From Akkermansia muciniphila (GTDB lineage: Bacteria > Verrucomicrobiota > Verrucomicrobiia > Verrucomicrobiales > DEV007): a DNA stretch of 64,000 nt. The stretch lies in NCBI GenBank assembly GCA_945883495.1, contig CAMCXS010000025.1, positions 1-64,000 of the forward strand. Direction: 5' to 3'. The notes under the pieces are model-generated. The model was given only the letters and a program-made list of their open reading frames with translations. It made no database searches and was not told where the DNA came from. Position numbers and translations under genes: made by a program. Numbering within the stretch: position 1 is the stretch's first letter; each line of letters starts with the position of its first letter. Positions 1 through 64,000 of the stretch are shown here, piece after piece.

Positions 1-3000
1 CCCGCCTTATGACAATAGGCACAGTTCACCGCGAGATAACTGCGGACGCGGGCCTCGACCGGAAATCCAGTTTCTTCGGGTCGCAGATGCCGTGGCAGGA
101 CGTTCGCAGGCTCGGGGATATTGCTGAAGTAACCCGCCGCCTGAAGCAAAGTCAGTTGATTGCCGGCAAATCCATTGAGATTCCCGGTCAAATTGAGCTG
201 CCGGGTATTCGAAGATAGCGCATGCCCAGCCTGCGGAGTATGGCAAGTCAAACAACTGGACCGGCTCGGGATACTCCAGCGCTGCACGCGAGGCGTTCCG
301 TTCTCCACGATATCCAGATCGAACTCGATGCCTTCCTCGGGCACCAGAGTGGCCTCGGTCCCGGCATCATTCCAGCGGTAGCTCACGCCATAGGAGCCTT
401 CGGAATTCCTCACCAGCAACCGCGTCTCCAAGCGACGCCGGGTAGCCGGATTTCCCCGGGTGAGCTCCATGTCAAAATGCTTGATCCAAACCTGCCCGGC
501 CGGAAAGGTCCACTCCCCGTCCCGCGACCACGTCATCGTTTGATTGAGGGCCGGAATCGTGAACCACCGGCGCTTCTGGCCAAAGTCACTCCAAAAGGGC
601 AGATTCACCGAGTAGGAGACGATGCCAGGATTGGGAGAGAGATCCGCCAGATCCGCGAAGACCCCCGTCTCGCTCAGGGTCGCCGGATACCCTGTGGACG
701 GCACGCCTCCGATCAAGCGGCGGATGCGATCCGAACTCAAGTTCGCCAGCAAGACATCGCCGTTGGACGGATCACGCCCAAAGGCGACAATGCCTGCTTC
801 GCCCGTGAGCCGGACTGGCGTGGTCGCCCCGTTCTGGCCACTGCGCCGGATGCTCCAGATGTTTCCGGATACATAGTCCGCGTAAACATAGGAACCCACC
901 AGCGCAGGAAACCGGGAGCCATGGTAAACAATTCCGCCGGTGATGGAGTTTCCCTGGGTGGGATCGCTCCCGCGGCGGTACTCGTGCATAGGCCGCGTGC
1001 CGAACAGCGTATCGAAGTTCGCCGGAGCCTGTGCCGACTTCGGACCGTTGACGAATCCTTCCCGAAACGCCCAACCATAGTTGCCGCCTCGCGTAATGAT
1101 ATTGATCTCCTCACGCTGTCCTCCGCCCACATCTCCCACCCAGAGATCACCACTGACGGGATCAAACGACATGCGCCAGGGATTCCTCAATCCAGATGCC
1201 CAGATTTCGGAACGCACATAAGGCAACTCGCCCGCCGGAATCGCCGTCCCGTTGAACATGCCATTCCAACTCCCACCAAGACTGGTGTGAACGTAGGGAT
1301 TGTCGATCGGAATGCTGTAACGAGCGATCCCTCCATCTCGGATCACCGCATCCGGCGGAGGGCTGGCTGGATAATCGACCGGGTTCGGGTTGGCGTTTGG
1401 CTCCAGGTTGCCGGGGCGCTTATCGACATCGATTCGCAGAATGGCGCAGAAGAGATCCTTGGTGATGCGCTGACTGTTGTTGCGCGCGTCATTCTGATCC
1501 CCTTCGTCTCCCGTGGAAATGTAGAGGTATCCGTCCGGTCCGAAATGGAGATCGCCTCCGTTGTGATTGTTCACCTCGTCGAGTTGCTCGATCAAGACAA
1601 GCTCAGAGGCGGGGTCCGCCGCGTTGGGATTGCCAGCCTGTGTGGTGAAGCGGGAGACGCGATCGTAGGTGATTCCGCTCCGGGTCGGTGTATAGAAGAT
1701 GTAGAAATATCGATTGCTGGCGTAATTGGGATGAAAGGCCAGTCCGAGCAAGCCGTGCTCGCTGCCGGTATCGAGGGTCTCGCCTCGCGAGGTCAGGAGC
1801 GTGGGAAGATCGAGGAAGGTCGAAGCGGTTGGGGTCGCGGCGTTGGTGTTGGGAATGACCCGCAGGAGTCCCCCTTTCTGACAGACAAACAGACGGGACG
1901 TTTCCCCGGGAGGTGTCGCCAACGTGGTGGGATCCGTAAACGTGATGGGAAAGGCATCGACGAGTTGGTAGCTGGTCGGAGGCGGCGAGGAAGGCACGTT
2001 GACCGTGGGCGCGGCCAAGCGGAGGTTCGGAGAGAAGGTAAGGGTCAGTGTCGCCTCCGAGGACTGACCGGCGGCGTTGACGGATCGATAGGTGATCGTG
2101 TCCGAGGCTGGACTGCCTGTAGTATGGACATAGCGAATGCGATTGAGCTCATCGACCACGGCGGTTCCCGACTGAGGCCCCTGCACAATCGTGACCAACA
2201 GCCCTCCCGTGTCGTTGGCCAGCACCGGAACGGTAGCTTTCGCGCCGTGGTTCAGGGTGATGGCATCTGCCTGGGCTACCGGGATGGCTGGATTGGCCCC
2301 TTGGGCGAAGCTGTTGTTGATTTCGAGCTGCGTCAGCGCCTCATCGTAGAGACGCACCTCGTTGTAACGAATGTTTGCGGTCCAGTCGTTGGAGCCCTGC
2401 GAGCGTCCGAGCCAGTTGTTCACGTCCTCAAGCGAGGAGAGCCGGTAATTGAGATCAATCGAGCGGACGAAGACCCTGTCGCGATACCACGTTAGGCGTC
2501 CGCCGGTCGCGGCGAAGGCCCCCACTCCGGCCTCGTATGTCACCACGTAATGGTGTTCGGCACCAGCTGTCGTCAGCAACCCCGTGTCTCCCTGGATCGG
2601 AGTGGCCCCATTGAGGCGGCCCTCCAGCCTCTGTGCATTCAACGCGGACGAGCTGGTTCCTCGACTGATGTTCAAGTTGATGCCGTCACTGGCACTGGTG
2701 CTCCCTGTGCTCGTGGTGGAGGTGTTGGTGATCTCGCCCGGAGCGCCGCCCCCCACTCCAGCCGTGTTGACCCGCCCAAACTCGAAGAGACGCTGGTTGT
2801 TCTGCATCGATACCGCTGTCGCCCAAATCTCCACGGTGAGATTGGTCTTGCTGGAAATAATCCCATTCGGCAGGTCGATGTAGGCGGGGATGGTGTTGGC
2901 CGGTTGGTTGCTGTTGTTGGGCGAGCTGCCCGGCAGCGTCAAGGCGGTGCCGGTGAAACTAGCGTTCACGCCCACCACGGTCGCAGTCGCTCCTCCGATG

Positions 3001-3134
3001 GAGTCCGTGAGGGTGAGTCCGGGCGCGGCGGCACCGGAGGCGTTATTGAACGACCAGCGGTTGGTGATGCCGGCGGACAGCGGCAAGAGAGCCGCCAGAG
3101 AGAGGCCAAAGACGAGGAGGACGATCTTTTTCAT
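1..3134 (-). CDS. LamG + PQQ sugar dehydrogenase-like + diheme cytochrome fusion (3' end cut by window)
   Basis: One uninterrupted minus-strand frame runs from the ATG at 3134 to the left edge (at least 1,044 codons). The N-terminus has a signal peptide (MKKIVLLVFGLSLAALLPLS). A LamG/concanavalin-like domain (about residues 22-240) is followed by a short cadherin-like linker (about 265-340). A glucose/sorbosone-dehydrogenase beta-propeller follows (about 360-780, with FHPNYASNRYFYIFY and DLWVGDVGGGQREEIN). The C-terminus is an SO2930-type diheme region with CLTCH (C961, C964, H965) and CAYCH (C1038, C1041, H1042). I infer a periplasmic or exported quinoprotein that oxidises sugars and passes electrons to its own haems. 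It is a paralogue of the protein at 4207-7929, sharing propeller and cytochrome but with LamG in place of the PmoA-like domain. The substrate is unknown. Confidence 0.88.
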   Translation of the reverse strand, partial: MKKIVLLVFGLSLAALLPLSAGITNRWSFNNASGAAAPGLTLTDSIGGATATVVGVNASFTGTALTLPGSSPNNSNQPANTIPAYIDLPNGIISSKTNLTVEIWATAVSMQNNQRLFEFGRVNTAGVGGGAPGEITNTSTTSTGSTSASDGINLNISRGTSSSALNAQRLEGRLNGATPIQGDTGLLTTAGAEHHYVVTYEAGVGAFAATGGRLTWYRDRVFVRSIDLNYRLSSLEDVNNWLGRSQGSNDWTANIRYNEVRLYDEALTQLEINNSFAQGANPAIPVAQADAITLNHGAKATVPVLANDTGGLLVTIVQGPQSGTAVVDELNRIRYVHTTGSPASDTITYRSVNAAGQSSEATLTLTFSPNLRLAAPTVNVPSSPPPTSYQLVDAFPITFTDPTTLATPPGETSRLFVCQKGGLLRVIPNTNAATPTASTFLDLPTLLTSRGETLDTGSEHGLLGLAFHPNYASNRYFYIFYTPTRSGITYDRVSRFTTQAGNPNAADPASELVLIEQLDEVNNHNGGDLHFGPDGYLYISTGDEGDQNDARNNSQRITKDLFCAILRIDVDKRPGNLEPNANPNPVDYPASPPPDAVIRDGGIARYSIPIDNPYVHTSLGGSWNGMFNGTAIPAGELPYVRSEIWASGLRNPWRMSFDPVSGDLWVGDVGGGQREEINIITRGGNYGWAFREGFVNGPKSAQAPANFDTLFGTRPMHEYRRGSDPTQGNSITGGIVYHGSRFPALVGSYVYADYVSGNIWSIRRSGQNGATTPVRLTGEAGIVAFGRDPSNGDVLLANLSSDRIRRLIGGVPSTGYPATLSETGVFADLADLSPNPGIVSYSVNLPFWSDFGQKRRWFTIPALNQTMTWSRDGEWTFPAGQVWIKHFDMELTRGNPATRRRLETRLLVRNSEGSYGVSYRWNDAGTEATLVPEEGIEFDLDIVENGTPRVQRWSIPSRSSCLTCHTPQAGHALSSNTRQLNLTGNLNGFAGNQLTLLQAAGYFSNIPEPANVLPRHLRPEETGFPVEARVRSYLAVNCAYCHKA

Positions 3135-3364
3135 GTCAGGTAGGCGATCACTTGCGGCATGGGCAAGGTCTCCGCGTTTTGCAACGGATTGCCACAGCCA
3201 AAGCGTTGACCTGCCTCCAGCACGATGCGGACAGCCCGGTGGGGCCGCTGCCGACGATGAGGATGTCAATGGGGTGGCTGGAAGCGCCTGCGAACACTCC
3301 CCCAACCCTACAGGAGGGCTTCTCGGGAGATAGAGCACCCGCGACACTTTTTGGAAGAATCCCG

Positions 3365-4123
3365 TCATTCTTCCGCCGCGCGAAAGCGGCTGCGATACTG
3401 GCGCGGCGTCATGCTGGTCTCCCGGCGGAACTCGCGCCCGAAGTGACTTTGGTCGCAAAAACCGTGCGCGGCGGCGATCTCCGCGATGGACTGCTCCGAA
3501 TACACCAGAGGATGACAAGCCATGCGCACCCGCAGCCTCCGCAGGTATTGCTGCGGTGAGAGATGAAAGGCCTCACGAAAGCGTCGTTCCAGCACGCGCA
3601 GAGAGAGACCCGCCTGCCGTGCCAGATCCTCATTCCGCACCGGCAGCGCGACATGCTCACGCAGGAATTCCAGGGCCCGTGCCATCGCCGTGTCCGCCGT
3701 CGCGGGGAGCTGCGCGCGGCCTCCCATGGCACGCGCCACGCCCGCCGTGCCGACAATGCCTCCGCGCTCGTCCCGAAGCGGCACCTTGTCGGTGACACAC
3801 CAGACCGCCGTGTGGTCGAAGCGCCCCACCAGCTCGATGCGGTGCATGAGGCTCTCCCCCTTGAGGACTCGCTCGTCATCCAGCCGGAACTGGGCCGCGA
3901 TATGCCCCGGAGACAGTTCCGCATCGGTTCGCCCGCGCGCTTCCGCCATCTCCGTGAAACCGTAATCGTGAAGGCACGCGCGATTCATCACCAGATAGCG
4001 CCCAGCGCCATCCTTCACCCAAAACTGCACACCCGGCAGATGCTCGAAAAGCCCTAGCAACGACTCACACTTGCATCCGTCAGGGAGGATGCTGGAGGGG
4101 AGGTCCGGTTGACGGGATCTCAT
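3365..4123 (-). CDS. PAS domain-containing AraC family transcriptional regulator
   Basis: 252 aa, ATG start. Residues about 22-132 form a PAS sensor (FWVKDGAGRYLVMN, then TDKVPLRDERGGIVGTAGVAR). Residues about 145-250 form an AraC-type double helix-turn-helix, with the typical second-HTH signature IAEIAAAHGFCDQSHFGREF followed by TPRQYR. No membrane segment is present, so it is a cytoplasmic one-component sensor/regulator. It sits on the same strand between two paralogous dehydrogenase-cytochrome fusions, 230 bp from one and 83 bp from the other, so control of one or both is plausible. The ligand cannot be told from the sequence. Confidence 0.9.
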   Translation of the reverse strand: MRSRQPDLPSSILPDGCKCESLLGLFEHLPGVQFWVKDGAGRYLVMNRACLHDYGFTEMAEARGRTDAELSPGHIAAQFRLDDERVLKGESLMHRIELVGRFDHTAVWCVTDKVPLRDERGGIVGTAGVARAMGGRAQLPATADTAMARALEFLREHVALPVRNEDLARQAGLSLRVLERRFREAFHLSPQQYLRRLRVRMACHPLVYSEQSIAEIAAAHGFCDQSHFGREFRRETSMTPRQYRSRFRAAEE

Positions 4124-4206
4124 GCAGATTCAAGCTGAGAAAAGGCGTTCCCAATTGGAGCTGAGGTTACCAAGCGGCGGGTTGCGCGCCGAAACAACTC
4201 AGTTTC

Positions 4207-7200
4207 TCACTTGGGGAGCGTAACGATCCACTCCTTCAACAGCGCCACGGCCTCGACATCCGTTTCCCGGGTGCCCACCAACGGCATGCGCAGAAAGCCA
4301 TCGCTGGCGGTCATGCGCGTGAGGATTTGGCTCCGCACGGGATCACCGGGGGCGATGATGCGACGTGCGGTGTCGCCACCGTGATTGATGACGAGTCCAT
4401 TGATCATCCCGGCGCGATCCAGGGGAATCTCTGGGCGCAGATTCCATGGCGTCGGAGAAAGGCCGCCCGGCTGATGGCAGTTCGCGCAATTCACGGCCAG
4501 GTAGCCGCGAGCGCGATCGGCGGCGGCGGCTCTGGAGTCATCGCGCGCCGCGTGTTTCGGCGCCTCCGCCGCTTTCGGCACGCCTTGGAGCAAGCCGTGA
4601 GCGCTCCACAGATCCAGCTGATTGCCCGGAAACCCTCTGACGACGGATTCCCGATTGAGCTGCCGCGTAGAGAAAGACAGAGCGTATCCGGCCGTCGCAT
4701 TGTGGCACATGGCACATTCCGCCTGAGCCGGAAAACGCCACGTCTGATTCCGCGCCCCACCCGGCTCACGCACGGAGATTTGGATCTCTTCGCCTGCCTC
4801 GGGAACCAGGGTGGCTTCCGTGCCCGCTTCGTTCCAACGGTAGCTCACTCCGTAGGCGCCCTCCTCCGTTTTCACCAGCAGCCGAGTCTCGATCCGGCGT
4901 GCCGTTTGCGCATTGCCGCGTTCGGTTTCGAGATCGAGATGTTGCACCCAGATCATGCCGGTGGGGAAGCTCCAATTCCCATCGCGTGAACCTTCCACGC
5001 GGCTGTCGTTCCCTGGCAGAACAAGCCAATGCCGCGCCGATGCGTGATCATTCCAAGCGGGATGATTCACCGTGTATGGCAGCACCGAGGGCGCTGGAAT
5101 CAGGTCCTGCGTCCGGGTAAAAAGCCGCGTGTCGCTCAGTTTCTGAGGGAATCCCGTCCCTGGCTTGCCCGCGACGAGCCGGAGGATTTTCCCAGCCGTG
5201 TAATCGGCCGCCAAGAGATCCCCATTCGCCGGATCCGCGTGAAAGGCGGACAGTCCACTCTTGCCCGTGAGCCGGGCCACATGGGGCGGCTGCCCCTCGC
5301 GGCGCCGCAAGGACCAGAGATTGCCCGAGGCGTAGTCGGCGAACAGGTAGGTGCCCGCCAACTCCGGAAACCGGGTGCCGCGATACACCAGCCCGCCAGT
5401 GATCGAGTTTCCCTGTCCGGTCCCGGAACCGTGGGGATAGGCATGGAGTGGCGGCAGTCCCTGAAAGCCGCTTTCCGCCTGCGTTGGCTTTTTGGGCCCC
5501 GAATTCATCCCTTCCCGGTAGGGCCAGCCGTAGTTTCCCCCGCGTGTCACCACGTTCACTTCCTCCCAACTGCCACCGCCCACGTCCGCGACCCAGAGTT
5601 CGCCGGTCTTGCCATCAAAATGCATCTGCCAAGGATTGCGCATGCCGATGGCCCAAAATTCCGTGCGCACCTGTTCCAACGTAGTGATCGCCACGCCATT
5701 GAGCATGCCGTCCCAGGATCCGCCGTCGCGCTGATGGACGAACGGATTGTCCGCCGGAATCGCGTAACGCGCCTTGCCCTGATGCAACGGGACGGCAGAA
5801 TGCGGGTTCGGCTCCAGGCTGCCTGAGCGGCGATCCACATCGATGCGAAGGATCCCGGAGAAGAAATTCTTGGTGAGATTCTGGCCGTTCCCATACTGAT
5901 CATTTTGGCCACCTTCATCCCCAAGCGAGATGTAGAGATAGCCGTCGGGCCCGAAGCGTAAGCAGGAGCCTTGGTGGTTGTACGCTTGGTCGTGCTGTTC
6001 GATGAAAACGGCCTCGGAATTCGCGTCCGCCTGCATCGGATCATCCGCCTTCGTCAAGAAACGCGCGACCCGCTCATACCAGCGACCATCCGGCTTTTTG
6101 ACCGAGTAAAACACGAAAAACTGCCGATTCTCCGCGTAGCGTGGATGAAAGGCCAGGCCCAGAATGCCCTGTTCGTTCCCCGTGGCGAGGCTTTCTCCGC
6201 GAGCCTCGAGCATCGGCTTGAGATCGAGAAACACGCGGGCTTCCGGCTTGGCCGCGGCGAGATCAGGCACGACCTGAATGACCCCGGCCTTCTTTTCGAG
6301 AACGAAGAGGCGATTCGGCTGACCGGCCATCGATTCCAGCCCGCAAGGCTCGCCAAAGCTCAGCCCCGGCAAGGCATCCGTCCATTCATAAGCCGTCCCG
6401 GGCGGAGCCGCCGGAACGTTCAGCGTGGCGTTGGCCAATCGGAGCTGCTTGGACACGCTGATGGACACCTTGGCCGTTCCGCTGTCCCCCTCTTTCGTGG
6501 AGATCCGGTAGACGAATGAGTCCGATTCGAACCCCGCACCGTTGTGGGTGTATTCGATGTTCCCCCGGTCGACCACCCTCACCGTCCCTCGCGTCGGTTG
6601 GGTTTCGATCACCAGCGTCGCGGGATCGATCTTCCCTGCCCGGGTGTAGTCATTGGACAGCACGGGAATACGCTCCTGCCCCCCGGGATGGAGGATGGCC
6701 TTATCGCCGTTGACCACCAGCCGGCTCGGCGCAGGAGCAGGCGCGGCAGCGAGCACGGGTTGAACTTTCACCACGGCGGGATGCGCCAGGGCTTGCCAAC
6801 ACGCTTCGAAGCGTTTGGCGTCCGGCTCGCCATCCGTGACCACGAAGCGAAAGCGCGCGACGTAGGGTTTGCCTGGTTCGATCGCAAACCCGCCGAGTTG
6901 TTGCGGGACGTAAGAGAAATACGGCATGTTCGGATGCAAGCGGACCGGTTGTGGCGCGCGGAAGTTTTCCGGATGTCCGAGCACCGCCGTGCCCGCCTGG
7001 GCACCGCCCACCTTGCCACCGAGGTAGCACCACCGGGCCCGGGAACCGTTGCCCTCTTTCCGGTCGGAAATCCCCTCGGAGGTCAGAAAGCGGGCCGCCT
7101 CGCCTGGACCATTCCACTCGGCCGCGCCGCGAATCCCAAACCCGCCATAATGATATTCCGGCAATCCCAGCGCGTCAGGGCCTGCGCAATTCTGCTCGAT

Positions 7201-7929
7201 CTGGAGCTCAAACAGCCGCATCTTCGGCCCGGCGGCAAAACACGTCACTTTCCAACGGGAGGTCAGCACCGGCACGGGCTCCCGCGCCGAGCCGCCCAAA
7301 TCGGACATGCGCAATTCCGCCTCCAACCCTCCATGGACCGGCCCGGACCAAGTGCGGTGGACCTTCACCAGTTGCTCGGCGCCGGTTCCCTTGTGCATGT
7401 TCCAGAAGTCGGGCTCACGGCCTTGGAACGACGTCTTGGTCCAGGGAGCCCAAATGCCATGGTGGTGCGGATGGTTCGAAGGATAATCATCCGTCACCAA
7501 CACGCCTGCTGGCGAGAAGACCGGATGCAGGTAGCCAGCCCGTCGAATCGCGTCCGGCACGTCCTTTCGGGGCACGATCGGGAATCCCAAAACCGGCCGC
7601 CCCTCCACCGTGACATCAATAGCGTCCGTCCGCGTCGAAACCTTGACGGCCTCCGCGGCGGGGGAACCGGCTTCCAAGCGCCACTCCAATGCCTTGCCCG
7701 CCGGAACCCAATCGAGAATGGCCGTGCCGGAGCCATCTGACTCCCGTTGCACCGCCAGGGAGCGAGAACCATCGCGCAGCCAGACCAAGCCCGGCTCATT
7801 GGGAGGCAAGGGCACACGCAGCACCAATCCCGCACGATCCACCGGAGCGGCCTCTACCGAGACCCGGTAGTCCGCAACCAATGAAAAGGGGAAGAGTCCA
7901 ATCGAAACGATGAAGAGGAGGATTCGCAC
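4207..7929 (-). CDS. PmoA-like + PQQ sugar dehydrogenase + diheme cytochrome fusion
   Basis: 1,240 aa with a GTG start and a signal peptide (RILLFIVSIGLFPFSLVA). Residues about 20-390 form a PmoA/DUF6807 domain with the histidine-rich SNHPHHHGIW motif. Residues about 400-490 are a cadherin-like beta linker (VLSNDYTR). Residues about 510-900 are a glucose/sorbosone-dehydrogenase propeller (ILGLAFHPRYAENRQFFVFY, DLWVADVGGGSWEEVN-type motifs). Residues about 940-1240 are an SO2930-type diheme region with CAMCH (C1072, C1075, H1076) and CANCH (C1148, C1151, H1152). Such fusions are typical of PVC-phylum periplasmic sugar oxidation. The likely role is oxidation of a sugar or alcohol with internal electron transfer; the substrate is unknown. 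It is a paralogue of the gene at the left edge. Confidence 0.9.
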   Translation of the reverse strand: MRILLFIVSIGLFPFSLVADYRVSVEAAPVDRAGLVLRVPLPPNEPGLVWLRDGSRSLAVQRESDGSGTAILDWVPAGKALEWRLEAGSPAAEAVKVSTRTDAIDVTVEGRPVLGFPIVPRKDVPDAIRRAGYLHPVFSPAGVLVTDDYPSNHPHHHGIWAPWTKTSFQGREPDFWNMHKGTGAEQLVKVHRTWSGPVHGGLEAELRMSDLGGSAREPVPVLTSRWKVTCFAAGPKMRLFELQIEQNCAGPDALGLPEYHYGGFGIRGAAEWNGPGEAARFLTSEGISDRKEGNGSRARWCYLGGKVGGAQAGTAVLGHPENFRAPQPVRLHPNMPYFSYVPQQLGGFAIEPGKPYVARFRFVVTDGEPDAKRFEACWQALAHPAVVKVQPVLAAAPAPAPSRLVVNGDKAILHPGGQERIPVLSNDYTRAGKIDPATLVIETQPTRGTVRVVDRGNIEYTHNGAGFESDSFVYRISTKEGDSGTAKVSISVSKQLRLANATLNVPAAPPGTAYEWTDALPGLSFGEPCGLESMAGQPNRLFVLEKKAGVIQVVPDLAAAKPEARVFLDLKPMLEARGESLATGNEQGILGLAFHPRYAENRQFFVFYSVKKPDGRWYERVARFLTKADDPMQADANSEAVFIEQHDQAYNHQGSCLRFGPDGYLYISLGDEGGQNDQYGNGQNLTKNFFSGILRIDVDRRSGSLEPNPHSAVPLHQGKARYAIPADNPFVHQRDGGSWDGMLNGVAITTLEQVRTEFWAIGMRNPWQMHFDGKTGELWVADVGGGSWEEVNVVTRGGNYGWPYREGMNSGPKKPTQAESGFQGLPPLHAYPHGSGTGQGNSITGGLVYRGTRFPELAGTYLFADYASGNLWSLRRREGQPPHVARLTGKSGLSAFHADPANGDLLAADYTAGKILRLVAGKPGTGFPQKLSDTRLFTRTQDLIPAPSVLPYTVNHPAWNDHASARHWLVLPGNDSRVEGSRDGNWSFPTGMIWVQHLDLETERGNAQTARRIETRLLVKTEEGAYGVSYRWNEAGTEATLVPEAGEEIQISVREPGGARNQTWRFPAQAECAMCHNATAGYALSFSTRQLNRESVVRGFPGNQLDLWSAHGLLQGVPKAAEAPKHAARDDSRAAAADRARGYLAVNCANCHQPGGLSPTPWNLRPEIPLDRAGMINGLVINHGGDTARRIIAPGDPVRSQILTRMTASDGFLRMPLVGTRETDVEAVALLKEWIVTLPK

Positions 7930-8042
7930 GCGGGATCTTAGAAGCGACCAACTAAAGCGTCCGATCCAGAAAGCAAGTCATTTGGGGGGGCGTCGCGATT
8001 CTTCAGCTACATGGACCAGAAGCGATTCCCCTCTTGGTCGGG

Positions 8043-8828
8043 CTAGCAGTCTCCTCGAACAACCACCGGAGTCAGCTTGACGTGAGCATGTCCCAAAAAT
8101 GGCGCCAATCCCGACTCCGCCCCACGGGATTCCAGGTGATCAAGCGGTGTATCCTGGAGACATGATCTCTGCCGGTCTCGGTCGCCACCGGTTAACTCGT
8201 GCAAAACCCGCTTGGCGGAGCGTCGGGACGGAGGCCCGTGACTTCTTGCATCGAGCCGGTGGGCCGCCAAGCAGGGATCGAATCCAAGTTCTGCCCGAAG
8301 CGCTTCAAGAATTCTGGCCTCCGTTGCATCACGAGGAGCGAAACCGTTAAGGATCCAGGCCTCAATCATCGCGACGGCGAACGCCACGACGATGACAAGG
8401 GGCTCGGGTTTGCCATTTTCCTCATCGACGGCCTGAGCCACTCCTTGGATCCGCCCTTCCCGCTTGTCCACGTCCCGAACCAGGATAAGCGCGTCCACGC
8501 TCGCTTTCCCGGATTGACGGAGACGCCGCGCCAGATGAATCGCTTTCCTGGTAATCGCGGCATCCTCTTTCTGCGGTTGGCCGACTGGGTGCCCCAGGTA
8601 GCGGATTCCGGTCTTGCCTGCCAGGTCTTTGACCGAACGCCACGGAGTAAAGGTAGTGTTGGGTTCGAGTCCAGACCACCGGCGAAGCGCATCCAAACCG
8701 ACATCCTTCACCCAGTCCGGGCCGCGTTCGCGAAACACGCGGTCAGCAAGTTCCTGGGCGACCCAAGAGTCGGTCGGCCCCTCGCACAGAATGACGAGCT
8801 GAATAAGGTTCGGCGGGTTGTCATCCAT
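8043..8828 (-). CDS. TOPRIM-like (DUF4276/OLD-type) protein paired with an AAA ATPase
   Basis: 261 aa from the ATG at 8828. The frame stays open to a TTG at 8846, but the ATG forms an ATGGATGA overlap with the upstream ATPase stop, which implies translational coupling. Visible motifs fit a TOPRIM-like metal site: VILCEGPTD near the N-terminus (conserved Glu) and ILVRDVDKR in the middle (D-x-D), followed by AMIEAWIL. The C-terminus ends with GLAPFLGHAHVKLTPVV. AAA ATPase + TOPRIM pairs (OLD, PARIS and related) are known nuclease or effector modules of phage defence. Assignment to a named system is not justified. Alternative: a RloB- or DUF4276-type protein outside defence. Confidence 0.7.
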   Translation of the reverse strand: MDDNPPNLIQLVILCEGPTDSWVAQELADRVFRERGPDWVKDVGLDALRRWSGLEPNTTFTPWRSVKDLAGKTGIRYLGHPVGQPQKEDAAITRKAIHLARRLRQSGKASVDALILVRDVDKREGRIQGVAQAVDEENGKPEPLVIVVAFAVAMIEAWILNGFAPRDATEARILEALRAELGFDPCLAAHRLDARSHGPPSRRSAKRVLHELTGGDRDRQRSCLQDTPLDHLESRGAESGLAPFLGHAHVKLTPVVVRGDC

Positions 8829-9840
8829 GGGGAACAGGATCGGCAACCCATGTCTCGCCTTCGGCGCTCCAGAACTCTCCCGTCGTGAGCACTTCCAAAG
8901 CGCGCTCCGCGTCCGGGTGATCGGACAAGCGTTTGGCCGAGGTGTAACCCTCCGCGTCAGGCTGGAAGACCCAGACTTCCTCGGGCTCTAATTGATCGAT
9001 GATGTAGGGAGAGTGGGTGGTCATGATGACCTGGGCGTTCGGTTTCTGCCCCACCAGTTGGCGCAGAGCGGTGATCAACGCGCGTTGGGCCGCTGGATGA
9101 AGCCCGTGGTCAATGTCATCGATCAACACGGTCCCTTCGGTCATGATGAGTTCCGTGAGAATCGCAAGACAGATGAGCGTCCCTTCGCTGGCTTGGTCGG
9201 CCGGACGTCCCGCGAGCCACAATTGGTCGGCGCCAATGGTGTCGTTCACAGCCAGGGAAGACACTCCCCCGGGGAGATTGCGGAATCCATTTCTCCGAAT
9301 TTCCGCCACTGCCCTTCCATCAGCGGCTTCGCGAAGTTTGACCCGAGGAACCTGCGGTTCCGGTGCTCCGCGAAGCGCAGGAATAATCTGGAGGGCCGTG
9401 TGCAGGAGGTCGTCCACCATGGTTCGGTTGGTGGTCAGCAGGTAGCTGATGCAGGATGCCAACCCCCAACCATCCTCCGCCATCCGGGGAGGGGTTTCGA
9501 GCATGATAGAGACCGCGCCAATTTGGTCGCCGTCCAGGCGGAGAAACCGATTTGGAACACGCGCAAGCTCGGCAATTGGCGGTAGCTGAGCGGAATTGCT
9601 GCTGAGCACGAACCCGTTCGGCTTGTGGTCCGAAGCAACCGCGATCTCGACAGTGGCGCCTTTGGGAAACGACGGCGTGACTTTACCAGTCTTGACATAC
9701 TCACCGGCTTGGGAGACGGCCCTCAGCAAATTCGTCTTCCCGCTCGCATTCGGCCCAACGATCGCGACAAGCGGTCCCAGCCCCTCCAAGAGCGTGTCAC
9801 GGTGAATCCGGAAATCCCGGAGATGGATCTCGGTGATCAT
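8821..9840 (-). CDS. AAA (AAA_21/SMC-like) ATPase
   Basis: 339 aa, ATG start. Starts MITEIHLRDFRIHRDT, as in RecF/SMC-like ATPases. Walker A is GPNASGKT (residues 29-36), an ABC-like signature DQASEGTL sits near 215-222, Walker B is TVLIDDID (237-244), and TTHSPY (274-279) provides the H-loop histidine. It lacks a long coiled coil, so it belongs with the compact AAA_21 family that works with a separate effector. Its 3' end overlaps the TOPRIM-like gene by 8 bp, and the two would be made together. It probably acts as an ATP-driven sensor or clamp for its partner. No regulatory motif upstream is convincing. Confidence 0.85.
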   Translation of the reverse strand: MITEIHLRDFRIHRDTLLEGLGPLVAIVGPNASGKTNLLRAVSQAGEYVKTGKVTPSFPKGATVEIAVASDHKPNGFVLSSNSAQLPPIAELARVPNRFLRLDGDQIGAVSIMLETPPRMAEDGWGLASCISYLLTTNRTMVDDLLHTALQIIPALRGAPEPQVPRVKLREAADGRAVAEIRRNGFRNLPGGVSSLAVNDTIGADQLWLAGRPADQASEGTLICLAILTELIMTEGTVLIDDIDHGLHPAAQRALITALRQLVGQKPNAQVIMTTHSPYIIDQLEPEEVWVFQPDAEGYTSAKRLSDHPDAERALEVLTTGEFWSAEGETWVADPVPHG

Positions 9841-10163
9841 CTGGGCGTATCATAACCCAAAATTCCAGAGGTGGACAATAATCCTGCAGCTCTTCCGAAA
9901 GGACGGGCAAGCCTGTCTGACCTGAAGCTAGAGGCCCTCCACCTAGCAAGATCTTGGTACCAGGCTCGAATGGCGCGGGGTTAACCTCCGTAAGGTGGAC
10001 ATTTTGTCCGCCTACCCCGTGTCCATGATCGCTACGGACGGGCAATCATACCCATCCTACATCAGCGTCACCCTGGCGCTCATCGTGAATCTCGTGCCAT
10101 TCATACCAGGCTCCAGGAGCACCTGTCGTCCGGCCCCAAGAACACCCCGCCCCCAGATGAATC
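9841..10163. other. Intergenic stretch, one weak hairpin
   Basis: No convincing gene. A 7-bp imperfect stem-loop (GGTGGAC / GTCCGCC around ATTTT) lies near 9995-10013 and could end transcription between the all-alpha gene at 10164-11111 and the ATPase pair. Otherwise nothing was recognised. Confidence 0.4.
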
Positions 10164-11111
10164 TCAGCCGGCAAGGGAGCTTGGTTCGGAGTCCGATTCG
10201 GCGGTGTTGGTCTTGGCAGCGGCGTGAGCCCCGAACTTGCTGGAACTACGGGCCGTCGATGCGCGGGTGCCGATTTGCGGAGTCGTGGCTGTCCCCTCTT
10301 TCGCCTTGGCTTTGCGGGAGCGGGTTTCCTGAGTTTTGGAGAAACTCGCCATTTTGGCAGTGATCTGGGCGCAGCCCTCCAGAAGTTGCAGGTAAGGCTC
10401 CCGGCCCTTCTTGGCGTGCTGCCTCATGTTGGCAAAGACTTGATCCAATGCGTTCGTTGCCTCTTGCCGCAATTGGCGAAGGCTCGGTGCGATCGGCGCG
10501 GGCACGGTCTTTGCGTCGATTTCGGGAGCGTCAGCCGCTTCGGGGTCATCCACTTCCCGGCGGCTCGACTTCAGCAAGAGATCTTGGTACGCAGCATTCG
10601 TCGTTTGCAGGAGCCGGAAATGCCGCATCGCTCCAATGGCTTCCAGAGCCGCCCGGATCGGCTTGGGCTCGCAGTCTTCCAAGAAGAAACGTAATGCCGT
10701 GCTCGTCCCCGGCCGGCTTTTGCCGCCGACACTGCCTTTCCGCTTGGTCACCAACTCATCCATGATCCGCGCCGCCTCGCGCGTCTCCTTCGCCAAATCG
10801 CGATCCGGGTCATCCAAGACAAACTTCGCAGACCGGCCAATATAATTAAAATAAGCACACCGGTCGCGGTGCAACTCTTTGAACTGCTCCGTATAACGTC
10901 CCTTCGGTTCCACCCGGATCCGGAGAGAAAGCTGCGTGATCCAATCAAACCCATCCGCCGCAATCTCGCGGTTGAACTCATCAGACAACGGCAATCCCTT
11001 TTTGGGATCGAGCAATAGATTCGTAAGCTGCAGTCCGTAATCGAGAAAGATCTCGTGGCTGGTGCCATGGGCGGAAAACTCAGGAACTTCAATGAGCGAA
11101 TGAGACGTCAT
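10164..11111 (-). CDS. All-alpha hypothetical protein, DUF6261-like, with basic Ser/Thr/Ala-rich tail
   Basis: 315 aa, ATG start (MTSHSLIEVPEF). The body (about 1-255) is predicted helical. The pattern HRDRCAYFNYIGRS, then a REAARIMDEL segment, a TSTALRFFLED segment and a final TTNAAYQDLL segment resembles DUF6261 proteins of Bacteroidota; this is recognition by pattern only. The last ~60 residues are low-complexity and basic (RSRKAKAKEG then many S, T and A), suggesting nucleic-acid contact or a disordered tail. There are no catalytic motifs. A degenerate ~41-bp repeat array lies about 150 bp upstream of its start, an arrangement repeated for the gene at 56144-57037. Function unknown. Confidence 0.75.
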   Translation of the reverse strand: MTSHSLIEVPEFSAHGTSHEIFLDYGLQLTNLLLDPKKGLPLSDEFNREIAADGFDWITQLSLRIRVEPKGRYTEQFKELHRDRCAYFNYIGRSAKFVLDDPDRDLAKETREAARIMDELVTKRKGSVGGKSRPGTSTALRFFLEDCEPKPIRAALEAIGAMRHFRLLQTTNAAYQDLLLKSSRREVDDPEAADAPEIDAKTVPAPIAPSLRQLRQEATNALDQVFANMRQHAKKGREPYLQLLEGCAQITAKMASFSKTQETRSRKAKAKEGTATTPQIGTRASTARSSSKFGAHAAAKTNTAESDSEPSSLAG

Positions 11112-11266
11112 GACGAAAAGAGTGATGGCTGATGATGATATTCAACAGAGCTTTCGGCCAAGAATCCTAACAGAGCCGCCTTTTGCAAGCGGAAAATGGT
11201 GACGAATTTTCGACGGCAAGCAAAACCTTAGGGGTTTCCTAGTTGTGTCAGGCCCAAACAGCGTTT

Positions 11267-11560
11267 GCCGCTGACGTGTTCGCCTGGATTCGTCGCCGGC
11301 AAACTCTGCCGCGGGCTTTCCCCATCCGGAATCGCGGAAACCCGATCTCGCCGCGCAGTTCTCCGGCCAAAAACCTCCCACAACACGTCTTGCCGCAGAC
11401 AAATCCGGGCGGAAACACCTGCGGCAGAGTTTGCCGCAGACATTCCCAGCCCGCAAACGTCGAAACCTCCCGCCGCCGCGCACAAAATCGCTCGAAAAGC
11501 TCCAAAGCACGCACTGCCGCAGCCGAAAACGCTTGGCGATCTCTGCGGTCAAGGCGCTTC
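11267..11560. repeat. Array A: degenerate tandem repeat, ~41-42 bp period, ~7 units
   Basis: The anchor GCCGC recurs at 11267, 11308, 11350, 11392, 11433, 11475 and 11516, giving spacings of 41, 42, 42, 41, 42 and 41. On the minus strand each unit reads GCGGC(A/G), a variable stretch, a mid motif close to GGAGGTTTC, and another variable stretch. One unit boundary forms a perfect 8-bp stem, CTGCGGCA-GAGTT-TGCCGCAG. The units differ far more from each other than those of an ordinary minisatellite, while their period is kept. The array lies upstream of the DUF6261-like gene that ends at 10164. Confidence 0.75.
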
Positions 11561-11632
11561 GCGGGTTGAAGTTCAAAGTTGAAGTTTAAGGCGCGGCAGC
11601 GCAATCGGCCTCTTCCCGCTGAACTCTTCCCA

Positions 11633-11725
11633 GGCCCAACGGGCCGGGACAAGATAGCCCAGGGCAAAGCGAGGAACGAGCGGCGCCCTGGGTTCCCCAC
11701 GCCGTGGTCCAAGCCCTGAAAGGGC
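11633..11725. repeat. REP-like element with three consecutive hairpins
   Basis: Three short palindromes follow one another: GGCCC-AAC-GGGCC (11633-11645), CCCAGGGC (11658-11665) pairing with GCCCTGGG (11685-11692), and GCCCT-GAA-AGGGC (11713-11725). This arrangement resembles dispersed REP-like hairpin elements common in Bacteroidota, Planctomycetota and Verrucomicrobiota. No transposase remnant was seen next to it. Confidence 0.6.
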
Positions 11726-12090
11726 GAGACAATGGCCGCCGAACTCATTCGATCCGGAGGGCAGTCCTCCCGGGCCTGTTGTCCATGATCCAGCTGATGA
11801 CCGCGCCCGTGGAGCGGTGCAGGAGCCCCGCCTTCCTGGCAAGGCATGGCACGAGCAGAATCGGGCCGTGGGCCTTGGCGATTCCCATCTCCCCGAGGCG
11901 TTGCGCCGCAAGTACCCGGGCGCACCGCGTGAGTACCACTCGGGACCGCGACAACCAAGAGTGAAATGGAGGCGACAAGGATTGGGACGTTCAACGACCT
12001 GCATCGGCGAGCGGGAGACACCCTCCCGATGGGAAAATGCGTGTGCGGCGCTCCAATCGTGGCGTAGCTATAGATGGAGAGTGAAAGCGG

Positions 12091-12565
12091 ATGAAGGAAT
12101 CCATCTACATCGAGACAACGATTCCGAGTCTCTACGTCGCTCGGCCATCCCCTAGGCTGATTGAGGCCGGGAGGCAGCAGTTGACGCGAATCTGGTGGGA
12201 GAACCATCGGCAGGAGTTTGACTTGGTCTGTTCCCAATCGGTGCTGGATGAATGCGGCCGGGGAGATGCCGAATTGGCGCGCCTGCGCCTGGAGCTGCTA
12301 GGCGGCGTCCCACTCCTCGATCGAGGAGGTGGCGCTGGCCGCAGACGCTTTGCTTCGTAGCGGCATCCTTCCGGCGAAGGCGGGAGAGGATGCCATTCAC
12401 ATCGCGGCGGCTTCCGTCCACGGCATCAACTACCTTCTCACTTGGAATTGCAAACACATCGCGAATCCCCGAATATGGAGGAGGATCGGCGAGTGTTTTC
12501 GTGGGTTAGGGCACACCATGTCGATCATCTGCACCCCGGAGGATCTAATAGGTGATGAAAACTGA
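12091..12565 (+). pseudogene. PIN-domain (VapC-like) toxin, frameshifted
   Basis: The first frame encodes MKESIYIETTIPSLYVA through GGVPLLD, then shifts near 12317-12325. The second frame continues with EEVALAADALLRSG, EDAIHIAAASVHGINYLLTWN and ends in ICTPEDLIGDEN. Joined, they give a full-length PIN domain with the expected acidic residues (E in IETT, E in DECG, D in EDAIHIA) and the LLTWNCKHIAN motif. The shift lies in CTCCTCGATCGAGGAG, a palindrome prone to slippage. The RNase toxin is therefore probably inactive unless this is a sequencing error or programmed frameshift. Confidence 0.8.
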
Positions 12566-12767
12566 AGAAACCATAATGCAAAGTGTCGTGGAGCAAGTCC
12601 GCTCGATCAAGGAGGCGATCGCCGAGGAACACGGTTACGATGTCCACGCAATGATTGCCTCCGCGAGAGCGCGGCAGGAGCGGTCTGGCCGCATCATCAT
12701 TCGATCGGAAGCTGGGAATCGAACCAGCGGCTGGACTGCGACCGCTGATCGCGGCGAGTCAGCCTGA
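12555..12767 (+). CDS. Small partner of PIN toxin (antitoxin-like)
   Basis: 70 aa from the ATG at 12555 (a GTG lies one codon upstream). It overlaps the end of the PIN frame, as usual for these pairs. The sequence MKTEETIMQSVVEQVRSIKEAIAEEHGYDV then AMIASARARQERSGR is the standard short helical protein found after this PIN subfamily. The last ~16 residues are encoded inside the attC site (12718-12776), so the native C-terminus may have been replaced on cassette formation. It presumably binds the toxin, which is broken here. Confidence 0.65.
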   Translation: MKTEETIMQSVVEQVRSIKEAIAEEHGYDVHAMIASARARQERSGRIIIRSEAGNRTSGWTATADRGESA

Positions 12768-12776
12768 GCGTTCGGC
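12718..12776 (+). other. Integron attC site 1 (59 bp)
   Basis: The outer core sites are ATCGAAC (12718-12724) and GTTCGGC (12770-12776), sharing five complementary bases including AAC/GTT. The inner pair is GGCTGGAC (12729-12736) and GTCAGCC (12758-12764), which are complementary except for one extra G, the extrahelical base expected in the L'' arm. The centre carries the hairpin CCGC-TGATC-GCGG. A gene starts 28 bp after the site on the same strand. Size, symmetry and polarity all match an attC site. Confidence 0.75.
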
Positions 12777-12803
12777 CTAAAGAAATAACGATCAGATCCA
12801 CCG

Positions 12804-13067
12804 ATGGGTGACGAAAGTCTCGTGAGCGTGTTGGTCGTCGCAATCGTGCGCGTGCTCTCGGCCCTGTTCGGGCAGGGCGCGGATACGGGGCCGGCTTCGT
12901 GGACAGCACGACTTGGCGGATGGATCATTGAGCGGGGGTCATTTGGAAGGTTCACCTATGACAGAAATCGCGTCGTCCACGTCGTGCCGTCGCTGATTCT
13001 AGGGGTGACCGTCATCGCCTCAATAGGAGTCGTAATTGCCAAGTCGTTTGCGACTTTCGTAAGGTGA
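12804..13067 (+). CDS. Small two-segment membrane protein of the cassette
   Basis: 87 aa, ATG start 28 bp after attC site 1. Two hydrophobic stretches (LVSVLVVAIVRVLSALF near the N-terminus and VVPSLILGVTVIASIGVVIA near the C-terminus) flank a polar loop. No family was recognised. The position directly after an attC core site is typical of a cassette-borne gene. The frame is short, so coding status is likely but not certain. Confidence 0.5.
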   Translation: MGDESLVSVLVVAIVRVLSALFGQGADTGPASWTARLGGWIIERGSFGRFTYDRNRVVHVVPSLILGVTVIASIGVVIAKSFATFVR

Positions 13068-13127
13068 CATGGAGCAAACCACCCCAAACACAAGAGAATC
13101 GAGTAGAAACGAACACTTATCACTCGA

Positions 13128-13155
13128 GTCCAAGGGTGGACGATTGTCCTTGGAC
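13128..13155. promoter_or_regulatory. Perfect 8-bp inverted repeat upstream of hicB
   Basis: GTCCAAGG (13128-13135) and CCTTGGAC (13148-13155) are exact inverted copies separated by 12 bp, 38 bp before the hicB start. It could be a HicB operator or a terminator for the upstream small membrane gene; there is no T-tract, which favours an operator. Confidence 0.4.
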
Positions 13156-13193
13156 GGCTTGACACCTCCGTCGTTTTTGCCCAACTTGAATCT

Positions 13194-13400
13194 ATGACTT
13201 TGACAGCCGTTTTGACTCCCGCTGAAGAGGGCGGCTTCGTCGCCTTCAACCCCGAAACTGGAACCACGACTCAAGGAGAGTCAGTGCACGAAGCAATCGA
13301 CAATCTCCGCGAGGCTACCGAACTTTACTTGGAAGAGTTTCCTCTCGTGCAGCCGGGTCGTTCTCTGTTGACTACTTTCGAAGTGATTGCCCATGCCTAA
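13194..13400 (+). CDS. hicB: HicB family antitoxin
   Basis: 68 aa. The sequence MTLTAVLTPAEEGGFVAFNP then TTQGESVHEAIDNLREATELYLEEF is the partial RNase H-fold of HicB antitoxins, without a C-terminal DNA-binding domain. Its stop overlaps the hicA start (ATGCCTAA). In the family HicB neutralises the HicA mRNA interferase; here HicA is interrupted by a stop codon. The pair lies in the same attC-bounded cassette as the small membrane protein gene. Confidence 0.85.
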   Translation: MTLTAVLTPAEEGGFVAFNPETGTTTQGESVHEAIDNLREATELYLEEFPLVQPGRSLLTTFEVIAHA

Positions 13401-13608
13401 GATGCCTCACGTTTCCGGCCCAGAAGCCGTGGGTGCATTGCAGCGATTGGGCTTCTAGGTCGCGAGGCAGAAACGTAGTCATATCGTCATGCGCCGTGGC
13501 TCCGCTGGCTGTGTCGTTCCGAATCATCGCGAGATCAAGACCGGAGCTCTCATAGGCATTCTTCGGCAGGCTGGGGTTTCCGTGGAGGAATTCATTGCGG
13601 CCCTCTGA
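13393..13608 (+). pseudogene. hicA: HicA toxin with internal amber codon
   Basis: The frame from the ATG at 13393 reads MPKMPHVSGPEAVGALQRLGF, then TAG (13456-13458, codon 22), then VARQKRSHIVMRRG and a normal C-terminus ending EEFIAAL at 13606. All HicA landmarks remain, including the SH of the active-site region, so one substitution (probably GAG to TAG) has inactivated an otherwise intact 71-aa toxin. The start overlaps hicB by 8 bp. Confidence 0.85.
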
Positions 13609-13646
13609 AGCGAAAATGTCCGGCCCATCGCTACATGACCAAGGAG

Positions 13647-13706
13647 GCCGAACCAGGCGCAGCAGGACCGACCGCTGATCGCGGCGTCTGCGCTCTGACG
13701 TTCGGC
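13647..13706 (+). other. Integron attC site 2 (60 bp)
   Basis: The outer sites GCCGAAC (13647-13653) and GTTCGGC (13700-13706) are exact inverted copies. The inner arms GCGCAG and CTGCGC pair with a few unpaired bases, and the centre again holds GACCGCTGATCGCGGCG, identical to attC site 1. A gene starts 20 bp after the site on the same strand. The shared centre of the two sites suggests one integron platform with a typical attC family. Confidence 0.8.
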
Positions 13707-13725
13707 GTGAAGGAACCAGAAAGAA

Positions 13726-14013
13726 ATGAAGCGACATTTCTCCTCACTTGGAGCGGTCCTGGGTCTCTACGTGGGAGCCTACCTGATCATTAGAATCACA
13801 GGAGGGATTACTCATTGGGACGGCCGAGGGGAACCAGAAGGGCATACAGTCAGAGCTCGACCCGAGGAATGGATTGAAATCACCACAGCAATGGCAACGA
13901 GTTCCAGATCAGATTTCCTACAGGTCGACGCCTGGTTCGGACGTTTTTGGCGCCAGGCTGTCTGCGCGTCGAATGTCAGTGGGCACGAAAGCCTTGCTTT
14001 GCTGCGTACCTAA
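13726..14013 (+). CDS. Hypothetical small protein with N-terminal membrane segment, cassette-borne
   Basis: 95 aa, ATG start 20 bp after attC site 2. The N-terminus MKRHFSSLGAVLGLYVGAYLI is a membrane segment or signal anchor. The remainder (RPEEWIEITTAMATSS and on) matches no family I know. The last third has unusual composition (Cys and Trp in RFWRQAVCASNVSG) and may be read-through into non-coding DNA. No third attC site was found after it. Confidence 0.45.
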   Translation: MKRHFSSLGAVLGLYVGAYLIIRITGGITHWDGRGEPEGHTVRARPEEWIEITTAMATSSRSDFLQVDAWFGRFWRQAVCASNVSGHESLALLRT

Positions 14014-14053
14014 ATTTCAGGCTGGTTCGAAAAACCGAACGGAGTTCCGTGGC

Positions 14054-14941
14054 TCAGCGCCCCCAATGCTCCGCGATCTTCCCCCTCAGGAAAGCCACGC
14101 TCCTCTCCAGCTGCTCCATCCCATCCACTCCGTCCTCGATGCTGATCCAGCCATCGAATCCCTTGCTCGTCAGCTCGGAGAAAATCGCATCGTAGTCATT
14201 GAGCCCTTTCCCGATCTCTCCGTGGCGAAGCCGCTTGGCATAGCCCATGGCACCGCCCTCTTCCTTGCGAAGATCTTCGATCGTCCCCTCCGCTAGATAA
14301 CGATCACTGGCATGCATCGTGACCACGCGATGCGAAACCCGCTTGAGCAGCTCAACGGGATCCTCGCCGGCTAAATAGGTGTTACTCGGATCGTAGTTGA
14401 CGCCAAAGTTTGGATGATTGACGGCATCGACGAGCTGGCAGAAGACATCCATTTTTTGGGCGAACTCCGGATATTCCCAGAAGTCGTCCTTGTAGTGATT
14501 CTCCAGAATCAAGGTAATGCCGCGTTCCTGGGCATACGGCAGGCAAGCATAGATCGAGTCCGCGGCGAGCTTCACGCCTTCATCGATACTCAGCTCCGGC
14601 CGTCGTTGACCGCTCAAGACCCGGCAATAAGAACCACCCAGCACGTGGGTCATCTCGATCCAACGCTTCTGCTTGGCGATCTCCTGTTCCCGGAACGCAG
14701 CGTCCGGATGGGTAAAGTCCGGTGAACAGCACATCATCGGAATCACTTTTCCGGCATCTTCGACCTCGCGCCGGAAGCGCGGCCAATTCGTTTCATCGGC
14801 CATTTCAAGGAACCCTGCATACCATTCCAAGCCCTGCACATCGAGCTTGGAGGCGAGTTGGATCCACTCGGAGACGGTCATGGTGCCCTCCTTGCAAAGG
14901 GCAGTCATAAACGCTTTGGGAAACGCGGCGAGCTTGGGCAT
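14054..14941 (-). CDS. Sugar phosphate isomerase/epimerase-like TIM barrel protein
   Basis: 295 aa, ATG start. AP-endonuclease-2/xylose-isomerase-like TIM barrel. Metal-site landmarks include ITLILENHYKDD (Glu), FGVNYDPSNTYLAGEDP (Asp), VVTMHASDRY (His) and GWISIEDGVDGME (Glu). The length is normal for the family. It is the last gene of a five-gene minus-strand run, 6 bp after the zinc dehydrogenase, so the two probably act on the same sugar or inositol intermediate. Activity (isomerase, epimerase or dehydratase) cannot be decided from sequence. Confidence 0.85.
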   Translation of the reverse strand: MPKLAAFPKAFMTALCKEGTMTVSEWIQLASKLDVQGLEWYAGFLEMADETNWPRFRREVEDAGKVIPMMCCSPDFTHPDAAFREQEIAKQKRWIEMTHVLGGSYCRVLSGQRRPELSIDEGVKLAADSIYACLPYAQERGITLILENHYKDDFWEYPEFAQKMDVFCQLVDAVNHPNFGVNYDPSNTYLAGEDPVELLKRVSHRVVTMHASDRYLAEGTIEDLRKEEGGAMGYAKRLRHGEIGKGLNDYDAIFSELTSKGFDGWISIEDGVDGMEQLERSVAFLRGKIAEHWGR

Positions 14942-14947
14942 GGCGGG

Positions 14948-15973
14948 TCAGACGGGTTTCAGGACGGACTTCACCACTTCGCCGTGATGCATCTTTTCAA
15001 AGGCGGTATGCCACTCCGTCACCGGCCACACGCCGCCAATGATCGGCCGCACGTCCAGCTGTCCACTGGCGAGCAAGGCGATGACCCGCTCCCAAACCGG
15101 CCAATTGTGACTGAAGCTCCCTTGCAGCGTAATATTCTTCTGGACCAACGGATCAATATTAAATCCAAGCGGTTGCGGTCCCCAGCCCACCTTGCTGATC
15201 CAACCCGCCGGACGAACCAAATCCAAAGCGATCTTCAACGTAATGCTCGCTCCCGCCGCATCGATCACTCCGTCGCACCCCAGACCGTCCCGCTCTTGGG
15301 CCCACGGTTTGGCGTCGCCGATAATGACCTCACAGCCATACTGCTTGGCGATCTCCAGACGATGCGCATCTTGCGGCAACCCGACCAGTGCCACTTCCGC
15401 TCCGCAGAGCCGCGCCATCGCCGCGCAGAGAATTCCGATCGTGCCCGGTCCAAGGACCACAACCCGGTCTCCCGGCTCGATCCGTGCGTTCTTGACCACC
15501 GCATTGTAGGCCACCGAACACGGCTCCGTCAGACAAGCTTGCTCAAAGGGCAGCTGATCCGGCACATGATGCAAAATACGACTCGGCACCCGCACATATT
15601 TGGTCATCGCGCCGTTCACTCCGTAGCCGAAGCCTTTGCGCGTTGGGTCCAAGTTATACAGACCACGCCGCGTCATCGGATTGTCCTTGGAGATCATCGC
15701 GGCGGTTTCGGACACCACGCGGTCGCCGGTCTTCCAATGCTCCACGTCCTTGCCCACCTCGACAATTCGTCCGCCAAACTCGTGGCCCAGAACGACTGGA
15801 TAGTTCACCGGCCACGAATGATCCGCCGTCCATTGGTGCAAGTCAGAACCGCAAACGCCGACATTGGCGACTTCCAGCAAAACGTCTTCGGCGCCGATGA
15901 CTGGGGTCTCGATTTCACGAAGTTCGACGGAGCCCTTTTCCGGGGCAAAATTGACAACTGCCAGGGATTTCAT
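14948..15973 (-). CDS. Zinc-dependent MDR alcohol/sugar dehydrogenase
   Basis: 341 aa, ATG start. Medium-chain dehydrogenase with the catalytic zinc region GVCGSDLHQW (Cys) and VVLGHEFGG (His-Glu), and the nucleotide-binding VVVLGPGTIGILCAAMARLCGA. The four-Cys structural zinc loop is not obvious, as in some sorbitol dehydrogenase-like members. It resembles L-threonine/sorbitol/galactitol-type dehydrogenases and probably oxidises a polyol or sugar acid with NAD(P). It is coupled to the downstream TIM-barrel gene (6 bp) and the upstream HUMPS enzyme gene (19 bp). Confidence 0.88.
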   Translation of the reverse strand: MKSLAVVNFAPEKGSVELREIETPVIGAEDVLLEVANVGVCGSDLHQWTADHSWPVNYPVVLGHEFGGRIVEVGKDVEHWKTGDRVVSETAAMISKDNPMTRRGLYNLDPTRKGFGYGVNGAMTKYVRVPSRILHHVPDQLPFEQACLTEPCSVAYNAVVKNARIEPGDRVVVLGPGTIGILCAAMARLCGAEVALVGLPQDAHRLEIAKQYGCEVIIGDAKPWAQERDGLGCDGVIDAAGASITLKIALDLVRPAGWISKVGWGPQPLGFNIDPLVQKNITLQGSFSHNWPVWERVIALLASGQLDVRPIIGGVWPVTEWHTAFEKMHHGEVVKSVLKPV

Positions 15974-15992
15974 TTCGGGAAGAATCAGAATT

Positions 15993-16691
<699 letters not shown>

Positions 16692-16778
16692 TCGGGGCCT
16701 GGACTCGCACCTTACGTGCTCCTGGCCAGCGCGCGTCGACAAAGATCAGGCGAAATGCGACACGTTCACGGACTCCAG

Positions 16779-17723
16779 CTACGCCAGGGCAGCCTCCGCA
16801 AGCGCTTCCGTGGCCGCCTGCAACGTCGAGAGATCCTCCACCCGGACGACGTTCGCGGCCCGATCAATCCGGCGCATCAAACCGGCAAGCACACCGCTGG
16901 GGCCGAGCTCTAAGTAGGTGCGATGCCCTTGCGCCAAAAGAGATTGCATGCTCTCGGACCAACGGACCGACCCGGTGACCTGGCGTGCCAAGGTATCCCG
17001 GATCTCATCCGGGCTCGATACCTGCCGGGCTTCAACATTGCAAATCACCGGGACCGAGGGCGTCAGAATCTCCGCGGCCGCCAATGCCGGAAGCAGTGCG
17101 TCTTGAGCGGACTGCATGAGCCGGGAGTGATACGCTCCCGCTACGGTCAATTCCTTGGCCACGCGGATTCCTTTCTCCGGATACATTTCCAGCGCGCGCG
17201 CAATTCCTTCCCGGCTGCCGGAAAGAACGATTTGGCCGGGAGCATTAAAGTTCGCGACGTCCACCCCACACTCGGCGGCGAGCTCGCGAACGGCGTCTTC
17301 TTCCCCTCCGACCATCGCGGCCATGGTGCCTGCCGTGGCAGTGGTCGCTTCCTCCATGAACGCCCCACGCTTGGCTACGAGCCGGAGCCCGGTGGCGAAA
17401 TCAAAAGTTCCAGCGGCGGCGTGCGCGGTGAATTCGCCGAGTGACAAACCAGCACAGGCGACCGGCCGCAGATTCGGAAGCCGCTCACGCAGCAGTTCCC
17501 AGCAAATCACCCCATGGACAAAAAGAGCCGGCTGACAACGGGACGTCCGGGTGAGTTCTTCCATCGGCCCCTCGAACATCACGTGGCTCAGATCATAGCC
17601 AAGAATGTCGTTGGCCTCCGCGATGCGACGCCTCGCCAGCGGATGAGCATCCATGAGGTCCGCTCCCATGCCGATCTGTTGAGCCCCTTGGCCCGCGAAC
17701 AGAAGAACCACGTCGTTCATCAT
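16779..17723 (-). CDS. fabD: Malonyl-CoA:ACP transacylase
   Basis: 314 aa, ATG start (double ATG). LLFAGQGAQQIGMG at the N-terminus and the catalytic GLSLGE (nucleophile Ser94) are diagnostic. A later histidine in GAYHSRLM completes the dyad, with GSREG further along. It transfers malonyl groups to ACP for fatty acid synthesis in the cytoplasm. Odd context: no acpP, fabH, fabG or plsX nearby; instead it is flanked by glycerate kinase (31 bp) and a sugar-acid enzyme (87 bp). Confidence 0.92.
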   Translation of the reverse strand: MMNDVVLLFAGQGAQQIGMGADLMDAHPLARRRIAEANDILGYDLSHVMFEGPMEELTRTSRCQPALFVHGVICWELLRERLPNLRPVACAGLSLGEFTAHAAAGTFDFATGLRLVAKRGAFMEEATTATAGTMAAMVGGEEDAVRELAAECGVDVANFNAPGQIVLSGSREGIARALEMYPEKGIRVAKELTVAGAYHSRLMQSAQDALLPALAAAEILTPSVPVICNVEARQVSSPDEIRDTLARQVTGSVRWSESMQSLLAQGHRTYLELGPSGVLAGLMRRIDRAANVVRVEDLSTLQAATEALAEAALA

Positions 17724-17754
17724 CCTCGGCCTTTACGGACGGATCTCTGACAAA

Positions 17755-18873
17755 TCAAACAGGAATTCGCGTTCGCAGCCATTCCGCCGTCTCCCGGGCC
17801 GCCAGCTCCAGCCAATCACCAGCCCTGGCGATCGACTCTTCCGTGGGCGTTCCTAACGGCGCGATGGTCCGGGCAAGATCGAACTCCGCCTCCACGCCGC
17901 ATCCCCTCTCCAGGCGTCCCGCCAAGGCGATCACCGGTTTCCCCATCGACCTCGCCAACTTGGCGACTCCGTGCGGCCCCTTGCCGTTCAAGGTTTGACG
18001 GTCAAGACTTCCCTCCCCCGTGATCACCGCGTCCACCTCCGCGAGGGCCGCCGGCAATCCAGTCAACGCCGCCACCAGGGCAAAGCCAGATTGCAATTCC
18101 GCTCCGCAGAAAGCCATGGCGCCGAAGCCGAGTCCCCCGGCCGCGCCCGCGCCCGGAAGCTCGCGCCCCACAAATCCCAGATCCCGGGCCACCAAGTCCG
18201 CCAAATGCCCCAACCGCTCCTCATGCCTCCCGAAATCCTCCGGCGACACGCCTTTTTGCGGCCCAAACACCCGGGTGGCTCCGGACTCGCCCAGCAACGG
18301 GTTCTGAACATCGCAGGCCGCGATCACTTGAGGAAGGTTCCGGCCTGGAGCGCGGATCCCGGTCGCCTCCATCAGGTCCGCGGGAATCGATGCGATGACG
18401 TTCCCTTGCGAGTCGAGAAACTCAAATCCCAAAGCCGCCGCCATCCCCGCTCCCCCGTCATTCGTCGCACTGCCGCCCAAACCGAGCAGGATCCGATCGA
18501 CGCCGTGCTCCACGGCTGCCCGCAGCAACTGGCCGGTGCCAAAGGTCGAAGCCCGCCAAGGCTCCTTCGGCGCGGAGCCGAGCCGCCACAGTCCAGAAGC
18601 TTCGCTCATGTCGATCACCGCGACCCGTTCCTCCGCACGCCGCACCAACGTAAAGGCCGCTAGAACGGACCGGCCCAGCGGATCCTCGACCTCCACGTGG
18701 TGACGTTCCCCGCTCAAAGCCGACCGGATGGCGTCCGCCGTCCCTTCCCCGCCGTCCGCCAACGGCAAAATGCGGCAGTCGAACCCCGCCCCCAGTCCAG
18801 CGGCGATCCGTTCGGCGGCTTCCCGCGACGAGAGCGAGCCCTTGAACTTATCCGGCGCGATGAGGATTTTCAC
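17755..18873 (-). CDS. Glycerate kinase
   Basis: 372 aa, GTG start. MKILIAPDKFKGSLSSREAAERIAAGL is the classical N-terminus of the GarK/GlxK family. LADGGEGTADAI, GLGGSATNDGGAGMAAALGF and VITGEGSLDRQTLNGKGPHGVA are the conserved ATP/substrate loops. It phosphorylates D-glycerate (usually to 2-phosphoglycerate), linking sugar-acid breakdown to glycolysis. As first gene of the minus-strand run it fits a role alongside the HUMPS enzyme, dehydrogenase and isomerase downstream. Confidence 0.92.
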   Translation of the reverse strand: MKILIAPDKFKGSLSSREAAERIAAGLGAGFDCRILPLADGGEGTADAIRSALSGERHHVEVEDPLGRSVLAAFTLVRRAEERVAVIDMSEASGLWRLGSAPKEPWRASTFGTGQLLRAAVEHGVDRILLGLGGSATNDGGAGMAAALGFEFLDSQGNVIASIPADLMEATGIRAPGRNLPQVIAACDVQNPLLGESGATRVFGPQKGVSPEDFGRHEERLGHLADLVARDLGFVGRELPGAGAAGGLGFGAMAFCGAELQSGFALVAALTGLPAALAEVDAVITGEGSLDRQTLNGKGPHGVAKLARSMGKPVIALAGRLERGCGVEAEFDLARTIAPLGTPTEESIARAGDWLELAARETAEWLRTRIPV

Positions 18874-19024
18874 CCGTTCACCTTAGCCGCTGCCCGCGAG
18901 GCGCAAGCAGCGACTTTGGGCGATTCTGCATTCGACACCACGGGCGGTTTTCTGTAATCTTCGCCCCTTCGCATCCGTGTCCGGAGCCGGATCGAACTAG
19001 GTTGATCCAAGTCTGAATTCATCC

Positions 19025-21643
19025 ATGACCCGCCGTTTGCTTTCTTTGCTACTGTTGCCGCTCGTTCTGGCGTCACCTGGGTTTGCCCAGAATGGAGACA
19101 AACCAGGCCACGACATGAGTCCGCCGCCGGAAGCATGGAACTTGCCCGCACCGGTTTTGCCGCCAGACAAAGCACGGCAATCCTTCCAATTTGGCGAGGC
19201 CGGGTTTTCCCTGGAATTGGTCGCCGCCGAGCCCCTCATCATCCACCCGGTCGCGATCGCCTTTGACGGCAACGGCCGGGCCTGGGTCTGCGAAATGCGT
19301 GGCTACATGCCGGACGTCGATGGCCACGGTGAAGACCAGCCCACGGGCCGCATCTCTATCCTCATCGACAAGAACGACGACGGCCAAGCCGACGAGGCGA
19401 AAGTGTTCCTTGAGGGCTTGGTGCTGCCCCGGGCGCTGCAATTCGTCAAAGACGGGCTGATTTGGGGAGATCAAGAGAAGCTTTACCTGACCAAGCGTCA
19501 GGGGCCCGGCGGCTTGGAGGCGGGCGAGACCACCGTGCTCGACGATCAATGGGCGCCCGGCGGCAGTGTGGAGCACAAGAGCAACGGGTTGGCCTACAAC
19601 CTCGATAACTGGATCTACAATGCGAAGTGCGAGTCCCGCTATCGCTACCAAGACGGCAAGCTCGCCAAGGAGCGCACCGAGTTCCGCGGTCAATGGGGAC
19701 TTTCCCAAGACGACCAGGGCCGCATCCTCGCCAACACCAACTCCAGCTTGGTCGCGATGGACACGGTCCCTCCTGGGTATTCGGTCCGCAACCCGAACCA
19801 CAAATTCTCCGGCCCGGCCACCGTCAAGATGGCCAACGAAGTGTTCCCGATCCGGATCACGTGCGGCGTCAATCGCGGCTACATGGCCGGAACCCTGGAC
19901 GAACGCGGGTTCCTCAAAAGCGCCACGGCATCCGGTGGCCTCACGATTTACCGGGGCGACAACTTCCCACCAGAATTCCGGGGCAACGCCTTCATCCCCG
20001 AGCCCGCCGGCCTTCTCCTCAAGCGCGCGATCCTGTCCGAGGATGCCAACGGCATTCCCGTCGCCAACCAAGCCTACAGCGGCAAGGAATTCCTCGCCTC
20101 CACGGACGAACGCAGCCGGCTCGTGAACACCTTCACCGCCCCAGATGGCACTCTCTATTTGGTGGATCTCTACCACGGCATCGTTCAGCACCGCGAGTTC
20201 GTGACCACCTATTTGCGCAATCAGATCATCAAGCGCGAGCTCGACAAACACAATGAGAGCGGCCGGATCTACCGGGTCCGCTGGACCGAAAAGGCGCGTG
20301 GTCCCCTGCCCCGCATGGAAGAAGAGACGCCCGAGCAACTCGTGGCGCACCTTTCCCATCCCAACGGCTGGTGGCGCGATACCGCCCAACGTATTCTGGT
20401 CCAAAGCGGAGATGTCTCCGTGGCTCCGCTGCTCCGTGAACTCGTGGCTTCGGGAACCGCAAGCCCGCTGACCAAGGCCCACGCTCTCTGGACGTTGGAA
20501 GGTTTGGGCCAGGCGAAACCGGCCGACATCAAGGCCGCCCTGGCCTCTTCCGATCCGAACCTTCAGGCGCAGGCCTGCCGCGCCGCCGAGTCCTTCCGCG
20601 GAACGCCGGCCGAAGCCGAGATTGTGAACCTCGTCGCCAACCTGAAGGCTGACTCTCCTTCCGTCGTGCGTCAGCAAGTCGCCAGCCTCGGCGTCTTCCG
20701 GGGCCCGGGCCAAGCCGCCGCCCAGGAAGCTTGGGCCACCTTGGCCGCCACCTCGCCGGACAGTGATCCTTTATTCAAGGACATGGCCTTAAGCGGGATC
20801 GCCGGAGCGGAGCCGCAACTGCTGGAAGTCGCCCTGGCCCGCAACTTGCCGTTGGTGCCTGAGCTCATCCGCGCCTCGGCCGCCTCAGCGAAAACGCCAG
20901 AAGCCCTGGGCCGCCTCGTCTCGGCCCTGTCCGCGCCCCAGCTCTCGGCGGCGGATCAATCCAAATACCTCACGCTGGTCGCCCAAAACGTCGCCTCCCG
21001 TCGTCAAGCCTCCGCTTGCGCCACCCTGCTTGAGAAAGCGTCCAGCCAAACAGCTTGGCGCGACGCCATCCTCAAAGGCTTCATCGCCGCCGGGAAAACC
21101 AAAGGGTTCAAGAAAATCCCCCTCGCCCCGGTTCCCGCCTTGCTCGCCAATCCTGGGGAAGACAAGACCCTGATCGCCGCCGCCGCCATTTTCGACCTCT
21201 CCGGAAAAGCCCCCGCGAACTACCTGACGAAACCCGAGCATCATCGGCTCTACGAGATCGGCAAGACGGAGTTCCTGAAACTCTGCGCGACCTGCCACCA
21301 CCCGGAAGGCAAGGGCATGGAAACCCTGGCCCCCCCGCTACTCGATTCCCAGTGGGTGCTCGGCCCCCCGAAACGCCTCACTGCCCTGGTCATGGAAGGG
21401 CTCATGGGGCCGATCGACGTCAACGGCACGATCTACGACGTCCCCAAAGTGCAGCCGGTGATGCCCGGCATCCGCTTCAACCCGGAGCTGAGCGATGAAG
21501 AAATCGCCGGGATTCTTACCTACATCCGCCACAGTTGGGAGAACGCCGCCCCGCCAGTCGATCCCGCCGTGGTCAAGGAATGGCGCGAAAGCCAAGGCCC
21601 CCGGGCTCCGTTCACGGCGCAGGAGCTTCTAGGGATCCAGTAA
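19025..21643 (+). CDS. PVC-type cytochrome: propeller + HEAT + C-terminal haem domain
   Basis: 872 aa, ATG start, signal peptide MTRRLLSLLLLPLVLASPGFAQ. Residues about 55-430 form the membrane-bound-dehydrogenase beta-propeller found in planctomycete/verrucomicrobial proteins (AWVCEMRGYMPDVDGHGEDQPTG-type start, DGTLYLVDLYHGIVQHREF). About 440-720 is Ala/Leu-rich helical HEAT-like sequence (RILVQSGDVSVAPLLRELV). The C-terminus has one C-type haem motif CATCH (C754, C757, H758) and a distal Met region (PVMPG). Probable periplasmic dehydrogenase with electron output to cytochrome; the substrate is unknown. The zinc-ribbon gene follows 9 bp later. Confidence 0.9.
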   Translation: MTRRLLSLLLLPLVLASPGFAQNGDKPGHDMSPPPEAWNLPAPVLPPDKARQSFQFGEAGFSLELVAAEPLIIHPVAIAFDGNGRAWVCEMRGYMPDVDGHGEDQPTGRISILIDKNDDGQADEAKVFLEGLVLPRALQFVKDGLIWGDQEKLYLTKRQGPGGLEAGETTVLDDQWAPGGSVEHKSNGLAYNLDNWIYNAKCESRYRYQDGKLAKERTEFRGQWGLSQDDQGRILANTNSSLVAMDTVPPGYSVRNPNHKFSGPATVKMANEVFPIRITCGVNRGYMAGTLDERGFLKSATASGGLTIYRGDNFPPEFRGNAFIPEPAGLLLKRAILSEDANGIPVANQAYSGKEFLASTDERSRLVNTFTAPDGTLYLVDLYHGIVQHREFVTTYLRNQIIKRELDKHNESGRIYRVRWTEKARGPLPRMEEETPEQLVAHLSHPNGWWRDTAQRILVQSGDVSVAPLLRELVASGTASPLTKAHALWTLEGLGQAKPADIKAALASSDPNLQAQACRAAESFRGTPAEAEIVNLVANLKADSPSVVRQQVASLGVFRGPGQAAAQEAWATLAATSPDSDPLFKDMALSGIAGAEPQLLEVALARNLPLVPELIRASAASAKTPEALGRLVSALSAPQLSAADQSKYLTLVAQNVASRRQASACATLLEKASSQTAWRDAILKGFIAAGKTKGFKKIPLAPVPALLANPGEDKTLIAAAAIFDLSGKAPANYLTKPEHHRLYEIGKTEFLKLCATCHHPEGKGMETLAPPLLDSQWVLGPPKRLTALVMEGLMGPIDVNGTIYDVPKVQPVMPGIRFNPELSDEEIAGILTYIRHSWENAAPPVDPAVVKEWRESQGPRAPFTAQELLGIQ

Positions 21644-21652
21644 CCTTTCCGG

Positions 21653-22051
21653 ATGGCTCGCGGTTACGAATCTCACCAGGAACGCGTTCGCGCCCTGTCC
21701 ATGCTCGGCAAGGACTTGGCCCGTCGCGCCAAATCCAAGTGTGAGGTCTGCCAAGCTGCGGGCGTGCCCCTCCAAATTCACGAGGTGGCCCCGGCGCCCA
21801 AGGAGCCGGATTTCGATCACGTGATCATGGTGTGCGCGGCCTGCGATGCCGCTCTTTCCGATCCATCGAGCCCGCTCGATCCCAATCGTTGGCGCGTGCT
21901 CACCGAAACGCTCTGGAGCGATGCTCCGGCCGTGCGCGTCAGCGTGGTCCGGCTGCTGCAACGCCTTGCCAAAGAAGCGGATTGGGCCCGGGATACGCTG
22001 GAAGAAGCCTATCTGGAGGACGACATTTTGGAGTGGGCCGCGAAGGGCTAA
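21653..22051 (+). CDS. PhnA-like (YjdM) zinc-ribbon protein
   Basis: 132 aa, ATG start 9 bp after the cytochrome gene. The zinc ribbon is formed by CEVCQ and VCAAC. The DPNRWRVLTETLWSDAPAVRVSVVRLL segment and the end DWARDTLEEAYLEDDILEWA match the N-terminal half of the PhnA/YjdM family. The usual C-terminal KGxxLxK SH3-like domain of YjdM is absent; short forms like this occur in Bacteroidota and PVC bacteria. Despite the name it is not shown to act in phosphonate use. Function unknown. Confidence 0.75.
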   Translation: MARGYESHQERVRALSMLGKDLARRAKSKCEVCQAAGVPLQIHEVAPAPKEPDFDHVIMVCAACDAALSDPSSPLDPNRWRVLTETLWSDAPAVRVSVVRLLQRLAKEADWARDTLEEAYLEDDILEWAAKG

Positions 22052-22069
22052 TTCCCCCCCTCTTCCCGG

Positions 22070-23047
22070 TTAACGCGGCACGATCCAGATGTTCCGGTAA
22101 ACCACCGGATTGCCGTGGCTCTGGATATAGATCGGTCCGAGCTCCGGGGTGATTTTCAGTTTGGCCCCGCCGGTCGTCGTCGGTAGATCCAAGTTATCCT
22201 GAACCAGCACACCATTGAGCCGCACCATGATCCGCGCGTTCGCCGTCACTTGGCCCGCGGCATCGAACTGCGCCGTCGTGAAATCAATATCATAAGTCTG
22301 CCACGCCAGCGGTGGATAACACATATTCACCAGGCTCTTGGAAATCTTGTAGACACCGCCGGTCTCGTTGTCCTCCCCTTCCAAGCCAAAGGAATCGAGC
22401 ACCTGGGTCTCGTAACGCCACTGATGATAAATGCCGCTGTTTCCCCGTTGCTGCCCGCGCGACATCGGCTTGTAGGGCGTGCGGAATTCCGCGTGCAACG
22501 CATAGCTGCCGAACGTGCGCTTCGTATAGGGATCGTTGTTCTTCAGCAGCCCGTTCTCCATTTCTCCGTTGACCCATTCGTCCGCGTTGCTGCCATCGAA
22601 GAGGACAATGGCGCCTTCCGGCGGTTTCGCCCCGAGCGTCGAGCTGACCCGTTCCACCTTTGGCAACGCGGCCAGTTCCGTTCCGGCTTTGCTCACGGTC
22701 AGTTTGCCCGCCCGGATGCTTCCCTGATACGCCCCATCTTCGGAAGACAAGGTCGCCGAGCCATCTTTCTCCCGCTTCCCACTCAGCTTGGTCCGGGCCC
22801 GATCCCGCGTCCACCCTGCTCCCGGCAATCCGCCCTCCAGCAGGTAGACATCAAACGCCCCGCCGCTCATCGCCACCACCTGCGCGCCCCACGCGGATCC
22901 CGGCTCGGCGCTGCCATACTCCCCTTGCAACACAAAGTCCGGATCCTCCGCCGCCGCCTTGGCGGGATCAGTCCAAACCACCACGGCATCACCGCCCACG
23001 GCGATCGCGAAAGGAAACAAAGCGGAAAGCAGAAGCAAACGAAGCAT
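22070..23047 (-). CDS. Secreted DUF1080 (3-keto-disaccharide hydrolase) protein
   Basis: 325 aa from the ATG at 23047, which begins a signal peptide (MLRLLLLSALFPFAIAVGG). A longer frame to 23074 is rejected because it reads into a REP element. Residues about 140-325 form the DUF1080 concanavalin-like domain (IVLFDGSNADEWVNGE, LHAEFRTPYKP, GNSGIYHQWRYETQVLDSFG, AQFDAAGQVTANARIMVRLNGV, YIQSHGNPVVYRNIWIVP). The N-terminal ~120 residues are a separate beta-rich region often found before it. Probably periplasmic carbohydrate processing. Confidence 0.88.
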   Translation of the reverse strand: MLRLLLLSALFPFAIAVGGDAVVVWTDPAKAAAEDPDFVLQGEYGSAEPGSAWGAQVVAMSGGAFDVYLLEGGLPGAGWTRDRARTKLSGKREKDGSATLSSEDGAYQGSIRAGKLTVSKAGTELAALPKVERVSSTLGAKPPEGAIVLFDGSNADEWVNGEMENGLLKNNDPYTKRTFGSYALHAEFRTPYKPMSRGQQRGNSGIYHQWRYETQVLDSFGLEGEDNETGGVYKISKSLVNMCYPPLAWQTYDIDFTTAQFDAAGQVTANARIMVRLNGVLVQDNLDLPTTTGGAKLKITPELGPIYIQSHGNPVVYRNIWIVPR

Positions 23048-23061
23048 AAACCCAACACCTC

Positions 23062-23086
23062 GTAGGCCGGACATTCCTGTCTGGCC
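23062..23086. repeat. REP element, single 25-bp arm
   Basis: Starts GTAGGCCGGACATTCC and ends GTCTGGCC. It is identical to the left arm at 27628-27652 and differs by one base from the copy at 23678-23702. It lies just upstream of the DUF1080 gene start. Confidence 0.85.
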
Positions 23087-23194
23087 AATGAAAATCCACA
23101 GCGGAGTCCGACGTCACGCGGACGCCCAATCAACAGGTGACGATTCCGTCACGTGCGGCAAGCTGCACATGGCTTCCATGCAGCAGAATTGCGA

Positions 23195-23417
23195 GTGCGG
23201 ATGTCCGCACGTGCGATTCCGGAGCAAATCTGAGAATGCGGATTCCCGCACGTGCTCACTCAGACGCAAAACGCCCAGTGCGGACATCCGCACTGGTCAC
23301 TCAGAGCCAAAATGGCAAGTGCGGACACCCGCACGTGTCGAGTCTGTCACAAATGGGCATGTGCGTACATCCGCATCTGCCTCCGCAGGCCGGAATGGGC
23401 ACGTGCGGATCTCCGCA
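23195..23417. repeat. Array B: six imperfect palindromes spaced 41-43 bp
   Basis: Palindromic cores of the type GTGCGGA-NN-TCCGCAC start at 23195, 23237, 23278, 23319, 23361 and 23403. The best copy (23275-23296) has 10-bp perfect arms, CCAGTGCGGA and TCCGCACTGG. Between cores there is a variable stretch of about 10-12 bp and then a second, weaker motif close to CAAAATGGGCA. Two conserved motifs with variable segments between them at constant period suggest a structured repeat rather than a decayed gene. Confidence 0.75.
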
Positions 23418-23503
23418 TCTGTCTGCAATGGAGTCCGGCCCCGACCGCTTCGGGCCAAGTGCCGGGATGGAGCCTCAGATCGCGTTCTTCATTCCTTCCC
23501 TCC

Positions 23504-23571
23504 GTTAAGCGTTTGGCGTTAAGCGTTTGGCGTTAGGCGTTTGGAGTTAGGCGTTTGGAGTTAGGCGTTTA
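23504..23571. repeat. 14-bp tandem repeat, about 4.9 copies
   Basis: Copies at 23504, 23518, 23532, 23546 and 23560: two of GTTAAGCGTTTGGC, two of GTTAGGCGTTTGGA and a partial one. The copies fall into two sequence classes in order, as expected from local duplication. Confidence 0.9.
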
Positions 23572-23677
23572 CACTGTTCCAACCGTCTTTTCAACCGCAC
23601 CCGCCGGGTGCCTTCGGCCGTTCCGTTCAGCCTACCAGCCCCGGCGGGGTCCTTTCGCTTTGCCGAATGGCGCTTCC

Positions 23678-23749
23678 GTAGGCCGGAGATTCCTGTCTGG
23701 CCAATCAACATCCACGACGTTCATGGCCGGACAAGCATGTCCGGCCTAC
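23678..23749. repeat. REP inverted pair
   Basis: The left arm (23678-23702) starts GTAGGCCGGAGATTCC. The right arm (23725-23749) ends GTCCGGCCTAC and is an imperfect inverted copy, 22 bp away. The pair can form a long stem-loop, as in bacterial interspersed mosaic elements. Confidence 0.85.
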
Positions 23750-23857
23750 GAGAAGTGATGAGGCATCATCCCCACCGCAAGAAACCTCGCGTCCCGCCGT
23801 GTTAGGGGTGGACAAAGCCCCACGACCCCTCATCTTCTCCCACCCCATCACGGATTC

Positions 23858-26800
23858 ATGAAGCCCCCGATTCTCCGTGCAGCGGCCCTGTGGCTCGTCT
23901 GCATTGCCACTGCCATTTCTGCCCCCAGCTACGACATCCTCTTCAACGGCCAAGACCTCAGCGGTTGGAAGGGCGTCGAGGGGTTCTGGTCCGTCCAATC
24001 CGGTTCCATCGTCGGCGAAACCACTCCGGAAAAGCCGACCAAAGGCAACACCTTCCTCGTCTGGCAAGGCGGTGAGGTCGAGAACTTCGAGTTCCTCTGC
24101 CAAGTCCGCTTCCAGGGCAACAACTCCGGCGTCCAATACCGCAGCAACCTCGTCGATCCCGCGAAGTTCGTCGTCGGCGGTTACCAGGCCGATCTCCACG
24201 CCGCGCAGCCGAACTTCGGAATGCTCTATGGCGAGAAACTCGGCAAGCGCGGCATCATCGCCAATCGCGGCAAGAAAGTCGTCGTCAACGCCGCTGGGGA
24301 GAAAAGCGAGACCGGCACGGTCGGGAACGACAGCCATTTCGTCGATTGGGAATGGAACGAACTCCGCATCGTCGCCGTCGGGAACCGCCTGATCCACCAA
24401 ATCAACGGGATCACCACCGCCGATATCACCGACGATCACCCGGAAGCGCTGAAAAAGGGAATCCTCGCCCTGCAACTCCACGCCGGACCTCCGATGCGCG
24501 TCGAGTTCCGCAACCTGCGCCTCCGCGCGCTGACTGAGCTTCCGGAAATCAAGGACGCTCCCGCGCCAGACGCCGGAGCCGCTGCCGAGCCCGCTCCCGC
24601 GAGCAATCTCCTCGATCAGCCCCTCCCCTCCTGGATCTGGGCGCAGCAGACCTCCGGCGACCAAAAGCTCTTTTTCCGCCGCACCTTCGACGTCGCGGCC
24701 CCGGTCCTGAAAAGCGCCCGAGTCTACGCCACCTGCGACAATCGTCTGAAGCTGCACCTCAACGGCAAACTCGCGGGCGAATCCCCCGACTGGGACCAAC
24801 CGATCGAGAAAGACATCACTGCGCTGATCCAACCCGGCAAAAACATCATCGCCGCCGAGGCCCAAAATGCCGGAGGCTCCGCCGCGTTTATCCTCAAGCT
24901 GGTCGTTGAGAATCAGCGCGGAGACAAAACCACTGTCCTCACCGACGCCGACTGGAAATTCAGCTCCACCTCAGCGCCCGGCTGGGAAACCGCCGCCTTC
25001 GACGATTCCAGCTGGTCCACCGGCGACAAAATCCGCATCGCCGGAGCCCTTGGCGTCGCCCCCTGGAACATCCCGGGTCACAAAGAGGGCCAAGTCGCCG
25101 CGAGTGGACGGGACCCAATCGATCCGCTCAACATCCTCACGGCGCCCGGATTCGTCGTGGATCGCCTCCACCTCGTCCCCAAAGCGGAGCAAGGCTCCTG
25201 GGTGGCGCTCGCGACCGATTCGAAAGGCCGTTTTTACGTGTGCGACCAAGGCGACAAAGGCCTCTTCCGGATCACCTTGCGCGGCGAGGAAGCCCCGCTC
25301 ATCGAGCCGGTCCCGGTCAACACGCCGGGCACCGATCCCGCGGCAGTACCGGTCGTGCTTTCGGGCGCTCACGGCCTGACCTGGGCATTTGACAGCCTCT
25401 GGTTTCACCGCAACGGCGGCCCGCTCTACCGCCTCATGGACAGCAACGGCGACGACAAACTCGACACTGCCGAAGCCCAACCCACCGCGACCGGAGGGGG
25501 CGAGCACGGCAACCACGCGGTCCTGCCCACCGAAGACGGCAAAGCCCTCTACCTCGTCTCCGGCAACCACACGGACATGGTGCCGTCCAAGACCTCCCAC
25601 GTCCAAGGCTGGGCGGAGGATCACCTCTTTTCCCGGATGTGGGACGCCAAAGGCCACGCCAGGGGCCGACTCGCCCCCGGCGGGTTCGTCAATCGCTTCA
25701 ATCCCCAAACCAAGGAGCAGGAGGTCCTCTGCATGGGCTTCCGCAACCAATACGATGTCGCCATCAACGCCAACGGAGACCTCTTCACCTACGATGCCGA
25801 TATGGAGTGGGACATGGGTTCCCCCTGGTATCGGCCCACGCGGATTTGCCACGTCGTCAGCGGCGGTGACTTCGGTTGGCGCAGCGGTTCCGGCAAGTGG
25901 CCCACCTACTTCGAAGACAGCCTGCCTCCGGTGGTCGATATCGGTCCCGGTTCCCCCACGGGCGTCGTAGCCGGCAAGGGCGCGGCCTTCCCCGCGAAAT
26001 ACCAGGACGCCGTCTACGGGCTCGATTGGACCTTCGGCACGATCTACGCCATCCACCTCCTCCCCGATGGTTGCAGCTATGGCGGCACCAAGGAACCGTT
26101 CGTTTACGGCTCTCCCCTCCCGGTGACCGATGCCGAGATCGGCAAGGACGGCCATTTTTACTTCCTCGTTGGAGGACGCGGCACCCAATCCGCGATGTTC
26201 CGCGTCCGCTACGTGGGCAACGAATCCACCGCGCCCAGCAAGGGCAACCACACCCCGGAATCCCTCGCGGCCCGTGCCCAGCGCCGCAAGCTCGAAGCCT
26301 TCCACGGCAAACATGATCCGGCCGCGCTCAACGCCGCTTGGTCGCATCTCTCCAGCACCGATCGCTTCCTCCGTCACGCCGCTCGCGTCGCCGTGGAATC
26401 TCAACCGGTCGATACCTGGGCCGATCGCGTCCTTAAGGAGAAGGACACCCAAGCGGTCATCACCGGAGCGGTGGCGTTGGCTCGTCAGGGCAAACCCGCT
26501 CACCTGACGCCCCTCGTCACTCGGTTGATGGAGCTCAACCCTGGCAATCTGGAAGAGAGCCAACTCCTTGGGCTGCTCCGTGCCTATCAGCTCGCGTTCC
26601 TCCGCCTCGGCGCTCCGGACGATGCCTTGCGCGCCAAGGTCATTGAAGAACTCGACTTTCACCTGCCGCACCGCAGTGGCGACGTGAATACCGAACTCGT
26701 TCGGGTCCTCGCCTATCTCCGCGCCCCGAGCGTGATATCGAAAACGCTCGCGCTCATCGAAGGCCGCGGCGCCCCTGAAGTGCCGGATTGGTCGGAACTC

Positions 26801-27610
26801 GCCGAGCGCAATCCGGGCTACGGCCGTGGTATCCTCGCCATGATGGAAAATCATCCGCCATCGCGCGAGATCAGTTTGGCCATGCTGCTGCGCGGTCTCA
26901 AGTCCGGTTGGACGGTGGAACAACGGCGCGCCTACTTCAGCTTCTTGAACGCGGCGGCCAAAGGCTCCGGCGGCGCCAGTTTCCCCGGATTTTTGGAAAA
27001 CATCCGCTCCGAAGCCCTCGCGAACTGCACGGACCAAGAACGCACCGCCCTCGCCGACATCACCGGGGAAAACTTCAACCCGGTTCCGAATTTCCCGATC
27101 ACGCCTCCCGTCGGTCCCGGAAAGGTTTGGACCATCGACGAAGCCGTCGCCGCCGCCAAACGCGGCAAAGCCGACTTCACCAACGGGCGCAGCCTCTTCT
27201 TTTCCACCGGTTGCGGCGCGTGTCACCGGCTCGGCGGTCTCGGCGGCGCCATCGGCCCCGATCTCACCAGCATTCCGAACAAGTTTGATGAGCGCTACCT
27301 GATGGAGTCGATCCTCGAGCCGAGCAAAGTGATCTCGGATCAATACAACAGCTCCATCGTCACCCTCAGCGACGGCAGCCAGCTCATGGGCTTGGCCGTG
27401 GAGAAAGGCGAGAAACTCGAAGTCTATCCGCCCGATCCGAAGGGCACCCCGCGGGTCCTCACCCGTCAGGAAGTGAAATCGATTGAGCAATCGCCGATTT
27501 CCCAAATGCCCCCGGGCATGATCAACGTCCTCAACCCCGAGGAATTGCGCGATCTCTCCGCCTACCTGATGTCCGCCGGCAACCCCGCCGACCGCCGCTT
27601 CAAGAAGTAG
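23858..27610 (+). CDS. DUF1080 + PVC dehydrogenase propeller + HEAT + cytochrome C fusion
   Basis: 1,250 aa, ATG start, signal peptide MKPPILRAAALWLVCIATAISA. Residues about 25-225 form a DUF1080 domain (YDILFNGQDLSGWKGVEGFW, NNSGVQYRSNL). About 250-400 is a beta-sandwich like those on glycosidases (RRTFDVAAPVLKSARVYATCDNRLKLHLNGK). About 420-790 is the PVC propeller, with HEAT-like helices to about 1080. The C-terminal haem region has CGACH (C1119, C1122, H1123) and the PVC signature FDERYLMESILEPSKVISDQY, then QMPPGM as possible distal ligand. Likely periplasmic carbohydrate oxidation with a built-in binding or hydrolase domain. Confidence 0.92.
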   Translation: MKPPILRAAALWLVCIATAISAPSYDILFNGQDLSGWKGVEGFWSVQSGSIVGETTPEKPTKGNTFLVWQGGEVENFEFLCQVRFQGNNSGVQYRSNLVDPAKFVVGGYQADLHAAQPNFGMLYGEKLGKRGIIANRGKKVVVNAAGEKSETGTVGNDSHFVDWEWNELRIVAVGNRLIHQINGITTADITDDHPEALKKGILALQLHAGPPMRVEFRNLRLRALTELPEIKDAPAPDAGAAAEPAPASNLLDQPLPSWIWAQQTSGDQKLFFRRTFDVAAPVLKSARVYATCDNRLKLHLNGKLAGESPDWDQPIEKDITALIQPGKNIIAAEAQNAGGSAAFILKLVVENQRGDKTTVLTDADWKFSSTSAPGWETAAFDDSSWSTGDKIRIAGALGVAPWNIPGHKEGQVAASGRDPIDPLNILTAPGFVVDRLHLVPKAEQGSWVALATDSKGRFYVCDQGDKGLFRITLRGEEAPLIEPVPVNTPGTDPAAVPVVLSGAHGLTWAFDSLWFHRNGGPLYRLMDSNGDDKLDTAEAQPTATGGGEHGNHAVLPTEDGKALYLVSGNHTDMVPSKTSHVQGWAEDHLFSRMWDAKGHARGRLAPGGFVNRFNPQTKEQEVLCMGFRNQYDVAINANGDLFTYDADMEWDMGSPWYRPTRICHVVSGGDFGWRSGSGKWPTYFEDSLPPVVDIGPGSPTGVVAGKGAAFPAKYQDAVYGLDWTFGTIYAIHLLPDGCSYGGTKEPFVYGSPLPVTDAEIGKDGHFYFLVGGRGTQSAMFRVRYVGNESTAPSKGNHTPESLAARAQRRKLEAFHGKHDPAALNAAWSHLSSTDRFLRHAARVAVESQPVDTWADRVLKEKDTQAVITGAVALARQGKPAHLTPLVTRLMELNPGNLEESQLLGLLRAYQLAFLRLGAPDDALRAKVIEELDFHLPHRSGDVNTELVRVLAYLRAPSVISKTLALIEGRGAPEVPDWSELAERNPGYGRGILAMMENHPPSREISLAMLLRGLKSGWTVEQRRAYFSFLNAAAKGSGGASFPGFLENIRSEALANCTDQERTALADITGENFNPVPNFPITPPVGPGKVWTIDEAVAAAKRGKADFTNGRSLFFSTGCGACHRLGGLGGAIGPDLTSIPNKFDERYLMESILEPSKVISDQYNSSIVTLSDGSQLMGLAVEKGEKLEVYPPDPKGTPRVLTRQEVKSIEQSPISQMPPGMINVLNPEELRDLSAYLMSAGNPADRRFKK

Positions 27611-27626
27611 GCTGATTGCCCATCCA

Positions 27627-27700
27627 CGTAGGCCGGACATTCCTGTCTGGCCAATCATCATCCATCACTTTCGCGGCCAGACAGGAATGTCCGGCCTACG
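27627..27700. repeat. REP inverted pair overlapping the engB stop codon
   Basis: Perfect 25-bp arms at 27628-27652 and 27675-27699, extended to 26 bp by flanking C and G, separated by 22 bp. The engB stop (27696-27698) lies inside the right arm. The element sits between two convergent genes and would form a very stable hairpin in either transcript, acting as terminator or 3'-end protector. Confidence 0.92.
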
Positions 27701-28289
27701 GCTCCAAATACCGCCCAATCGCCCCAAGAATCTCGTCCCGCCCAGACCGGTCTTTCGCCGAACTCGTCAGAATCTCCGGCAAGACCGGCACCAGCGGCTT
27801 CAGCGTTTCCAAAAACACGGAGGCGTTTACTTTCGTCCGGGTCGGCGATTGTTTATCCGTTTTGGTAAATATCAGCGAATACGGCAGCGTCGTTCCGCCC
27901 AGCCAGCTCAAGAAGTTGAGATCGATCTTTTGCGGCTCCAACCGGGAATCGATTAAGACAAACACGTGCCGGAGATGGCGACGCTGCTCAATATAGTCCG
28001 CGGCCAACTCATTGAAATCATACTTCTCCGTCTTCGCGGTCTTCGCATAGCCATAGCCCGGCAAGTCGACCAGGCTCCACGCATCATTGATCAAATAGAA
28101 ATTGAGCTGGCGCGTCTTTCCCGGTGTCCCCGAGACCGACGCCAAGGAATCGCGGTTGCAAAGCAGATTCACCAGCGACGATTTGCCGACATTGGACCGC
28201 CCAATAAAACAGAACTCAGGAAGCTCCCACTCGGGACAATCTTCCAAACTCCGGCCGCTCTTCACGAAACTCGCTGACTTGATGCGCAT
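27696..28289 (-). CDS. engB: Ribosome biogenesis GTPase EngB (YihA/YsxC)
   Basis: 197 aa from the ATG at 28289 (MRIKSASFVKSGRSLEDCP); another ATG lies five codons upstream. G1 is GRSNVGKSS (30-38), G3 is DLPGYGYAK (75-83) and G4 is TKTD (142-145). The NLLCNRDSLASVSGTPGKTRQLNFY segment is diagnostic of EngB. It assists 50S ribosomal subunit assembly. A much longer open frame continues upstream opposite hrpA, but all family homology starts here. It is divergent from hrpA. Confidence 0.93.
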   Translation of the reverse strand: MRIKSASFVKSGRSLEDCPEWELPEFCFIGRSNVGKSSLVNLLCNRDSLASVSGTPGKTRQLNFYLINDAWSLVDLPGYGYAKTAKTEKYDFNELAADYIEQRRHLRHVFVLIDSRLEPQKIDLNFLSWLGGTTLPYSLIFTKTDKQSPTRTKVNASVFLETLKPLVPVLPEILTSSAKDRSGRDEILGAIGRYLEP

Positions 28290-28397
28290 ACGTCGCCCCA
28301 CCATCGGGGCATCGACGCCCGGCGCAAGTCCGCTCCCGCTTGAGTTCCGCCGCTCCCTGCGCCAACTTGCCGCCTGAAAATCGCCTATCCAGAGGAG

Positions 28398-31300
28398 TTG
28401 CCCGTCTCCCGGTGCCGGAACGAGATCCGGGACGCCATGCTGCGTCATCCGGTGGTCATCGTCTGCGGCGATACCGGTTCCGGCAAAACCACCCAGCTCC
28501 CCAAGATCGCCTTGGAACTGGGCCGGGGAACCGACGGCAAACGAATCGGCTGCACCCAACCCCGCCGGCTCGCCGCGACTTCCGTGGCCAAACGGGTCGC
28601 CGAAGAACTCGGGGTCGCCCTCGGCGAGGAAGTCGGCTTCCAAATCCGCTTCGAGGACCGCACCGCTCAGGCCACCCGGGTGAAGTTCATGACCGACGGG
28701 ATTCTGCTGGCGGAAACCCGCGGCGATCCGCGCCTGCGCCATTACGACACCCTGATCATCGACGAGGCGCACGAGCGCTCGCTGAACATCGACTTCATCC
28801 TCGGTTACCTGCATCGCCTGCTCGAAACCCGGGACGATCTCAAAATCGTCATCTCCTCCGCCACCCTCGACGCGGAACGTTTCGCCGAGTTCTTCGACGG
28901 GGCTCCGGTGATCTCGGTGGAGGGCCGCACCTTCCCGGTCGAGGATCATTTCCATCCACCCACGCACGACTACGAGCGCATGGCGGATCAGATCCGGCGC
29001 GCCGTGGAATGGCTGGGCGATGTCGATCCGCTCGGCGATACCCTCGTCTTTCTCCCTGGGGAACGCGAGATCCGCGAAGCCGCCGAGTTGCTCGAAGGGC
29101 GCCGGTATCCGAACACTCTGGTGTTGCCGCTCTACGCCCGGCTCGCCGGCAAGGCGCAACAAGCCGTCTTCCAACCCACGCCCCGGAGCCGCCGCATCAT
29201 CCTGGCCACCAACGTCGCGGAAACTTCGCTGACCATTCCCGATATCCGCTCGGTCGTCGATACCGGCCTCGCCCGGATCAATCGCTTCGATCCCGTGAGC
29301 GGCATCCAACGCCTCCAGATCGAGCCGATCTCCCAGGCCAGTGCGCGGCAACGGCGCGGACGATGCGGCCGGGTCAGCGAAGGCATTTGCATCCGGCTCT
29401 ACGACGACGAGGACCTCGCCTCCCGCAAGCCCTACACCGATCCCGAAATCCTCCGCACGAATCTGGCGGGCGTCGTCCTCCAAATGGAATACCTCGGGCT
29501 CGGCGATCCCCTGGAATTCCCCTTCCTCAATCCGCCCCAACCCAAACGAGTTGCCCAAGCCTACAAAACGCTGGAGGAAATCGGCGCGCTCACCCGGAAA
29601 CGCCAGCTCACCGACATCGGCCGCACCTTGGCCCGCATTCCCGTCGATCCCCGGATCGGCAGATTCCTCATCGGCGGCCGCGACGAAGGCTGCTTGCGAG
29701 AAGTGCTCATCGTGGCCAGCGCGCTCTCCGTGCAAGATCCCCGGGAACGCCCGCTCGACCGGCAACAGCAGGCGGACCAAGCGCACGCCAAATTCCGCGA
29801 CAAACGTTCCGACCTCACCGGGTGGTTGCGCTGGTGGCACGGTCTCCAGGAAGCCGGGCCCTCGAACAACGCCTTGCGCAAGTTCTGCGAACGCAATTTC
29901 CTGAACTACCGCCGCACCCAGGAATGGCGAAATCTCCACGGCGAACTCACCCAAACTTTGCGCGACCTGAAGTGGGACCTGGCGGAGTTAAAACGTCCCC
30001 TGCCCGATCCGGCGGACTCGTTTTCGGAAAACCTGCACCGCGCCGCGCTCACCGCGATCCCGTCGCAAATCGGGTTTCACCGGGGCAAAAAGATGGGCTA
30101 CAAAGGCGCGGGCGACCGGACCTTTTTCCTGCATCCAGGCTCCGGCGTGTTCGGTTCCTCGCCCGTTTGGGTCATGGCGTTCGAAGTCGTCGAGACCGCC
30201 AAGCTCTACGCGCGCAACGCCGCGGCCTTCGATCCGACTTGGTTCGAGAAAGCCGTCCCGCACCTTTGCCGGTATGTCTACGGAGAGGCTCATTGGGATC
30301 CCGGACAAGGCGCGGTTTACGGCAAGGAACGAGTCATGGCGTTCGGCCTCACGCTCATCGAGGGCCGACGCGTCCACTACGGCCGGGTCGATCCCGAGCT
30401 GGCGCGCGAAATCTTCATCCGCGAAGCCTTGGTCGATGGGCAGATTGGCGCCACCGTCCCCGCACTTTCGGAGAACCTCGACTTACTCGAACGCGTCAAG
30501 CGGCTCGAACACAAACTGCGGCGTCGCGACGGCCTGCTCTTCCCTGAATCGATCTACGCGTTCTACAACGAGCGCCTGCCCAAAGAGATTCACACCCGCA
30601 AGCACTTCGAACGCTGGGTCGAAGGTCCCGGCGCCGGGCAATTTGCCCTCACCCTGGAAGACTGCATCGTCCCCCAACTGACACCGATTCACGAGGAGGA
30701 TTACCCGGATGAACTCGATGGGTTCCGGCTGCGCTACCTCCACGATCCTTCGTCGGACGAGGACGGCATCACCATCGAGATCCCGTTAACGGAACTACAC
30801 CGAATTCCGGACTGGACCGGCGATTGGCTCGTCCCCGGTTGGCTTCCGGATAAGGTGCAAGCCATGCTCCGCGCGTTGGACAAACATGTCCGTCAGGTGC
30901 TGCCGTCGCTCGCGGACGTTTGCGACAGCTTCCTCGACGACTGGGAGGGCTACCGGCCCGAGTGCTCGCTGGAGACCGCGTTGCTGGAACACTTGCGGAC
31001 GCATTACGGCCAAAACGTCGCCGCCGATTCCTTCGATTACAGCCGGGTCGCCTCTTACCTGCGGATGCGTTTTGCGGTGATCGAGGGCGGGGAAATCCGC
31101 GCCACGGGCCGGAATCTGGCGCTGCTTCGGCAAGATTTGGCGGCCGAAGTGGAACGTTCCCTGGCCAAAGCCGCCGCCCGCGCCTTCCGCAGCCGCACCG
31201 TCAAGGCGTGGGATTTCGGGGATTTGCCGCTCTCGATTCCGACGGTGGGCGGCGGATTCGTCTACCCCGCCCTTGCCGAAACCGCTCACGGCTTCGAGTT

Positions 31301-32123
31301 GCGAGCCTTTCCCACGGAGGACTGCGCGCATTGGCATCACCGGATCGGAACCGCCGCCCTGCTGTTGTCGCTCGATCCCGAGCTCGCGAAACGCTTGCGG
31401 GCGCAACTGTTCACCACCGGCACGACGTCCCCGGCCCGCTCCCAAAGCGCGCCCACCGCGTCGCTGAATTCCCTGGCCATGGCCTTCGGCGGTGGAGGTT
31501 CTGCACCGGCTGGGAAAGCGACGCCACCGCGCGGCGACAGTCCCCGGCTGACGATGGATCAGCTTCTGCTGCTCGATCAGTTGGGACATCATCCGCGCGG
31601 GAACCGGGCCGACCTGGTGTTGCGGGTGGTCATCGAAACCATCGGCTCTCCCCTGCCCCGGACGGCGGCGGATTTTGCGGCAGCCACCGCCCGGGTGCGC
31701 GAGAACAGCGCGGAACAAATCGACCGCGTCCTGATTCACGCCGGCACGATCGTTTGCACGGCAGCCTCGGTCGTTTCCCTACTCAATCGAATTGGGCCGG
31801 AATACACGGAATCGGTCGATGACATCCGGCGGCAAGTCGAAGGGCTATTTCGGGGCCGATGGCTCCTGGAGGGCCATTTGGCGGACCTGGCGATCGACTG
31901 GCAGGGATTGGAATCGCGCATTACGCGGATGCTAGGCGGTCCGCCTGGCAAGGACTTGGCGAAACTGGAGCGTTGGGAGCAGGCGCGGGAACGCACGCCG
32001 GAACCGGCTCCGTGCCCCTGCGGAGAGGGGCATTTGACGGCGAAAGAAAGCGAAATTCGCGACGCGGAGAGCCGGTTGCGTTTGACGCATTTTGCCCCGG
32101 AATGGAGAGCGCGCCGCGGGTAA
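28398..32123 (+). CDS. hrpA: ATP-dependent RNA helicase HrpA (DEAH box)
   Basis: 1,241 aa from a TTG at 28398. Homology-like sequence (KIAYPEELPVSRCRNEI) reaches about eight codons further upstream with only CTG in frame, so the start is uncertain. The helicase core shows GDTGSGKTTQ (motif I), TQPRRLAA (Ia), DEAHERS (II), SSATLDAERF (III), TNVAETSLTIP (V) and QRRGRCGRV (VI). HA2, OB-fold and the long DUF3418 C-terminal region of bacterial HrpA follow (e.g. FPESIYAFYNERLP). The length is close to the ~1,300 aa of E. coli HrpA. Roles in ribosome rescue of collided translation are known for the family. Confidence 0.93.
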   Translation: MPVSRCRNEIRDAMLRHPVVIVCGDTGSGKTTQLPKIALELGRGTDGKRIGCTQPRRLAATSVAKRVAEELGVALGEEVGFQIRFEDRTAQATRVKFMTDGILLAETRGDPRLRHYDTLIIDEAHERSLNIDFILGYLHRLLETRDDLKIVISSATLDAERFAEFFDGAPVISVEGRTFPVEDHFHPPTHDYERMADQIRRAVEWLGDVDPLGDTLVFLPGEREIREAAELLEGRRYPNTLVLPLYARLAGKAQQAVFQPTPRSRRIILATNVAETSLTIPDIRSVVDTGLARINRFDPVSGIQRLQIEPISQASARQRRGRCGRVSEGICIRLYDDEDLASRKPYTDPEILRTNLAGVVLQMEYLGLGDPLEFPFLNPPQPKRVAQAYKTLEEIGALTRKRQLTDIGRTLARIPVDPRIGRFLIGGRDEGCLREVLIVASALSVQDPRERPLDRQQQADQAHAKFRDKRSDLTGWLRWWHGLQEAGPSNNALRKFCERNFLNYRRTQEWRNLHGELTQTLRDLKWDLAELKRPLPDPADSFSENLHRAALTAIPSQIGFHRGKKMGYKGAGDRTFFLHPGSGVFGSSPVWVMAFEVVETAKLYARNAAAFDPTWFEKAVPHLCRYVYGEAHWDPGQGAVYGKERVMAFGLTLIEGRRVHYGRVDPELAREIFIREALVDGQIGATVPALSENLDLLERVKRLEHKLRRRDGLLFPESIYAFYNERLPKEIHTRKHFERWVEGPGAGQFALTLEDCIVPQLTPIHEEDYPDELDGFRLRYLHDPSSDEDGITIEIPLTELHRIPDWTGDWLVPGWLPDKVQAMLRALDKHVRQVLPSLADVCDSFLDDWEGYRPECSLETALLEHLRTHYGQNVAADSFDYSRVASYLRMRFAVIEGGEIRATGRNLALLRQDLAAEVERSLAKAAARAFRSRTVKAWDFGDLPLSIPTVGGGFVYPALAETAHGFELRAFPTEDCAHWHHRIGTAALLLSLDPELAKRLRAQLFTTGTTSPARSQSAPTASLNSLAMAFGGGGSAPAGKATPPRGDSPRLTMDQLLLLDQLGHHPRGNRADLVLRVVIETIGSPLPRTAADFAAATARVRENSAEQIDRVLIHAGTIVCTAASVVSLLNRIGPEYTESVDDIRRQVEGLFRGRWLLEGHLADLAIDWQGLESRITRMLGGPPGKDLAKLERWEQARERTPEPAPCPCGEGHLTAKESEIRDAESRLRLTHFAPEWRARRG

Positions 32124-32170
32124 GTGGCAAACGGGCCTCGACCCAGGAAAAAACCTCGTGAAATGCCTAT

Positions 32171-32186
32171 TTTTCGCATGCGAAAA
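32171..32186. promoter_or_regulatory. 16-bp perfect palindrome upstream of gyrB
   Basis: TTTTCGCATGCGAAAA, fully self-complementary, 94 bp before the gyrB start and 48 bp after hrpA. It looks like an operator for a dimeric regulator; no terminator T-tract follows. The binding protein is unknown. Confidence 0.5.
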
Positions 32187-32261
32187 GGCGCATCAGGTGA
32201 TAGGCTCCACGACTCGCCAAACGAGCCGCGATCCGCGCTCGAATGCTGGTGACAAATGTGA

Positions 32262-34859
<2,598 letters not shown>

Positions 34860-34894
34860 TCGTTCCCGTTCACTAACCCCTTTCCCGCCTATTC

Positions 34895-37561
34895 ATGTCT
34901 GACGATATTACGCCCCCGGATTCCGATGCTCCGATCGAGGAGTTCGGCCTCATCTCCCCGATCAATGTCGCGGAGGAGATGAAGAGCTCCTTCCTCGATT
35001 ACTCGATGTCGGTGATCATCTCCCGCGCATTGCCTGATGTGCGGGACGGCCTCAAGCCCTCGCAACGCCGCCTGCTCTACGCGATGTTCGCGGACTTGAA
35101 CCTGACTCCGGGCCGCAAGTTCCTCAAGTGCGCCCGTATCGTCGGGGAGACGATGGGTAAATATCACCCGCACGGCGACCAAGCGATCTATCCCACCCTG
35201 ACGAACATGGCGCAGCCATGGTCGATGCGCGAATGTCTCGTGCACGGGCAAGGAAACTTCGGATCTCCGGATGGCGATGCCCCGGCCGCCATGCGTTACA
35301 CCGAGGCAAAGCTCACCCATTTGGGCGCCGCCTTGATGAACGACATGGACAAGGACACGGTCGATTTCGTCGATAACTACGACGAAACCAACCGGGAGCC
35401 CTCCGTCCTTCCCGCTGCTTTCCCGAACCTGTTGGTCAACGGCGGAACCGGGATCGCCGTCGGCATGGCGACGAACTTGCCGCCCCACAACTTGGGCGAA
35501 GTGGTCGATGGCATTTGCGCGACGATCGACAATCCGAAGATCACGATCGACGAACTGAGGGTCTTCATCAAAGGCCCCGATTTCCCCACCGGATGTACTA
35601 TCCTCGGCACCAAGGGCATCCGCGATTATTTCTCCACCGGACGCGGCCACATCAAAGTCCGTGGCCGGGCGGAAATCGTCGAAGGCCGGACGATGACCCA
35701 GATCATCATCACGGAGATTCCCTATTATGTGAACCGCGAGAAGCTGCACCTGCGCATCGCGGAATTGGTGAAGGAAAAGATCATCGACGAAGTCAGTGGG
35801 CTGCGCGATGAATCGGACGAGAACACCCGCTTGGTGGTCGATCTAAAGCGTGGCGCTACGCCGCAAGTCGTTCTCAACAAGATTCACCAGCATACGCCGC
35901 TCTCGACCTCGTTCAGCGTGAATATGCTGGCGATCGACAACCGTCGCCCGCGGCTGTTGACGATCAAGGACGCGATCGTCTGTTATATTGAGCACCGCCG
36001 CGAGGTCATTCTGCGCCGGACCCGATTCCTGCTGAAGAAAGCGGAGGAACGCGCGGAGCAGTTGGAAGCGTATCTTCTCGCTCTCGGCAACCTGGATGAA
36101 TTCATCAAGCTCATCCGGGATTCGAAGAGCCGGGATGAAGCCCGGGAACGCATCAAGGCGCAAAGCTTCACGGCCGAAGCGGCGGCGGCTCTGGGCATCA
36201 TGCTGCGTGATCAGGCCAGCCTGAAAATCCGGCCCGGCTACTACGTGTTCACGGACAAGCAGGTCAATTACATCCTGGACCTCCGGCTCTATCAATTGAC
36301 CGCTCTGGAACAGGACAAGATTCAAAACGACTACCAGCGCGTTTTGGAGGAGATCACCGATTTCCTCGATATCTTGGCCAAGGAAGAGCGCGTCCTGGAG
36401 ATCATCAAAACCGAGCTTCGGGAGATCAAGGACAAGTATGCCACGCCGCGCCGCACCGACTTCGCCGTCGATGAGGGCGATATGAATCTAGAAGACTTGG
36501 TCGCCAACGAAGGCCAGATCATCACGATTTCTCACCGCGGCTACATCAAGCGCACCAATGCCGAGCAGTTCCGTCTCCAGGCCCGCGGCGGCAAAGGGAT
36601 GCGCGGCATGGAAACGGCCGACGCCGCCACCGAGGAGGAGGAGGGCGATTTCGTTGAACACCTCTTCGCGGCCGGCACCCACGACTACCTGCTCTTTTTC
36701 ACGAACACCGGGCGGGTCTTCATGGAACGCGTCTTCTATATTCCGGAAGGCTCGCGCACCTCGAAAGGACGATCTGTGAAGAACCTTCTGAATCTTCGTC
36801 CGGAAGAATGCATCAAGGCCACTCTGCGGATTCAAGGCGACCCCGGCGGCGATCGGGACAAGACCTTCTCCCCGGAGCTGCATATCATCTTCGCGACCAA
36901 GGATGGCGTGGTGAAGCGCACCAACTTGAGTGACTTCCGGAACATCCGCAAAGACGGCATCAACGCCATCACCATCGCGGAAGGCAACGACCTTGTGGAC
37001 GTCACGTTAACCTCGGGCAATGACGAAATCGTGCTCATCACCCACGAAGGGATGAGCCTCCGTTGCCACGAGGATCAGTTCCGCGCCGTCGGCCGCACCG
37101 CCCAAGGCGTTTTCGGAATTCGCCCTTCCGAAGGCGATTACGTCGTCGCCATGGCCCGTGTCGATGCCACCGCCGCGCTGCTCGTCGTTTCTGAACGCGG
37201 GATCGGCAAACAGACGCCGTTCGAGGATTACCGTCTGCAAAACCGGGGAGGACGCGGCATCATCACCATGAAAACCTCTGAGCGGACGGGCCCCGTCGTG
37301 GGTGCGCTTTCCGTCCACGGGGACGATCAACTCATGCTGATGACGAGTTCCGGCCAAAGCGTCCGGATCAGCGTCGCACAGGTCCGCCAAGCGGGCCGCA
37401 ACACCATGGGAGTCAAGCTCATGAGCTTGCGCGAAGGCGAAACCATTCAGGACATCGCGCAGGTGGTGGCGTTTGGCGACGAAGAAACCGCCACCGCTGA
37501 AGTTGAGGCCGCTCCCGACGTCGATGTCGCGCCGGAAGCCGAGGCTGGCGAAGCGTCGTGA
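34895..37561 (+). CDS. gyrA: DNA gyrase subunit A
   Basis: 888 aa, ATG start. The breakage-reunion domain includes YSMSVIISRALPDVRDGLKPSQRR and the catalytic Tyr in AAMRYTEAKL, with MGKYHPHGDQAIYPTL forming the quinolone region. The C-terminal pinwheel carries the GyrA box QARGGKGM (normally QRRGGKG), supporting gyrase rather than topoisomerase IV. The tail is acidic (EEAPDVDVAPEAEAGEAS-like). The stop overlaps the GTG of the next gene (GTGA), coupling a secreted GH99-like protein to gyrase expression. Confidence 0.96.
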   Translation: MSDDITPPDSDAPIEEFGLISPINVAEEMKSSFLDYSMSVIISRALPDVRDGLKPSQRRLLYAMFADLNLTPGRKFLKCARIVGETMGKYHPHGDQAIYPTLTNMAQPWSMRECLVHGQGNFGSPDGDAPAAMRYTEAKLTHLGAALMNDMDKDTVDFVDNYDETNREPSVLPAAFPNLLVNGGTGIAVGMATNLPPHNLGEVVDGICATIDNPKITIDELRVFIKGPDFPTGCTILGTKGIRDYFSTGRGHIKVRGRAEIVEGRTMTQIIITEIPYYVNREKLHLRIAELVKEKIIDEVSGLRDESDENTRLVVDLKRGATPQVVLNKIHQHTPLSTSFSVNMLAIDNRRPRLLTIKDAIVCYIEHRREVILRRTRFLLKKAEERAEQLEAYLLALGNLDEFIKLIRDSKSRDEARERIKAQSFTAEAAAALGIMLRDQASLKIRPGYYVFTDKQVNYILDLRLYQLTALEQDKIQNDYQRVLEEITDFLDILAKEERVLEIIKTELREIKDKYATPRRTDFAVDEGDMNLEDLVANEGQIITISHRGYIKRTNAEQFRLQARGGKGMRGMETADAATEEEEGDFVEHLFAAGTHDYLLFFTNTGRVFMERVFYIPEGSRTSKGRSVKNLLNLRPEECIKATLRIQGDPGGDRDKTFSPELHIIFATKDGVVKRTNLSDFRNIRKDGINAITIAEGNDLVDVTLTSGNDEIVLITHEGMSLRCHEDQFRAVGRTAQGVFGIRPSEGDYVVAMARVDATAALLVVSERGIGKQTPFEDYRLQNRGGRGIITMKTSERTGPVVGALSVHGDDQLMLMTSSGQSVRISVAQVRQAGRNTMGVKLMSLREGETIQDIAQVVAFGDEETATAEVEAAPDVDVAPEAEAGEAS

Positions 37562-38649
37562 AACCGGTTTTGGTTCTTCTCCTTGCGCTGCCGGGCCTGC
37601 TCCCAGCGCAAGGGGACCGGCCGCTCACCGGCGCGATCCGGTGGGATGCCTGGTATTCGGACGAAGGGCCCGTCAAGGAAGTCGAGCGCTCCCTGGGCCA
37701 ACCGAAATATCATTTCCGGCTCCCGTGGTTCGCCAAGGTCGAGGGTCCAGACAAGGTCCGCATCAATGGCGACACCGAGGAAATCATGCGCCGCGAGATC
37801 GCGTATGCCGCCGAAGCCGGGCTCGATTACTGGGCATTTCTCGACTACGGCCCCGGCGACAACATGACGCGAGCCTTTGATCGGTACCTCGCGGCCCAGG
37901 ACAAGCGGAGCATTCGGTATTGCCTCATTGAAGAAGGCGCGCGACTCGATGGTCGAGGCCCCAAGGATTGGGCTCGGGTCATCGGGCACTTCCAGAGTCC
38001 GGATTACCTCAAGGTTCTGGATGACCGCCCGCTGCTCTACATCTTCTCGCGCCCGAAGAACTACGGGAAAGAGCTCTTCGAGGAACTCACCCGCCAGACG
38101 CTCGCGGCGGGCCTAAAACAGCCGTATCTGGTGCTGCTCGGTTGGAACGCGGCCGAGGATCGCGAGACCTTTGGCTGCGATGCCGTTTCTGAATATGGCA
38201 CCGGCAAAGGCTATACCTCGGATCATTGGAGCTACGAGGAGCTGACCAAGGAGATGAAGCGCAAATTTTGGGAAACCTGGAAGCGCGAACGGGTGCCGTT
38301 CGTGACCTACTTCACCGCCGGCTGGGACACGAGGCCGCGGCACGAGCGCCCGCCCAGCTGGTGCAAATGGATTACGGCCGCGCCCGATCCGACGCCACTT
38401 GAGCAGCAAAAACCGTTGATCGACAACGTCACGGCGAAACCCGAACAACTGGCGCGGCACATGCAAGAGGCGCTCGACTTCACCCGGGCGAACCGCGACC
38501 TCAACCCGGCCCAGCTAATCCTGATTTATGGCTGGAACGAAAATGATGAGGGCGGCTGGCTCATTCCCACGCTGAATCTGGACGGCAGCGCGAATGAGGA
38601 TCGAATCAAGGCGTTGGGCCCAGTGCTGCGACCTGCTGCAACCCGGTGA
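37558..38649 (+). CDS. Secreted GH99/WbsX-like protein
   Basis: 363 aa with a GTG start overlapping the gyrA stop. Signal peptide KPVLVLLLALPGLLPAQG. The body looks like a TIM barrel of the glycoside hydrolase 99/WbsX type: IRWDAWYSD near the N-terminus, IAYAAEAGLDYWAFLDY, PLLYIFSRP, VTYFTAGWDTRPRHERP, and LILIYGWNENDEGGW at the C-terminus, the Asn-Glu motif typical of these proteins. Likely acts on mannan or related glycans in the periplasm. Its stop again overlaps the next GTG (GTGA). Confidence 0.75.
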   Translation: MKPVLVLLLALPGLLPAQGDRPLTGAIRWDAWYSDEGPVKEVERSLGQPKYHFRLPWFAKVEGPDKVRINGDTEEIMRREIAYAAEAGLDYWAFLDYGPGDNMTRAFDRYLAAQDKRSIRYCLIEEGARLDGRGPKDWARVIGHFQSPDYLKVLDDRPLLYIFSRPKNYGKELFEELTRQTLAAGLKQPYLVLLGWNAAEDRETFGCDAVSEYGTGKGYTSDHWSYEELTKEMKRKFWETWKRERVPFVTYFTAGWDTRPRHERPPSWCKWITAAPDPTPLEQQKPLIDNVTAKPEQLARHMQEALDFTRANRDLNPAQLILIYGWNENDEGGWLIPTLNLDGSANEDRIKALGPVLRPAATR

Positions 38650-39371
38650 CGCCCCTTTGCCTCGATACCCACTTCCGCATCGAGGGGCGTTGGAACGTGG
38701 AGGCGGCCTTGGATTCCGGCTTTCCGGTCGAGCAGGTTTTCCTCGTCGGTGGGCAACACGCGGACTTGCGCGAACGGCTGGAGGATCGTTGTCCCGTGAT
38801 GACCGTCTCGCCGGAGGAAGCTGAGGCGCTCGCCGGGTATCCGTTTCATCGCGGCGTTTTCGCTCTGGCTCCCCGGCCGGTTCCCCGGCGCTTGGTGGAG
38901 ATCGAGCCGCGGTTCCCTTTAGTCGTCTGTCCGGCATTGGGAGATGCCTCGAATTTGGGCGCGATCATCCGCAGCGCGGCCGCCCTGGGCGCGGGAATGA
39001 TCGCGGTGGCGCACGGACGCGGAGCGGATCCTTACTCCCCCAAAGCGGTCCGAGCCGCCTCTGGCGCGCTATTCCGGATTCCGGTGGTGGCTTCCCCCGC
39101 ACTTTTGGAAGATGTGGCGGGCTTGGCGGCACGGGGAGCGCGGGTCATCGGCGCAGCGGGAGAAAACGGGGCCATCGACGTCCGGAGCAGCCCTCGGGGG
39201 GAGCGAATGATTTTTGTTTTCGGATCAGAGGCGCGCGGCCTGGATTCCCAATGGCGTTCCCTGTGCCAAGCCTTGGTGGCAATCCCGATGCGGGCGGAGG
39301 TGGAATCTCTGAACGTCGGCGCGGCCGCAGCCATCATTCTCTGGGAAGTTTTGCGCGAATCCCCGGAATGA
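38646..39371 (+). CDS. SpoU/TrmH family rRNA or tRNA 2'-O-methyltransferase
   Basis: 241 aa with a GTG start in a GTGA overlap. SPOUT motif 1 is ASNLGAIIRSAAALGA, motif 2 is FVFGSEARGLDSQW, and motif 3 is VAIPMRAEVESLNVGAAAAIILWE. The N-terminal ~90 residues form the usual substrate-binding domain (DTHFRIEGRWNVEAALDSG, YPFHRGVFAL). It uses S-adenosylmethionine to methylate a ribose in RNA; target not predictable. Last gene of the gyrB-gyrA run. Confidence 0.9.
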   Translation: MTPLCLDTHFRIEGRWNVEAALDSGFPVEQVFLVGGQHADLRERLEDRCPVMTVSPEEAEALAGYPFHRGVFALAPRPVPRRLVEIEPRFPLVVCPALGDASNLGAIIRSAAALGAGMIAVAHGRGADPYSPKAVRAASGALFRIPVVASPALLEDVAGLAARGARVIGAAGENGAIDVRSSPRGERMIFVFGSEARGLDSQWRSLCQALVAIPMRAEVESLNVGAAAAIILWEVLRESPE

Positions 39372-39449
39372 TTTTCACTTTTTTCCCCCCGTTTTACACA
39401 AATCCGGATTCCGGCACCGCTCTATTGATGAAAAGCGGACAAAGTCACG

Positions 39450-39725
39450 ATGCCAGACCAAACTCCAAAATTTTTCAACAAGGGACTCCAGGAGACCGGA
39501 TTCTTGGGGAAAACGGAGGGCATCGGAATGGGTTCGCAAACAGTGGAGTTCTCTTCCCGCAGTCCGGAAAGGGGGACAGAGGTGATCAAACCGATCGCTG
39601 CTTTGGACCTCCCCACGGCGAAACTGGCTCCGGCCCGGAAGCGAGCAGGAATTCCCAACCATTTTCTCGAGACCCACGACGTGACTTCGGTGGAGGTAAC
39701 TCTCCCCTACCATCACCAAGTGTAG
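39450..39725 (+). CDS. Possible small protein, unknown
   Basis: 91 aa, ATG start, ending 38 bp before a strong terminator. The sequence (MPDQTPKFFNKGLQETGFLG, then VIKPIAALDLPTAKLAPARK) has no Cys or Trp, no membrane segment and no family I know. No convincing ribosome-binding site. It may be real because it is followed by the terminator, but that terminator also serves the convergent gene. Confidence 0.3.
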   Translation: MPDQTPKFFNKGLQETGFLGKTEGIGMGSQTVEFSSRSPERGTEVIKPIAALDLPTAKLAPARKRAGIPNHFLETHDVTSVEVTLPYHHQV

Positions 39726-39763
39726 ATCGGGTTCTTCAAGAGTGTTGAATTGTGCGCGTGGCT

Positions 39764-39803
39764 TACGGGCCGTATCCTGGGTGGGATACGGCCCGTACCT
39801 TTT
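39764..39803. terminator. Strong bidirectional terminator
   Basis: A 14-bp perfect stem, TACGGGCCGTATCC (39764-39777) with GGATACGGCCCGTA (39784-39797), loop of 6, followed by CCTTTTCC. It lies 8 bp beyond the stop of the minus-strand MYG1-like gene and also faces the plus-strand region. Confidence 0.85.
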
Positions 39804-39811
39804 CCACCCAT

Positions 39812-40702
39812 TCACTTCGGAGCCGAAGCGAAGCCCCGAGCTTTGATCAAGAGCTCTTTGAGCCGCTCCGGCGACGTCGCCGAAGTTTTCGCCACGAATC
39901 CTTGCTTGTGGGCGAAGTGAACGTCTTCCTCCGCCTCCAGCGGGGCGAAATTTAGAAGTGCGGAATCGCGAAACCTAGACAAACCATAGCCAAGCCCTCT
40001 CCGGTCGGGGTAGACAAGGGCAAGCACTCGCTCCTCAGCGCCTTGTTCGGCAACGAATCGGTCCAAGCCGAACGACGGGTCCGAGGGCATGAATTCGGTG
40101 CGCGCCACAAAGAGCGCCTCGAAAACCTCTCCGCCGGGCGTCTCCAATTTCCAGAATTCCACTGCATCGGCCAGCGCACGCAACCGGTCACGGAGCGAAC
40201 CCAGGTAGGCAACCAGATCTTCGCCGATCCAACGCATCACTTCCCAAAGCGGTTCCCCCGGTTTAAGAACGGTGGCTTGGCTGAAGCGCCGGATGAGCGT
40301 CATGTCGATCGGCGAGTTCAGCTTGGCCAGCAGATCGCGATCCACGCCGAGATGCGCCGCCGTGACCACCGGTCCCCGGGCGTCGAGCCATTCCGCCGTG
40401 GTCAGCCATTCGCAAAACGCGAGCGCATCGTCGTAGAGCCCGTGGTTTTGCAGCACCAGACTCAGGGCACAAATCGGCGGATGATCCTTGTCGAACTGAT
40501 GATGATCAAAGTTTCGGCGCGCTGGGTCGTGCTCCCCGCCGACATCGACGACGCAGACGGCGGGGGCGGCAAGGTCGTGGGGAGACGGCTCGCGACGAAA
40601 GATCTCCACCGGGTGAAAGGCCAGAGACAGGCAACAAGCCAAAAAATCGTCCTTATGAGCCCCACCTGGGTGGGTGACGATTGAGGAGACGGGCTGAGTC
40701 AT
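39812..40702 (-). CDS. MYG1-like (UPF0160) metal-dependent hydrolase
   Basis: 296 aa from the ATG at 40702 (MTQPVSSIVTHPGG); the longer open frame to 40771 enters the promoter region of the divergent sigma factor. THPGGAHKDDFLACCLS, VCVVDVGGEHDPARRNFDHHQ and a late VARTEFMPSD are the conserved MYG1 landmarks; the His/Asp pairs form a DHH-like metal site. Eukaryotic MYG1 is a 3'-5' RNA exonuclease; bacterial roles are unclear. It ends 8 bp before a strong terminator. Confidence 0.8.
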   Translation of the reverse strand: MTQPVSSIVTHPGGAHKDDFLACCLSLAFHPVEIFRREPSPHDLAAPAVCVVDVGGEHDPARRNFDHHQFDKDHPPICALSLVLQNHGLYDDALAFCEWLTTAEWLDARGPVVTAAHLGVDRDLLAKLNSPIDMTLIRRFSQATVLKPGEPLWEVMRWIGEDLVAYLGSLRDRLRALADAVEFWKLETPGGEVFEALFVARTEFMPSDPSFGLDRFVAEQGAEERVLALVYPDRRGLGYGLSRFRDSALLNFAPLEAEEDVHFAHKQGFVAKTSATSPERLKELLIKARGFASAPK

Positions 40703-40760
40703 GATCGGTGCTAGAGAAACGCGGGAGAAAACCAAAGGCAAAAGCTTTGCTGTCGAACTA

Positions 40761-40811
40761 TTGTCCAGCATGTGGAAAAAATGTCTAAAATACTATGGAC
40801 AAAGCTTAGAC
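40761..40811. promoter_or_regulatory. Nested inverted repeats upstream of the sigma factor gene
   Basis: TTGTCCA (40761-40767) is matched by TGGACAA (40796-40802), and GTCTAA (40783-40788) by TTAGAC (40806-40811). The GTCTA core is shared with the direct repeats before the MerR-type gene (42148-42169). These look like regulator-binding sites 20-70 bp before the ECF gene start. Confidence 0.5.
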
Positions 40812-40830
40812 GCGACACTAAACGGTTCCT

Positions 40831-41424
40831 ATGGACTTGGCAGGTGAAACACACAACGTCCCATCGGGAGAGGTCGATGATGCTCCGCTGATGGAAGGAA
40901 TCGCGGCAGGAGACCGGTCGGCATTTGAGCAGCTGCACCGGAAATTCTCAGGATTGGTCTTCGCTACGGCGTACCGGGTGCTCAACGATCCGCACGATGC
41001 GGAAGAGGTCGCCCAGGAAGTATTTTCCGGGGTTTGGAACAAGAGTCGGCTTTACGACGCCCGCCGCGGGAAGCCGCAGGTTTGGCTTTCAACGATGGCA
41101 CGCAACCGGGCGATCGATCGGCTGCGCTCCAAACAGCGTCGGGCGCAGTTGCGGGACGATCTGCAGGTGGAACAGGCACCAGAAACCTTCCGGCCCGATC
41201 AAGGCGTGGTCGAGGAAGTGCGGCGCACGGAGGAGTCGCTCGTTTTGCGCGATGCACTTTTGAGATTGAAGCCGGAGCAACGCGAGGTGATCGAGATGAC
41301 CTACTTCAAGGGGCTGTCCCAAAGCCAAGCCGCCGAGGCGCTCGGGGCACCTTTGGGAACCGTCAAGGCTCGCATCCGCAGAGGCATCACCCGGCTGCGG
41401 ACAATCGTAACGGACCTGGGATGA
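40831..41424 (+). CDS. ECF RNA polymerase sigma factor
   Basis: 197 aa, ATG start. Sigma-70 region 2 is about residues 25-95 (FEQLHRKFSGLVFATAYRVLNDPHDAEEVAQEVFSGVW) and region 4 is about 135-190 (RLKPEQREVIEMTYFKGLSQSQAAEALGAPLGTVKARIRRG). No anti-sigma gene follows; instead its ATGA overlaps the SDR gene. By position ahead of the MerR-type regulator and the carotenoid genes it may activate them, as CarQ and LitS do in other bacteria; that link is inference. Confidence 0.92.
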   Translation: MDLAGETHNVPSGEVDDAPLMEGIAAGDRSAFEQLHRKFSGLVFATAYRVLNDPHDAEEVAQEVFSGVWNKSRLYDARRGKPQVWLSTMARNRAIDRLRSKQRRAQLRDDLQVEQAPETFRPDQGVVEEVRRTEESLVLRDALLRLKPEQREVIEMTYFKGLSQSQAAEALGAPLGTVKARIRRGITRLRTIVTDLG

Positions 41425-42137
41425 GCAGTCCGTACGGATTCGACAAAATCTTGGTCACCGGGGCAGGCAGCGGAATCGGAGCAGCCTGCACTCGAATTCT
41501 CGCCGAAAGGGGCAAATCCTTGGTTCTGACGGGGCTTTCTCCACAAAAGCTCGACGCGATATCAGCTGGGCTGCCCGCCGGTCACGTTTGGACCCGGGCG
41601 GCAGATGTCACCCAAGCGGCGGCCGTGCGCGAGCTCTTTGACGAAGCAGTGGAACGTTTTGGGGGCATCGACGCAGTGATCCACTGTGCCGGGGTCGGCT
41701 TGATTCGCCCGCTCGAAGAAGTAGGCGGGCCTGAATTCCTTCACGTGATGAACGTGAATGCCCGGGGAACTTTTCACGTTTTGAAGGAGGCCTGCCGTGT
41801 CATGGCACCGGCGAAGAAGGGCCGATTTATGACCATCCCAGGCATTCTCGGCATTCGTCCCATGAAAGCAGCAACCGTCTACTGCGCCAGCAAATACGCG
41901 GTAACCGGCTTGATCCAAGCCGCCGCCGAAGAATACCGGCGGCATCATTTGCAGTTCTCTCTCTATCACTTCGGAGGGGTCGATACGCCCTTTTGGGATG
42001 GCATCGACATGCGGGTGGATCGCGCCCAGATGATCCCCGCGGAGGTGGCGGCGCGCCGGATTTGCGACGACTTGGATCTTCCGGGCCATCTCGTGCCCGG
42101 CCAGACGATCCTGCAACCGGCGTCACACCAGCTCTAA
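41421..42137 (+). CDS. Short-chain dehydrogenase/reductase
   Basis: 238 aa from the ATG at 41421 in an ATGA overlap with the sigma factor gene; a longer frame starting inside that gene is a shadow. TGAGSGIGAA is the cofactor loop, HCAGVG the NAG-like motif, and YCASK the catalytic Tyr-x3-Lys. The usual Ser in the motif before Tyr is replaced in FMTIPGILGIRPMKAA, where the expected SS is TIPG, so activity may be altered. Substrate unknown. Confidence 0.85.
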   Translation: MSSPYGFDKILVTGAGSGIGAACTRILAERGKSLVLTGLSPQKLDAISAGLPAGHVWTRAADVTQAAAVRELFDEAVERFGGIDAVIHCAGVGLIRPLEEVGGPEFLHVMNVNARGTFHVLKEACRVMAPAKKGRFMTIPGILGIRPMKAATVYCASKYAVTGLIQAAAEEYRRHHLQFSLYHFGGVDTPFWDGIDMRVDRAQMIPAEVAARRICDDLDLPGHLVPGQTILQPASHQL

Positions 42138-42147
42138 TTTGTTTGCA

Positions 42148-42169
42148 TTTGTCTATTCTTTGTCTAGAA
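42148..42169 (+). promoter_or_regulatory. Two 11-bp direct repeats, candidate CarH/LitR-type operator
   Basis: TTTGTCTA occurs at 42148-42155 and again exactly 11 bp later at 42159-42166, 35 bp before the MerR-type gene. A weaker copy (TTTGTTTG) precedes them by 10 bp. CarH of Thermus is known to bind tandem 11-bp direct repeats, and such genes are often autoregulated, so this fits an operator of the adjacent regulator. Confidence 0.6.
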
Positions 42170-42203
42170 ATAGGCCGACCCAACTTTGTGAAACTTCGAC
42201 AGA

Positions 42204-43187
42204 ATGGTAAGGGATGAACGTTTCCAGATCAGCACGGTGGCCCGGCTCACGGGTTTAAGCGTGCACACCATCCGGGCTTGGGAAAAACGCTACAACGTTG
42301 TTTCTCCAGGCCGGACGGACACCCATCGGCGGCTTTATTCCCGGGAAGACATCCGCAAACTTACTCTGCTTAAGGGCCTCGTCGATGACGGCAACCCGAT
42401 TGGCTTGATCGCTGGACTGTCAGCGGATCAGCTGGCCGGCCGCTCAAATCACGTGGCGCGGCTCAGCAACGGTTCCACCAACGGAAGCGTCTCGAAGGCA
42501 AAGCGGCACTGCTCCGTTCTCGTCGTCGGCGAGGCGCTGCGCGGCATGTTCGCGGCAGAGGCTGGCGATCTGGAAGGGTTGGAGCCCGTCGCCATGTTTG
42601 GTTCCCTGGCATCGGTGCCGCATCCTCCGAGTCCTCGGCCTGTCGAGCTCCTTGTGGTGGAAACACCGACTTTGTTTTCGGAAACCATCGAGTCGGTTTC
42701 CACCCTGCTCAACGATTGCGGGGCCCGGCGAGCGATCCTGATTTACGGCTTCGGGCAGCGAGAGACACTGCGCCAACTTCTGGGAGCGCCCCGCATCACA
42801 GCGATTCGAGGTCCGATCCGCGCGGCCGAGTTACGGCTGGCGGCCTCTCCGGAAGTCGATGCGGCACAATCCGAACCCAGCTGGCCGACCTCCTTCCCCT
42901 TGGACGGCGCCTCGGGTTTGGCTGCGATCCCGCCGCGCCGCTTCAGCCGCGAGCAATTGGCCAAGCTCTCCCGGATCTCCAGCACCGTGCAGTGCGAGTG
43001 TCCGCAACATCTCGGAAAGCTTCTCTCGGACTTGACCGCCTTCGAACAATACAGTTTGGAGTGCGAGAACCGGTCCCCGGAAGATGCCCGCATCCACGCA
43101 TTTCTTCATCTTTCCACGGCCCGGGCGCGGGCCCTGCTTGAGGAGGCGTTGTCCCGGGTCCTCGAAAGTGAAGGCATTAGGATCTGA
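42204..43187 (+). CDS. CarA/CarH-like MerR family regulator lacking a visible cobalamin motif
   Basis: 327 aa, ATG start. Residues 8-78 form a MerR helix-turn-helix (FQISTVARLTGLSVHTIRAWEKRYNVVSPGRTDTHRRLYS), the subfamily of MlrA/CarA/LitR. Residues about 100-215 look like a Rossmann-type sensor domain (CSVLVVGEALRGMF, VELLVVETPTLF, RAILIYGFGQ). The C-terminal ~80 residues are helical. The DxHxxG and W-x9-EH cobalamin signatures of CarH were not found, so light sensing by B12 is unlikely. It directly precedes the carotenoid genes and is the probable local regulator. Confidence 0.82.
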   Translation: MVRDERFQISTVARLTGLSVHTIRAWEKRYNVVSPGRTDTHRRLYSREDIRKLTLLKGLVDDGNPIGLIAGLSADQLAGRSNHVARLSNGSTNGSVSKAKRHCSVLVVGEALRGMFAAEAGDLEGLEPVAMFGSLASVPHPPSPRPVELLVVETPTLFSETIESVSTLLNDCGARRAILIYGFGQRETLRQLLGAPRITAIRGPIRAAELRLAASPEVDAAQSEPSWPTSFPLDGASGLAAIPPRRFSREQLAKLSRISSTVQCECPQHLGKLLSDLTAFEQYSLECENRSPEDARIHAFLHLSTARARALLEEALSRVLESEGIRI

Positions 43188-43223
43188 AGTTCCGTTTCGA
43201 ACGAATCGAATGAGTCGCCAAGT

Positions 43224-44753
43224 ATGAGTTCCGCCAAGTCGAAGTCCGTCATCATCATCGGAGCCGGTCCCGGAGGGTTGGCGTCAGCCATTCTCCTGGC
43301 CAATCGCGGGTTTCGTGTCCGAGTCATCGAACGAATGCCAGTCGTGGGCGGCCGAACCTCCAGCTTGACGGAAGGGCCCTACACTTTCGATCTCGGTCCG
43401 ACGTTTTTTCTGTATCCCCAAGTCCTGCAAAAAATCCTCGCGGAAGTCGGACGGGATCTGCATCAGGAACTCGACCTCAAGCGCCTCGACCCGCAGTACC
43501 GCATCATGTTTGGTGAAGGGGGCTCGATCGACGCCACCCCGGACCCGGCGGGCATGCGGCAGCAAATCGCCAAAATCGCCCCGGAAGACGCGGATGGGTT
43601 CGAACGGTTCATGGCGGAGAATCGCCGCAAGCTGGCAACCTTCGCTCCGGTTTTGGAAAGTCCGTTCTCCGGTTGGGGGGATCTCTTGAATCGCCGCCTC
43701 CTTGATGCCTTGCCCCAGCTCAATCCGCATCAATCCGTCGATTCCTACCTGCGCAAATTCTTCAAGGATCCACGGATCCGGCTGGCCTTCTGTTTTCAAT
43801 CGAAATACCTGGGGATGTCGCCGTTCCGCTGCCCCAGCTTGTTCTCGATTCTGTCGTTCCTGGAATACGAGCACGGCGTGTTCCACCCGATCGGTGGATG
43901 CGCGGCGATCTCCCAGGCGTTGGCGCGGATCGCGCGGGAGATGGGCGTGGAAATCAACCTGGGCGAGCCGGTGAAGTCGATCCGGTTTGAAGGCAAACAG
44001 GCGACCGGCGTGGTGACGTCGGAGGGAAGCTATGCGTGCGACGCCCTGGTCATCAATGCCGACTTCGCCCGGGCCATGACTTCACTGGTTCCGGATCAAC
44101 TGCGTCGCAAGTGGACGGACAAGAAGATCGCCTCGAAGAAATTTTCGTGTTCCACCTTCATGATCTATCTCGGGATCGAGGGAAAATACGACATCCCGCA
44201 CCACACAATCTTTATCTCCGAGAATTACGAAGAGAATCTCGCCGAGATCGACCGCCACCACGTTCTCAGCAAGCATCCTTCCTTTTATGTGCAGAACGCT
44301 TCGGTGACAGATCCAACGTTAGCACCTTCAGACGGCTCCACTCTCTACATTCTGGCGCCGGTGACCCATGATACCGGATCGATCGATTGGAAGACGCAAG
44401 CCAAGCCCTTCCGCGATATGCTGATGAAGCGCCTGGAACTAGCCGGATACCACGGACTGGAGGAACGCATCCGTTTCGAACGGGTGATCACGCCGACGGA
44501 TTGGGATTCTCAATATAATATCTACCGGGGCGCGACGTTCAACCTGGCGCACAGCCTGGATCAAATGCTCCACTTCCGTCCGAGAAACCGGTTTGAAGAT
44601 CTCGAAGGCGTGTATCTGGTGGGCGGAGGAACTCACCCCGGAAGTGGCCTGCCCGTGATCTTCGAGTCCGCCCGGATTACCGCCGACCTGATGAGCTCCG
44701 ATTTCGGAGCCTCGATTCCCGCACGGGCTTCGTTACAAACCGTGGCCGCCTGA
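43224..44753 (+). CDS. Carotenoid desaturase, CrtN/CrtI family
   Basis: 509 aa, ATG start. The FAD-binding N-terminus VIIIGAGPGGLASAILLANRGFRVRVIER and GGRTSSL are followed by the desaturase motif FDLGPTFFLYPQVL. YLGMSPFRCPSLFSILSFLEYEHGVFHPIGG and a C-terminal GGGTHPGSGLPVIFESARI complete the CrtI/CrtN pattern. Order with aldehyde dehydrogenase, second desaturase/oxidase, acyltransferase and glycosyltransferase matches C30 carotenoid clusters, so it likely dehydrogenates diapophytoene or squalene. The exact substrate (C30 or C40) is not decided by sequence. Confidence 0.88.
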   Translation: MSSAKSKSVIIIGAGPGGLASAILLANRGFRVRVIERMPVVGGRTSSLTEGPYTFDLGPTFFLYPQVLQKILAEVGRDLHQELDLKRLDPQYRIMFGEGGSIDATPDPAGMRQQIAKIAPEDADGFERFMAENRRKLATFAPVLESPFSGWGDLLNRRLLDALPQLNPHQSVDSYLRKFFKDPRIRLAFCFQSKYLGMSPFRCPSLFSILSFLEYEHGVFHPIGGCAAISQALARIAREMGVEINLGEPVKSIRFEGKQATGVVTSEGSYACDALVINADFARAMTSLVPDQLRRKWTDKKIASKKFSCSTFMIYLGIEGKYDIPHHTIFISENYEENLAEIDRHHVLSKHPSFYVQNASVTDPTLAPSDGSTLYILAPVTHDTGSIDWKTQAKPFRDMLMKRLELAGYHGLEERIRFERVITPTDWDSQYNIYRGATFNLAHSLDQMLHFRPRNRFEDLEGVYLVGGGTHPGSGLPVIFESARITADLMSSDFGASIPARASLQTVAA

Positions 44754-44765
44754 TTTCTTTTGAAC

Positions 44766-46253
44766 ATGCTTGCCCCAGAAAGCGCCACGACTGCTCCCGG
44801 AAAGAAGAGCTGGGAAGCCCTCCGACGTGCGCAACGTGAGTGGGCGGCACATTCGGTCCCCGAGCGGTTGCGGGTGATCGTTCGCTTGCGGGCCTTGCTG
44901 GTGCGTCATGCCAGCCGATTGGCCGCCGCCAGCGCCCGGGTGCGATGCGTAGATCCCGCGGAAGTGATTACGTCCGAAGTCTTGCCCTTGGCGGAGGGCT
45001 GCCGGTTTCTCGAATCCCAAGCGGCCGGGCTGCTGGCCCCTCGTCAACTCGGCGCCATGGATCGCCCGCTTTGGCTGAGCGGGGTCCGCACCACGATCCG
45101 CCGCGAGCCCTGCGGCGTGATCCTCATCCTGGCCCCTTCGAATTACCCGCTCTTCTTGGCCGGCTCGCAAATGATCCAAGCCCTCGCCGCCGGAAACGCA
45201 GTCCTCGCGAAACCGGCCCCGGGCGCGCTTGAACCTCTCGCCATTCTTCGTGATTTGCTGATCCAGTCCGGACTGCCCACCGGCCTCCTGGAGCTGCTGC
45301 CCGAAGATGTGCCCGCCGTCCACCAACTGATTCGCGACGAAGCGGACAAAGTGGTCCTCACGGGGGGCATGGCAGCCGGCCGGGCCGTCCTGCAAACCTG
45401 CGCCGACGCCATTGTGCCCGCCACCGTCGAGCTTTCTGGAATTGACTCGGTCCATGTGTTGGACGACGCCGATCCGGTCCGGGCGGCTGACCTGCTGCTC
45501 TACGGGCTGGCCTTGAACCGGGGCAGGACCTGCATCGCTCCTCGTCGCATATTTGTGCATCAGGCCGTCTCTGGGGACCTGCGCGCGGCCCTTCAAGATC
45601 GTTTCCGCTCCCGCCGGGCGCCCATCACCGAGCTTTCGCCCTGGGTGCGCAAAGCCTTGAATGAGGCTCTCGCCCAAGGCGCCAAGGTCCTGGCCGGAGC
45701 ATGGTCCGACGCCGAGGGGCTCTTCCGCTATCCGTTGATCCTGGAACACGTTCCAGGCCCCTCCCAGCTTCGCCAAGACGATCACTTTGGTCCGATTGCC
45801 GTGCTGCAAGAAGTTACGAGCGAACAGGAGGCTCTCGAACTTGACCGGGCCTGCCCTTTCGCCTTGGGAGCCACGGTATTTTCCCGCGATGAACGGCGCG
45901 CTTCCGCCTTCGCCGCGCAGCTGTCCGCTGGTTCCGTGACGGTGAACGATCTCATCGTTCCGACCGCCGATCCCCGGGTTCCCTTCGGAGGACGCAAGCT
46001 CTCCGGATTTGGAGTCACCCGCGGTGCGGAAGGTCTGCTGGAAATGACCACGGCTCAGGTGATCAGCTCGCGTCGCGCGAACTCCTGGCTCCCGCACCTT
46101 GACGCCCCCGCTTCTGGAGACGAGGAACGGTTTACGCACCTATTGAATCTATTGCACGGGAACGGCCTTTGGAGCCGCCTGGGCAGCCTCCGTCATCTCC
46201 TCACTCAAGGACGGCGGAACAATCGATCGAACGAAAACAGCAATCACGGATGA
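44766..46253 (+). CDS. Aldehyde dehydrogenase of carotenoid cluster (diapolycopenal-type)
   Basis: 495 aa from the ATG at 44766. APSNYP (Asn126) corresponds to the PWN motif, Glu222 in VELSGIDS to the general base, and Cys256 in GRTCIAPRR to the nucleophile. In staphyloxanthin-like routes an ALDH oxidises the terminal aldehyde of diapolycopenal/diaponeurosporenal to the acid; position between two Crt genes supports that role. Its stop overlaps the next start (ATGA). The C-terminal ~60 residues (FTHLLNLLHGNGLWSRLGSL) extend beyond the standard fold. Confidence 0.87.
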   Translation: MLAPESATTAPGKKSWEALRRAQREWAAHSVPERLRVIVRLRALLVRHASRLAAASARVRCVDPAEVITSEVLPLAEGCRFLESQAAGLLAPRQLGAMDRPLWLSGVRTTIRREPCGVILILAPSNYPLFLAGSQMIQALAAGNAVLAKPAPGALEPLAILRDLLIQSGLPTGLLELLPEDVPAVHQLIRDEADKVVLTGGMAAGRAVLQTCADAIVPATVELSGIDSVHVLDDADPVRAADLLLYGLALNRGRTCIAPRRIFVHQAVSGDLRAALQDRFRSRRAPITELSPWVRKALNEALAQGAKVLAGAWSDAEGLFRYPLILEHVPGPSQLRQDDHFGPIAVLQEVTSEQEALELDRACPFALGATVFSRDERRASAFAAQLSAGSVTVNDLIVPTADPRVPFGGRKLSGFGVTRGAEGLLEMTTAQVISSRRANSWLPHLDAPASGDEERFTHLLNLLHGNGLWSRLGSLRHLLTQGRRNNRSNENSNHG

Positions 46254-47773
46254 ACAAGGAGAAGACAGCAGTGATCGGTGGAGGACTGGGTGGCTTGGCG
46301 GCTGCTTGCACATTGGCCGCCCGTGGCCATGCGGTGACTCTGTTTGAGCGCAATGAGTGGGCCGGTGGCAAAGCGGCCGTCTTGGAAAAAGACGGCTTCC
46401 GCTTCGATATGGGGCCGACCATCCTCACCATCCCTTCCGTGCTCCGCCGCATTTATTCCGAAGCCGGCAAGAAGCTGGAAGAGCACATGGATTTGGTCGA
46501 GCTCGACCCGCAATGGCGCTGCTTCTTCTCCGATGGCAACAAGCTCGATCTCACCAAGGCGGTCGATGCCATGGGCCAACAGCTCAACGAATTCACCGGC
46601 AATCCCAACGCGGCGGACGAATACAACCGTTTCCTCGATTGGTCCCAGGATCTCCACGGTATCTCGGATCGCTTCTTCTTCTGGAAGCCGGTCGGCGGCA
46701 TTATGGACGTTTTCCGCAGCAGCGGCGTCCTGGATCGCGGCCTGCTTCAGGATCTCTTGAAGATGCGCATGGGCCAAACCGTGGCCTCGTCGATCCGTTC
46801 CTTCATTGGCGACGCTCGCGCCGCCCAAATGATCGATCACTTTACGCAATATGTCGGATCTTCCCCGGATGCCTCGCCCGCCATCCTTTGCGGGATCGCC
46901 CACATGCAAACCTCGGAAGGCGTTTGGTATCCGATGGGGGGCACCCGGGCCGTGCCGGTCGCGTTGGAGAAACTCGCCAAGGAACTCGGTGTCGAATTCC
47001 GGCTCGGCACCAAGGTGGAAAAAATCGCCCATGACGGCAAGCGCGTCACCGGCGTGGTCACAGCCGATGGTAAAACGACGCCGTTCCAGCGAGTCGTTTC
47101 GAATTGCGACTCCGTGCGCACCTTCCGCGAGTTGATTGGCGGGAATCTGTCGATCGACTTCGACAAAGCCCGGCCCTACGAGCCCGCCTGCTCCGGCGTG
47201 GTCCTTTACCTCGGATTGAACAAGCGCTACGAGGAGCTGCTCCACCACAACTTCGTGTTCTCCCGGGATCCCGACGAAGAATTCCACGCGATCTACGAAG
47301 AAGGCGAACCGGCGCCCGATCCAACTTGTTACGTCTGCGCTCCGGCCGTCACCGAACCGGCCGTGGCCCCGCCGGGCGGCGAAGCCCTCTACATTCTGGT
47401 CCACACGCCGTACCTCCGTCCCAACCAGGACTGGACCAAGATGCTTCCCAGCTATCGCCAAGTCATACTCGACAAGCTCAAGTCGACCGCTGGGCTCAGC
47501 GATATCGAAGACCGCATCGTCAGCGAAAGTCACCTCACCCCGCGGGATATCCACAACCGCTACCACGTCCTCAATGGGGCGATCTACGGTTTGGCCAGCC
47601 ACGGCACGTTCCGCGGCGCCTTCAAGCCGAACAACCGGCGCAAGGAGTTGCAGGGGCTTTACCTCTGCGGCGGCGCGGCCCACCCCGGGCCTGGCATGCC
47701 GATGGTGCTCATGTCTGGTTGGATCGCGGCGGATGCACTGGACAAGGATCAACCGGCCCCGGTCGCCGCTTGA
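46250..47773 (+). CDS. Second CrtI-family enzyme, CrtP/CrtNb-like carotenoid oxidase
   Basis: 507 aa from the ATG at 46250 (ATGA overlap with the ALDH gene). VIGGGLGGLAAACTLAARGHAVTLFERNEWAGGKAA binds FAD, FDMGPTILTIPSVL follows, and the C-terminus is GGAAHPGPGMPMVLMSGW. The divergence from the first Crt protein in this cluster and the operon order suggest a division of labour: one desaturase, one terminal-methyl oxidase feeding the aldehyde dehydrogenase. Which is which should not be taken as settled. Confidence 0.85.
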   Translation: MNKEKTAVIGGGLGGLAAACTLAARGHAVTLFERNEWAGGKAAVLEKDGFRFDMGPTILTIPSVLRRIYSEAGKKLEEHMDLVELDPQWRCFFSDGNKLDLTKAVDAMGQQLNEFTGNPNAADEYNRFLDWSQDLHGISDRFFFWKPVGGIMDVFRSSGVLDRGLLQDLLKMRMGQTVASSIRSFIGDARAAQMIDHFTQYVGSSPDASPAILCGIAHMQTSEGVWYPMGGTRAVPVALEKLAKELGVEFRLGTKVEKIAHDGKRVTGVVTADGKTTPFQRVVSNCDSVRTFRELIGGNLSIDFDKARPYEPACSGVVLYLGLNKRYEELLHHNFVFSRDPDEEFHAIYEEGEPAPDPTCYVCAPAVTEPAVAPPGGEALYILVHTPYLRPNQDWTKMLPSYRQVILDKLKSTAGLSDIEDRIVSESHLTPRDIHNRYHVLNGAIYGLASHGTFRGAFKPNNRRKELQGLYLCGGAAHPGPGMPMVLMSGWIAADALDKDQPAPVAA

Positions 47774-47790
47774 TCCCGGGCTCCATCGCC

Positions 47791-48570
47791 ATGCGCACGA
47801 GCCCACAAATCCGGGCTCCTCACCCGTGGTTCTCCCGGTGGTTTAGTGGTTACGCCGCCAAGCGTCTGCGCCGCCACTTCCATCGGGTGCGCCTCCTTGA
47901 CGGCGAATCCTTGAGCGATCCAAAAGACCGGCCGTTGGTCATCTACGGCAATCATCCAAGCTGGTGGGATCCCATGGCTGCCTTGGCCATCAAACCCATC
48001 TTCTATCCGAATCGCGAAGCCTACGCCCCGATCGATGCGGAGATGCTGGAACGCTATGGCGTCTTCAAATCCCTCGGCTTCTTTGGCGTCGAACGCGACT
48101 CCGTGCGAGGCGTCGCCGGATTTCTCGATCACGCCGAAGCGATTTTGCGCCGTCCGCGGTCCATGCTCTTCCTGACGCCGCAGAGCCGGTTTGCCGACGT
48201 CCGGGAGCGCCCCGTCCGGCTGCAACGCGGCATCGCCCACCTCGCCGCGCGCGTGCCGGAGACGGTGTTCGTGCCGTTGGCGATGGAGCTGACCTACTGG
48301 GAAGAGAGCAAACCGGAGTTGCTCCTCTCCGCCGGCACCGCCGCGACCCACGCGCCAGGCGCGTCCCGCGGGGAAACCTTGGCCCGGCTGGAACAATCGC
48401 TCGAACAAGCCATGGACCGGCTCGCCGAAGCCTCCATCGCGCGCCGGTCCGAGGCGTTTTCCGATCTCTTCATCGGCTCGGCAGGCGTAGGAGGACTTTA
48501 CGATGCCTGGAGAGCGCTAAAGGCGATCGCTCGCGGCCGGAAAATCAATCTGCATCACAGCGAACGGTGA
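47791..48570 (+). CDS. PlsC-family acyltransferase of carotenoid cluster
   Basis: 259 aa from the ATG at 47791; a TTG at 47770 overlapping the previous stop (TTGA) would add seven residues. The acyltransferase motif NHPSWWDP (H-x4-D) is followed by FFGVERDSVRG and FLTPQSRFADVRERP. No multi-span membrane region. By analogy with CrtO of staphyloxanthin synthesis, it would acylate the glycosylated carotenoid acid. The stop overlaps the glycosyltransferase start (GTGA). Confidence 0.82.
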   Translation: MRTSPQIRAPHPWFSRWFSGYAAKRLRRHFHRVRLLDGESLSDPKDRPLVIYGNHPSWWDPMAALAIKPIFYPNREAYAPIDAEMLERYGVFKSLGFFGVERDSVRGVAGFLDHAEAILRRPRSMLFLTPQSRFADVRERPVRLQRGIAHLAARVPETVFVPLAMELTYWEESKPELLLSAGTAATHAPGASRGETLARLEQSLEQAMDRLAEASIARRSEAFSDLFIGSAGVGGLYDAWRALKAIARGRKINLHHSER

Positions 48571-49706
48571 GCCTCGATCCTTGGATTCTCATAGCCGGTA
48601 TCCTCCTCTACCTGGCCGCCTTCCCCGCCGTTATGTTCTTCGTGAATCTGGCGATTTTCAGAGCGCCGTCCGCGCGCCCTGAACTGGCCCCCCCAGGCGT
48701 TTCCGTCCTCATCCCGGCCCGGAACGAAGAACACAACATCCGCGAAGTCCTCGCCTCCGTGCTGGCTTCCCGGGACATCGACTTGGAAGTGCTGGTACTT
48801 GATGACCATTCCACCGATCGCACCGCGGCCGAAGCAGAACAACTCGCCGCCTCGGACCCAAGGCTCCGCCTCATCCGCGGAGCGGCCTTGCCCTCCGGTT
48901 GGGCGGGCAAGATGTTCGCGTGCCAGCAACTCGCCGAGGCCGCTACCCGGGATTGGCTGATGTTCCTCGATGCAGACGTCCGGATCACGCCGGATGCCGT
49001 GCGCCGCCTCATGGATCATGCCCGGAGCGCCCCGAACCAACCCGCCCTGGTCAGCGGAGTCCCCCGCCAACTCACCGGCACCTGGTTGGAAAGACTCCTC
49101 GTCCCGCTGATCGACTTTATCCTGCTAGGCTATCTCCCGGTTTGGGCGATGCGCCGGAGTCCGAGCCCCTCGCTCGCCGCCGCAGTAGGACAGCTCGTGC
49201 TGGTGAAACGGGAGAGCTACTTCACGTGCGGAGGCCACGCCGCGATTCGCACCACATTCCACGACGGAGTCAAACTTCCTCGCGAGCTGCGGCGTCACGG
49301 CTTTTTCACGGATCTTGTCGATATCTCCGGGTTGGCCACCTGCCGCATGTACCAGAGCACCCGGCAAACTTGGAACGGTTTTCTCAAGAACGCCGCTGAG
49401 GGACTGGGCGCCCCGGGCGTTATCCTTCCGATGACCGTGATCTTGATCGGCGGACAAGTCGCACCTTGGATCCTGCTCGGCGTCCCTGGGATGGACGGGC
49501 TTGTGCGTGAGCTACTGCTGATCGCAGGCGTTCTCGGCTATTTGCCAAGGATCGCGGCGGCTATGCGGTTTCAGCAGCCGTGGCTGGGCGTCTTGCTGCA
49601 TCCCGCTGGCATCCTCATCATGGAGCTCATCCAATGGACCGGCTTCCTCCGTCACCTCTGCGGCATCCGCACCGAGTGGAAAGGCCGCCCTTGGGTGAGA
49701 GCATGA
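48567..49706 (+). CDS. GT2 glycosyltransferase, CrtQ-like
   Basis: 379 aa, GTG start in a GTGA overlap; a longer frame into the acyltransferase gene is a shadow. An N-terminal membrane helix (LIAGILLYLAAFPAVMFFV) is followed by a family-2 catalytic domain with VSVLIPARNEEHNIREVL, LVLDDHSTDRT, and the metal-binding FLDADVRI. C-terminal hydrophobic helices (VILPMTVILIGG, ELLLIAGVLGYL) anchor it. In the cluster it probably glycosylates the carotenoid carboxylic acid. Confidence 0.87.
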   Translation: MSLDPWILIAGILLYLAAFPAVMFFVNLAIFRAPSARPELAPPGVSVLIPARNEEHNIREVLASVLASRDIDLEVLVLDDHSTDRTAAEAEQLAASDPRLRLIRGAALPSGWAGKMFACQQLAEAATRDWLMFLDADVRITPDAVRRLMDHARSAPNQPALVSGVPRQLTGTWLERLLVPLIDFILLGYLPVWAMRRSPSPSLAAAVGQLVLVKRESYFTCGGHAAIRTTFHDGVKLPRELRRHGFFTDLVDISGLATCRMYQSTRQTWNGFLKNAAEGLGAPGVILPMTVILIGGQVAPWILLGVPGMDGLVRELLLIAGVLGYLPRIAAAMRFQQPWLGVLLHPAGILIMELIQWTGFLRHLCGIRTEWKGRPWVRA

Positions 49707-49857
49707 GCGGCCACCTCTCCACCTCTTGAGGGTTGATCGTGGACTGGGTTGCGCTAGGATCGGCTTTCGTTGGAGAAAAACTGAGCCTTTTTGCCATTCC
49801 CGGCAAATTCCCATCCGTTTTCCTGCCTGCGCAACTCCCGTAGCGAGCCCGCCCTCC

Positions 49858-52707
49858 ATGAGCCTGCCAAAGATCCCGCCGACGCCGGAAATGAAGATTC
49901 AGGAGGGGAAGGACGTTTTTGTTTCCTACTCCCGGAAGGATCAAGAGTTCGTCAAATGGCTCAACGTTCAACTCCAACAATCCGGGCGCGAACCGTGGAT
50001 TGACTGGTCCGGAATTCAGCCGGGAGAGGAGTGGTGGACGTCCATCCTCAAGGGGATTGATTCGGCGAACACCTTTGTCTTTGTCATCAGCCCGGAATCA
50101 CTCCAATCCGCGGTCTGCCCCAAGGAGATTGAGCGCGCGGTCAGCTCAGGCAAACGAATGGTTCCCGTTGTCTGCGGAGACATTCACGGACTGGAAGTCC
50201 ACCAGGAGTTAGCCAAGCTCAACTATATTTTTCTGCGGTCCGAGGACGAGAAGCAAGAGAATCTGCCCAAGCTATTTCAGGCTCTGGATACCGATCTGGA
50301 TCATGTCCAAGCGCATACGAAGTTTCTCATCCGCGCCAGGGAATGGGAGACACGGGGGCACAGCCCCGCTTATCTCCTGCGCGGTGGCCTGCTCCGGGAA
50401 GCTGACGATTGGTTGTCCAAAGTCGGGACAAAATTGCCTGCGCCGACGGAACTTCACGCTCGCTATATTCTGGCGAGCCGGGCCGCCGATCGAAATCGCC
50501 AGAGAGTGACACTGACCGCGATCACGGGTGGCTTATTTTTGGCATTGAGTTTGGCAGCCCTGGCCGTTTGGCAATATCAACAGGCGGAAACCCGCCGGGC
50601 GGAGGCTGAAACACAGAAACAGATTGCGGAAGACCAGACCAGGGTCGCTGAAGAACAGACGGCGATCGCCCAAAAACAGAAGGATCTGGCGGAGGAGCAG
50701 CGCCAGGAAGCCCAGCGCGCCCGAAACGAAGCGGAAACGGCCCGTGATGAGGCCAAGCGACACTTATCCACTAGCGATTACATCCACGGAGACGCGGAAT
50801 TCAAGGCCGACAACTCGGTGGAGGCCATCGCTTATCTGGCCGCCGCTCTGCGCTCGGATCCCAACGCCCGGGCAGCCTACAAGCGACTGTTTACGGAGCT
50901 CTCCGGCCAATGGTTTGCCCTGGAGTCCGGTGAGCCGATCCCGCTTGGCGTCACCCCATGGTCCATCAAATTTCGTCCAGACGATCAAGTGCTGCTCGTC
51001 CAGACTTCGAACGACCAAATTCGAATCCTGGACGTCGCCTCCCGGAAAGATCGACTTCCTCCCGTGAGCTTCCCGGAAGGGACGTTGGCGAATGCAGGGT
51101 TCGACTCTACTGGAGCTTGGTATGGCGGACTCACGATGGAAGATGAAATCGCGATTTGGTCCGCGGAATCTGGAGCCCCATTGCCGCCCGTGGACCCCCG
51201 GCACGCCGGCATCAAGGAAGACATCCTGGCGGCCATGAGAAAAGGGCCGCAGAGATATTACGGCGGACCGGTAACGGATCAGGCCGCCCGTTTTCAAGCA
51301 AGCGGAGAAGACTCGATTGTCCTCCAGAGTGCCTCGGGCGAGCTGATCTCAGAGTTTGAGCCCGAAGACCCCGTCACCATGAAGCTTCAATTCAGCGCGG
51401 ATGGAACATACGTCGCCACGACTTCCCGTTTTGAAGATTCCGAGGTACGCCGCATCGAAACCGGTGACTTGGTAACGATTCAAGGCAGGGGCACTCTGCA
51501 ATCGAGTCCGGGGTTGAATCAGGGCAGGCGCCTGACCAATGGAGTTTTCGACGCCAACGGTTCCCGCTTTGGTGCCTGTGTGGACAATCGTTCCTTGGCC
51601 ATTTGGGAGCTTCCCGAGGCGGAGGGGGAACAGGCTCGCCCCATGTGCAAAGTCCGCTGCCGGGATCTCATTCGCCGCTTCGCCTTCAGCCATCAAGGCG
51701 GGCTGCTGGCCGGGGGAGACACTCAGATTTTCATCTGGAAACTCCGCAAACTCCAACCGCCGATCGACTACGGCGACCTCACGGATGCGATGGACGCTGC
51801 GTTCAGCCCCGATGGAGCTTGGTTGGCCATCCTGACGAATTCTCATTTGAACTTCTATTCCACGGAGTCTGCCAAACTGATCCATCAGCACCAGATTGAG
51901 TTCGGCCAAGCCGTGGCCTGGTTCCCCCAATCGCCGTTGGTGGCGGTGGCGAACGCAGAACGCGTGGAAATTCTCTCCCTGCCCTCTGGCGAAGTGGTGG
52001 CCCGCGCGAACGATGCGATTGGAACGATCGAATCCATGCGCGTGTTTCCCGGTCCGCTGCTGGCGATTGCTTCCCGGAGCGGCTCCGAAAGCGAGAGCGA
52101 TGGCGACACACCTTCACGTCCCGTCATTCACGCCTGGACGTGGCAGCCCGACCGATTGGCTAAGCAGGACCAACACGGGATTGCTTCCGGGATGTTGTCC
52201 GATCCCTCAGTATCGAAGCCATCCCCTCAGTCGGTGATCGTCCTCGGCAAGCCGGGAGAGGCATCGGATCGAGTCTTTGAGCACGAGCGGCCGGTCAATT
52301 CCGCCCACTTGAATCCAACCAGAGACCTGCTGCTGACCGCAACGGGAGATCTTCACGATCGACGGAGCTCCTTCTATGACGGCTTGGTGCAACTCTGGGA
52401 CGTCAAGACAGGGGCCGCGGGAGCCCGGGAGCGTCATTTTGAACGAGCGGTGCGCTTTGCCCACTTCGATGTCTCTGGACGGTGGGTTGTTGCCAGTGAT
52501 GAAATGCAGTGTGAGGTGTGGGACACCGGAGATCCAGCGCTGCTGTCCGCTTTGGAACTGGCGGAAACGGCGGAGGCGATCTGCGGCTGGTGGGTCGATC
52601 CAGACTCCAGCACGCTGGCGCCAGTGAATCAAGAAGCCGCGTTAGCCGCTCTCGCTCAGCGGAACCCACGCAACTGGATGGTCCAAGCGATGTCACCGGC
52701 ACGTTGA
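49858..52707 (+). CDS. TIR - membrane helix - coiled coil - WD40-like protein
   Basis: 949 aa from the ATG at 49858 (44 codons of open frame lie upstream without homology). Residues 18-150 form a TIR domain (DVFVSYSRKDQEFVKWL, WIDWSGIQPGEEWW) with the candidate NADase glutamate Glu90 in CPKEIERAV. A single membrane helix is at about 217-240 (LTAITGGLFLALSLAALAVW), then an E/A/Q/R-rich coiled coil to about 300. The rest (350-930) is a degenerate WD40 propeller (WSIKFRPDDQVLLVQTSNDQIRILDV). Convergent with the Roco-TIR gene. Likely a membrane-tethered receptor whose TIR is cytoplasmic; role in defence or signalling unproven. Confidence 0.85.
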   Translation: MSLPKIPPTPEMKIQEGKDVFVSYSRKDQEFVKWLNVQLQQSGREPWIDWSGIQPGEEWWTSILKGIDSANTFVFVISPESLQSAVCPKEIERAVSSGKRMVPVVCGDIHGLEVHQELAKLNYIFLRSEDEKQENLPKLFQALDTDLDHVQAHTKFLIRAREWETRGHSPAYLLRGGLLREADDWLSKVGTKLPAPTELHARYILASRAADRNRQRVTLTAITGGLFLALSLAALAVWQYQQAETRRAEAETQKQIAEDQTRVAEEQTAIAQKQKDLAEEQRQEAQRARNEAETARDEAKRHLSTSDYIHGDAEFKADNSVEAIAYLAAALRSDPNARAAYKRLFTELSGQWFALESGEPIPLGVTPWSIKFRPDDQVLLVQTSNDQIRILDVASRKDRLPPVSFPEGTLANAGFDSTGAWYGGLTMEDEIAIWSAESGAPLPPVDPRHAGIKEDILAAMRKGPQRYYGGPVTDQAARFQASGEDSIVLQSASGELISEFEPEDPVTMKLQFSADGTYVATTSRFEDSEVRRIETGDLVTIQGRGTLQSSPGLNQGRRLTNGVFDANGSRFGACVDNRSLAIWELPEAEGEQARPMCKVRCRDLIRRFAFSHQGGLLAGGDTQIFIWKLRKLQPPIDYGDLTDAMDAAFSPDGAWLAILTNSHLNFYSTESAKLIHQHQIEFGQAVAWFPQSPLVAVANAERVEILSLPSGEVVARANDAIGTIESMRVFPGPLLAIASRSGSESESDGDTPSRPVIHAWTWQPDRLAKQDQHGIASGMLSDPSVSKPSPQSVIVLGKPGEASDRVFEHERPVNSAHLNPTRDLLLTATGDLHDRRSSFYDGLVQLWDVKTGAAGARERHFERAVRFAHFDVSGRWVVASDEMQCEVWDTGDPALLSALELAETAEAICGWWVDPDSSTLAPVNQEAALAALAQRNPRNWMVQAMSPAR

Positions 52708-52824
52708 TCACCGGAGAGATTCTTCCAGCGTTCCCCGGCCCTCAGTCTCCACCGACGGAACGGCCCCAGGCCTGCAAAGACCCGGAGGGTTGCGGGCGAC
52801 GGAACCATCCTTCCCGCCTGGGCC

Positions 52825-55464
52825 TCACATCTCCCCAATCATCTCCACCAGCTTCCGCTCCACCACGTTGAAGGCATCGGCGGGCCGCCGATCGTTGAAG
52901 CGGACCGGTTTGCCGTCGGGGATGATGGCTTGAAGGACATTTAGCTCGCTGCGCTCCCAGGCGGGACAATCCTCCAGCAGCACGGAGACGATCCGCAGCT
53001 TGCCTTCCTTCTGCCGTTCCAAAGCGCGTTTCATTTCGACGCCACGAATGTATTTCGAGGCGAAGAACAGCGTGCTGATGAGGCACAGCATCACGTCGCA
53101 GCTCTCCAGTTCCGCCTTGATCGCCTCGTCCCACTTCTGTCCAGGCTGAATCCGCCGGTCCGTCCAGGAGGAAATCAGTTTGTCACTTTCCAGCACCGCC
53201 AAGTTCCGGCTGCGGAAGAGGTCAAACATGTCCGTATCCTCGTGGGCATAGCTGATAAATACCTTCAGCCGCTTGCCTTCCTCCTTGCGGGAGGTTTCCG
53301 AGCTGATCCGGTCAAGCTCGGATTTTTGATTGATGATCTCCGTCCCCTCGTCGGTGATGATCATGGAGGGTTTGCCGCGCTGCTCGTCCTTGAGCAGGGC
53401 ATCGACCCGTTGGTATTTTCCCGGAAATTCCCGGACTTCGATCCATTCCGTCGGTTCCAATCCGCCAAACTGGGCGTTGAGGTGGGCGAAGTGATGCCGG
53501 ATGACTTTGGCGATCCGTTCCTGAGCATCGGCATCTCCGGCGATCGCGACGTCGATCCGCTGCTCCGCGCTATCCGCCAAGACCAACGCCCGGCCGCCGT
53601 CGGTTTCCAGGATCACGCCGTAGCGCCATCGCGGTTGATTCTGGCTCAGGGGATAGGTGCGGGTGATGAAGCGGGGGATGAGGCCTTCTGGGAGGACGGT
53701 GTATTCATACCGCAGCCGCAGGAGATCCCGCCGTTCGCTCCGCCAATCGCCCAGGTTTTGGACCGGGTTTTCTGGGAGAAGATCCGGGACCAGGAGGACA
53801 TCCGGACGGCCGGTAACGGGGAAGCAGAGCTCGAACTTCCGCATCAGCCCCAGGAGATAGGCCACTTCTTCCTCCTTGGCGCCATCCAGCGCGGCGGCGG
53901 CTTCCGCCTGCGTCAGGGTACCATCGCACTCCGGTCCCTGCTTCAGACGCAGGAGACGGTAGATGTTTTGGGTGACCCAGTGCGGATTGAGGACCGCGAT
54001 CTCCTTCAGGTCATCGTCCCCGCTGAAATGGAGCAGAATCCCGAGCTGGTGCAAGATCCGGGCCAGACTGAGCTGGAGATCGGCGTCGGCTTCCCCTTGG
54101 GCGCTGCATTCCTGGCGGAACGCGTCCAAGGAAAGGTAATCCGCCGTCATCCCGGAGAAGCGTTCCTTGGCCTCCCACCAAGCCAGTGGGAATTTTTGCA
54201 GGACCTCGGGGATGGAATTGATCGCGGCCTGGATCTCCCGGTCCAAGTCCACCAATCCGCGCCGGGTCTGGCAATCCGTCTGCAAAATGGCCCGGATCGC
54301 CGGGTATTTCGCGCGCAGGGCCACCTCGTTCACGGAAAAGGGAAATTCGTCGTATTTGTTCAGGCAGATGATCACCGGGGAAGCCTTCCCAAAGCCCGAG
54401 ATGAGCTTGAGCCAGTATTCCGCATCCTGGTTCTGCGTATTCATCCGGCCTTCGATCACCAGGAGGTAGACGCTCCGCTCCGTGAGGAAGAATCGATGGG
54501 TGGCATGGGTGATGGTCTGGCCCGCGAAATCCCAGACATGGACGGTCACGTCGCCAGCCGAGGCTTCGAGGCGGCCGGGGCTGACCTCGATATCGATCCC
54601 TGGAGTTTCCTTCTTGTTGGGATCGAAGGGGCGATCAAAGAGAGCGTCCTTGAGGCAACTCTTCCCAGCCTTGCCCCGGCCCAGGAGGAGAAGCTTCACT
54701 TCATTGAGCGGCCGCGCTCCGGCCATGATGCCGAAGTAGTAGTCGAGGATGGACTGGGGATTGGCTGTCTCTCTCTTTTCCCAGAAAACCTCAGACATGG
54801 TCGGGCCGAGGACTTCTGCGGAGAGGTAGAGCCCTGGATTGCCGTGAAGATGCAGCCGCTTCAATCCATCCTTCGTTCGAAAAGATTCAGGAAGTTTAAT
54901 TAGTTGATTATCCGAAAGACCAATCTCTTGCAGTGATGCAAGCCGGCCCAGGCTCTCTGGGACGGCGCTCAGCTGGTTGCTCGAGAGATACAGCCTTTTC
55001 AGAGAGGCGAGCTGGCCCAAGCTCTCCGGAAGGGCCCTCAGTTGGTTGCTTGAGAGATACAACTTTTCCAACGAGGCGAGCTGGCCCAGGCTCTCGGGAA
55101 GATCGACCAGCTGGTTATCTTGAAGAAAAAGCTCCTTCATCGAGTCCAGCTGACCCAGGCTCTCTGGGAGGGCGACCAGCTGATTGTTCGAGAGATATAG
55201 CCTTTTCAGAGAGGCGAGCTGGCCCAGGTTCTCCGGGAGGGCGCTCAGCTGATTGCACCGAAGGTCAAGCTCTTGGAGCGAGGCGAGTTGACCCAAGCTT
55301 TCCGGGAGGGCGGTGAGGCCCAGATGGCTCAAGTCCAGCTCCGTGGCGCCCGTTCGCAGTGCCTCGGCGATGCGCCGTTCCGCTTCCGCGAATCCTTCCG
55401 CCGCTTGCTGGTCGTTGTCCAGTTCCGCTTTCTCAAAGTTGGTGTCACCGTCATTCCCGGCCAT
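52825..55464 (-). CDS. Roco protein: LRR-ROC-COR with C-terminal TIR domain
   Basis: 879 aa, ATG start. Residues about 40-225 carry eight 23-residue leucine-rich repeats (LPESLGQLASLKRLYLSSNQ type). The ROC GTPase (about 253-420) has the P-loop GRGKAGKS (262-269), DFAGQ (312-316) and NKYD (369-372). The COR region (about 430-640) includes LVPDLLPENP and a dimer-type beta segment. Residues about 733-860 form a TIR domain (KVFISYAHEDTDMF) with the candidate catalytic Glu810 in GVEMKRAL. This LRR sensor + GTPase switch + TIR effector order resembles NLR immune receptors and LRRK2. The ligand, and whether it acts in anti-phage defence, are unknown. Confidence 0.92.
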   Translation of the reverse strand: MAGNDGDTNFEKAELDNDQQAAEGFAEAERRIAEALRTGATELDLSHLGLTALPESLGQLASLQELDLRCNQLSALPENLGQLASLKRLYLSNNQLVALPESLGQLDSMKELFLQDNQLVDLPESLGQLASLEKLYLSSNQLRALPESLGQLASLKRLYLSSNQLSAVPESLGRLASLQEIGLSDNQLIKLPESFRTKDGLKRLHLHGNPGLYLSAEVLGPTMSEVFWEKRETANPQSILDYYFGIMAGARPLNEVKLLLLGRGKAGKSCLKDALFDRPFDPNKKETPGIDIEVSPGRLEASAGDVTVHVWDFAGQTITHATHRFFLTERSVYLLVIEGRMNTQNQDAEYWLKLISGFGKASPVIICLNKYDEFPFSVNEVALRAKYPAIRAILQTDCQTRRGLVDLDREIQAAINSIPEVLQKFPLAWWEAKERFSGMTADYLSLDAFRQECSAQGEADADLQLSLARILHQLGILLHFSGDDDLKEIAVLNPHWVTQNIYRLLRLKQGPECDGTLTQAEAAAALDGAKEEEVAYLLGLMRKFELCFPVTGRPDVLLVPDLLPENPVQNLGDWRSERRDLLRLRYEYTVLPEGLIPRFITRTYPLSQNQPRWRYGVILETDGGRALVLADSAEQRIDVAIAGDADAQERIAKVIRHHFAHLNAQFGGLEPTEWIEVREFPGKYQRVDALLKDEQRGKPSMIITDEGTEIINQKSELDRISSETSRKEEGKRLKVFISYAHEDTDMFDLFRSRNLAVLESDKLISSWTDRRIQPGQKWDEAIKAELESCDVMLCLISTLFFASKYIRGVEMKRALERQKEGKLRIVSVLLEDCPAWERSELNVLQAIIPDGKPVRFNDRRPADAFNVVERKLVEMIGEM

Positions 55465-56143
55465 GGCGGAATCCTAACGGGGGAGGCGTGGGGTGCAACG
55501 GGTTGTTTGGGATTTTGGACCTTTCCGCGACACGGCAAACTCGCCGGAGATATTCATCCAGCATTCCCCGGCTCTCGAAATTCGCCGGAGATATTCATTC
55601 ATCTTTCCCCGGCTCTCGAAACTCGCAGGGGATATTCATCCAACTTTCCCCGGCTCTCGAAACTCGCCGGAGATATTCATCCAACGTTCCCCGGCTCTCG
55701 AAACTCGCCGGAGATATTCATCCAACGTTCCCCGGCTCTCGAAACTCGCAGGAGATATTCATCCACCTTTCCCCGACTCTCGAAACTCGCCGGAGATCTT
55801 CATCCAACGTTCCCCGGCTCTTGAAACTCGCCGGAGATATTCATCCAACGTTCCCCGGCTCTCGAAACTCGCCGGAGACATTCATCCAACGTTCCCCGGC
55901 TCTTGAAACTCGCCGGAGATATTCATTCAGCTCTCCGTGACGCTGCAAATATACGGAAGATTCCCAATGAGCTCTGCGCTGCGGCTCGCATAAAAAGGAT
56001 CACACTTCAATCTCGCCGCTCATCAAGCGGGGAGCAGCAGATCTTGAGCATGTTTAGAAAAATGAGCAAAATTACTATACAGATCGTTTGAAGGATCTAA
56101 TATTTGGCACAGATTAATATTACAGCAACAAACGACAATCAAC
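55465..56143. other. Intergenic region dominated by 41-bp array
   Basis: 679 bp between two divergent genes: 76 bp of leader for the Roco gene, array C (55541-55935), then 208 bp with an AT-rich stretch (e.g. around 56060-56140) that may hold the promoter for the following gene. No gene is credible here. Confidence 0.7.
55541..55935. repeat. Array C: ten 41-bp tandem units
   Basis: The start TCGCCGGAGATATTCAT recurs at 55541, 55582, 55623, 55664, 55705, 55746, 55787, 55828, 55869 and 55910, exactly 41 bp each time. Each unit also contains TTCCCCGGCTCTCGAA. Variation is limited to a few positions, mainly the CAACGTT heptamer (also CAGCATT, CAACTTT, CACCTTT). Because 41 is not a multiple of 3, all three frames stay open in turn, so the translated repeats are an artefact. 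It sits between two divergent gene starts. Confidence 0.95.
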
Positions 56144-57037
56144 ATGGCCGTAAACGTCCTTTCCCGGAAATACGACGGAATCGAACCCATCACCACGAAG
56201 CTGGTCAGCGGGCTGGAGAAACATGGCGCCGCCATCGGCGTGATGCGGGATGCCGGTCCCATTGTGGAAGCCCTGGCCGCGGCGAAAGCGACGGAGGTCG
56301 CCTTCCATGAGAATGTCACCGCGCGCGTCACCGTGCTCACTCCGGCGCTGGAGGCGGCGGACGCCGAGGGGAAGGCGTTTTTAGGAGTCGCGACCAAAGT
56401 GTTCCGGGTCCATTTCGGGAACACTTGGAATCATCGCTGGACGGTCATTGGCCTCACCGGAAAATCGACCGCGATTCCAGACACGCGCGAAGGCCGCACC
56501 ACGCTGATCACGAACATCGCGGACTATCTGAAGAAGAACCCGCACCACTCCAATGCGGAGCTCAACGTGACGCTGAAACGCGCCGAGGCGATTTTGGCGG
56601 CGCTCAAGACCGCCACGGAAGCCGTGGCCGCGAACAAGCTGAACCAGCCCATCCTCAGTCAGGCCCGGACCCAGGCGATGAACCGGTTGCACCGCCGCAT
56701 CCGCGCCACCATCGCGGATCTCAAATCCGTTTTGGACGAGGAATCGCCCCTGTGGGAGACCTTCGGCTTGAACGCGCCGTATCGCGCCAGCCGCGAGGAA
56801 ATGAAGACGCGCGCCGAACGGACCAACGCCAAAGATCAACGCGCCGTGGAACGCGCCTTGGAGACCGCCGCGCGGGCCAAGCAGCGCGCCGACGAGAAAG
56901 CGGCCAAAGTCATCGCCAAGGCCAAGCGGAACACTCCGGCAGCCGCCACGGCGCTGACCCGGCAGACGGGCAGTGTGCCGATCACGCCGGTTACGGGAAC
57001 CGCGACGCCGGCTGGCGACGTCGAGCTGGCGCGTTGA
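56144..57037 (+). CDS. All-alpha hypothetical protein with basic Ala/Lys/Thr tail
   Basis: 297 aa, ATG start. No family recognised with certainty. The N-terminal part (SGLEKHGAAIGVMRDAGPIV) is helical, followed by a conserved-looking core FRVHFGNTWNHRWTVIGLTG and LITNIADYLKKNP, then long helices (RTQAMNRLHRRIRATIADLK). The tail (about 220-297) is rich in K, R, A, T, P, as in DNA- or RNA-binding proteins. Array C starts 603 bp and ends 208 bp before its start. The arrangement mirrors the gene at 10164-11111, which also has a basic tail and an upstream 41-bp array. Function unknown. Confidence 0.7.
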   Translation: MAVNVLSRKYDGIEPITTKLVSGLEKHGAAIGVMRDAGPIVEALAAAKATEVAFHENVTARVTVLTPALEAADAEGKAFLGVATKVFRVHFGNTWNHRWTVIGLTGKSTAIPDTREGRTTLITNIADYLKKNPHHSNAELNVTLKRAEAILAALKTATEAVAANKLNQPILSQARTQAMNRLHRRIRATIADLKSVLDEESPLWETFGLNAPYRASREEMKTRAERTNAKDQRAVERALETAARAKQRADEKAAKVIAKAKRNTPAAATALTRQTGSVPITPVTGTATPAGDVELAR

Positions 57038-57205
57038 TCGCGCTGCACGCGCGTTGATGCGTGATTGTCGTTGCCTGAGGGGGGCCACCGCCAAAGCTCA
57101 TTGCCTTTGCGGAACGAAAGGATACAATCGAGCCGCGAGCCCAGTCTAGCTCCGCGGATCTGGCATCAACAGAAGGCGGGAACCGCTCAGCACGGAGCAC
57201 CGTCC

Positions 57206-58660
57206 ATGGAGATCTTTGGCAATCCCGTCCGGCCCTCCGTCGTTCGCAGCGCCATTCGGCGCCGGGAAGCCTATGCGCGCCGCTTCCATTTTGATCCGGC
57301 GGCGGTTTACCCGCTTTCCTACCGTCCCGAGCCTTGCTTGAAGGACCTAGTGGATCTGGACGTTCTGACCTTGGATCCCAAACAGATCGAACCGGCACCG
57401 GTTTCCGCTGAATCCAGCGTCCTCATCGCCACCCTGCGCATGGGCTATGGTCATTACCGCATCGCCCTGGCCATGGCATCGGCGGCGAGGGCGCTTGGGC
57501 TGCGGCCACTTTGGCTGGACCTTCTTTCGCTTCCCGGCACGCCCGGCGCGGGAGTCATTGAGCATCTGGAAAGCCTCTACAATCTGGGCTGCCGCCTTTC
57601 GCGGACCATCCCGCTCTTTGACCGGTTTTATTGGGAGCCTCTGACCAGCAAAGGCTTCCGGGCGCTCGACTACAATGCCCGGGACCGCGAGTTGTGCCGC
57701 CTCATGGCTCCGGTATTTCGCGGACTGGCGCCGGAGTTGCCGGTGGTTTGCACGCATTCCTGGGCTGCTCAAGCGGCGTTGCACGCTGGGATGCACCACG
57801 TCGTCAATGCCATTCCCGACAACTGGCCGCTTGCCCTCCACCTGGCCGAAGGCGCGGTTCACACCGTGCAGTCCCCTTCCGCCTACCTGGGTTACCGGCT
57901 CCTCAAAGACATGGGACGCCCTGGCCAGACGCTCCGGCCCATGCCCGCCTCCAGTCTCCGTCTCACCGGACATTACGTTGATCACGAGCTCGTCCATCAC
58001 CTGGAGGACGACAGCGCGGCCCGCTTCCGGCGGATCGATTCCGGCGCCCCCAGGCGGCTCTTGATTTCCATCGGCGGCGCCGGGGTGCAGGCGGAAATCA
58101 CCATCGCGATCCTGCGCCACTGCGCTCCCCTTTTCCGTGAGGGCCGGGCCGTGCTGTTTCTCAACACCGGTCACCATCCGCGGGTGCGGGACGAGATCTC
58201 GGAAGTGCTGGAACGCGCCGGACTTGAATTCACGCTGCACACCGATTGGAACGAAACGCGCGACTTTGCCGAAGCAGCGCTCCGCCAGGAAGTTCGCGGC
58301 ATCCACCTCTTCCACCACGAGCAGACCTTCCCCGCCGTCTACACCACGAACCTCCTCATGCGAGCCAGCGATCTGCTGCTGACGAAACCGAGTGAACTGG
58401 CCTTTTATCCCATCCCGAAGCTCTTCCTCCGGCGCGTCGGCGGGCACGAAGCTTGGGGAGCGATTCGCTCCGGGGAGATCGGAGATGGGACCGTGGAATG
58501 CCGGACCCTCCCGGAGGTGTTGTCCACGTTGGATCTCCTGCTCCGGGAAGACGATCTCTTGCGAGGGTATCTCGACGCGATTCTGCGATTGGCAGCCACG
58601 GGGCGGTATCGTGGCGCCTACGAAGCCGTGGAACTAGCCCACCGTCGCACGAGCCCATGA
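57206..58660 (+). CDS. MGDG-synthase/MurG-like glycosyltransferase
   Basis: 484 aa from the ATG at 57206, preceded by GGAG at a proper distance; the frame is open 47 codons further upstream without homology. LIATLRMGYGHYRIALAMASAARALGLRPLWLD resembles the N-terminal acceptor loop of monogalactosyldiacylglycerol synthases. The second half shows the GT-B nucleotide-sugar side (RRLLISIGGAGVQAE, VLFLNTGHHPRVRDEI, LLLTKPSELAFYPIPKLFLRRVGGHE). It probably glycosylates a lipid. A methyltransferase gene follows 46 bp later. Confidence 0.65.
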   Translation: MEIFGNPVRPSVVRSAIRRREAYARRFHFDPAAVYPLSYRPEPCLKDLVDLDVLTLDPKQIEPAPVSAESSVLIATLRMGYGHYRIALAMASAARALGLRPLWLDLLSLPGTPGAGVIEHLESLYNLGCRLSRTIPLFDRFYWEPLTSKGFRALDYNARDRELCRLMAPVFRGLAPELPVVCTHSWAAQAALHAGMHHVVNAIPDNWPLALHLAEGAVHTVQSPSAYLGYRLLKDMGRPGQTLRPMPASSLRLTGHYVDHELVHHLEDDSAARFRRIDSGAPRRLLISIGGAGVQAEITIAILRHCAPLFREGRAVLFLNTGHHPRVRDEISEVLERAGLEFTLHTDWNETRDFAEAALRQEVRGIHLFHHEQTFPAVYTTNLLMRASDLLLTKPSELAFYPIPKLFLRRVGGHEAWGAIRSGEIGDGTVECRTLPEVLSTLDLLLREDDLLRGYLDAILRLAATGRYRGAYEAVELAHRRTSP

Positions 58661-58706
58661 TCTGCTTGACCGAACGCGACCATCTGGCGATGAGTCTCCG
58701 CCGCCC

Positions 58707-59471
58707 ATGACCGCCTCGTCCGACTCCAACGCAGCTTCCTTCTGCCAAACACTGCGCACGCGCTTCGGGAGAGACATCACCGAGGGCAGCGCCATTGACC
58801 AAGAAGAAACCTTCGCGGAAGTCCTGACCGCCCTGCGCCCCCGGCGCATCCTGGAGATCGGGACGCGTCATGGGGTTTCCGCCGCCTTCTTCGCCCAATT
58901 CGCTGATTCCGTCGTCACCATCGACATCGAGAAAAGCCCTGAATCCTATCGCCGCAAAGCCCGGGAAATCTGGCAAAGCACTGGCCTGGAGGGCAAGATC
59001 GAATCCTACCTAGCCCCAGGGGACGTGGGCTGGCAATACAACGCCGCCAAACGCGGCTTCATCGGCACGCAAGAGTTCGATTTCGCCTTTATTGACGGCA
59101 GTCATCACTGGCGCGACGTCCTCTTTGACTTCGATTGCGTCCGACACTGTGGCTGCGTCCTATTCCACGACTACAAGCCCGAGGGAGGCGACTACGCGGA
59201 TTGTGATAACGAACGCTTCCAAGGGATCGCGGATGTGATCGACAGCCTCCATCCGGCCGCCTATATCATCGGCAAGCATTGCAGCCAGATGGCCGTCTGG
59301 CTGGCCCCGGATCATCCGGCCCGGCAATCCAGCGCCGCCGCGGAGTACTTGCAACGCCTCCCCCGCCCTGGCCGGAGCCGGCTCGATGCCCAGCTCGCAC
59401 TGATCCGGCGCCACGTGGACCGACGGCTCGAACGCCTCTCCCACAGCTTCCGGAAGCGCTTCGCGGAGTAA
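58707..59471 (+). CDS. Class I SAM-dependent methyltransferase
   Basis: 254 aa, ATG start. Motif I is RILEIGTRHGVSAAFF, followed by SVVTIDIE, then FAFIDGSHHWRDVLFDFDCV and GCVLFHDY, the pattern of the Methyltransf_24 family (cytoplasmic O-methyltransferases, often near glycosyltransferases). The C-terminal ~50 residues are Arg-rich. The substrate may be the product of the preceding glycosyltransferase. Confidence 0.85.
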   Translation: MTASSDSNAASFCQTLRTRFGRDITEGSAIDQEETFAEVLTALRPRRILEIGTRHGVSAAFFAQFADSVVTIDIEKSPESYRRKAREIWQSTGLEGKIESYLAPGDVGWQYNAAKRGFIGTQEFDFAFIDGSHHWRDVLFDFDCVRHCGCVLFHDYKPEGGDYADCDNERFQGIADVIDSLHPAAYIIGKHCSQMAVWLAPDHPARQSSAAAEYLQRLPRPGRSRLDAQLALIRRHVDRRLERLSHSFRKRFAE

Positions 59472-59491
59472 CGGAAGCGCCGCATCCGGGT

Positions 59492-61750
59492 CTACAACAC
59501 ATTTTCACCGCGGTTCTCCACCTGGGACAGCGTCACCGGCCAACCCGGATATTCGTTGCCCGGCTTCCCGTCCGTGGCGTCGATAAGGAAACGATAGCAG
59601 TGGATCGTGTAGGTCCGTTTTGCGGAATCGATCTCCACCAACCCAAAGCCGCTCCCTTTTTGATGGGCCAGCGCATAGCGGTTTTTCTCCGTGCCAACCT
59701 CGGGATTGGCGACGGCGTAGACGTAGACTTTGTTGCCCAAACCATCGAGATATTCCCCCGTGAAATCGAGGCCATGGGCCGGCCGGTTTTGGCACGGCAT
59801 TCCAACTTCGTCAGGACGCCACCAGCGCGGGTATCCAGCGGCGATCGCGGGGGTGCAGAAGGACCAGTTGCTATCCCGCTGCTTCTCGACGCCGTATTGC
59901 GATAGGCTGGCGAGATGTTGATCTCCGTTGATATGCAACGCCATCGAAGGTCGAATGAGATCAATGGCACGATTGCGCGCGGTTTGCGGCCAAGCTCCGG
60001 AATCGAGATCCGCCTTGAGATAGCCGTCATGGGTTCCGTGATGGGTCGCCACGCCGGAGAACACCGTTTGGCTGAGCAAAACCTTCATGGTATGCCCGCG
60101 CCAATCTTCGCTCCAGCGCCGGAGGAACTCTTCTTGACGCTCGCCGAGCAGGATCAAGCCTGGTTTGTCCAAGGTAGCGGTATCGAAGGCCGGATCTTCC
60201 ACGTGATCGGCGCGGCCCGAGCCGGTATCCACGTGTTCCGGGCCGCTCTTCCATTGGCGATCCGCGATCACGGCAAAGCTGACGCCGCCATAGAGCACTT
60301 CGCCATAATAGACACTGATATCTTGGAGGCTGGGTTTGGGATCAAATGGATCCGGATGATGCCCCGCGTTGGTTTTATGCACGGCGTTCACCATGCGCGC
60401 CGGTTCGCGATATCCGCCCTTGGAAGAGGCACTCTGATCGATCCCCTGCATCGGCGCTCCGCCTTCTCCCCAGATATTTCCTTGGAACACGTCGTGATCA
60501 TCAGGAATACACAGCGTGGGCCGGTCCCGCATCGCTTCCCGGAACGCCCAGCCGAACTGATAGAACTTGCGGAGATAGTTGAGAATCGCGGGTTCCGCCG
60601 GCTCGCGGATGATCCCAAATCCACCGTGATTCTCGTAAAGCTGATCCCCGGAGAAATAGAGCAAATCCGGGTCGAGCTTGACCAAATTCTGGGCCACCGG
60701 CGCATAGGGAAACGCGTAGTCGTTTTGACACGTCAACGCCCCGAGCCGAAGCGGACGCCCCTCGGGATTCGCCCGGATGGTCCCGGACCATTCCGCGTCG
60801 CCGAGTTTCAGTTGAAACGGCACTGCCGCCTCCGCCTCCCAGAGCGGGATCCGGAAAGTGGCCACCCAAGCGTCCCGGTCCAGCTCCGCGGTGCCCAGGG
60901 ATTCCCACTGGCCTTTGCGTTGCACCCGCAATTCCACCGCCGTCTCGTCCTCTTCCCCGAGCGGCGGGGTCAAGGCACTCAGCTTGAGGACGAAGCCTTC
61001 CGCCCCCCGGGTATCGCTCAACGAATACATCGACCACAGGATCGGCCCAAACACCTGCTCCGGCTTGATGGTGAACGCCTCGCCCCCCGCCCGCCAATCG
61101 CGAAAGCGGTAGCCCGGCTCCTCGGTGCGTTTCGGCGGCCCGGAATACTGGCTGACCAAGGCAACATTTCCGGCGAGCGATTCCGAAGCCAGCTTCACGG
61201 AGCCCAAGGCTTCGCCATCCAGGCTTTCCGCCCGCAGCGTCAGGGTTTGGCCATCGCCGCTCAGGATCAGACGCAGTTCGCCCGGCGAAGCCGTCAGATC
61301 CGCCCGGGCATCGCCGAGGAAAAGGGCATTCCCGGCCCAACCCGCGTCGAGGCCGCCTTTGGCAAAGCAGTTGCTCCGGTATTCGTTCAAATCACTGCGG
61401 ATCCCGATCCGGAACCCAGCGCCGCCGCCGGGCGACAGTCCCTCCGGCCGCGCGATGGTCACCGACATGGCAAAGCTAGCCGCCGGATTGGTCATTTGGT
61501 GGGTCAAGGAATGGATATTGCGCCCGGAACCAGTGGTGAGGCACTCCGCCCAGCCCCCGGCGAGCCGCCAATCTTCCATCGGATTGGCCCAAACCTCGGC
61601 ACCGAGCCAGACGCGATCGGCCTGCGAATTCCAGCGTTCGATGGGTTGGAGTTCCGGCGCCGCGGCGCCAAGGGCTTGGCGCGAAGCTCCAAAAAGCGCG
61701 CCGAGGGAAAGGATTTTGAGACTCAGACGGCGAGTGAAGGTTTCAATCAT
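59492..61750 (-). CDS. PhoD-like phosphatase/phosphodiesterase, probably Tat-exported
   Basis: 752 aa from the ATG at 61750 (MIETFTRRLSLKILSLGALFGASRQALG), whose TRRLSLK resembles a twin-arginine signal; upstream frame is ignored. The N-terminal half (to about 380) is a beta-sandwich (FAMSVTIARPEGLSPGGGAGFRIG). The PhoD catalytic half has FSGDQLYENHGG, CIPDDHDVFQGN (metal-binding DDHD), GVATHHGTHDG and HINGDQHLAS. It would hydrolyse phosphomono- or diesters outside the cytoplasm. No Pho-box-like site was recognised. Confidence 0.86.
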   Translation of the reverse strand: MIETFTRRLSLKILSLGALFGASRQALGAAAPELQPIERWNSQADRVWLGAEVWANPMEDWRLAGGWAECLTTGSGRNIHSLTHQMTNPAASFAMSVTIARPEGLSPGGGAGFRIGIRSDLNEYRSNCFAKGGLDAGWAGNALFLGDARADLTASPGELRLILSGDGQTLTLRAESLDGEALGSVKLASESLAGNVALVSQYSGPPKRTEEPGYRFRDWRAGGEAFTIKPEQVFGPILWSMYSLSDTRGAEGFVLKLSALTPPLGEEDETAVELRVQRKGQWESLGTAELDRDAWVATFRIPLWEAEAAVPFQLKLGDAEWSGTIRANPEGRPLRLGALTCQNDYAFPYAPVAQNLVKLDPDLLYFSGDQLYENHGGFGIIREPAEPAILNYLRKFYQFGWAFREAMRDRPTLCIPDDHDVFQGNIWGEGGAPMQGIDQSASSKGGYREPARMVNAVHKTNAGHHPDPFDPKPSLQDISVYYGEVLYGGVSFAVIADRQWKSGPEHVDTGSGRADHVEDPAFDTATLDKPGLILLGERQEEFLRRWSEDWRGHTMKVLLSQTVFSGVATHHGTHDGYLKADLDSGAWPQTARNRAIDLIRPSMALHINGDQHLASLSQYGVEKQRDSNWSFCTPAIAAGYPRWWRPDEVGMPCQNRPAHGLDFTGEYLDGLGNKVYVYAVANPEVGTEKNRYALAHQKGSGFGLVEIDSAKRTYTIHCYRFLIDATDGKPGNEYPGWPVTLSQVENRGENVL

Positions 61751-61856
61751 GACCGGCCCATCATCATGCGGGGCATTCCCCAGCCCCGTCAATATGGCTC
61801 CTGCGTGAATTTCGTGCGTGTCTTTTGGATCGCTGTTTCCCAAACTTTCCCTTGCC

Positions 61857-63245
61857 ATGAATCCCCAGTTTCGCGTCGGCGTCATTCTTCTTTGGCTCTT
61901 GAGTGTGGCGGGTGCCTACTTCGCGGGAAGCCAACTCACGCCGCCCTCGGTGGTCCGCAGAACCGCCAATGCCGCGCCCACTTCCACCGCTTTGAGCGTC
62001 GCCCAACCGTCGCGCCCCCTTGCCAGCACCTCCGCGCTGGACGGCAAAGGTCCGAGCCCCGCGTCCCCCCCTGGGGCTTCACTCCTCAGTGATGGCGGCA
62101 AAAACATCCCCGCCCTGATCGACTCCATCACGAAGGCGCTCAATCAAGGCCGCGACGGGATGTTTGGCGGGCTCGCCTTTTTCCGCGCGTTTGGCCCCTT
62201 GCTGGAACTCTCGCCGGAAGAGACCAAAGCGGCACTCGACGAAGTCGGCCGGACCATCGAAGACCCGCGCCAAAAACGGATGATGCAATCCATGTTGCTA
62301 GGCCGGCTGGCGGAGACGGATCCGAAAACGGCGTTGGCCGAGGTGGATAAGCTGGTGGAAAGCAGCGATGACCCCTCCCGCTCCGACGGACTCTACTTCA
62401 GCGTGGTGGGATCGCTCGCCGGCAAAGATCCCGAGGCGGCCTGGAAATGGTACACCGAAAAGCGGGACAGCGGCAGCCTTTCTGAAGACGCGGTCCGCTT
62501 GTCGGGCATGATTTTCACCGGCTTGGCGAACAAGAATATGAATGAGGCGCTGAGCCGGTTTGGCGCGCTGACGGACATCGATGAACGCAACTCGGCGGCT
62601 GCGGGAATCGCCAGCGCGGCGAAAGATCCGGCCACTTGGCAACGCCTGCTGGACGCCACCGCCGGTTGGGACGGAGCTTCCGGCAGAGAAGCTCGGGCCG
62701 CGATGATGCGGCAATGGGCCGGCAGCGATTTTGAGGCGACCACCAAGCTGCTCCGCTCCATGCCGGACGGGGAGCGCCAATCCCTCATCGATTCCGCCGG
62801 TTGGGGCCTGATGCGGAACGATCCGAGAAAGGGCGCGGAATTCCTCATGGAAAACGCTTCCCCAGAGAAACTGGCGGAACGCTACTCCACCATCATGAAC
62901 GCCTGGGGCGACCGGGATCCGAACGCCGCCGGAGAATGGTTGAACCAACAGCCCCCAAGTCCGGCACAGGACGGTGCGCGAGCCAACTTCGCCCGCAACG
63001 TGGCGCGGCGCGATCCCGAAGCCGCCTTTGCCTGGGCGCAAACCGTCACCGACCCTCGCCAACGCGCGGACGCAATCCGCGATGTCTACCGCCCGTGGGT
63101 GCGGCGGGATTCGGGAGCGGCGGACGCGGCCTTGGCGTCGAGTGGTTTGAACGCGCAGCAGATGGAAGACATCCGCAAAGCGGCCCAGCAACAGCCCTCG
63201 GGGCCTGGAGGCTTTCGCGGTCCGTTTGGGCCGCCGCGTTTCTGA
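61857..63245 (+). CDS. Membrane-anchored helical-repeat hypothetical protein
   Basis: 462 aa from the ATG at 61857 (MNPQFRVGVILLWLLSVAGAYFAGSQL), a signal anchor. A Pro/Ala/Ser-rich linker reaches about residue 75, then alpha-helical repeats with recurring DP(E/N)AA and W motifs (KDPEAAWKWYTEKRDS, RDPNAAGEWLNQ, RDPEAAFAWAQT). Similar repeat proteins are common in Verrucomicrobiota. The tail is Gly/Pro-rich (SGPGGFRGPFGPP). Probably a periplasmic scaffold; no catalytic motif. Confidence 0.75.
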   Translation: MNPQFRVGVILLWLLSVAGAYFAGSQLTPPSVVRRTANAAPTSTALSVAQPSRPLASTSALDGKGPSPASPPGASLLSDGGKNIPALIDSITKALNQGRDGMFGGLAFFRAFGPLLELSPEETKAALDEVGRTIEDPRQKRMMQSMLLGRLAETDPKTALAEVDKLVESSDDPSRSDGLYFSVVGSLAGKDPEAAWKWYTEKRDSGSLSEDAVRLSGMIFTGLANKNMNEALSRFGALTDIDERNSAAAGIASAAKDPATWQRLLDATAGWDGASGREARAAMMRQWAGSDFEATTKLLRSMPDGERQSLIDSAGWGLMRNDPRKGAEFLMENASPEKLAERYSTIMNAWGDRDPNAAGEWLNQQPPSPAQDGARANFARNVARRDPEAAFAWAQTVTDPRQRADAIRDVYRPWVRRDSGAADAALASSGLNAQQMEDIRKAAQQQPSGPGGFRGPFGPPRF

Positions 63246-63383
63246 CAGATAGCCCAACCTTGCAAGCTCCGAGGCGCGGCTGCCTTGCGAACTGCCCGGC
63301 CCTCAACTGAAGCGGCGGGAGCTCAGCCCGGTGGAAGGCGCGTTCCGGAGTTGGCCCGATAGCGGCTAAGCAAGGTGGTATCT

Positions 63384-64000
63384 ATGAAAACCGATCTGAA
63401 GAGACCGTTGCCGCTGCTGGTCGCCTTGCTGGCGTTGGCAGCCCCCCAATTTGCCAGGGCGCAGACGCAAAGTCAGCCCGAGGACACCACCACCAAGGAG
63501 GAACGCTCCGCCTCTCCCAGCCGTCAAGAACCCAGCCCGGGCACCGGCCGGAGCGGCGCCAAGGAGGAGCGGGGACAACTGTCGGCGAGTGATTATCGCT
63601 TCGTCACCGAAGCCGCCCGCGGAGGCCTCTTCGAAGTGCAGGCAGCAGAACTGGCCCGTTCCCAAGCCACCCACCAGTCCGTGAAGGACTTCGCGCAGAA
63701 CATGATCACCGCTCACGGGAAGGCGAATCAAGAACTGAAGCAGCTCGCTCAGAAGAAGGACGCCACCTTGCCGACCACCCTGGATGGCAAGGAAGAGCGG
63801 ACGCTGGAGCGATTCCGCAAAACTTCGGTTCAAGACTTCGACCGGGTCTACGCGCAACACATGGTGGAACATCACCAGGAAGATCTGACCAAGTTCCAGC
63901 GCGCCGCCGAGCAGGTCGAGGATCCGGATCTCAAATCGTTTGCCCAACGGACCAGCGCGGTAATCGAGGAACATCTTCAGGCCGCCAAAGACTTGCAGCA
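63384..64000 (+). CDS. DUF4142 domain protein (3' end cut by window)
   Basis: At least 205 codons from the ATG at 63384, preceded by AAGGTGG. Signal peptide (RPLPLLVALLALAAPQFARA), then a Ser/Glu/Lys-rich linker, then the DUF4142 ferritin-like helical domain: DYRFVTEAARGGLFEVQAAELARSQAT, VKDFAQNMITAHGKANQELK, YAQHMVEHHQEDLTKFQRAAEQ. Usually a periplasmic or outer-membrane-associated protein of unknown function. The frame is open at the right edge. Confidence 0.88.
   Translation, partial: MKTDLKRPLPLLVALLALAAPQFARAQTQSQPEDTTTKEERSASPSRQEPSPGTGRSGAKEERGQLSASDYRFVTEAARGGLFEVQAAELARSQATHQSVKDFAQNMITAHGKANQELKQLAQKKDATLPTTLDGKEERTLERFRKTSVQDFDRVYAQHMVEHHQEDLTKFQRAAEQVEDPDLKSFAQRTSAVIEEHLQAAKDLQ

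Follow-up and report, generated by a model that had tools for sequence, protein, structure and literature searches.

A DUF6261-family gene and its own 41-42-bp tandem array as a two-part cassette in Verrucomicrobiota and Bacteroidota

A degenerate array upstream of a DUF6261 gene

The stretch of DNA analysed here (64,000 nucleotides, hereafter the window) carries on its minus strand a gene of the DUF6261 family (PF19775), to our knowledge a family of unknown function, and, upstream of this gene, a degenerate tandem array (array A):

10164-11111, minus strand: gene for a 315-aa DUF6261-family protein (PF19775), the partner of array A; Pfam match, dN/dS of 0.14 against its closest paralog
11112-11240, minus strand: spacer between gene and array A with a promoter-like block (TTGC, 11-17 bp, TTAGNAT), a putative promoter from by-eye comparison
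11267-11560, minus strand: array A, about seven degenerate units of 41-42 bp with the half-site GCGGC (gene strand)

On the plus strand, GCCGC stands at 11267, 11308, 11350, 11392, 11433, 11475 and 11516, with spacings of 41, 42, 42, 41, 42 and 41 bp and an extra overlapping copy at 11472. The first-pass annotation had reported this sevenfold recurrence, which was confirmed. It had also held the period to be beyond chance, and Markov simulations never reached it: GCCGC runs at 40-43-bp spacing were at most three copies long in 5000 simulated sequences, against seven in array A, and no 5-mer exceeded three at this spacing in 1000 simulations of the array A region. The self-match at lag 41 upstream of the gene was 0.49, whereas 2000 simulations reached 0.47 at most; among real 600-bp stretches from the same genome it ranks in about the top 2%. 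Since the run exceeds all simulations and yet array A is absent from the output of a tandem repeat finder, we regard the array as real but degenerate. Used as a DNA query against its own genome, it returned short fragments and nothing longer. Two units retain a full dyad, CTGCGGCA-AACTC-TGCCGCAG and CGGCA-GAGTT-TGCCG. A second motif had been proposed for the middle of each unit; the consensus GGAGGTTTC.GGCCGG is indeed present, but it is looser than claimed, with the exact 9-mer GGAGGTTTC in only one of the seven units.

The partner protein matches PF19775 with 28.9 bits (E 1.3e-6; Pfam gathering cut-off 27) and thus belongs to the family, other copies of which score up to 155 bits; profile homology between the window-type group and the classical DUF6261 group is 98%. 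The array had been placed 156 bp upstream of an all-alpha gene. That distance is correct (from the start of the gene at 10164-11111 to 11267), but the all-alpha fold came from a low-confidence single-sequence model, the two such predictions having pLDDT values of 45 and 39 (the latter for this protein), too poor to use. Its closest paralog, on contig C17 of the source genome, is 68% identical in protein sequence, and by eye the C17 array has GCGG.AAACTC.GCCGC in common with array A. Among paralog pairs dN/dS was 0.51, 0.24, 0.23 and 0.14, the last being that of the array A gene, for which dS is saturated.

The source genome (6.46 Mb) holds 21 DUF6261-like genes, many of them close to contig ends. 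In the phylum the family is rare, with at least one gene in 5 of 388 sampled phylum genomes and in 9 of 387 sampled order genomes. A query with the classical subgroup against genome contigs yielded a single relative (on an Akkermansia-like contig, L081), and scans of viral contigs found none. Family searches of the proteins found no known DNA-binding domain, no Rep, ParA or ParB domain and no nuclease or transposase family; profile searches found no credible PDB relative, and there was no match to the PADLOC defence models. The proteins are near neutral or acidic, not basic.

DUF6261 genes are paired with arrays in two phyla

The flanks of DUF6261 genes were screened for any period from 15 to 129, and nearly all gave their strongest signal at 41 or 42 or at a multiple of these. 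We then scored the 600-bp flanks for a 40-43-bp period and counted an array as clear from a score of 0.55 upwards, a level that 1.65% of random stretches attain. In the source genome, a clear array lay within 600 bp of 15 of the 20 testable genes. Four more, on contigs C25 (array A), C17, C71 and C15, have a degenerate array, with scores of 0.46-0.52 that are individually weak, being reached by 2-3% of random stretches. The remaining gene, on contig C41, has no array in its flanks, and neither do its single-copy relatives in two congeneric genomes.

The pairing recurs outside the source genome. Clear arrays were found within 600 bp of 13 of 21 DUF6261 genes from other Verrucomicrobiota; two of the others have an array farther off, two are cut by a contig end and four have none. 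All five Bacteroidota genes examined (two from one strain of Parabacteroides distasonis, one from Prevotella nigrescens and two from human-gut contigs filed as phage) have an array directly upstream, and the P. nigrescens gene lies near the conjugation genes mobB, mobC and TraG. The position of the array relative to the gene follows two patterns. In most source-genome copies it lies 5' of the gene, beyond the promoter-like block, which by eye is common to the upstream-array paralogs; in the classical clade it follows the stop codon on the 3' side. A DUF6261 gene with its own tandem array of repeats of about 41-42 bp, many of them palindrome-bearing, is thus a two-part cassette in Verrucomicrobiota and Bacteroidota, bearing out the earlier view that array A should be read together with its neighbouring gene. 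No report of this pairing, and no mention of a linked repeat array for PF19775, was found in the open-access literature searched, where the one paper naming the family concerns an unrelated organism and subject.

Array A is best explained as one decayed copy of this cassette. The first-pass annotation had considered its variable contents unlike the decay of a homogeneous minisatellite, a view not supported by the arrays beside paralogous genes, which are 90-97% homogeneous; against these, array A is best read as a relaxed or decaying member rather than as fixed repeats with variable spacers. Its partner gene seems to remain under purifying selection.

From 14051 onwards the window aligns with two congeneric genomes at about 81%, whereas 4200-14050 has no match in either beyond short dispersed repeats, so that array A and its gene fall within DNA missing from both sisters. 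One sister species shows no clear cassettes: its 295 kb contained not a single 40-43-bp array, where the rate of the source genome would predict 4.2. The correlation of arrays with genes between genomes compares the source genome with this part of one sister only. Next to the array A cassette, an AAA_21 ATPase gene (8043-9840, minus strand; best PADLOC match AriA, 8.6e-28) overlaps a 267-aa gene without a family match, and together they look like a defence pair.

Gene and array duplicate together, and arrays also occur alone

Similarity between units ties together the arrays of close paralogs, namely those on C5 and C99, on C6, C22 and C39, and on C30 and C58. The block that C6 and C22 have in common extends from the array's outer edge to the stop codon of the gene; in C30 and C58 the common block starts shortly ahead of the gene and continues until the array ends. 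Array and DUF6261 gene are thus duplicated together as a block. Related arrays are also found without a gene, and the window holds two arrays that lack a DUF6261 neighbour:

23137-23440, no strand assigned: array B, no DUF6261 gene; period 41-42 bp, TGCGGA-NN-TCCGCA dyads
55537-55926, no strand assigned: array C, homogeneous 41-bp units (92%), between an LRR-Roc-COR-TIR gene and the gene at 56144
56144-57037, plus strand: gene for a 297-aa protein, possible partner of array C, 218 bp from it

Array B reproduces, at 84% identity and without the gene, the C76 array together with its outer flank; the C76 array itself lies 5' of the DUF6261 gene C76:26981. The gene-less arrays C1:59730 and C2:883 are related to the same C76 array, and similar ties join C3:1 with C52 and C23:65358 with C23:68118. 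A dispersed repeat, GTAGGCCGGA...TGTCTGGCC, with many copies in the genome, flanks array B in direct orientation at 23060-23086 and 23677-23702. By eye we had suspected that arrays are tied to the GGCCCAACGGGCC repeat, but the tie was borne out in just 2 of 27.

Roughly three quarters of the arrays detected have no DUF6261 gene next to them, and some adjoin non-homologous genes: a 228-aa family on C7 and C11, a 321-aa gene (C24:56762) and the 297-aa gene at array C. The 297-aa protein comes out as helical in a poor model, and no homology to DUF6261 was detected for it. The two members of the 228-aa family (C7:92874-93560 and C11:37742-38428) are 87% identical and have a 42-bp array at the 3' end, and about 24 C-terminal codons of this family remain alongside the gene-less array C11:43920. 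On its other side, array C adjoins a gene (52825-55464, minus strand) for an LRR-Roc-COR protein that ends in a TIR domain (ThsB-like, 3.4e-25).

A constant pitch of about four helical turns and often palindromic units

Among tandem arrays of any period from 15 to 120 in 1.97 Mb of the source genome, 28 of 65 have a period of 41-43 bp, one of them within a coding frame. Across arrays preselected for a period of 39-43 bp, 95% of 193 unit spacings were 41 or 42 bp. Unit sequences are wholly different between DUF6261 gene lineages, and the period stays constant at 41-42 bp. B-DNA has 10.4 bp per turn, and four turns correspond to 41.6 bp.

Of 52 array entries, which include one array entered twice and one that is coding, 25 had significant dyad symmetry (p<0.05, tested by shuffling columns). 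Many units hold a dyad of 6-10 bp around a centre of 0-5 bp. Those of Bacteroidota include TGCCGA-GGT-TCGGCA, ATTTAAA-CT-TTTAAAT and TTGATT-AC-AATCAA, and a fourth, TCTTAG-GC-CTAAGA, was seen by eye. Arm-to-arm covariation was absent across the dyad-significant arrays (excess -1.0, SD 5.8, z = -0.17), and arm mismatches comprised 117 G-T and 94 A-C, with no clear strand bias. Since the arms do not covary and many centres of 2 bp are too small for a loop, the sequences favour double-stranded DNA sites over RNA hairpins. In the window there was no match to an Rfam family and a tRNA scan found none. The processed RNAs of about 40 nt implied by the first-pass annotation thus appear doubtful, the more so as, in the upstream class, a conserved promoter-like block separates array from gene.

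A protein that may recognise its own array

We propose, with a probability of about one half, that each DUF6261 protein recognises its own cognate array as double-stranded DNA. Array A would then be the cis-acting DNA half of a cassette whose other half is the neighbouring DUF6261 gene, and the protein, probably as a dimer, would recognise the dyad of its own array. The pitch of about 41.5 bp, four turns at 10.4 bp, would align every site along the same face of the helix, which could let several dimers assemble into a single ordered nucleoprotein complex. Such a complex may act on the adjacent promoter, as autoregulation, and on related arrays in trans, although control of the promoter cannot be the whole story, since the array of the classical clade lies 3' of the gene. 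In array A unit homogeneity would have been lost, with pitch and half-sites persisting. Binding, dimerisation and action on the promoter and in trans are all inferred here. Several observations count against recognition of the array by the protein: the lack, in sequence searches, of a recognisable DNA-binding domain or PDB relative together with the neutral or acidic character of the proteins, the roughly half of arrays without a significant dyad, the one DUF6261 ortholog set without an array, and the fact that most arrays are not beside DUF6261 genes and some are beside unrelated ones.

Other explanations were weighed against this reading. The array could be the substrate of a mobilisation or amplification driven by DUF6261, akin to RAYT and REP, with array and gene forming a mobile cassette whose function is dispersal and not regulation. 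The sharing of units between gene-less and gene-linked arrays (array B, C1:59730 and C2:883 with C76, and the C52 and C23 ties), the duplication of array and gene as a block, and the conjugation genes near the Prevotella copy would all fit, but we consider it unlikely: the proteins have no HUH motif and no nuclease or transposase family, neither terminal repeats nor target duplications could be established, and a mobile repeat does not need a strict tandem pitch. Moreover, the Parabacteroides replicon yielded no second copy of its array, and the Prevotella replicon only more of the same array. That a different cellular protein, such as a nucleoid protein, binds the phased arrays, with DUF6261 and a few other small genes as mere associated cargo or clients, is in our judgement quite unlikely. 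The many arrays away from DUF6261, including those beside non-homologous genes, speak for such a binder; the persistence of the pairing across two phyla speaks against it, and a single shared DNA-binding protein would not explain unit sequences that are unrelated between lineages and track the DUF6261 lineage.

An array that is transcribed and acts as RNA, its structured or processed repeats of about 41 nt being bound by the DUF6261 protein, seems very unlikely. The palindromes could form hairpins, and the array of the classical clade, just 3' of its gene, may be part of the gene's transcript, but this is opposed by the arms without covariation, the balance of G-T and A-C mismatches, the 2-bp centres and the absence of an Rfam match. 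Lastly, array A might be an ordinary minisatellite that lies beside the gene by coincidence, as its degeneracy and its absence from the repeat finder output might suggest when it is taken by itself. This is hardly credible when 19 of 20 DUF6261 genes in its own genome have such an array, strong or weak, and the pairing recurs in distant genomes.

Comparison with described systems

RAYT genes adjoin their cognate extragenic palindromes (REP and REPIN), which have dispersed copies in trans, and come in many specificities (PMC3116915). DUF6261 genes are similarly flanked by palindromic repeats with related copies in trans, and their units likewise differ from lineage to lineage. However, DUF6261 is unrelated to the HUH transposases, no H-hydrophobic-H motif being present in any of 24 proteins, and its repeats form tandem arrays at a fixed 41-42-bp pitch that co-duplicate with the gene, whereas REP and REPIN are scattered inverted pairs. 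In the Rep-iteron, ParR-parC and ParB-parS systems, helically phased direct repeats adjoin the gene of the protein that binds them. DUF6261 genes likewise have helically phased direct repeats beside them, with binding predicted. Iteron, operator and centromere arrays usually occur once per replicon, in contrast to the up to 21 DUF6261 paralogs on one chromosome, each lineage with its specific unit; their pitch is one or two turns instead of four, and no Rep, ParA or ParB domain was found in the DUF6261 protein. Like CRISPR, the cassette places a periodic array beside a protein gene, but there is no invariant repeat with unique spacers, intact arrays being conserved along the whole unit (90-97% match), and no Cas genes were seen beside the array. 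Nor do the arms show the compensatory changes of a structured RNA array. Judged by sequence, the cassette is neither RAYT nor CRISPR, belongs to no Rfam or PADLOC family and resembles iteron and operator arrays in its anatomy.

Tentatively, and at somewhat less than even odds, DUF6261 cassettes may constitute a novel class of protein-array systems, self-contained and mutually orthogonal. Each of the small, diversifying proteins would be paired with a phased palindromic array of its own in cis and with additional ones in trans, on chromosomes and conjugative elements in two phyla, and the function, be it chromosome organisation, addiction-like persistence or mobilisation of arrays, would lie outside described systems. 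The pairing offers DUF6261, a family without known function that is annotated in Bacteroidota of the gut and mouth, a concrete and testable partner in its own DNA array, and it accounts for much of the non-coding tandem repeat content of at least one genome. The cassettes would offer a natural set of orthogonal protein-DNA pairs, binding being predicted, and a degenerate array missed by repeat finders can be recognised via its gene. The array-upstream DUF6261 group of the source genome also has a conserved C-terminal tripeptide, L-A/S/P/T-G/S/A, which could be a degradation tag or a mere relic.

What the first reader, a model, noticed from the sequence alone, without database searches (positions are those of the whole stretch)
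42148..43187. CarH-like regulator without cobalamin motif but with 11-bp direct-repeat operator
TTTGTCTA is repeated exactly 11 bp apart, 35 bp before a MerR-type regulator that heads the carotenoid genes. Tandem 11-bp repeats are the documented CarH-operator geometry. Yet the protein's sensor region shows neither the DxHxxG nor the W-x9-EH signature, suggesting that B12-dependent light sensing has been replaced by another input or lost.
Basis: partly seen in the sequence, partly recalled or inferred. Interest (0 to 1): 0.6.

Follow-up and report, generated by a model that had tools for sequence, protein, structure and literature searches.

The report
CarH-style repressor with swapped sensor
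A bacterial switch for carotenoid pigment genes has the same kind of DNA-binding head and DNA sites as the vitamin-B12 light sensor CarH, but its B12 sensor has been replaced by a different, undescribed sensor region with conserved cysteines.

Summary
TTTGTCTA-N3-TTTGTCTA at 42148-42166 is the only perfect pair in the genome. On the other strand it is TnnACA x2 at 11 bp, the published CarH repeat. The protein (42204-43184) lacks all four published CarH cobalamin elements, which 9 of 9 CarH-type relatives keep. This looks like a sensor swap, not decay: a CarH-type head, a receiver-like domain, then a helical domain with CECPxH...C...H that no Pfam or NCBIfam family describes. The family spans at least 289 loci. 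The 11-bp repeat is conserved: 58 of 81 upstream regions, against 1 of 81 and 0 of 62 in controls. Burkholderia homologues with the same motif suggest 'class III LitR', whose chromophore is unknown; I could not test that. The light input is open: the new domain itself, a short BLUF protein, or photo-oxidative stress. HTH-less versions beside ECF genes hint that the sensor half may act on the sigma factor.

The parts
40751..40787 (+). Second operator, in front of the ECF gene: TGTnnA pairs at 40751/40762 and 40771/40782, each 11 bp apart
   Evidence: same-genus genomes have TTGTCTA pairs at this place (L031, L032)
40831..41424 (+). ECF-type sigma factor, 197 aa; no anti-sigma gene beside it
   Evidence: PF04542 and PF08281; an ECF gene in 35 of 44 Verrucomicrobia-type loci of the family
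41421..42137 (+). Short-chain dehydrogenase/reductase (start uncertain)
   Evidence: PF00106, E 5.9e-37
42148..42166 (+). First operator: TTTGTCTA-N3-TTTGTCTA, CarH-type 11-bp direct repeat (TnnACA x2 on the - strand)
42204..43187 (+). LitR-like MerR regulator, 327 aa
42219..42428 (+). CarH-type MerR DNA-binding head (residues 6-75)
   Evidence: hhalign against CarH-type relatives: probability 99.9, 42% identity
42501..42881 (+). Receiver-like alpha/beta domain (residues 100-226), no cobalamin motif
42933..43178 (+). C-terminal helical Cys/His domain (residues 244-325), no Pfam or NCBIfam family
42993..43010 (+). CECPQH motif (residues 264-269)
   Evidence: C264, E265, C266, P267 in 81 of 81; H269 in 77 of 81; also C287 and H298 in 81 of 81
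43224..44753 (+). CrtI/CrtN-family carotenoid desaturase-like gene
   Evidence: TIGR02734, 519 bits against cut-off 238
44760..46253 (+). Aldehyde dehydrogenase (start uncertain)
   Evidence: PF00171, E 1.5e-76
46250..47773 (+). Second CrtI/CrtN-family gene (start at the ATG inside the 46169 frame)
   Evidence: TIGR02734, 409 bits against cut-off 238
47785..48570 (+). Acyltransferase-like gene (start uncertain)
   Evidence: PF01553, 21.1 bits, under the cut-off of 23
48564..49706 (+). Family 2 glycosyltransferase (start uncertain)
   Evidence: PF00535, E 6.6e-25

Best explanation
The gene encodes a B12-independent, LitR-like repressor. Its CarH-type winged-helix head binds 11-bp TnnACA direct repeats at two promoters: that of the ECF sigma gene (40751-40787) and its own, which also leads the carotenoid genes (42148-42166). 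Uninduced, it holds both off. A light or photo-oxidative signal is read by the replaced sensor half, a receiver-like domain plus a Cys/His helical domain; this releases the DNA, and the ECF factor and pigment genes are expressed, as in the Streptomyces LitR-LitS circuit. Shown by sequence: the architecture, loss of every CarH cobalamin element, conservation of the operator, the second operator, and linkage to ECF and carotenoid genes. Inferred: repression, the nature of the signal, cofactor or metal binding by CxCPxH/C/H, and ECF control of the crt genes.
For: Operator pair in 58 of 81 upstream regions against 1 of 81 and 0 of 62 controls, 28 of 45 after thinning. Pairs before the ECF gene in the window and in 29 of 35 related loci. 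CarH-type head (42% identity, probability 99.9). 0 of 4 cobalamin elements, with 9 of 9 CarH-type relatives as positive control. Invariant Cys/His residues in the C-terminal domain. The four HTH-less relatives have no repeats. No other B12-binding protein than one 1266-aa frame in the genome. Neighbours in the family: ECF 36, CrtI-like 9, photolyase 8 of 80 loci.
Against: No expression or binding data. Repression is assumed from CarH; the published LitR-LitS description has LitR promote litS transcription in light. 23 of 81 upstream regions have no pair, and the Burkholderia and Caballeronia loci have none. The carotenoid link is limited (9 of 80). The promoter scan found no sigma-70-like promoter on the + strand at 42140-42200 under its rules. 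Two of 81 members match PF02310 weakly.
Confidence: 0.65

Rival explanations
1. Light is read by a separate short BLUF protein that acts as an anti-repressor of this regulator, as E. coli BluF does on BluR and a short LOV protein does on PmlR2; the Cys/His domain serves assembly only.
For: The genome has one short BLUF protein of 151 aa. A relative of it (43% over 139 aa) is the next gene after a family member in gammaproteobacterium L073, and BLUF remnants lie beside two family members of one Verrucomicrobial genome (L034, L049). In family f1, 11 of 21 genomes with the sensor have BLUF against 1 of 15 without (p 0.005). BluF-BluR and LOV-PmlR2 are precedents (PMC9758184, Discussion read).
Against: BLUF is on another contig in this genome; 10 of 21 genomes with the sensor lack it; by genus the association is 7 of 12 against 1 of 6, p 0.15; BLUF is near only 3 of 80 loci. 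It does not explain the invariant Cys/His residues.
Confidence: 0.2
2. The sensor half is an anti-sigma-like module that binds the neighbouring ECF factor, so the protein locks both the ECF promoter and the ECF protein.
For: Of four HTH-less relatives, two lie 61 and 123 bp downstream of an ECF gene on the same strand and one is divergent from one; these have no operator repeats, so their sensor half must act otherwise than by DNA binding. No anti-sigma gene lies beside the window's ECF gene.
Against: Four cases only, one without an ECF on its 9.7-kb contig. Only 3 of 36 of the mostly proteobacterial loci have an ECF nearby. No interaction was modelled.
Confidence: 0.15
3. A decayed CarH sensor with lost or CarA-like B12-independent function.
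For: Head and operator are CarH-like. Foldseek ranks CarH first for the whole model (E 1.5e-5). Two of 81 members match PF02310 weakly.
Against: The four-helix bundle is absent; the middle domain scores 71 against receivers and 2-3 against B12-binding domains; the C-terminal domain is extra and as conserved as the head.
Confidence: 0.07
4. The repeats are recognition elements of the ECF sigma factor rather than an operator of the MerR protein.
For: TTGTCTA resembles ECF -10 motifs (recalled), and an ECF gene is close by.
Against: The 11-bp pairs also occur in 20 of 36 mostly proteobacterial loci, of which 3 have an ECF nearby, and in 6 of 9 CarH-type loci; they are absent when the HTH is absent although two of those loci have an ECF directly upstream.
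Confidence: 0.05

Closest known systems
CarH / class I LitR (Thermus, Bacillus, Myxococcus, Streptomyces)
   Same: MerR head (42% identity to CarH-type relatives), 11-bp TnnACA direct-repeat operator, link to carotenoid genes
   Different: No helix bundle, no cobalamin signature, receiver-like domain instead of a B12-binding domain, extra C-terminal Cys/His domain
Class III LitR (Burkholderia multivorans)
   Same: By description a LitR-type protein without a B12 domain, mainly in Burkholderia; Burkholderia and Caballeronia homologues found here share the whole architecture and the CECP motif (33% identity)
   Different: Sequence of the studied protein not available here; the Burkholderia-type loci lack the 11-bp repeat
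Class II LitR (Pseudomonas PplR, PmlR2)
   Same: B12-independent LitR-type repressor
   Different: Keeps a B12-binding_2 helix bundle, binds TGTACA-N12-TGTACA, partner is a short LOV protein
Streptomyces LitR-LitS
   Same: MerR regulator controls an ECF gene, next to carotenoid genes
   Different: LitR there uses B12; here the sensor is replaced
E. coli BluR-BluF
   Same: MerR regulator; a short BLUF protein exists in this genome and lies beside a family member in L073
   Different: BLUF is not linked in the window and is absent from about half of the genomes with this regulator

Membership tests
CarH / class I LitR | CarH-type MerR DNA-binding head | tested here: met
   hhalign probability 99.9, 42% identity
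CarH / class I LitR | Operator of TnnACA direct repeats at 11 bp | tested here: met
   sequence only, no binding data
CarH / class I LitR | Cobalamin signature GxxW, EH, GxxH, GxxxP | tested here: not met
   0 of 4 in the window protein, all 4 in 9 of 9 CarH-type relatives
CarH / class I LitR | B12-binding_2 bundle followed by a B12-binding domain | tested here: not met
   No PF02607 or PF02310 hit in the window protein; domain order differs in the model; profile comparison
Class III LitR | C-terminal domain groups with the B. multivorans protein | tested here: inconclusive
Class III LitR | Light-dependent absorption change of the purified protein | not testable with these tools
   Needs purified protein
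Class II LitR | Retains the B12-binding_2 helix bundle | tested here: not met
Class II LitR | Operator TGTACA-N12-TGTACA (18-bp period) | tested here: not met
   Family peak at 11 bp, 58 of 81; 7 of 81 at 18 bp
Class II LitR | Short LOV partner | tested here: inconclusive
   LOV-like motif (recalled) not found in 31 fetched loci, 30 of them PAS_9 matches of this genome
LitR-LitS type circuit | LitR-type regulator controls an ECF gene | tested here: inconclusive
   Operator repeats before the ECF gene in the window and in 29 of 35 related loci; control itself not testable
LitR-LitS type circuit | The ECF factor drives the crt promoter | not testable with these tools
   Needs transcription assays
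BluR-BluF type system | MerR repressor with a linked short BLUF protein | tested here: inconclusive
   BLUF present in the genome but unlinked; linked in L073 and as remnants in L034 and L049
SoxR-type Fe-S MerR regulator | CX2CXCX5C cluster in a short C-terminus (motif recalled) | tested here: not met
   The conserved pattern is CECPxH..C..H in a separate helical domain; TIGR01950 SoxR hits only the HTH, 14 bits against cut-off 117

The most novel reading that the evidence does not exclude
The receiver-like plus CECPxH module is an undescribed sensor for light or photo-oxidative stress that works in two ways: fused to a CarH-type head it controls DNA binding at 11-bp repeats, and alone beside an ECF gene it controls the sigma factor directly. 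It would define a B12-free chemistry plugged into the CarH operator system.
Probability: 0.15. Interest if true: 0.8.

Novelty: new variant of a known kind. Interest (0 to 1): 0.55.

Why it matters
It suggests that the CarH DNA-binding head and its 11-bp operator form a module on which different sensors can sit, and it names residues (C264, C266, H269, C287, H298) and two operators with which the unknown chromophore or redox chemistry of B12-free LitR-type proteins can be tested. It also connects Verrucomicrobial pigment genes, an ECF factor and possibly a BLUF protein in one circuit.

Tried and rejected
Decayed cobalamin domain: disfavoured. Chance repeat: rejected. ECF promoter element as the source of the repeat: disfavoured.

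PDB fold of the C-terminal domain: Foldseek gave nothing at E <= 0.001, and VIA's best was Z 7.7 (rmsd 1.8 A, 64 residues) on a histidine-kinase hairpin; a weak match is no evidence that the fold is new. A PDB sequence search with the domain gave nothing better than E 0.89.

LOV partner: a LOV-like motif (recalled) was sought in 31 fetched loci (30 of the 33 PAS_9 matches of the genome, plus the BLUF locus) and not found; a weak test.

HTH tree: 86 columns, many open forks. CarH heads fall with 10 Akkermansiaceae-type members (95/83), consistent with sensor exchange on a shared head but no proof; long branches are flagged.

Mutual exclusion of this regulator and CarH-type proteins in family f1: 1 of 21 genomes with the sensor and 5 of 15 without have a CarH-type protein, p 0.06, not significant.

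Regulon beyond the window: the strict pattern (up to 2 mismatches) found no further convincing site in the genome. Photolyase loci L118 and L119 were fetched but their promoters were not analysed. Spread in the phylum: 4 of 288 sampled genomes including this one. A class-wide search around a gammaproteobacterium failed on its centre argument and was dropped.

The first ortholog alignment used minus-strand loci unreversed; it was redone. Row L108 was left out of A4 because its copy ends early.

Full report
OBSERVATION. The repeat TTTGTCTA-N3-TTTGTCTA is at 42148-42166 and ends 37 bp before the ATG of a 327-aa MerR-type protein, 42204-43187 including the stop. It is the only perfect copy in the window and in the 6.46-Mb genome. 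On the other strand it reads TAGACA twice, that is TnnACA at 11 bp, the consensus of CarH operators (5'-nnnnTnnACAn; PMC9304148, passages seen). The gene is followed by two CrtI-family genes, an aldehyde dehydrogenase, an acyltransferase-like gene and a glycosyltransferase. From recall, this set resembles C30, staphyloxanthin-type, carotenoid operons.

NO COBALAMIN SITE. The published light-responsive signature GxxW, EH, GxxH, GxxxP (PMC11796333, passages seen) is absent: 0 of 4 elements. Nine CarH-type proteins from the same family and order, brought in by HTH similarity alone, all have the four elements. The only B12-binding match in this genome is in a 1266-aa frame, methionine-synthase-like by size, so no canonical CarH was found in this assembly (96% complete).

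WHAT THE SENSOR IS. A search of genome contigs with the family alignment gave 289 loci that encode a relative; the best 80 were kept, labelled mainly Verrucomicrobia and Gammaproteobacteria. AlphaFold2 on 81 sequences (mean pLDDT 88.6, pTM 0.48) gives a MerR head, an alpha/beta domain (about 100-226) and a helical C-terminus. hhalign of the middle domain against receiver domains of the same genome gives probability 71 (E 3.7e-5); against 31 B12-binding domains 2, against the CarH-type domain 3, and against eight unrelated families 7 or less. By structure, single receiver domains align at Z 10.1-11.1, rmsd 2.7-3.2 A over 112-120 residues; CarH is ranked first over the whole chain (Z 12.0, 166 residues) but at rmsd 16 A. 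Against this reading, 2 of 81 members show a weak PF02310 match (best E 0.0032). The C-terminal domain has C264, E265, C266, P267, C287 and H298 in 81 of 81 members and H269 in 77 of 81, and is as conserved as the head (0.66 against 0.64 mean majority frequency). No Pfam or NCBIfam family describes it, and no significant PDB match was found by sequence or fold.

OPERATOR CONSERVATION. In up to 300 bp before the matched gene (81 regions: the window and 80 loci) a TGTnnA pair at 11 bp occurs in 58. The same statistic gives 1 of 81 inside the genes and 0 of 62 at 3 kb upstream, and a mean of 0.81 (maximum 4) in 200 dinucleotide shuffles; the next best spacing reaches 9. After thinning at 60% protein identity it is 28 of 45; by group, 38 of 45 Verrucomicrobia-type and 20 of 36 other regions. 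The 23 regions without a pair are listed. Six of 9 CarH-type loci have such a pair. Four relatives that lack the HTH have none, a useful internal control. The Burkholderia, Caballeronia and Methylomagnum plasmid loci have none either, which counts against one universal operator.

SECOND OPERATOR AND CIRCUIT. Only four 11-bp TGTnnA pairs exist in the whole window (shuffled mean 0.8); three of them lie before the MerR gene (42150) and before the ECF gene (40751, 40771). The two same-genus genomes have TTGTCTA pairs before the ECF gene, and 29 of 35 ECF genes in related loci have a pair within 250 bp upstream; most of these are divergent from the MerR gene and share its upstream region, so the two counts are not independent. 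An ECF gene is in 35 of 44 Verrucomicrobia-type loci and 3 of 36 others. This resembles Streptomyces LitR-LitS, where LitR controls the ECF gene litS and sigma-LitS drives crtE (PMC12705666, passages seen), with another sensor. CrtI-like genes are in 9, photolyase in 8 and fasciclin in 8 of 80 loci, so the carotenoid link is strong in this genus but not general.

BURKHOLDERIA LINK. Plasmid records of Burkholderia anthina, B. arboris and Caballeronia encode homologues that match over 91% of the query at 32% identity; those of B. anthina and Caballeronia, aligned here at 33%, have the CECP motif, as does that of B. arboris. B. anthina has folE, ECF, SDR, photolyase and fasciclin genes nearby; Caballeronia has folE, SDR and ECF. 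Class III LitR is described as mainly in Burkholderia, with a C-terminus unlike known domains and a light-dependent absorption change (PMC9758184, passages and the Discussion seen), and as needing a chromophore other than B12 (PMC6739363, passages seen). The primary paper is not held, so identity is inferred, not tested.

HOW THE SIGNAL ENTERS. Three readings stand. (a) The Cys/His domain binds a cofactor or is a thiol switch for light or photo-oxidative stress. (b) A short BLUF protein acts as anti-repressor: the genome has one; a relative (43% over 139 aa) is the next gene after a family member in L073; in family f1, 11 of 21 genomes with the sensor have BLUF against 1 of 15 without (p 0.005, but p 0.15 by genus). 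(c) The sensor half touches the ECF factor: of four HTH-less relatives, two are 61 and 123 bp downstream of an ECF gene on the same strand, one is divergent from one, and one has none on its contig. I favour (a), with (b) as a possible partner. No step of this is shown.

LITERATURE. Searches for class II and III LitR, B12-independent CarH, MerR with ECF and photolyase, ECF neighbourhoods and pseudo-receiver MerR proteins returned no paper whose listing described this domain. The library lacks most subscription papers, so this is a statement about these searches only.

VERDICT. It is a new variant of the LitR/CarH kind, probably of the Burkholderia class III type.

Noticed in passing
window 49726-52704 (+) and 52828-55464 (-): Two convergent TIR-domain genes: a TIR plus WD40-repeat protein, and an LRR-Roc-COR-TIR protein; they might be immune-like or signalling proteins.
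   Followed up: no
window 55537-55926: Tandem array with a 41-bp unit, 9.5 copies, 92% alike, just beyond the LRR-Roc-COR-TIR gene.
   Followed up: no
window 23503-23570: Short tandem array with a 14-bp unit, 4.9 copies, 96% alike.
   Followed up: no
L218:1489-1941 (contig C72 of the window's genome): Single short BLUF protein of 151 aa with a C-terminal tail shared with the BLUF next to a family member in L073.
   Followed up: partly
L184:5412-6227, L185:6838-7599, L186:7683-8438, L187:9951-10706: Relatives of the sensor half without a DNA-binding head; two of four sit directly downstream of an ECF gene.
   Followed up: partly
family f1 genomes: CarH-type and CECP-type regulators rarely occur together: 1 of 21 genomes with the CECP type and 5 of 15 without it have a CarH type, p 0.06.
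   Followed up: partly
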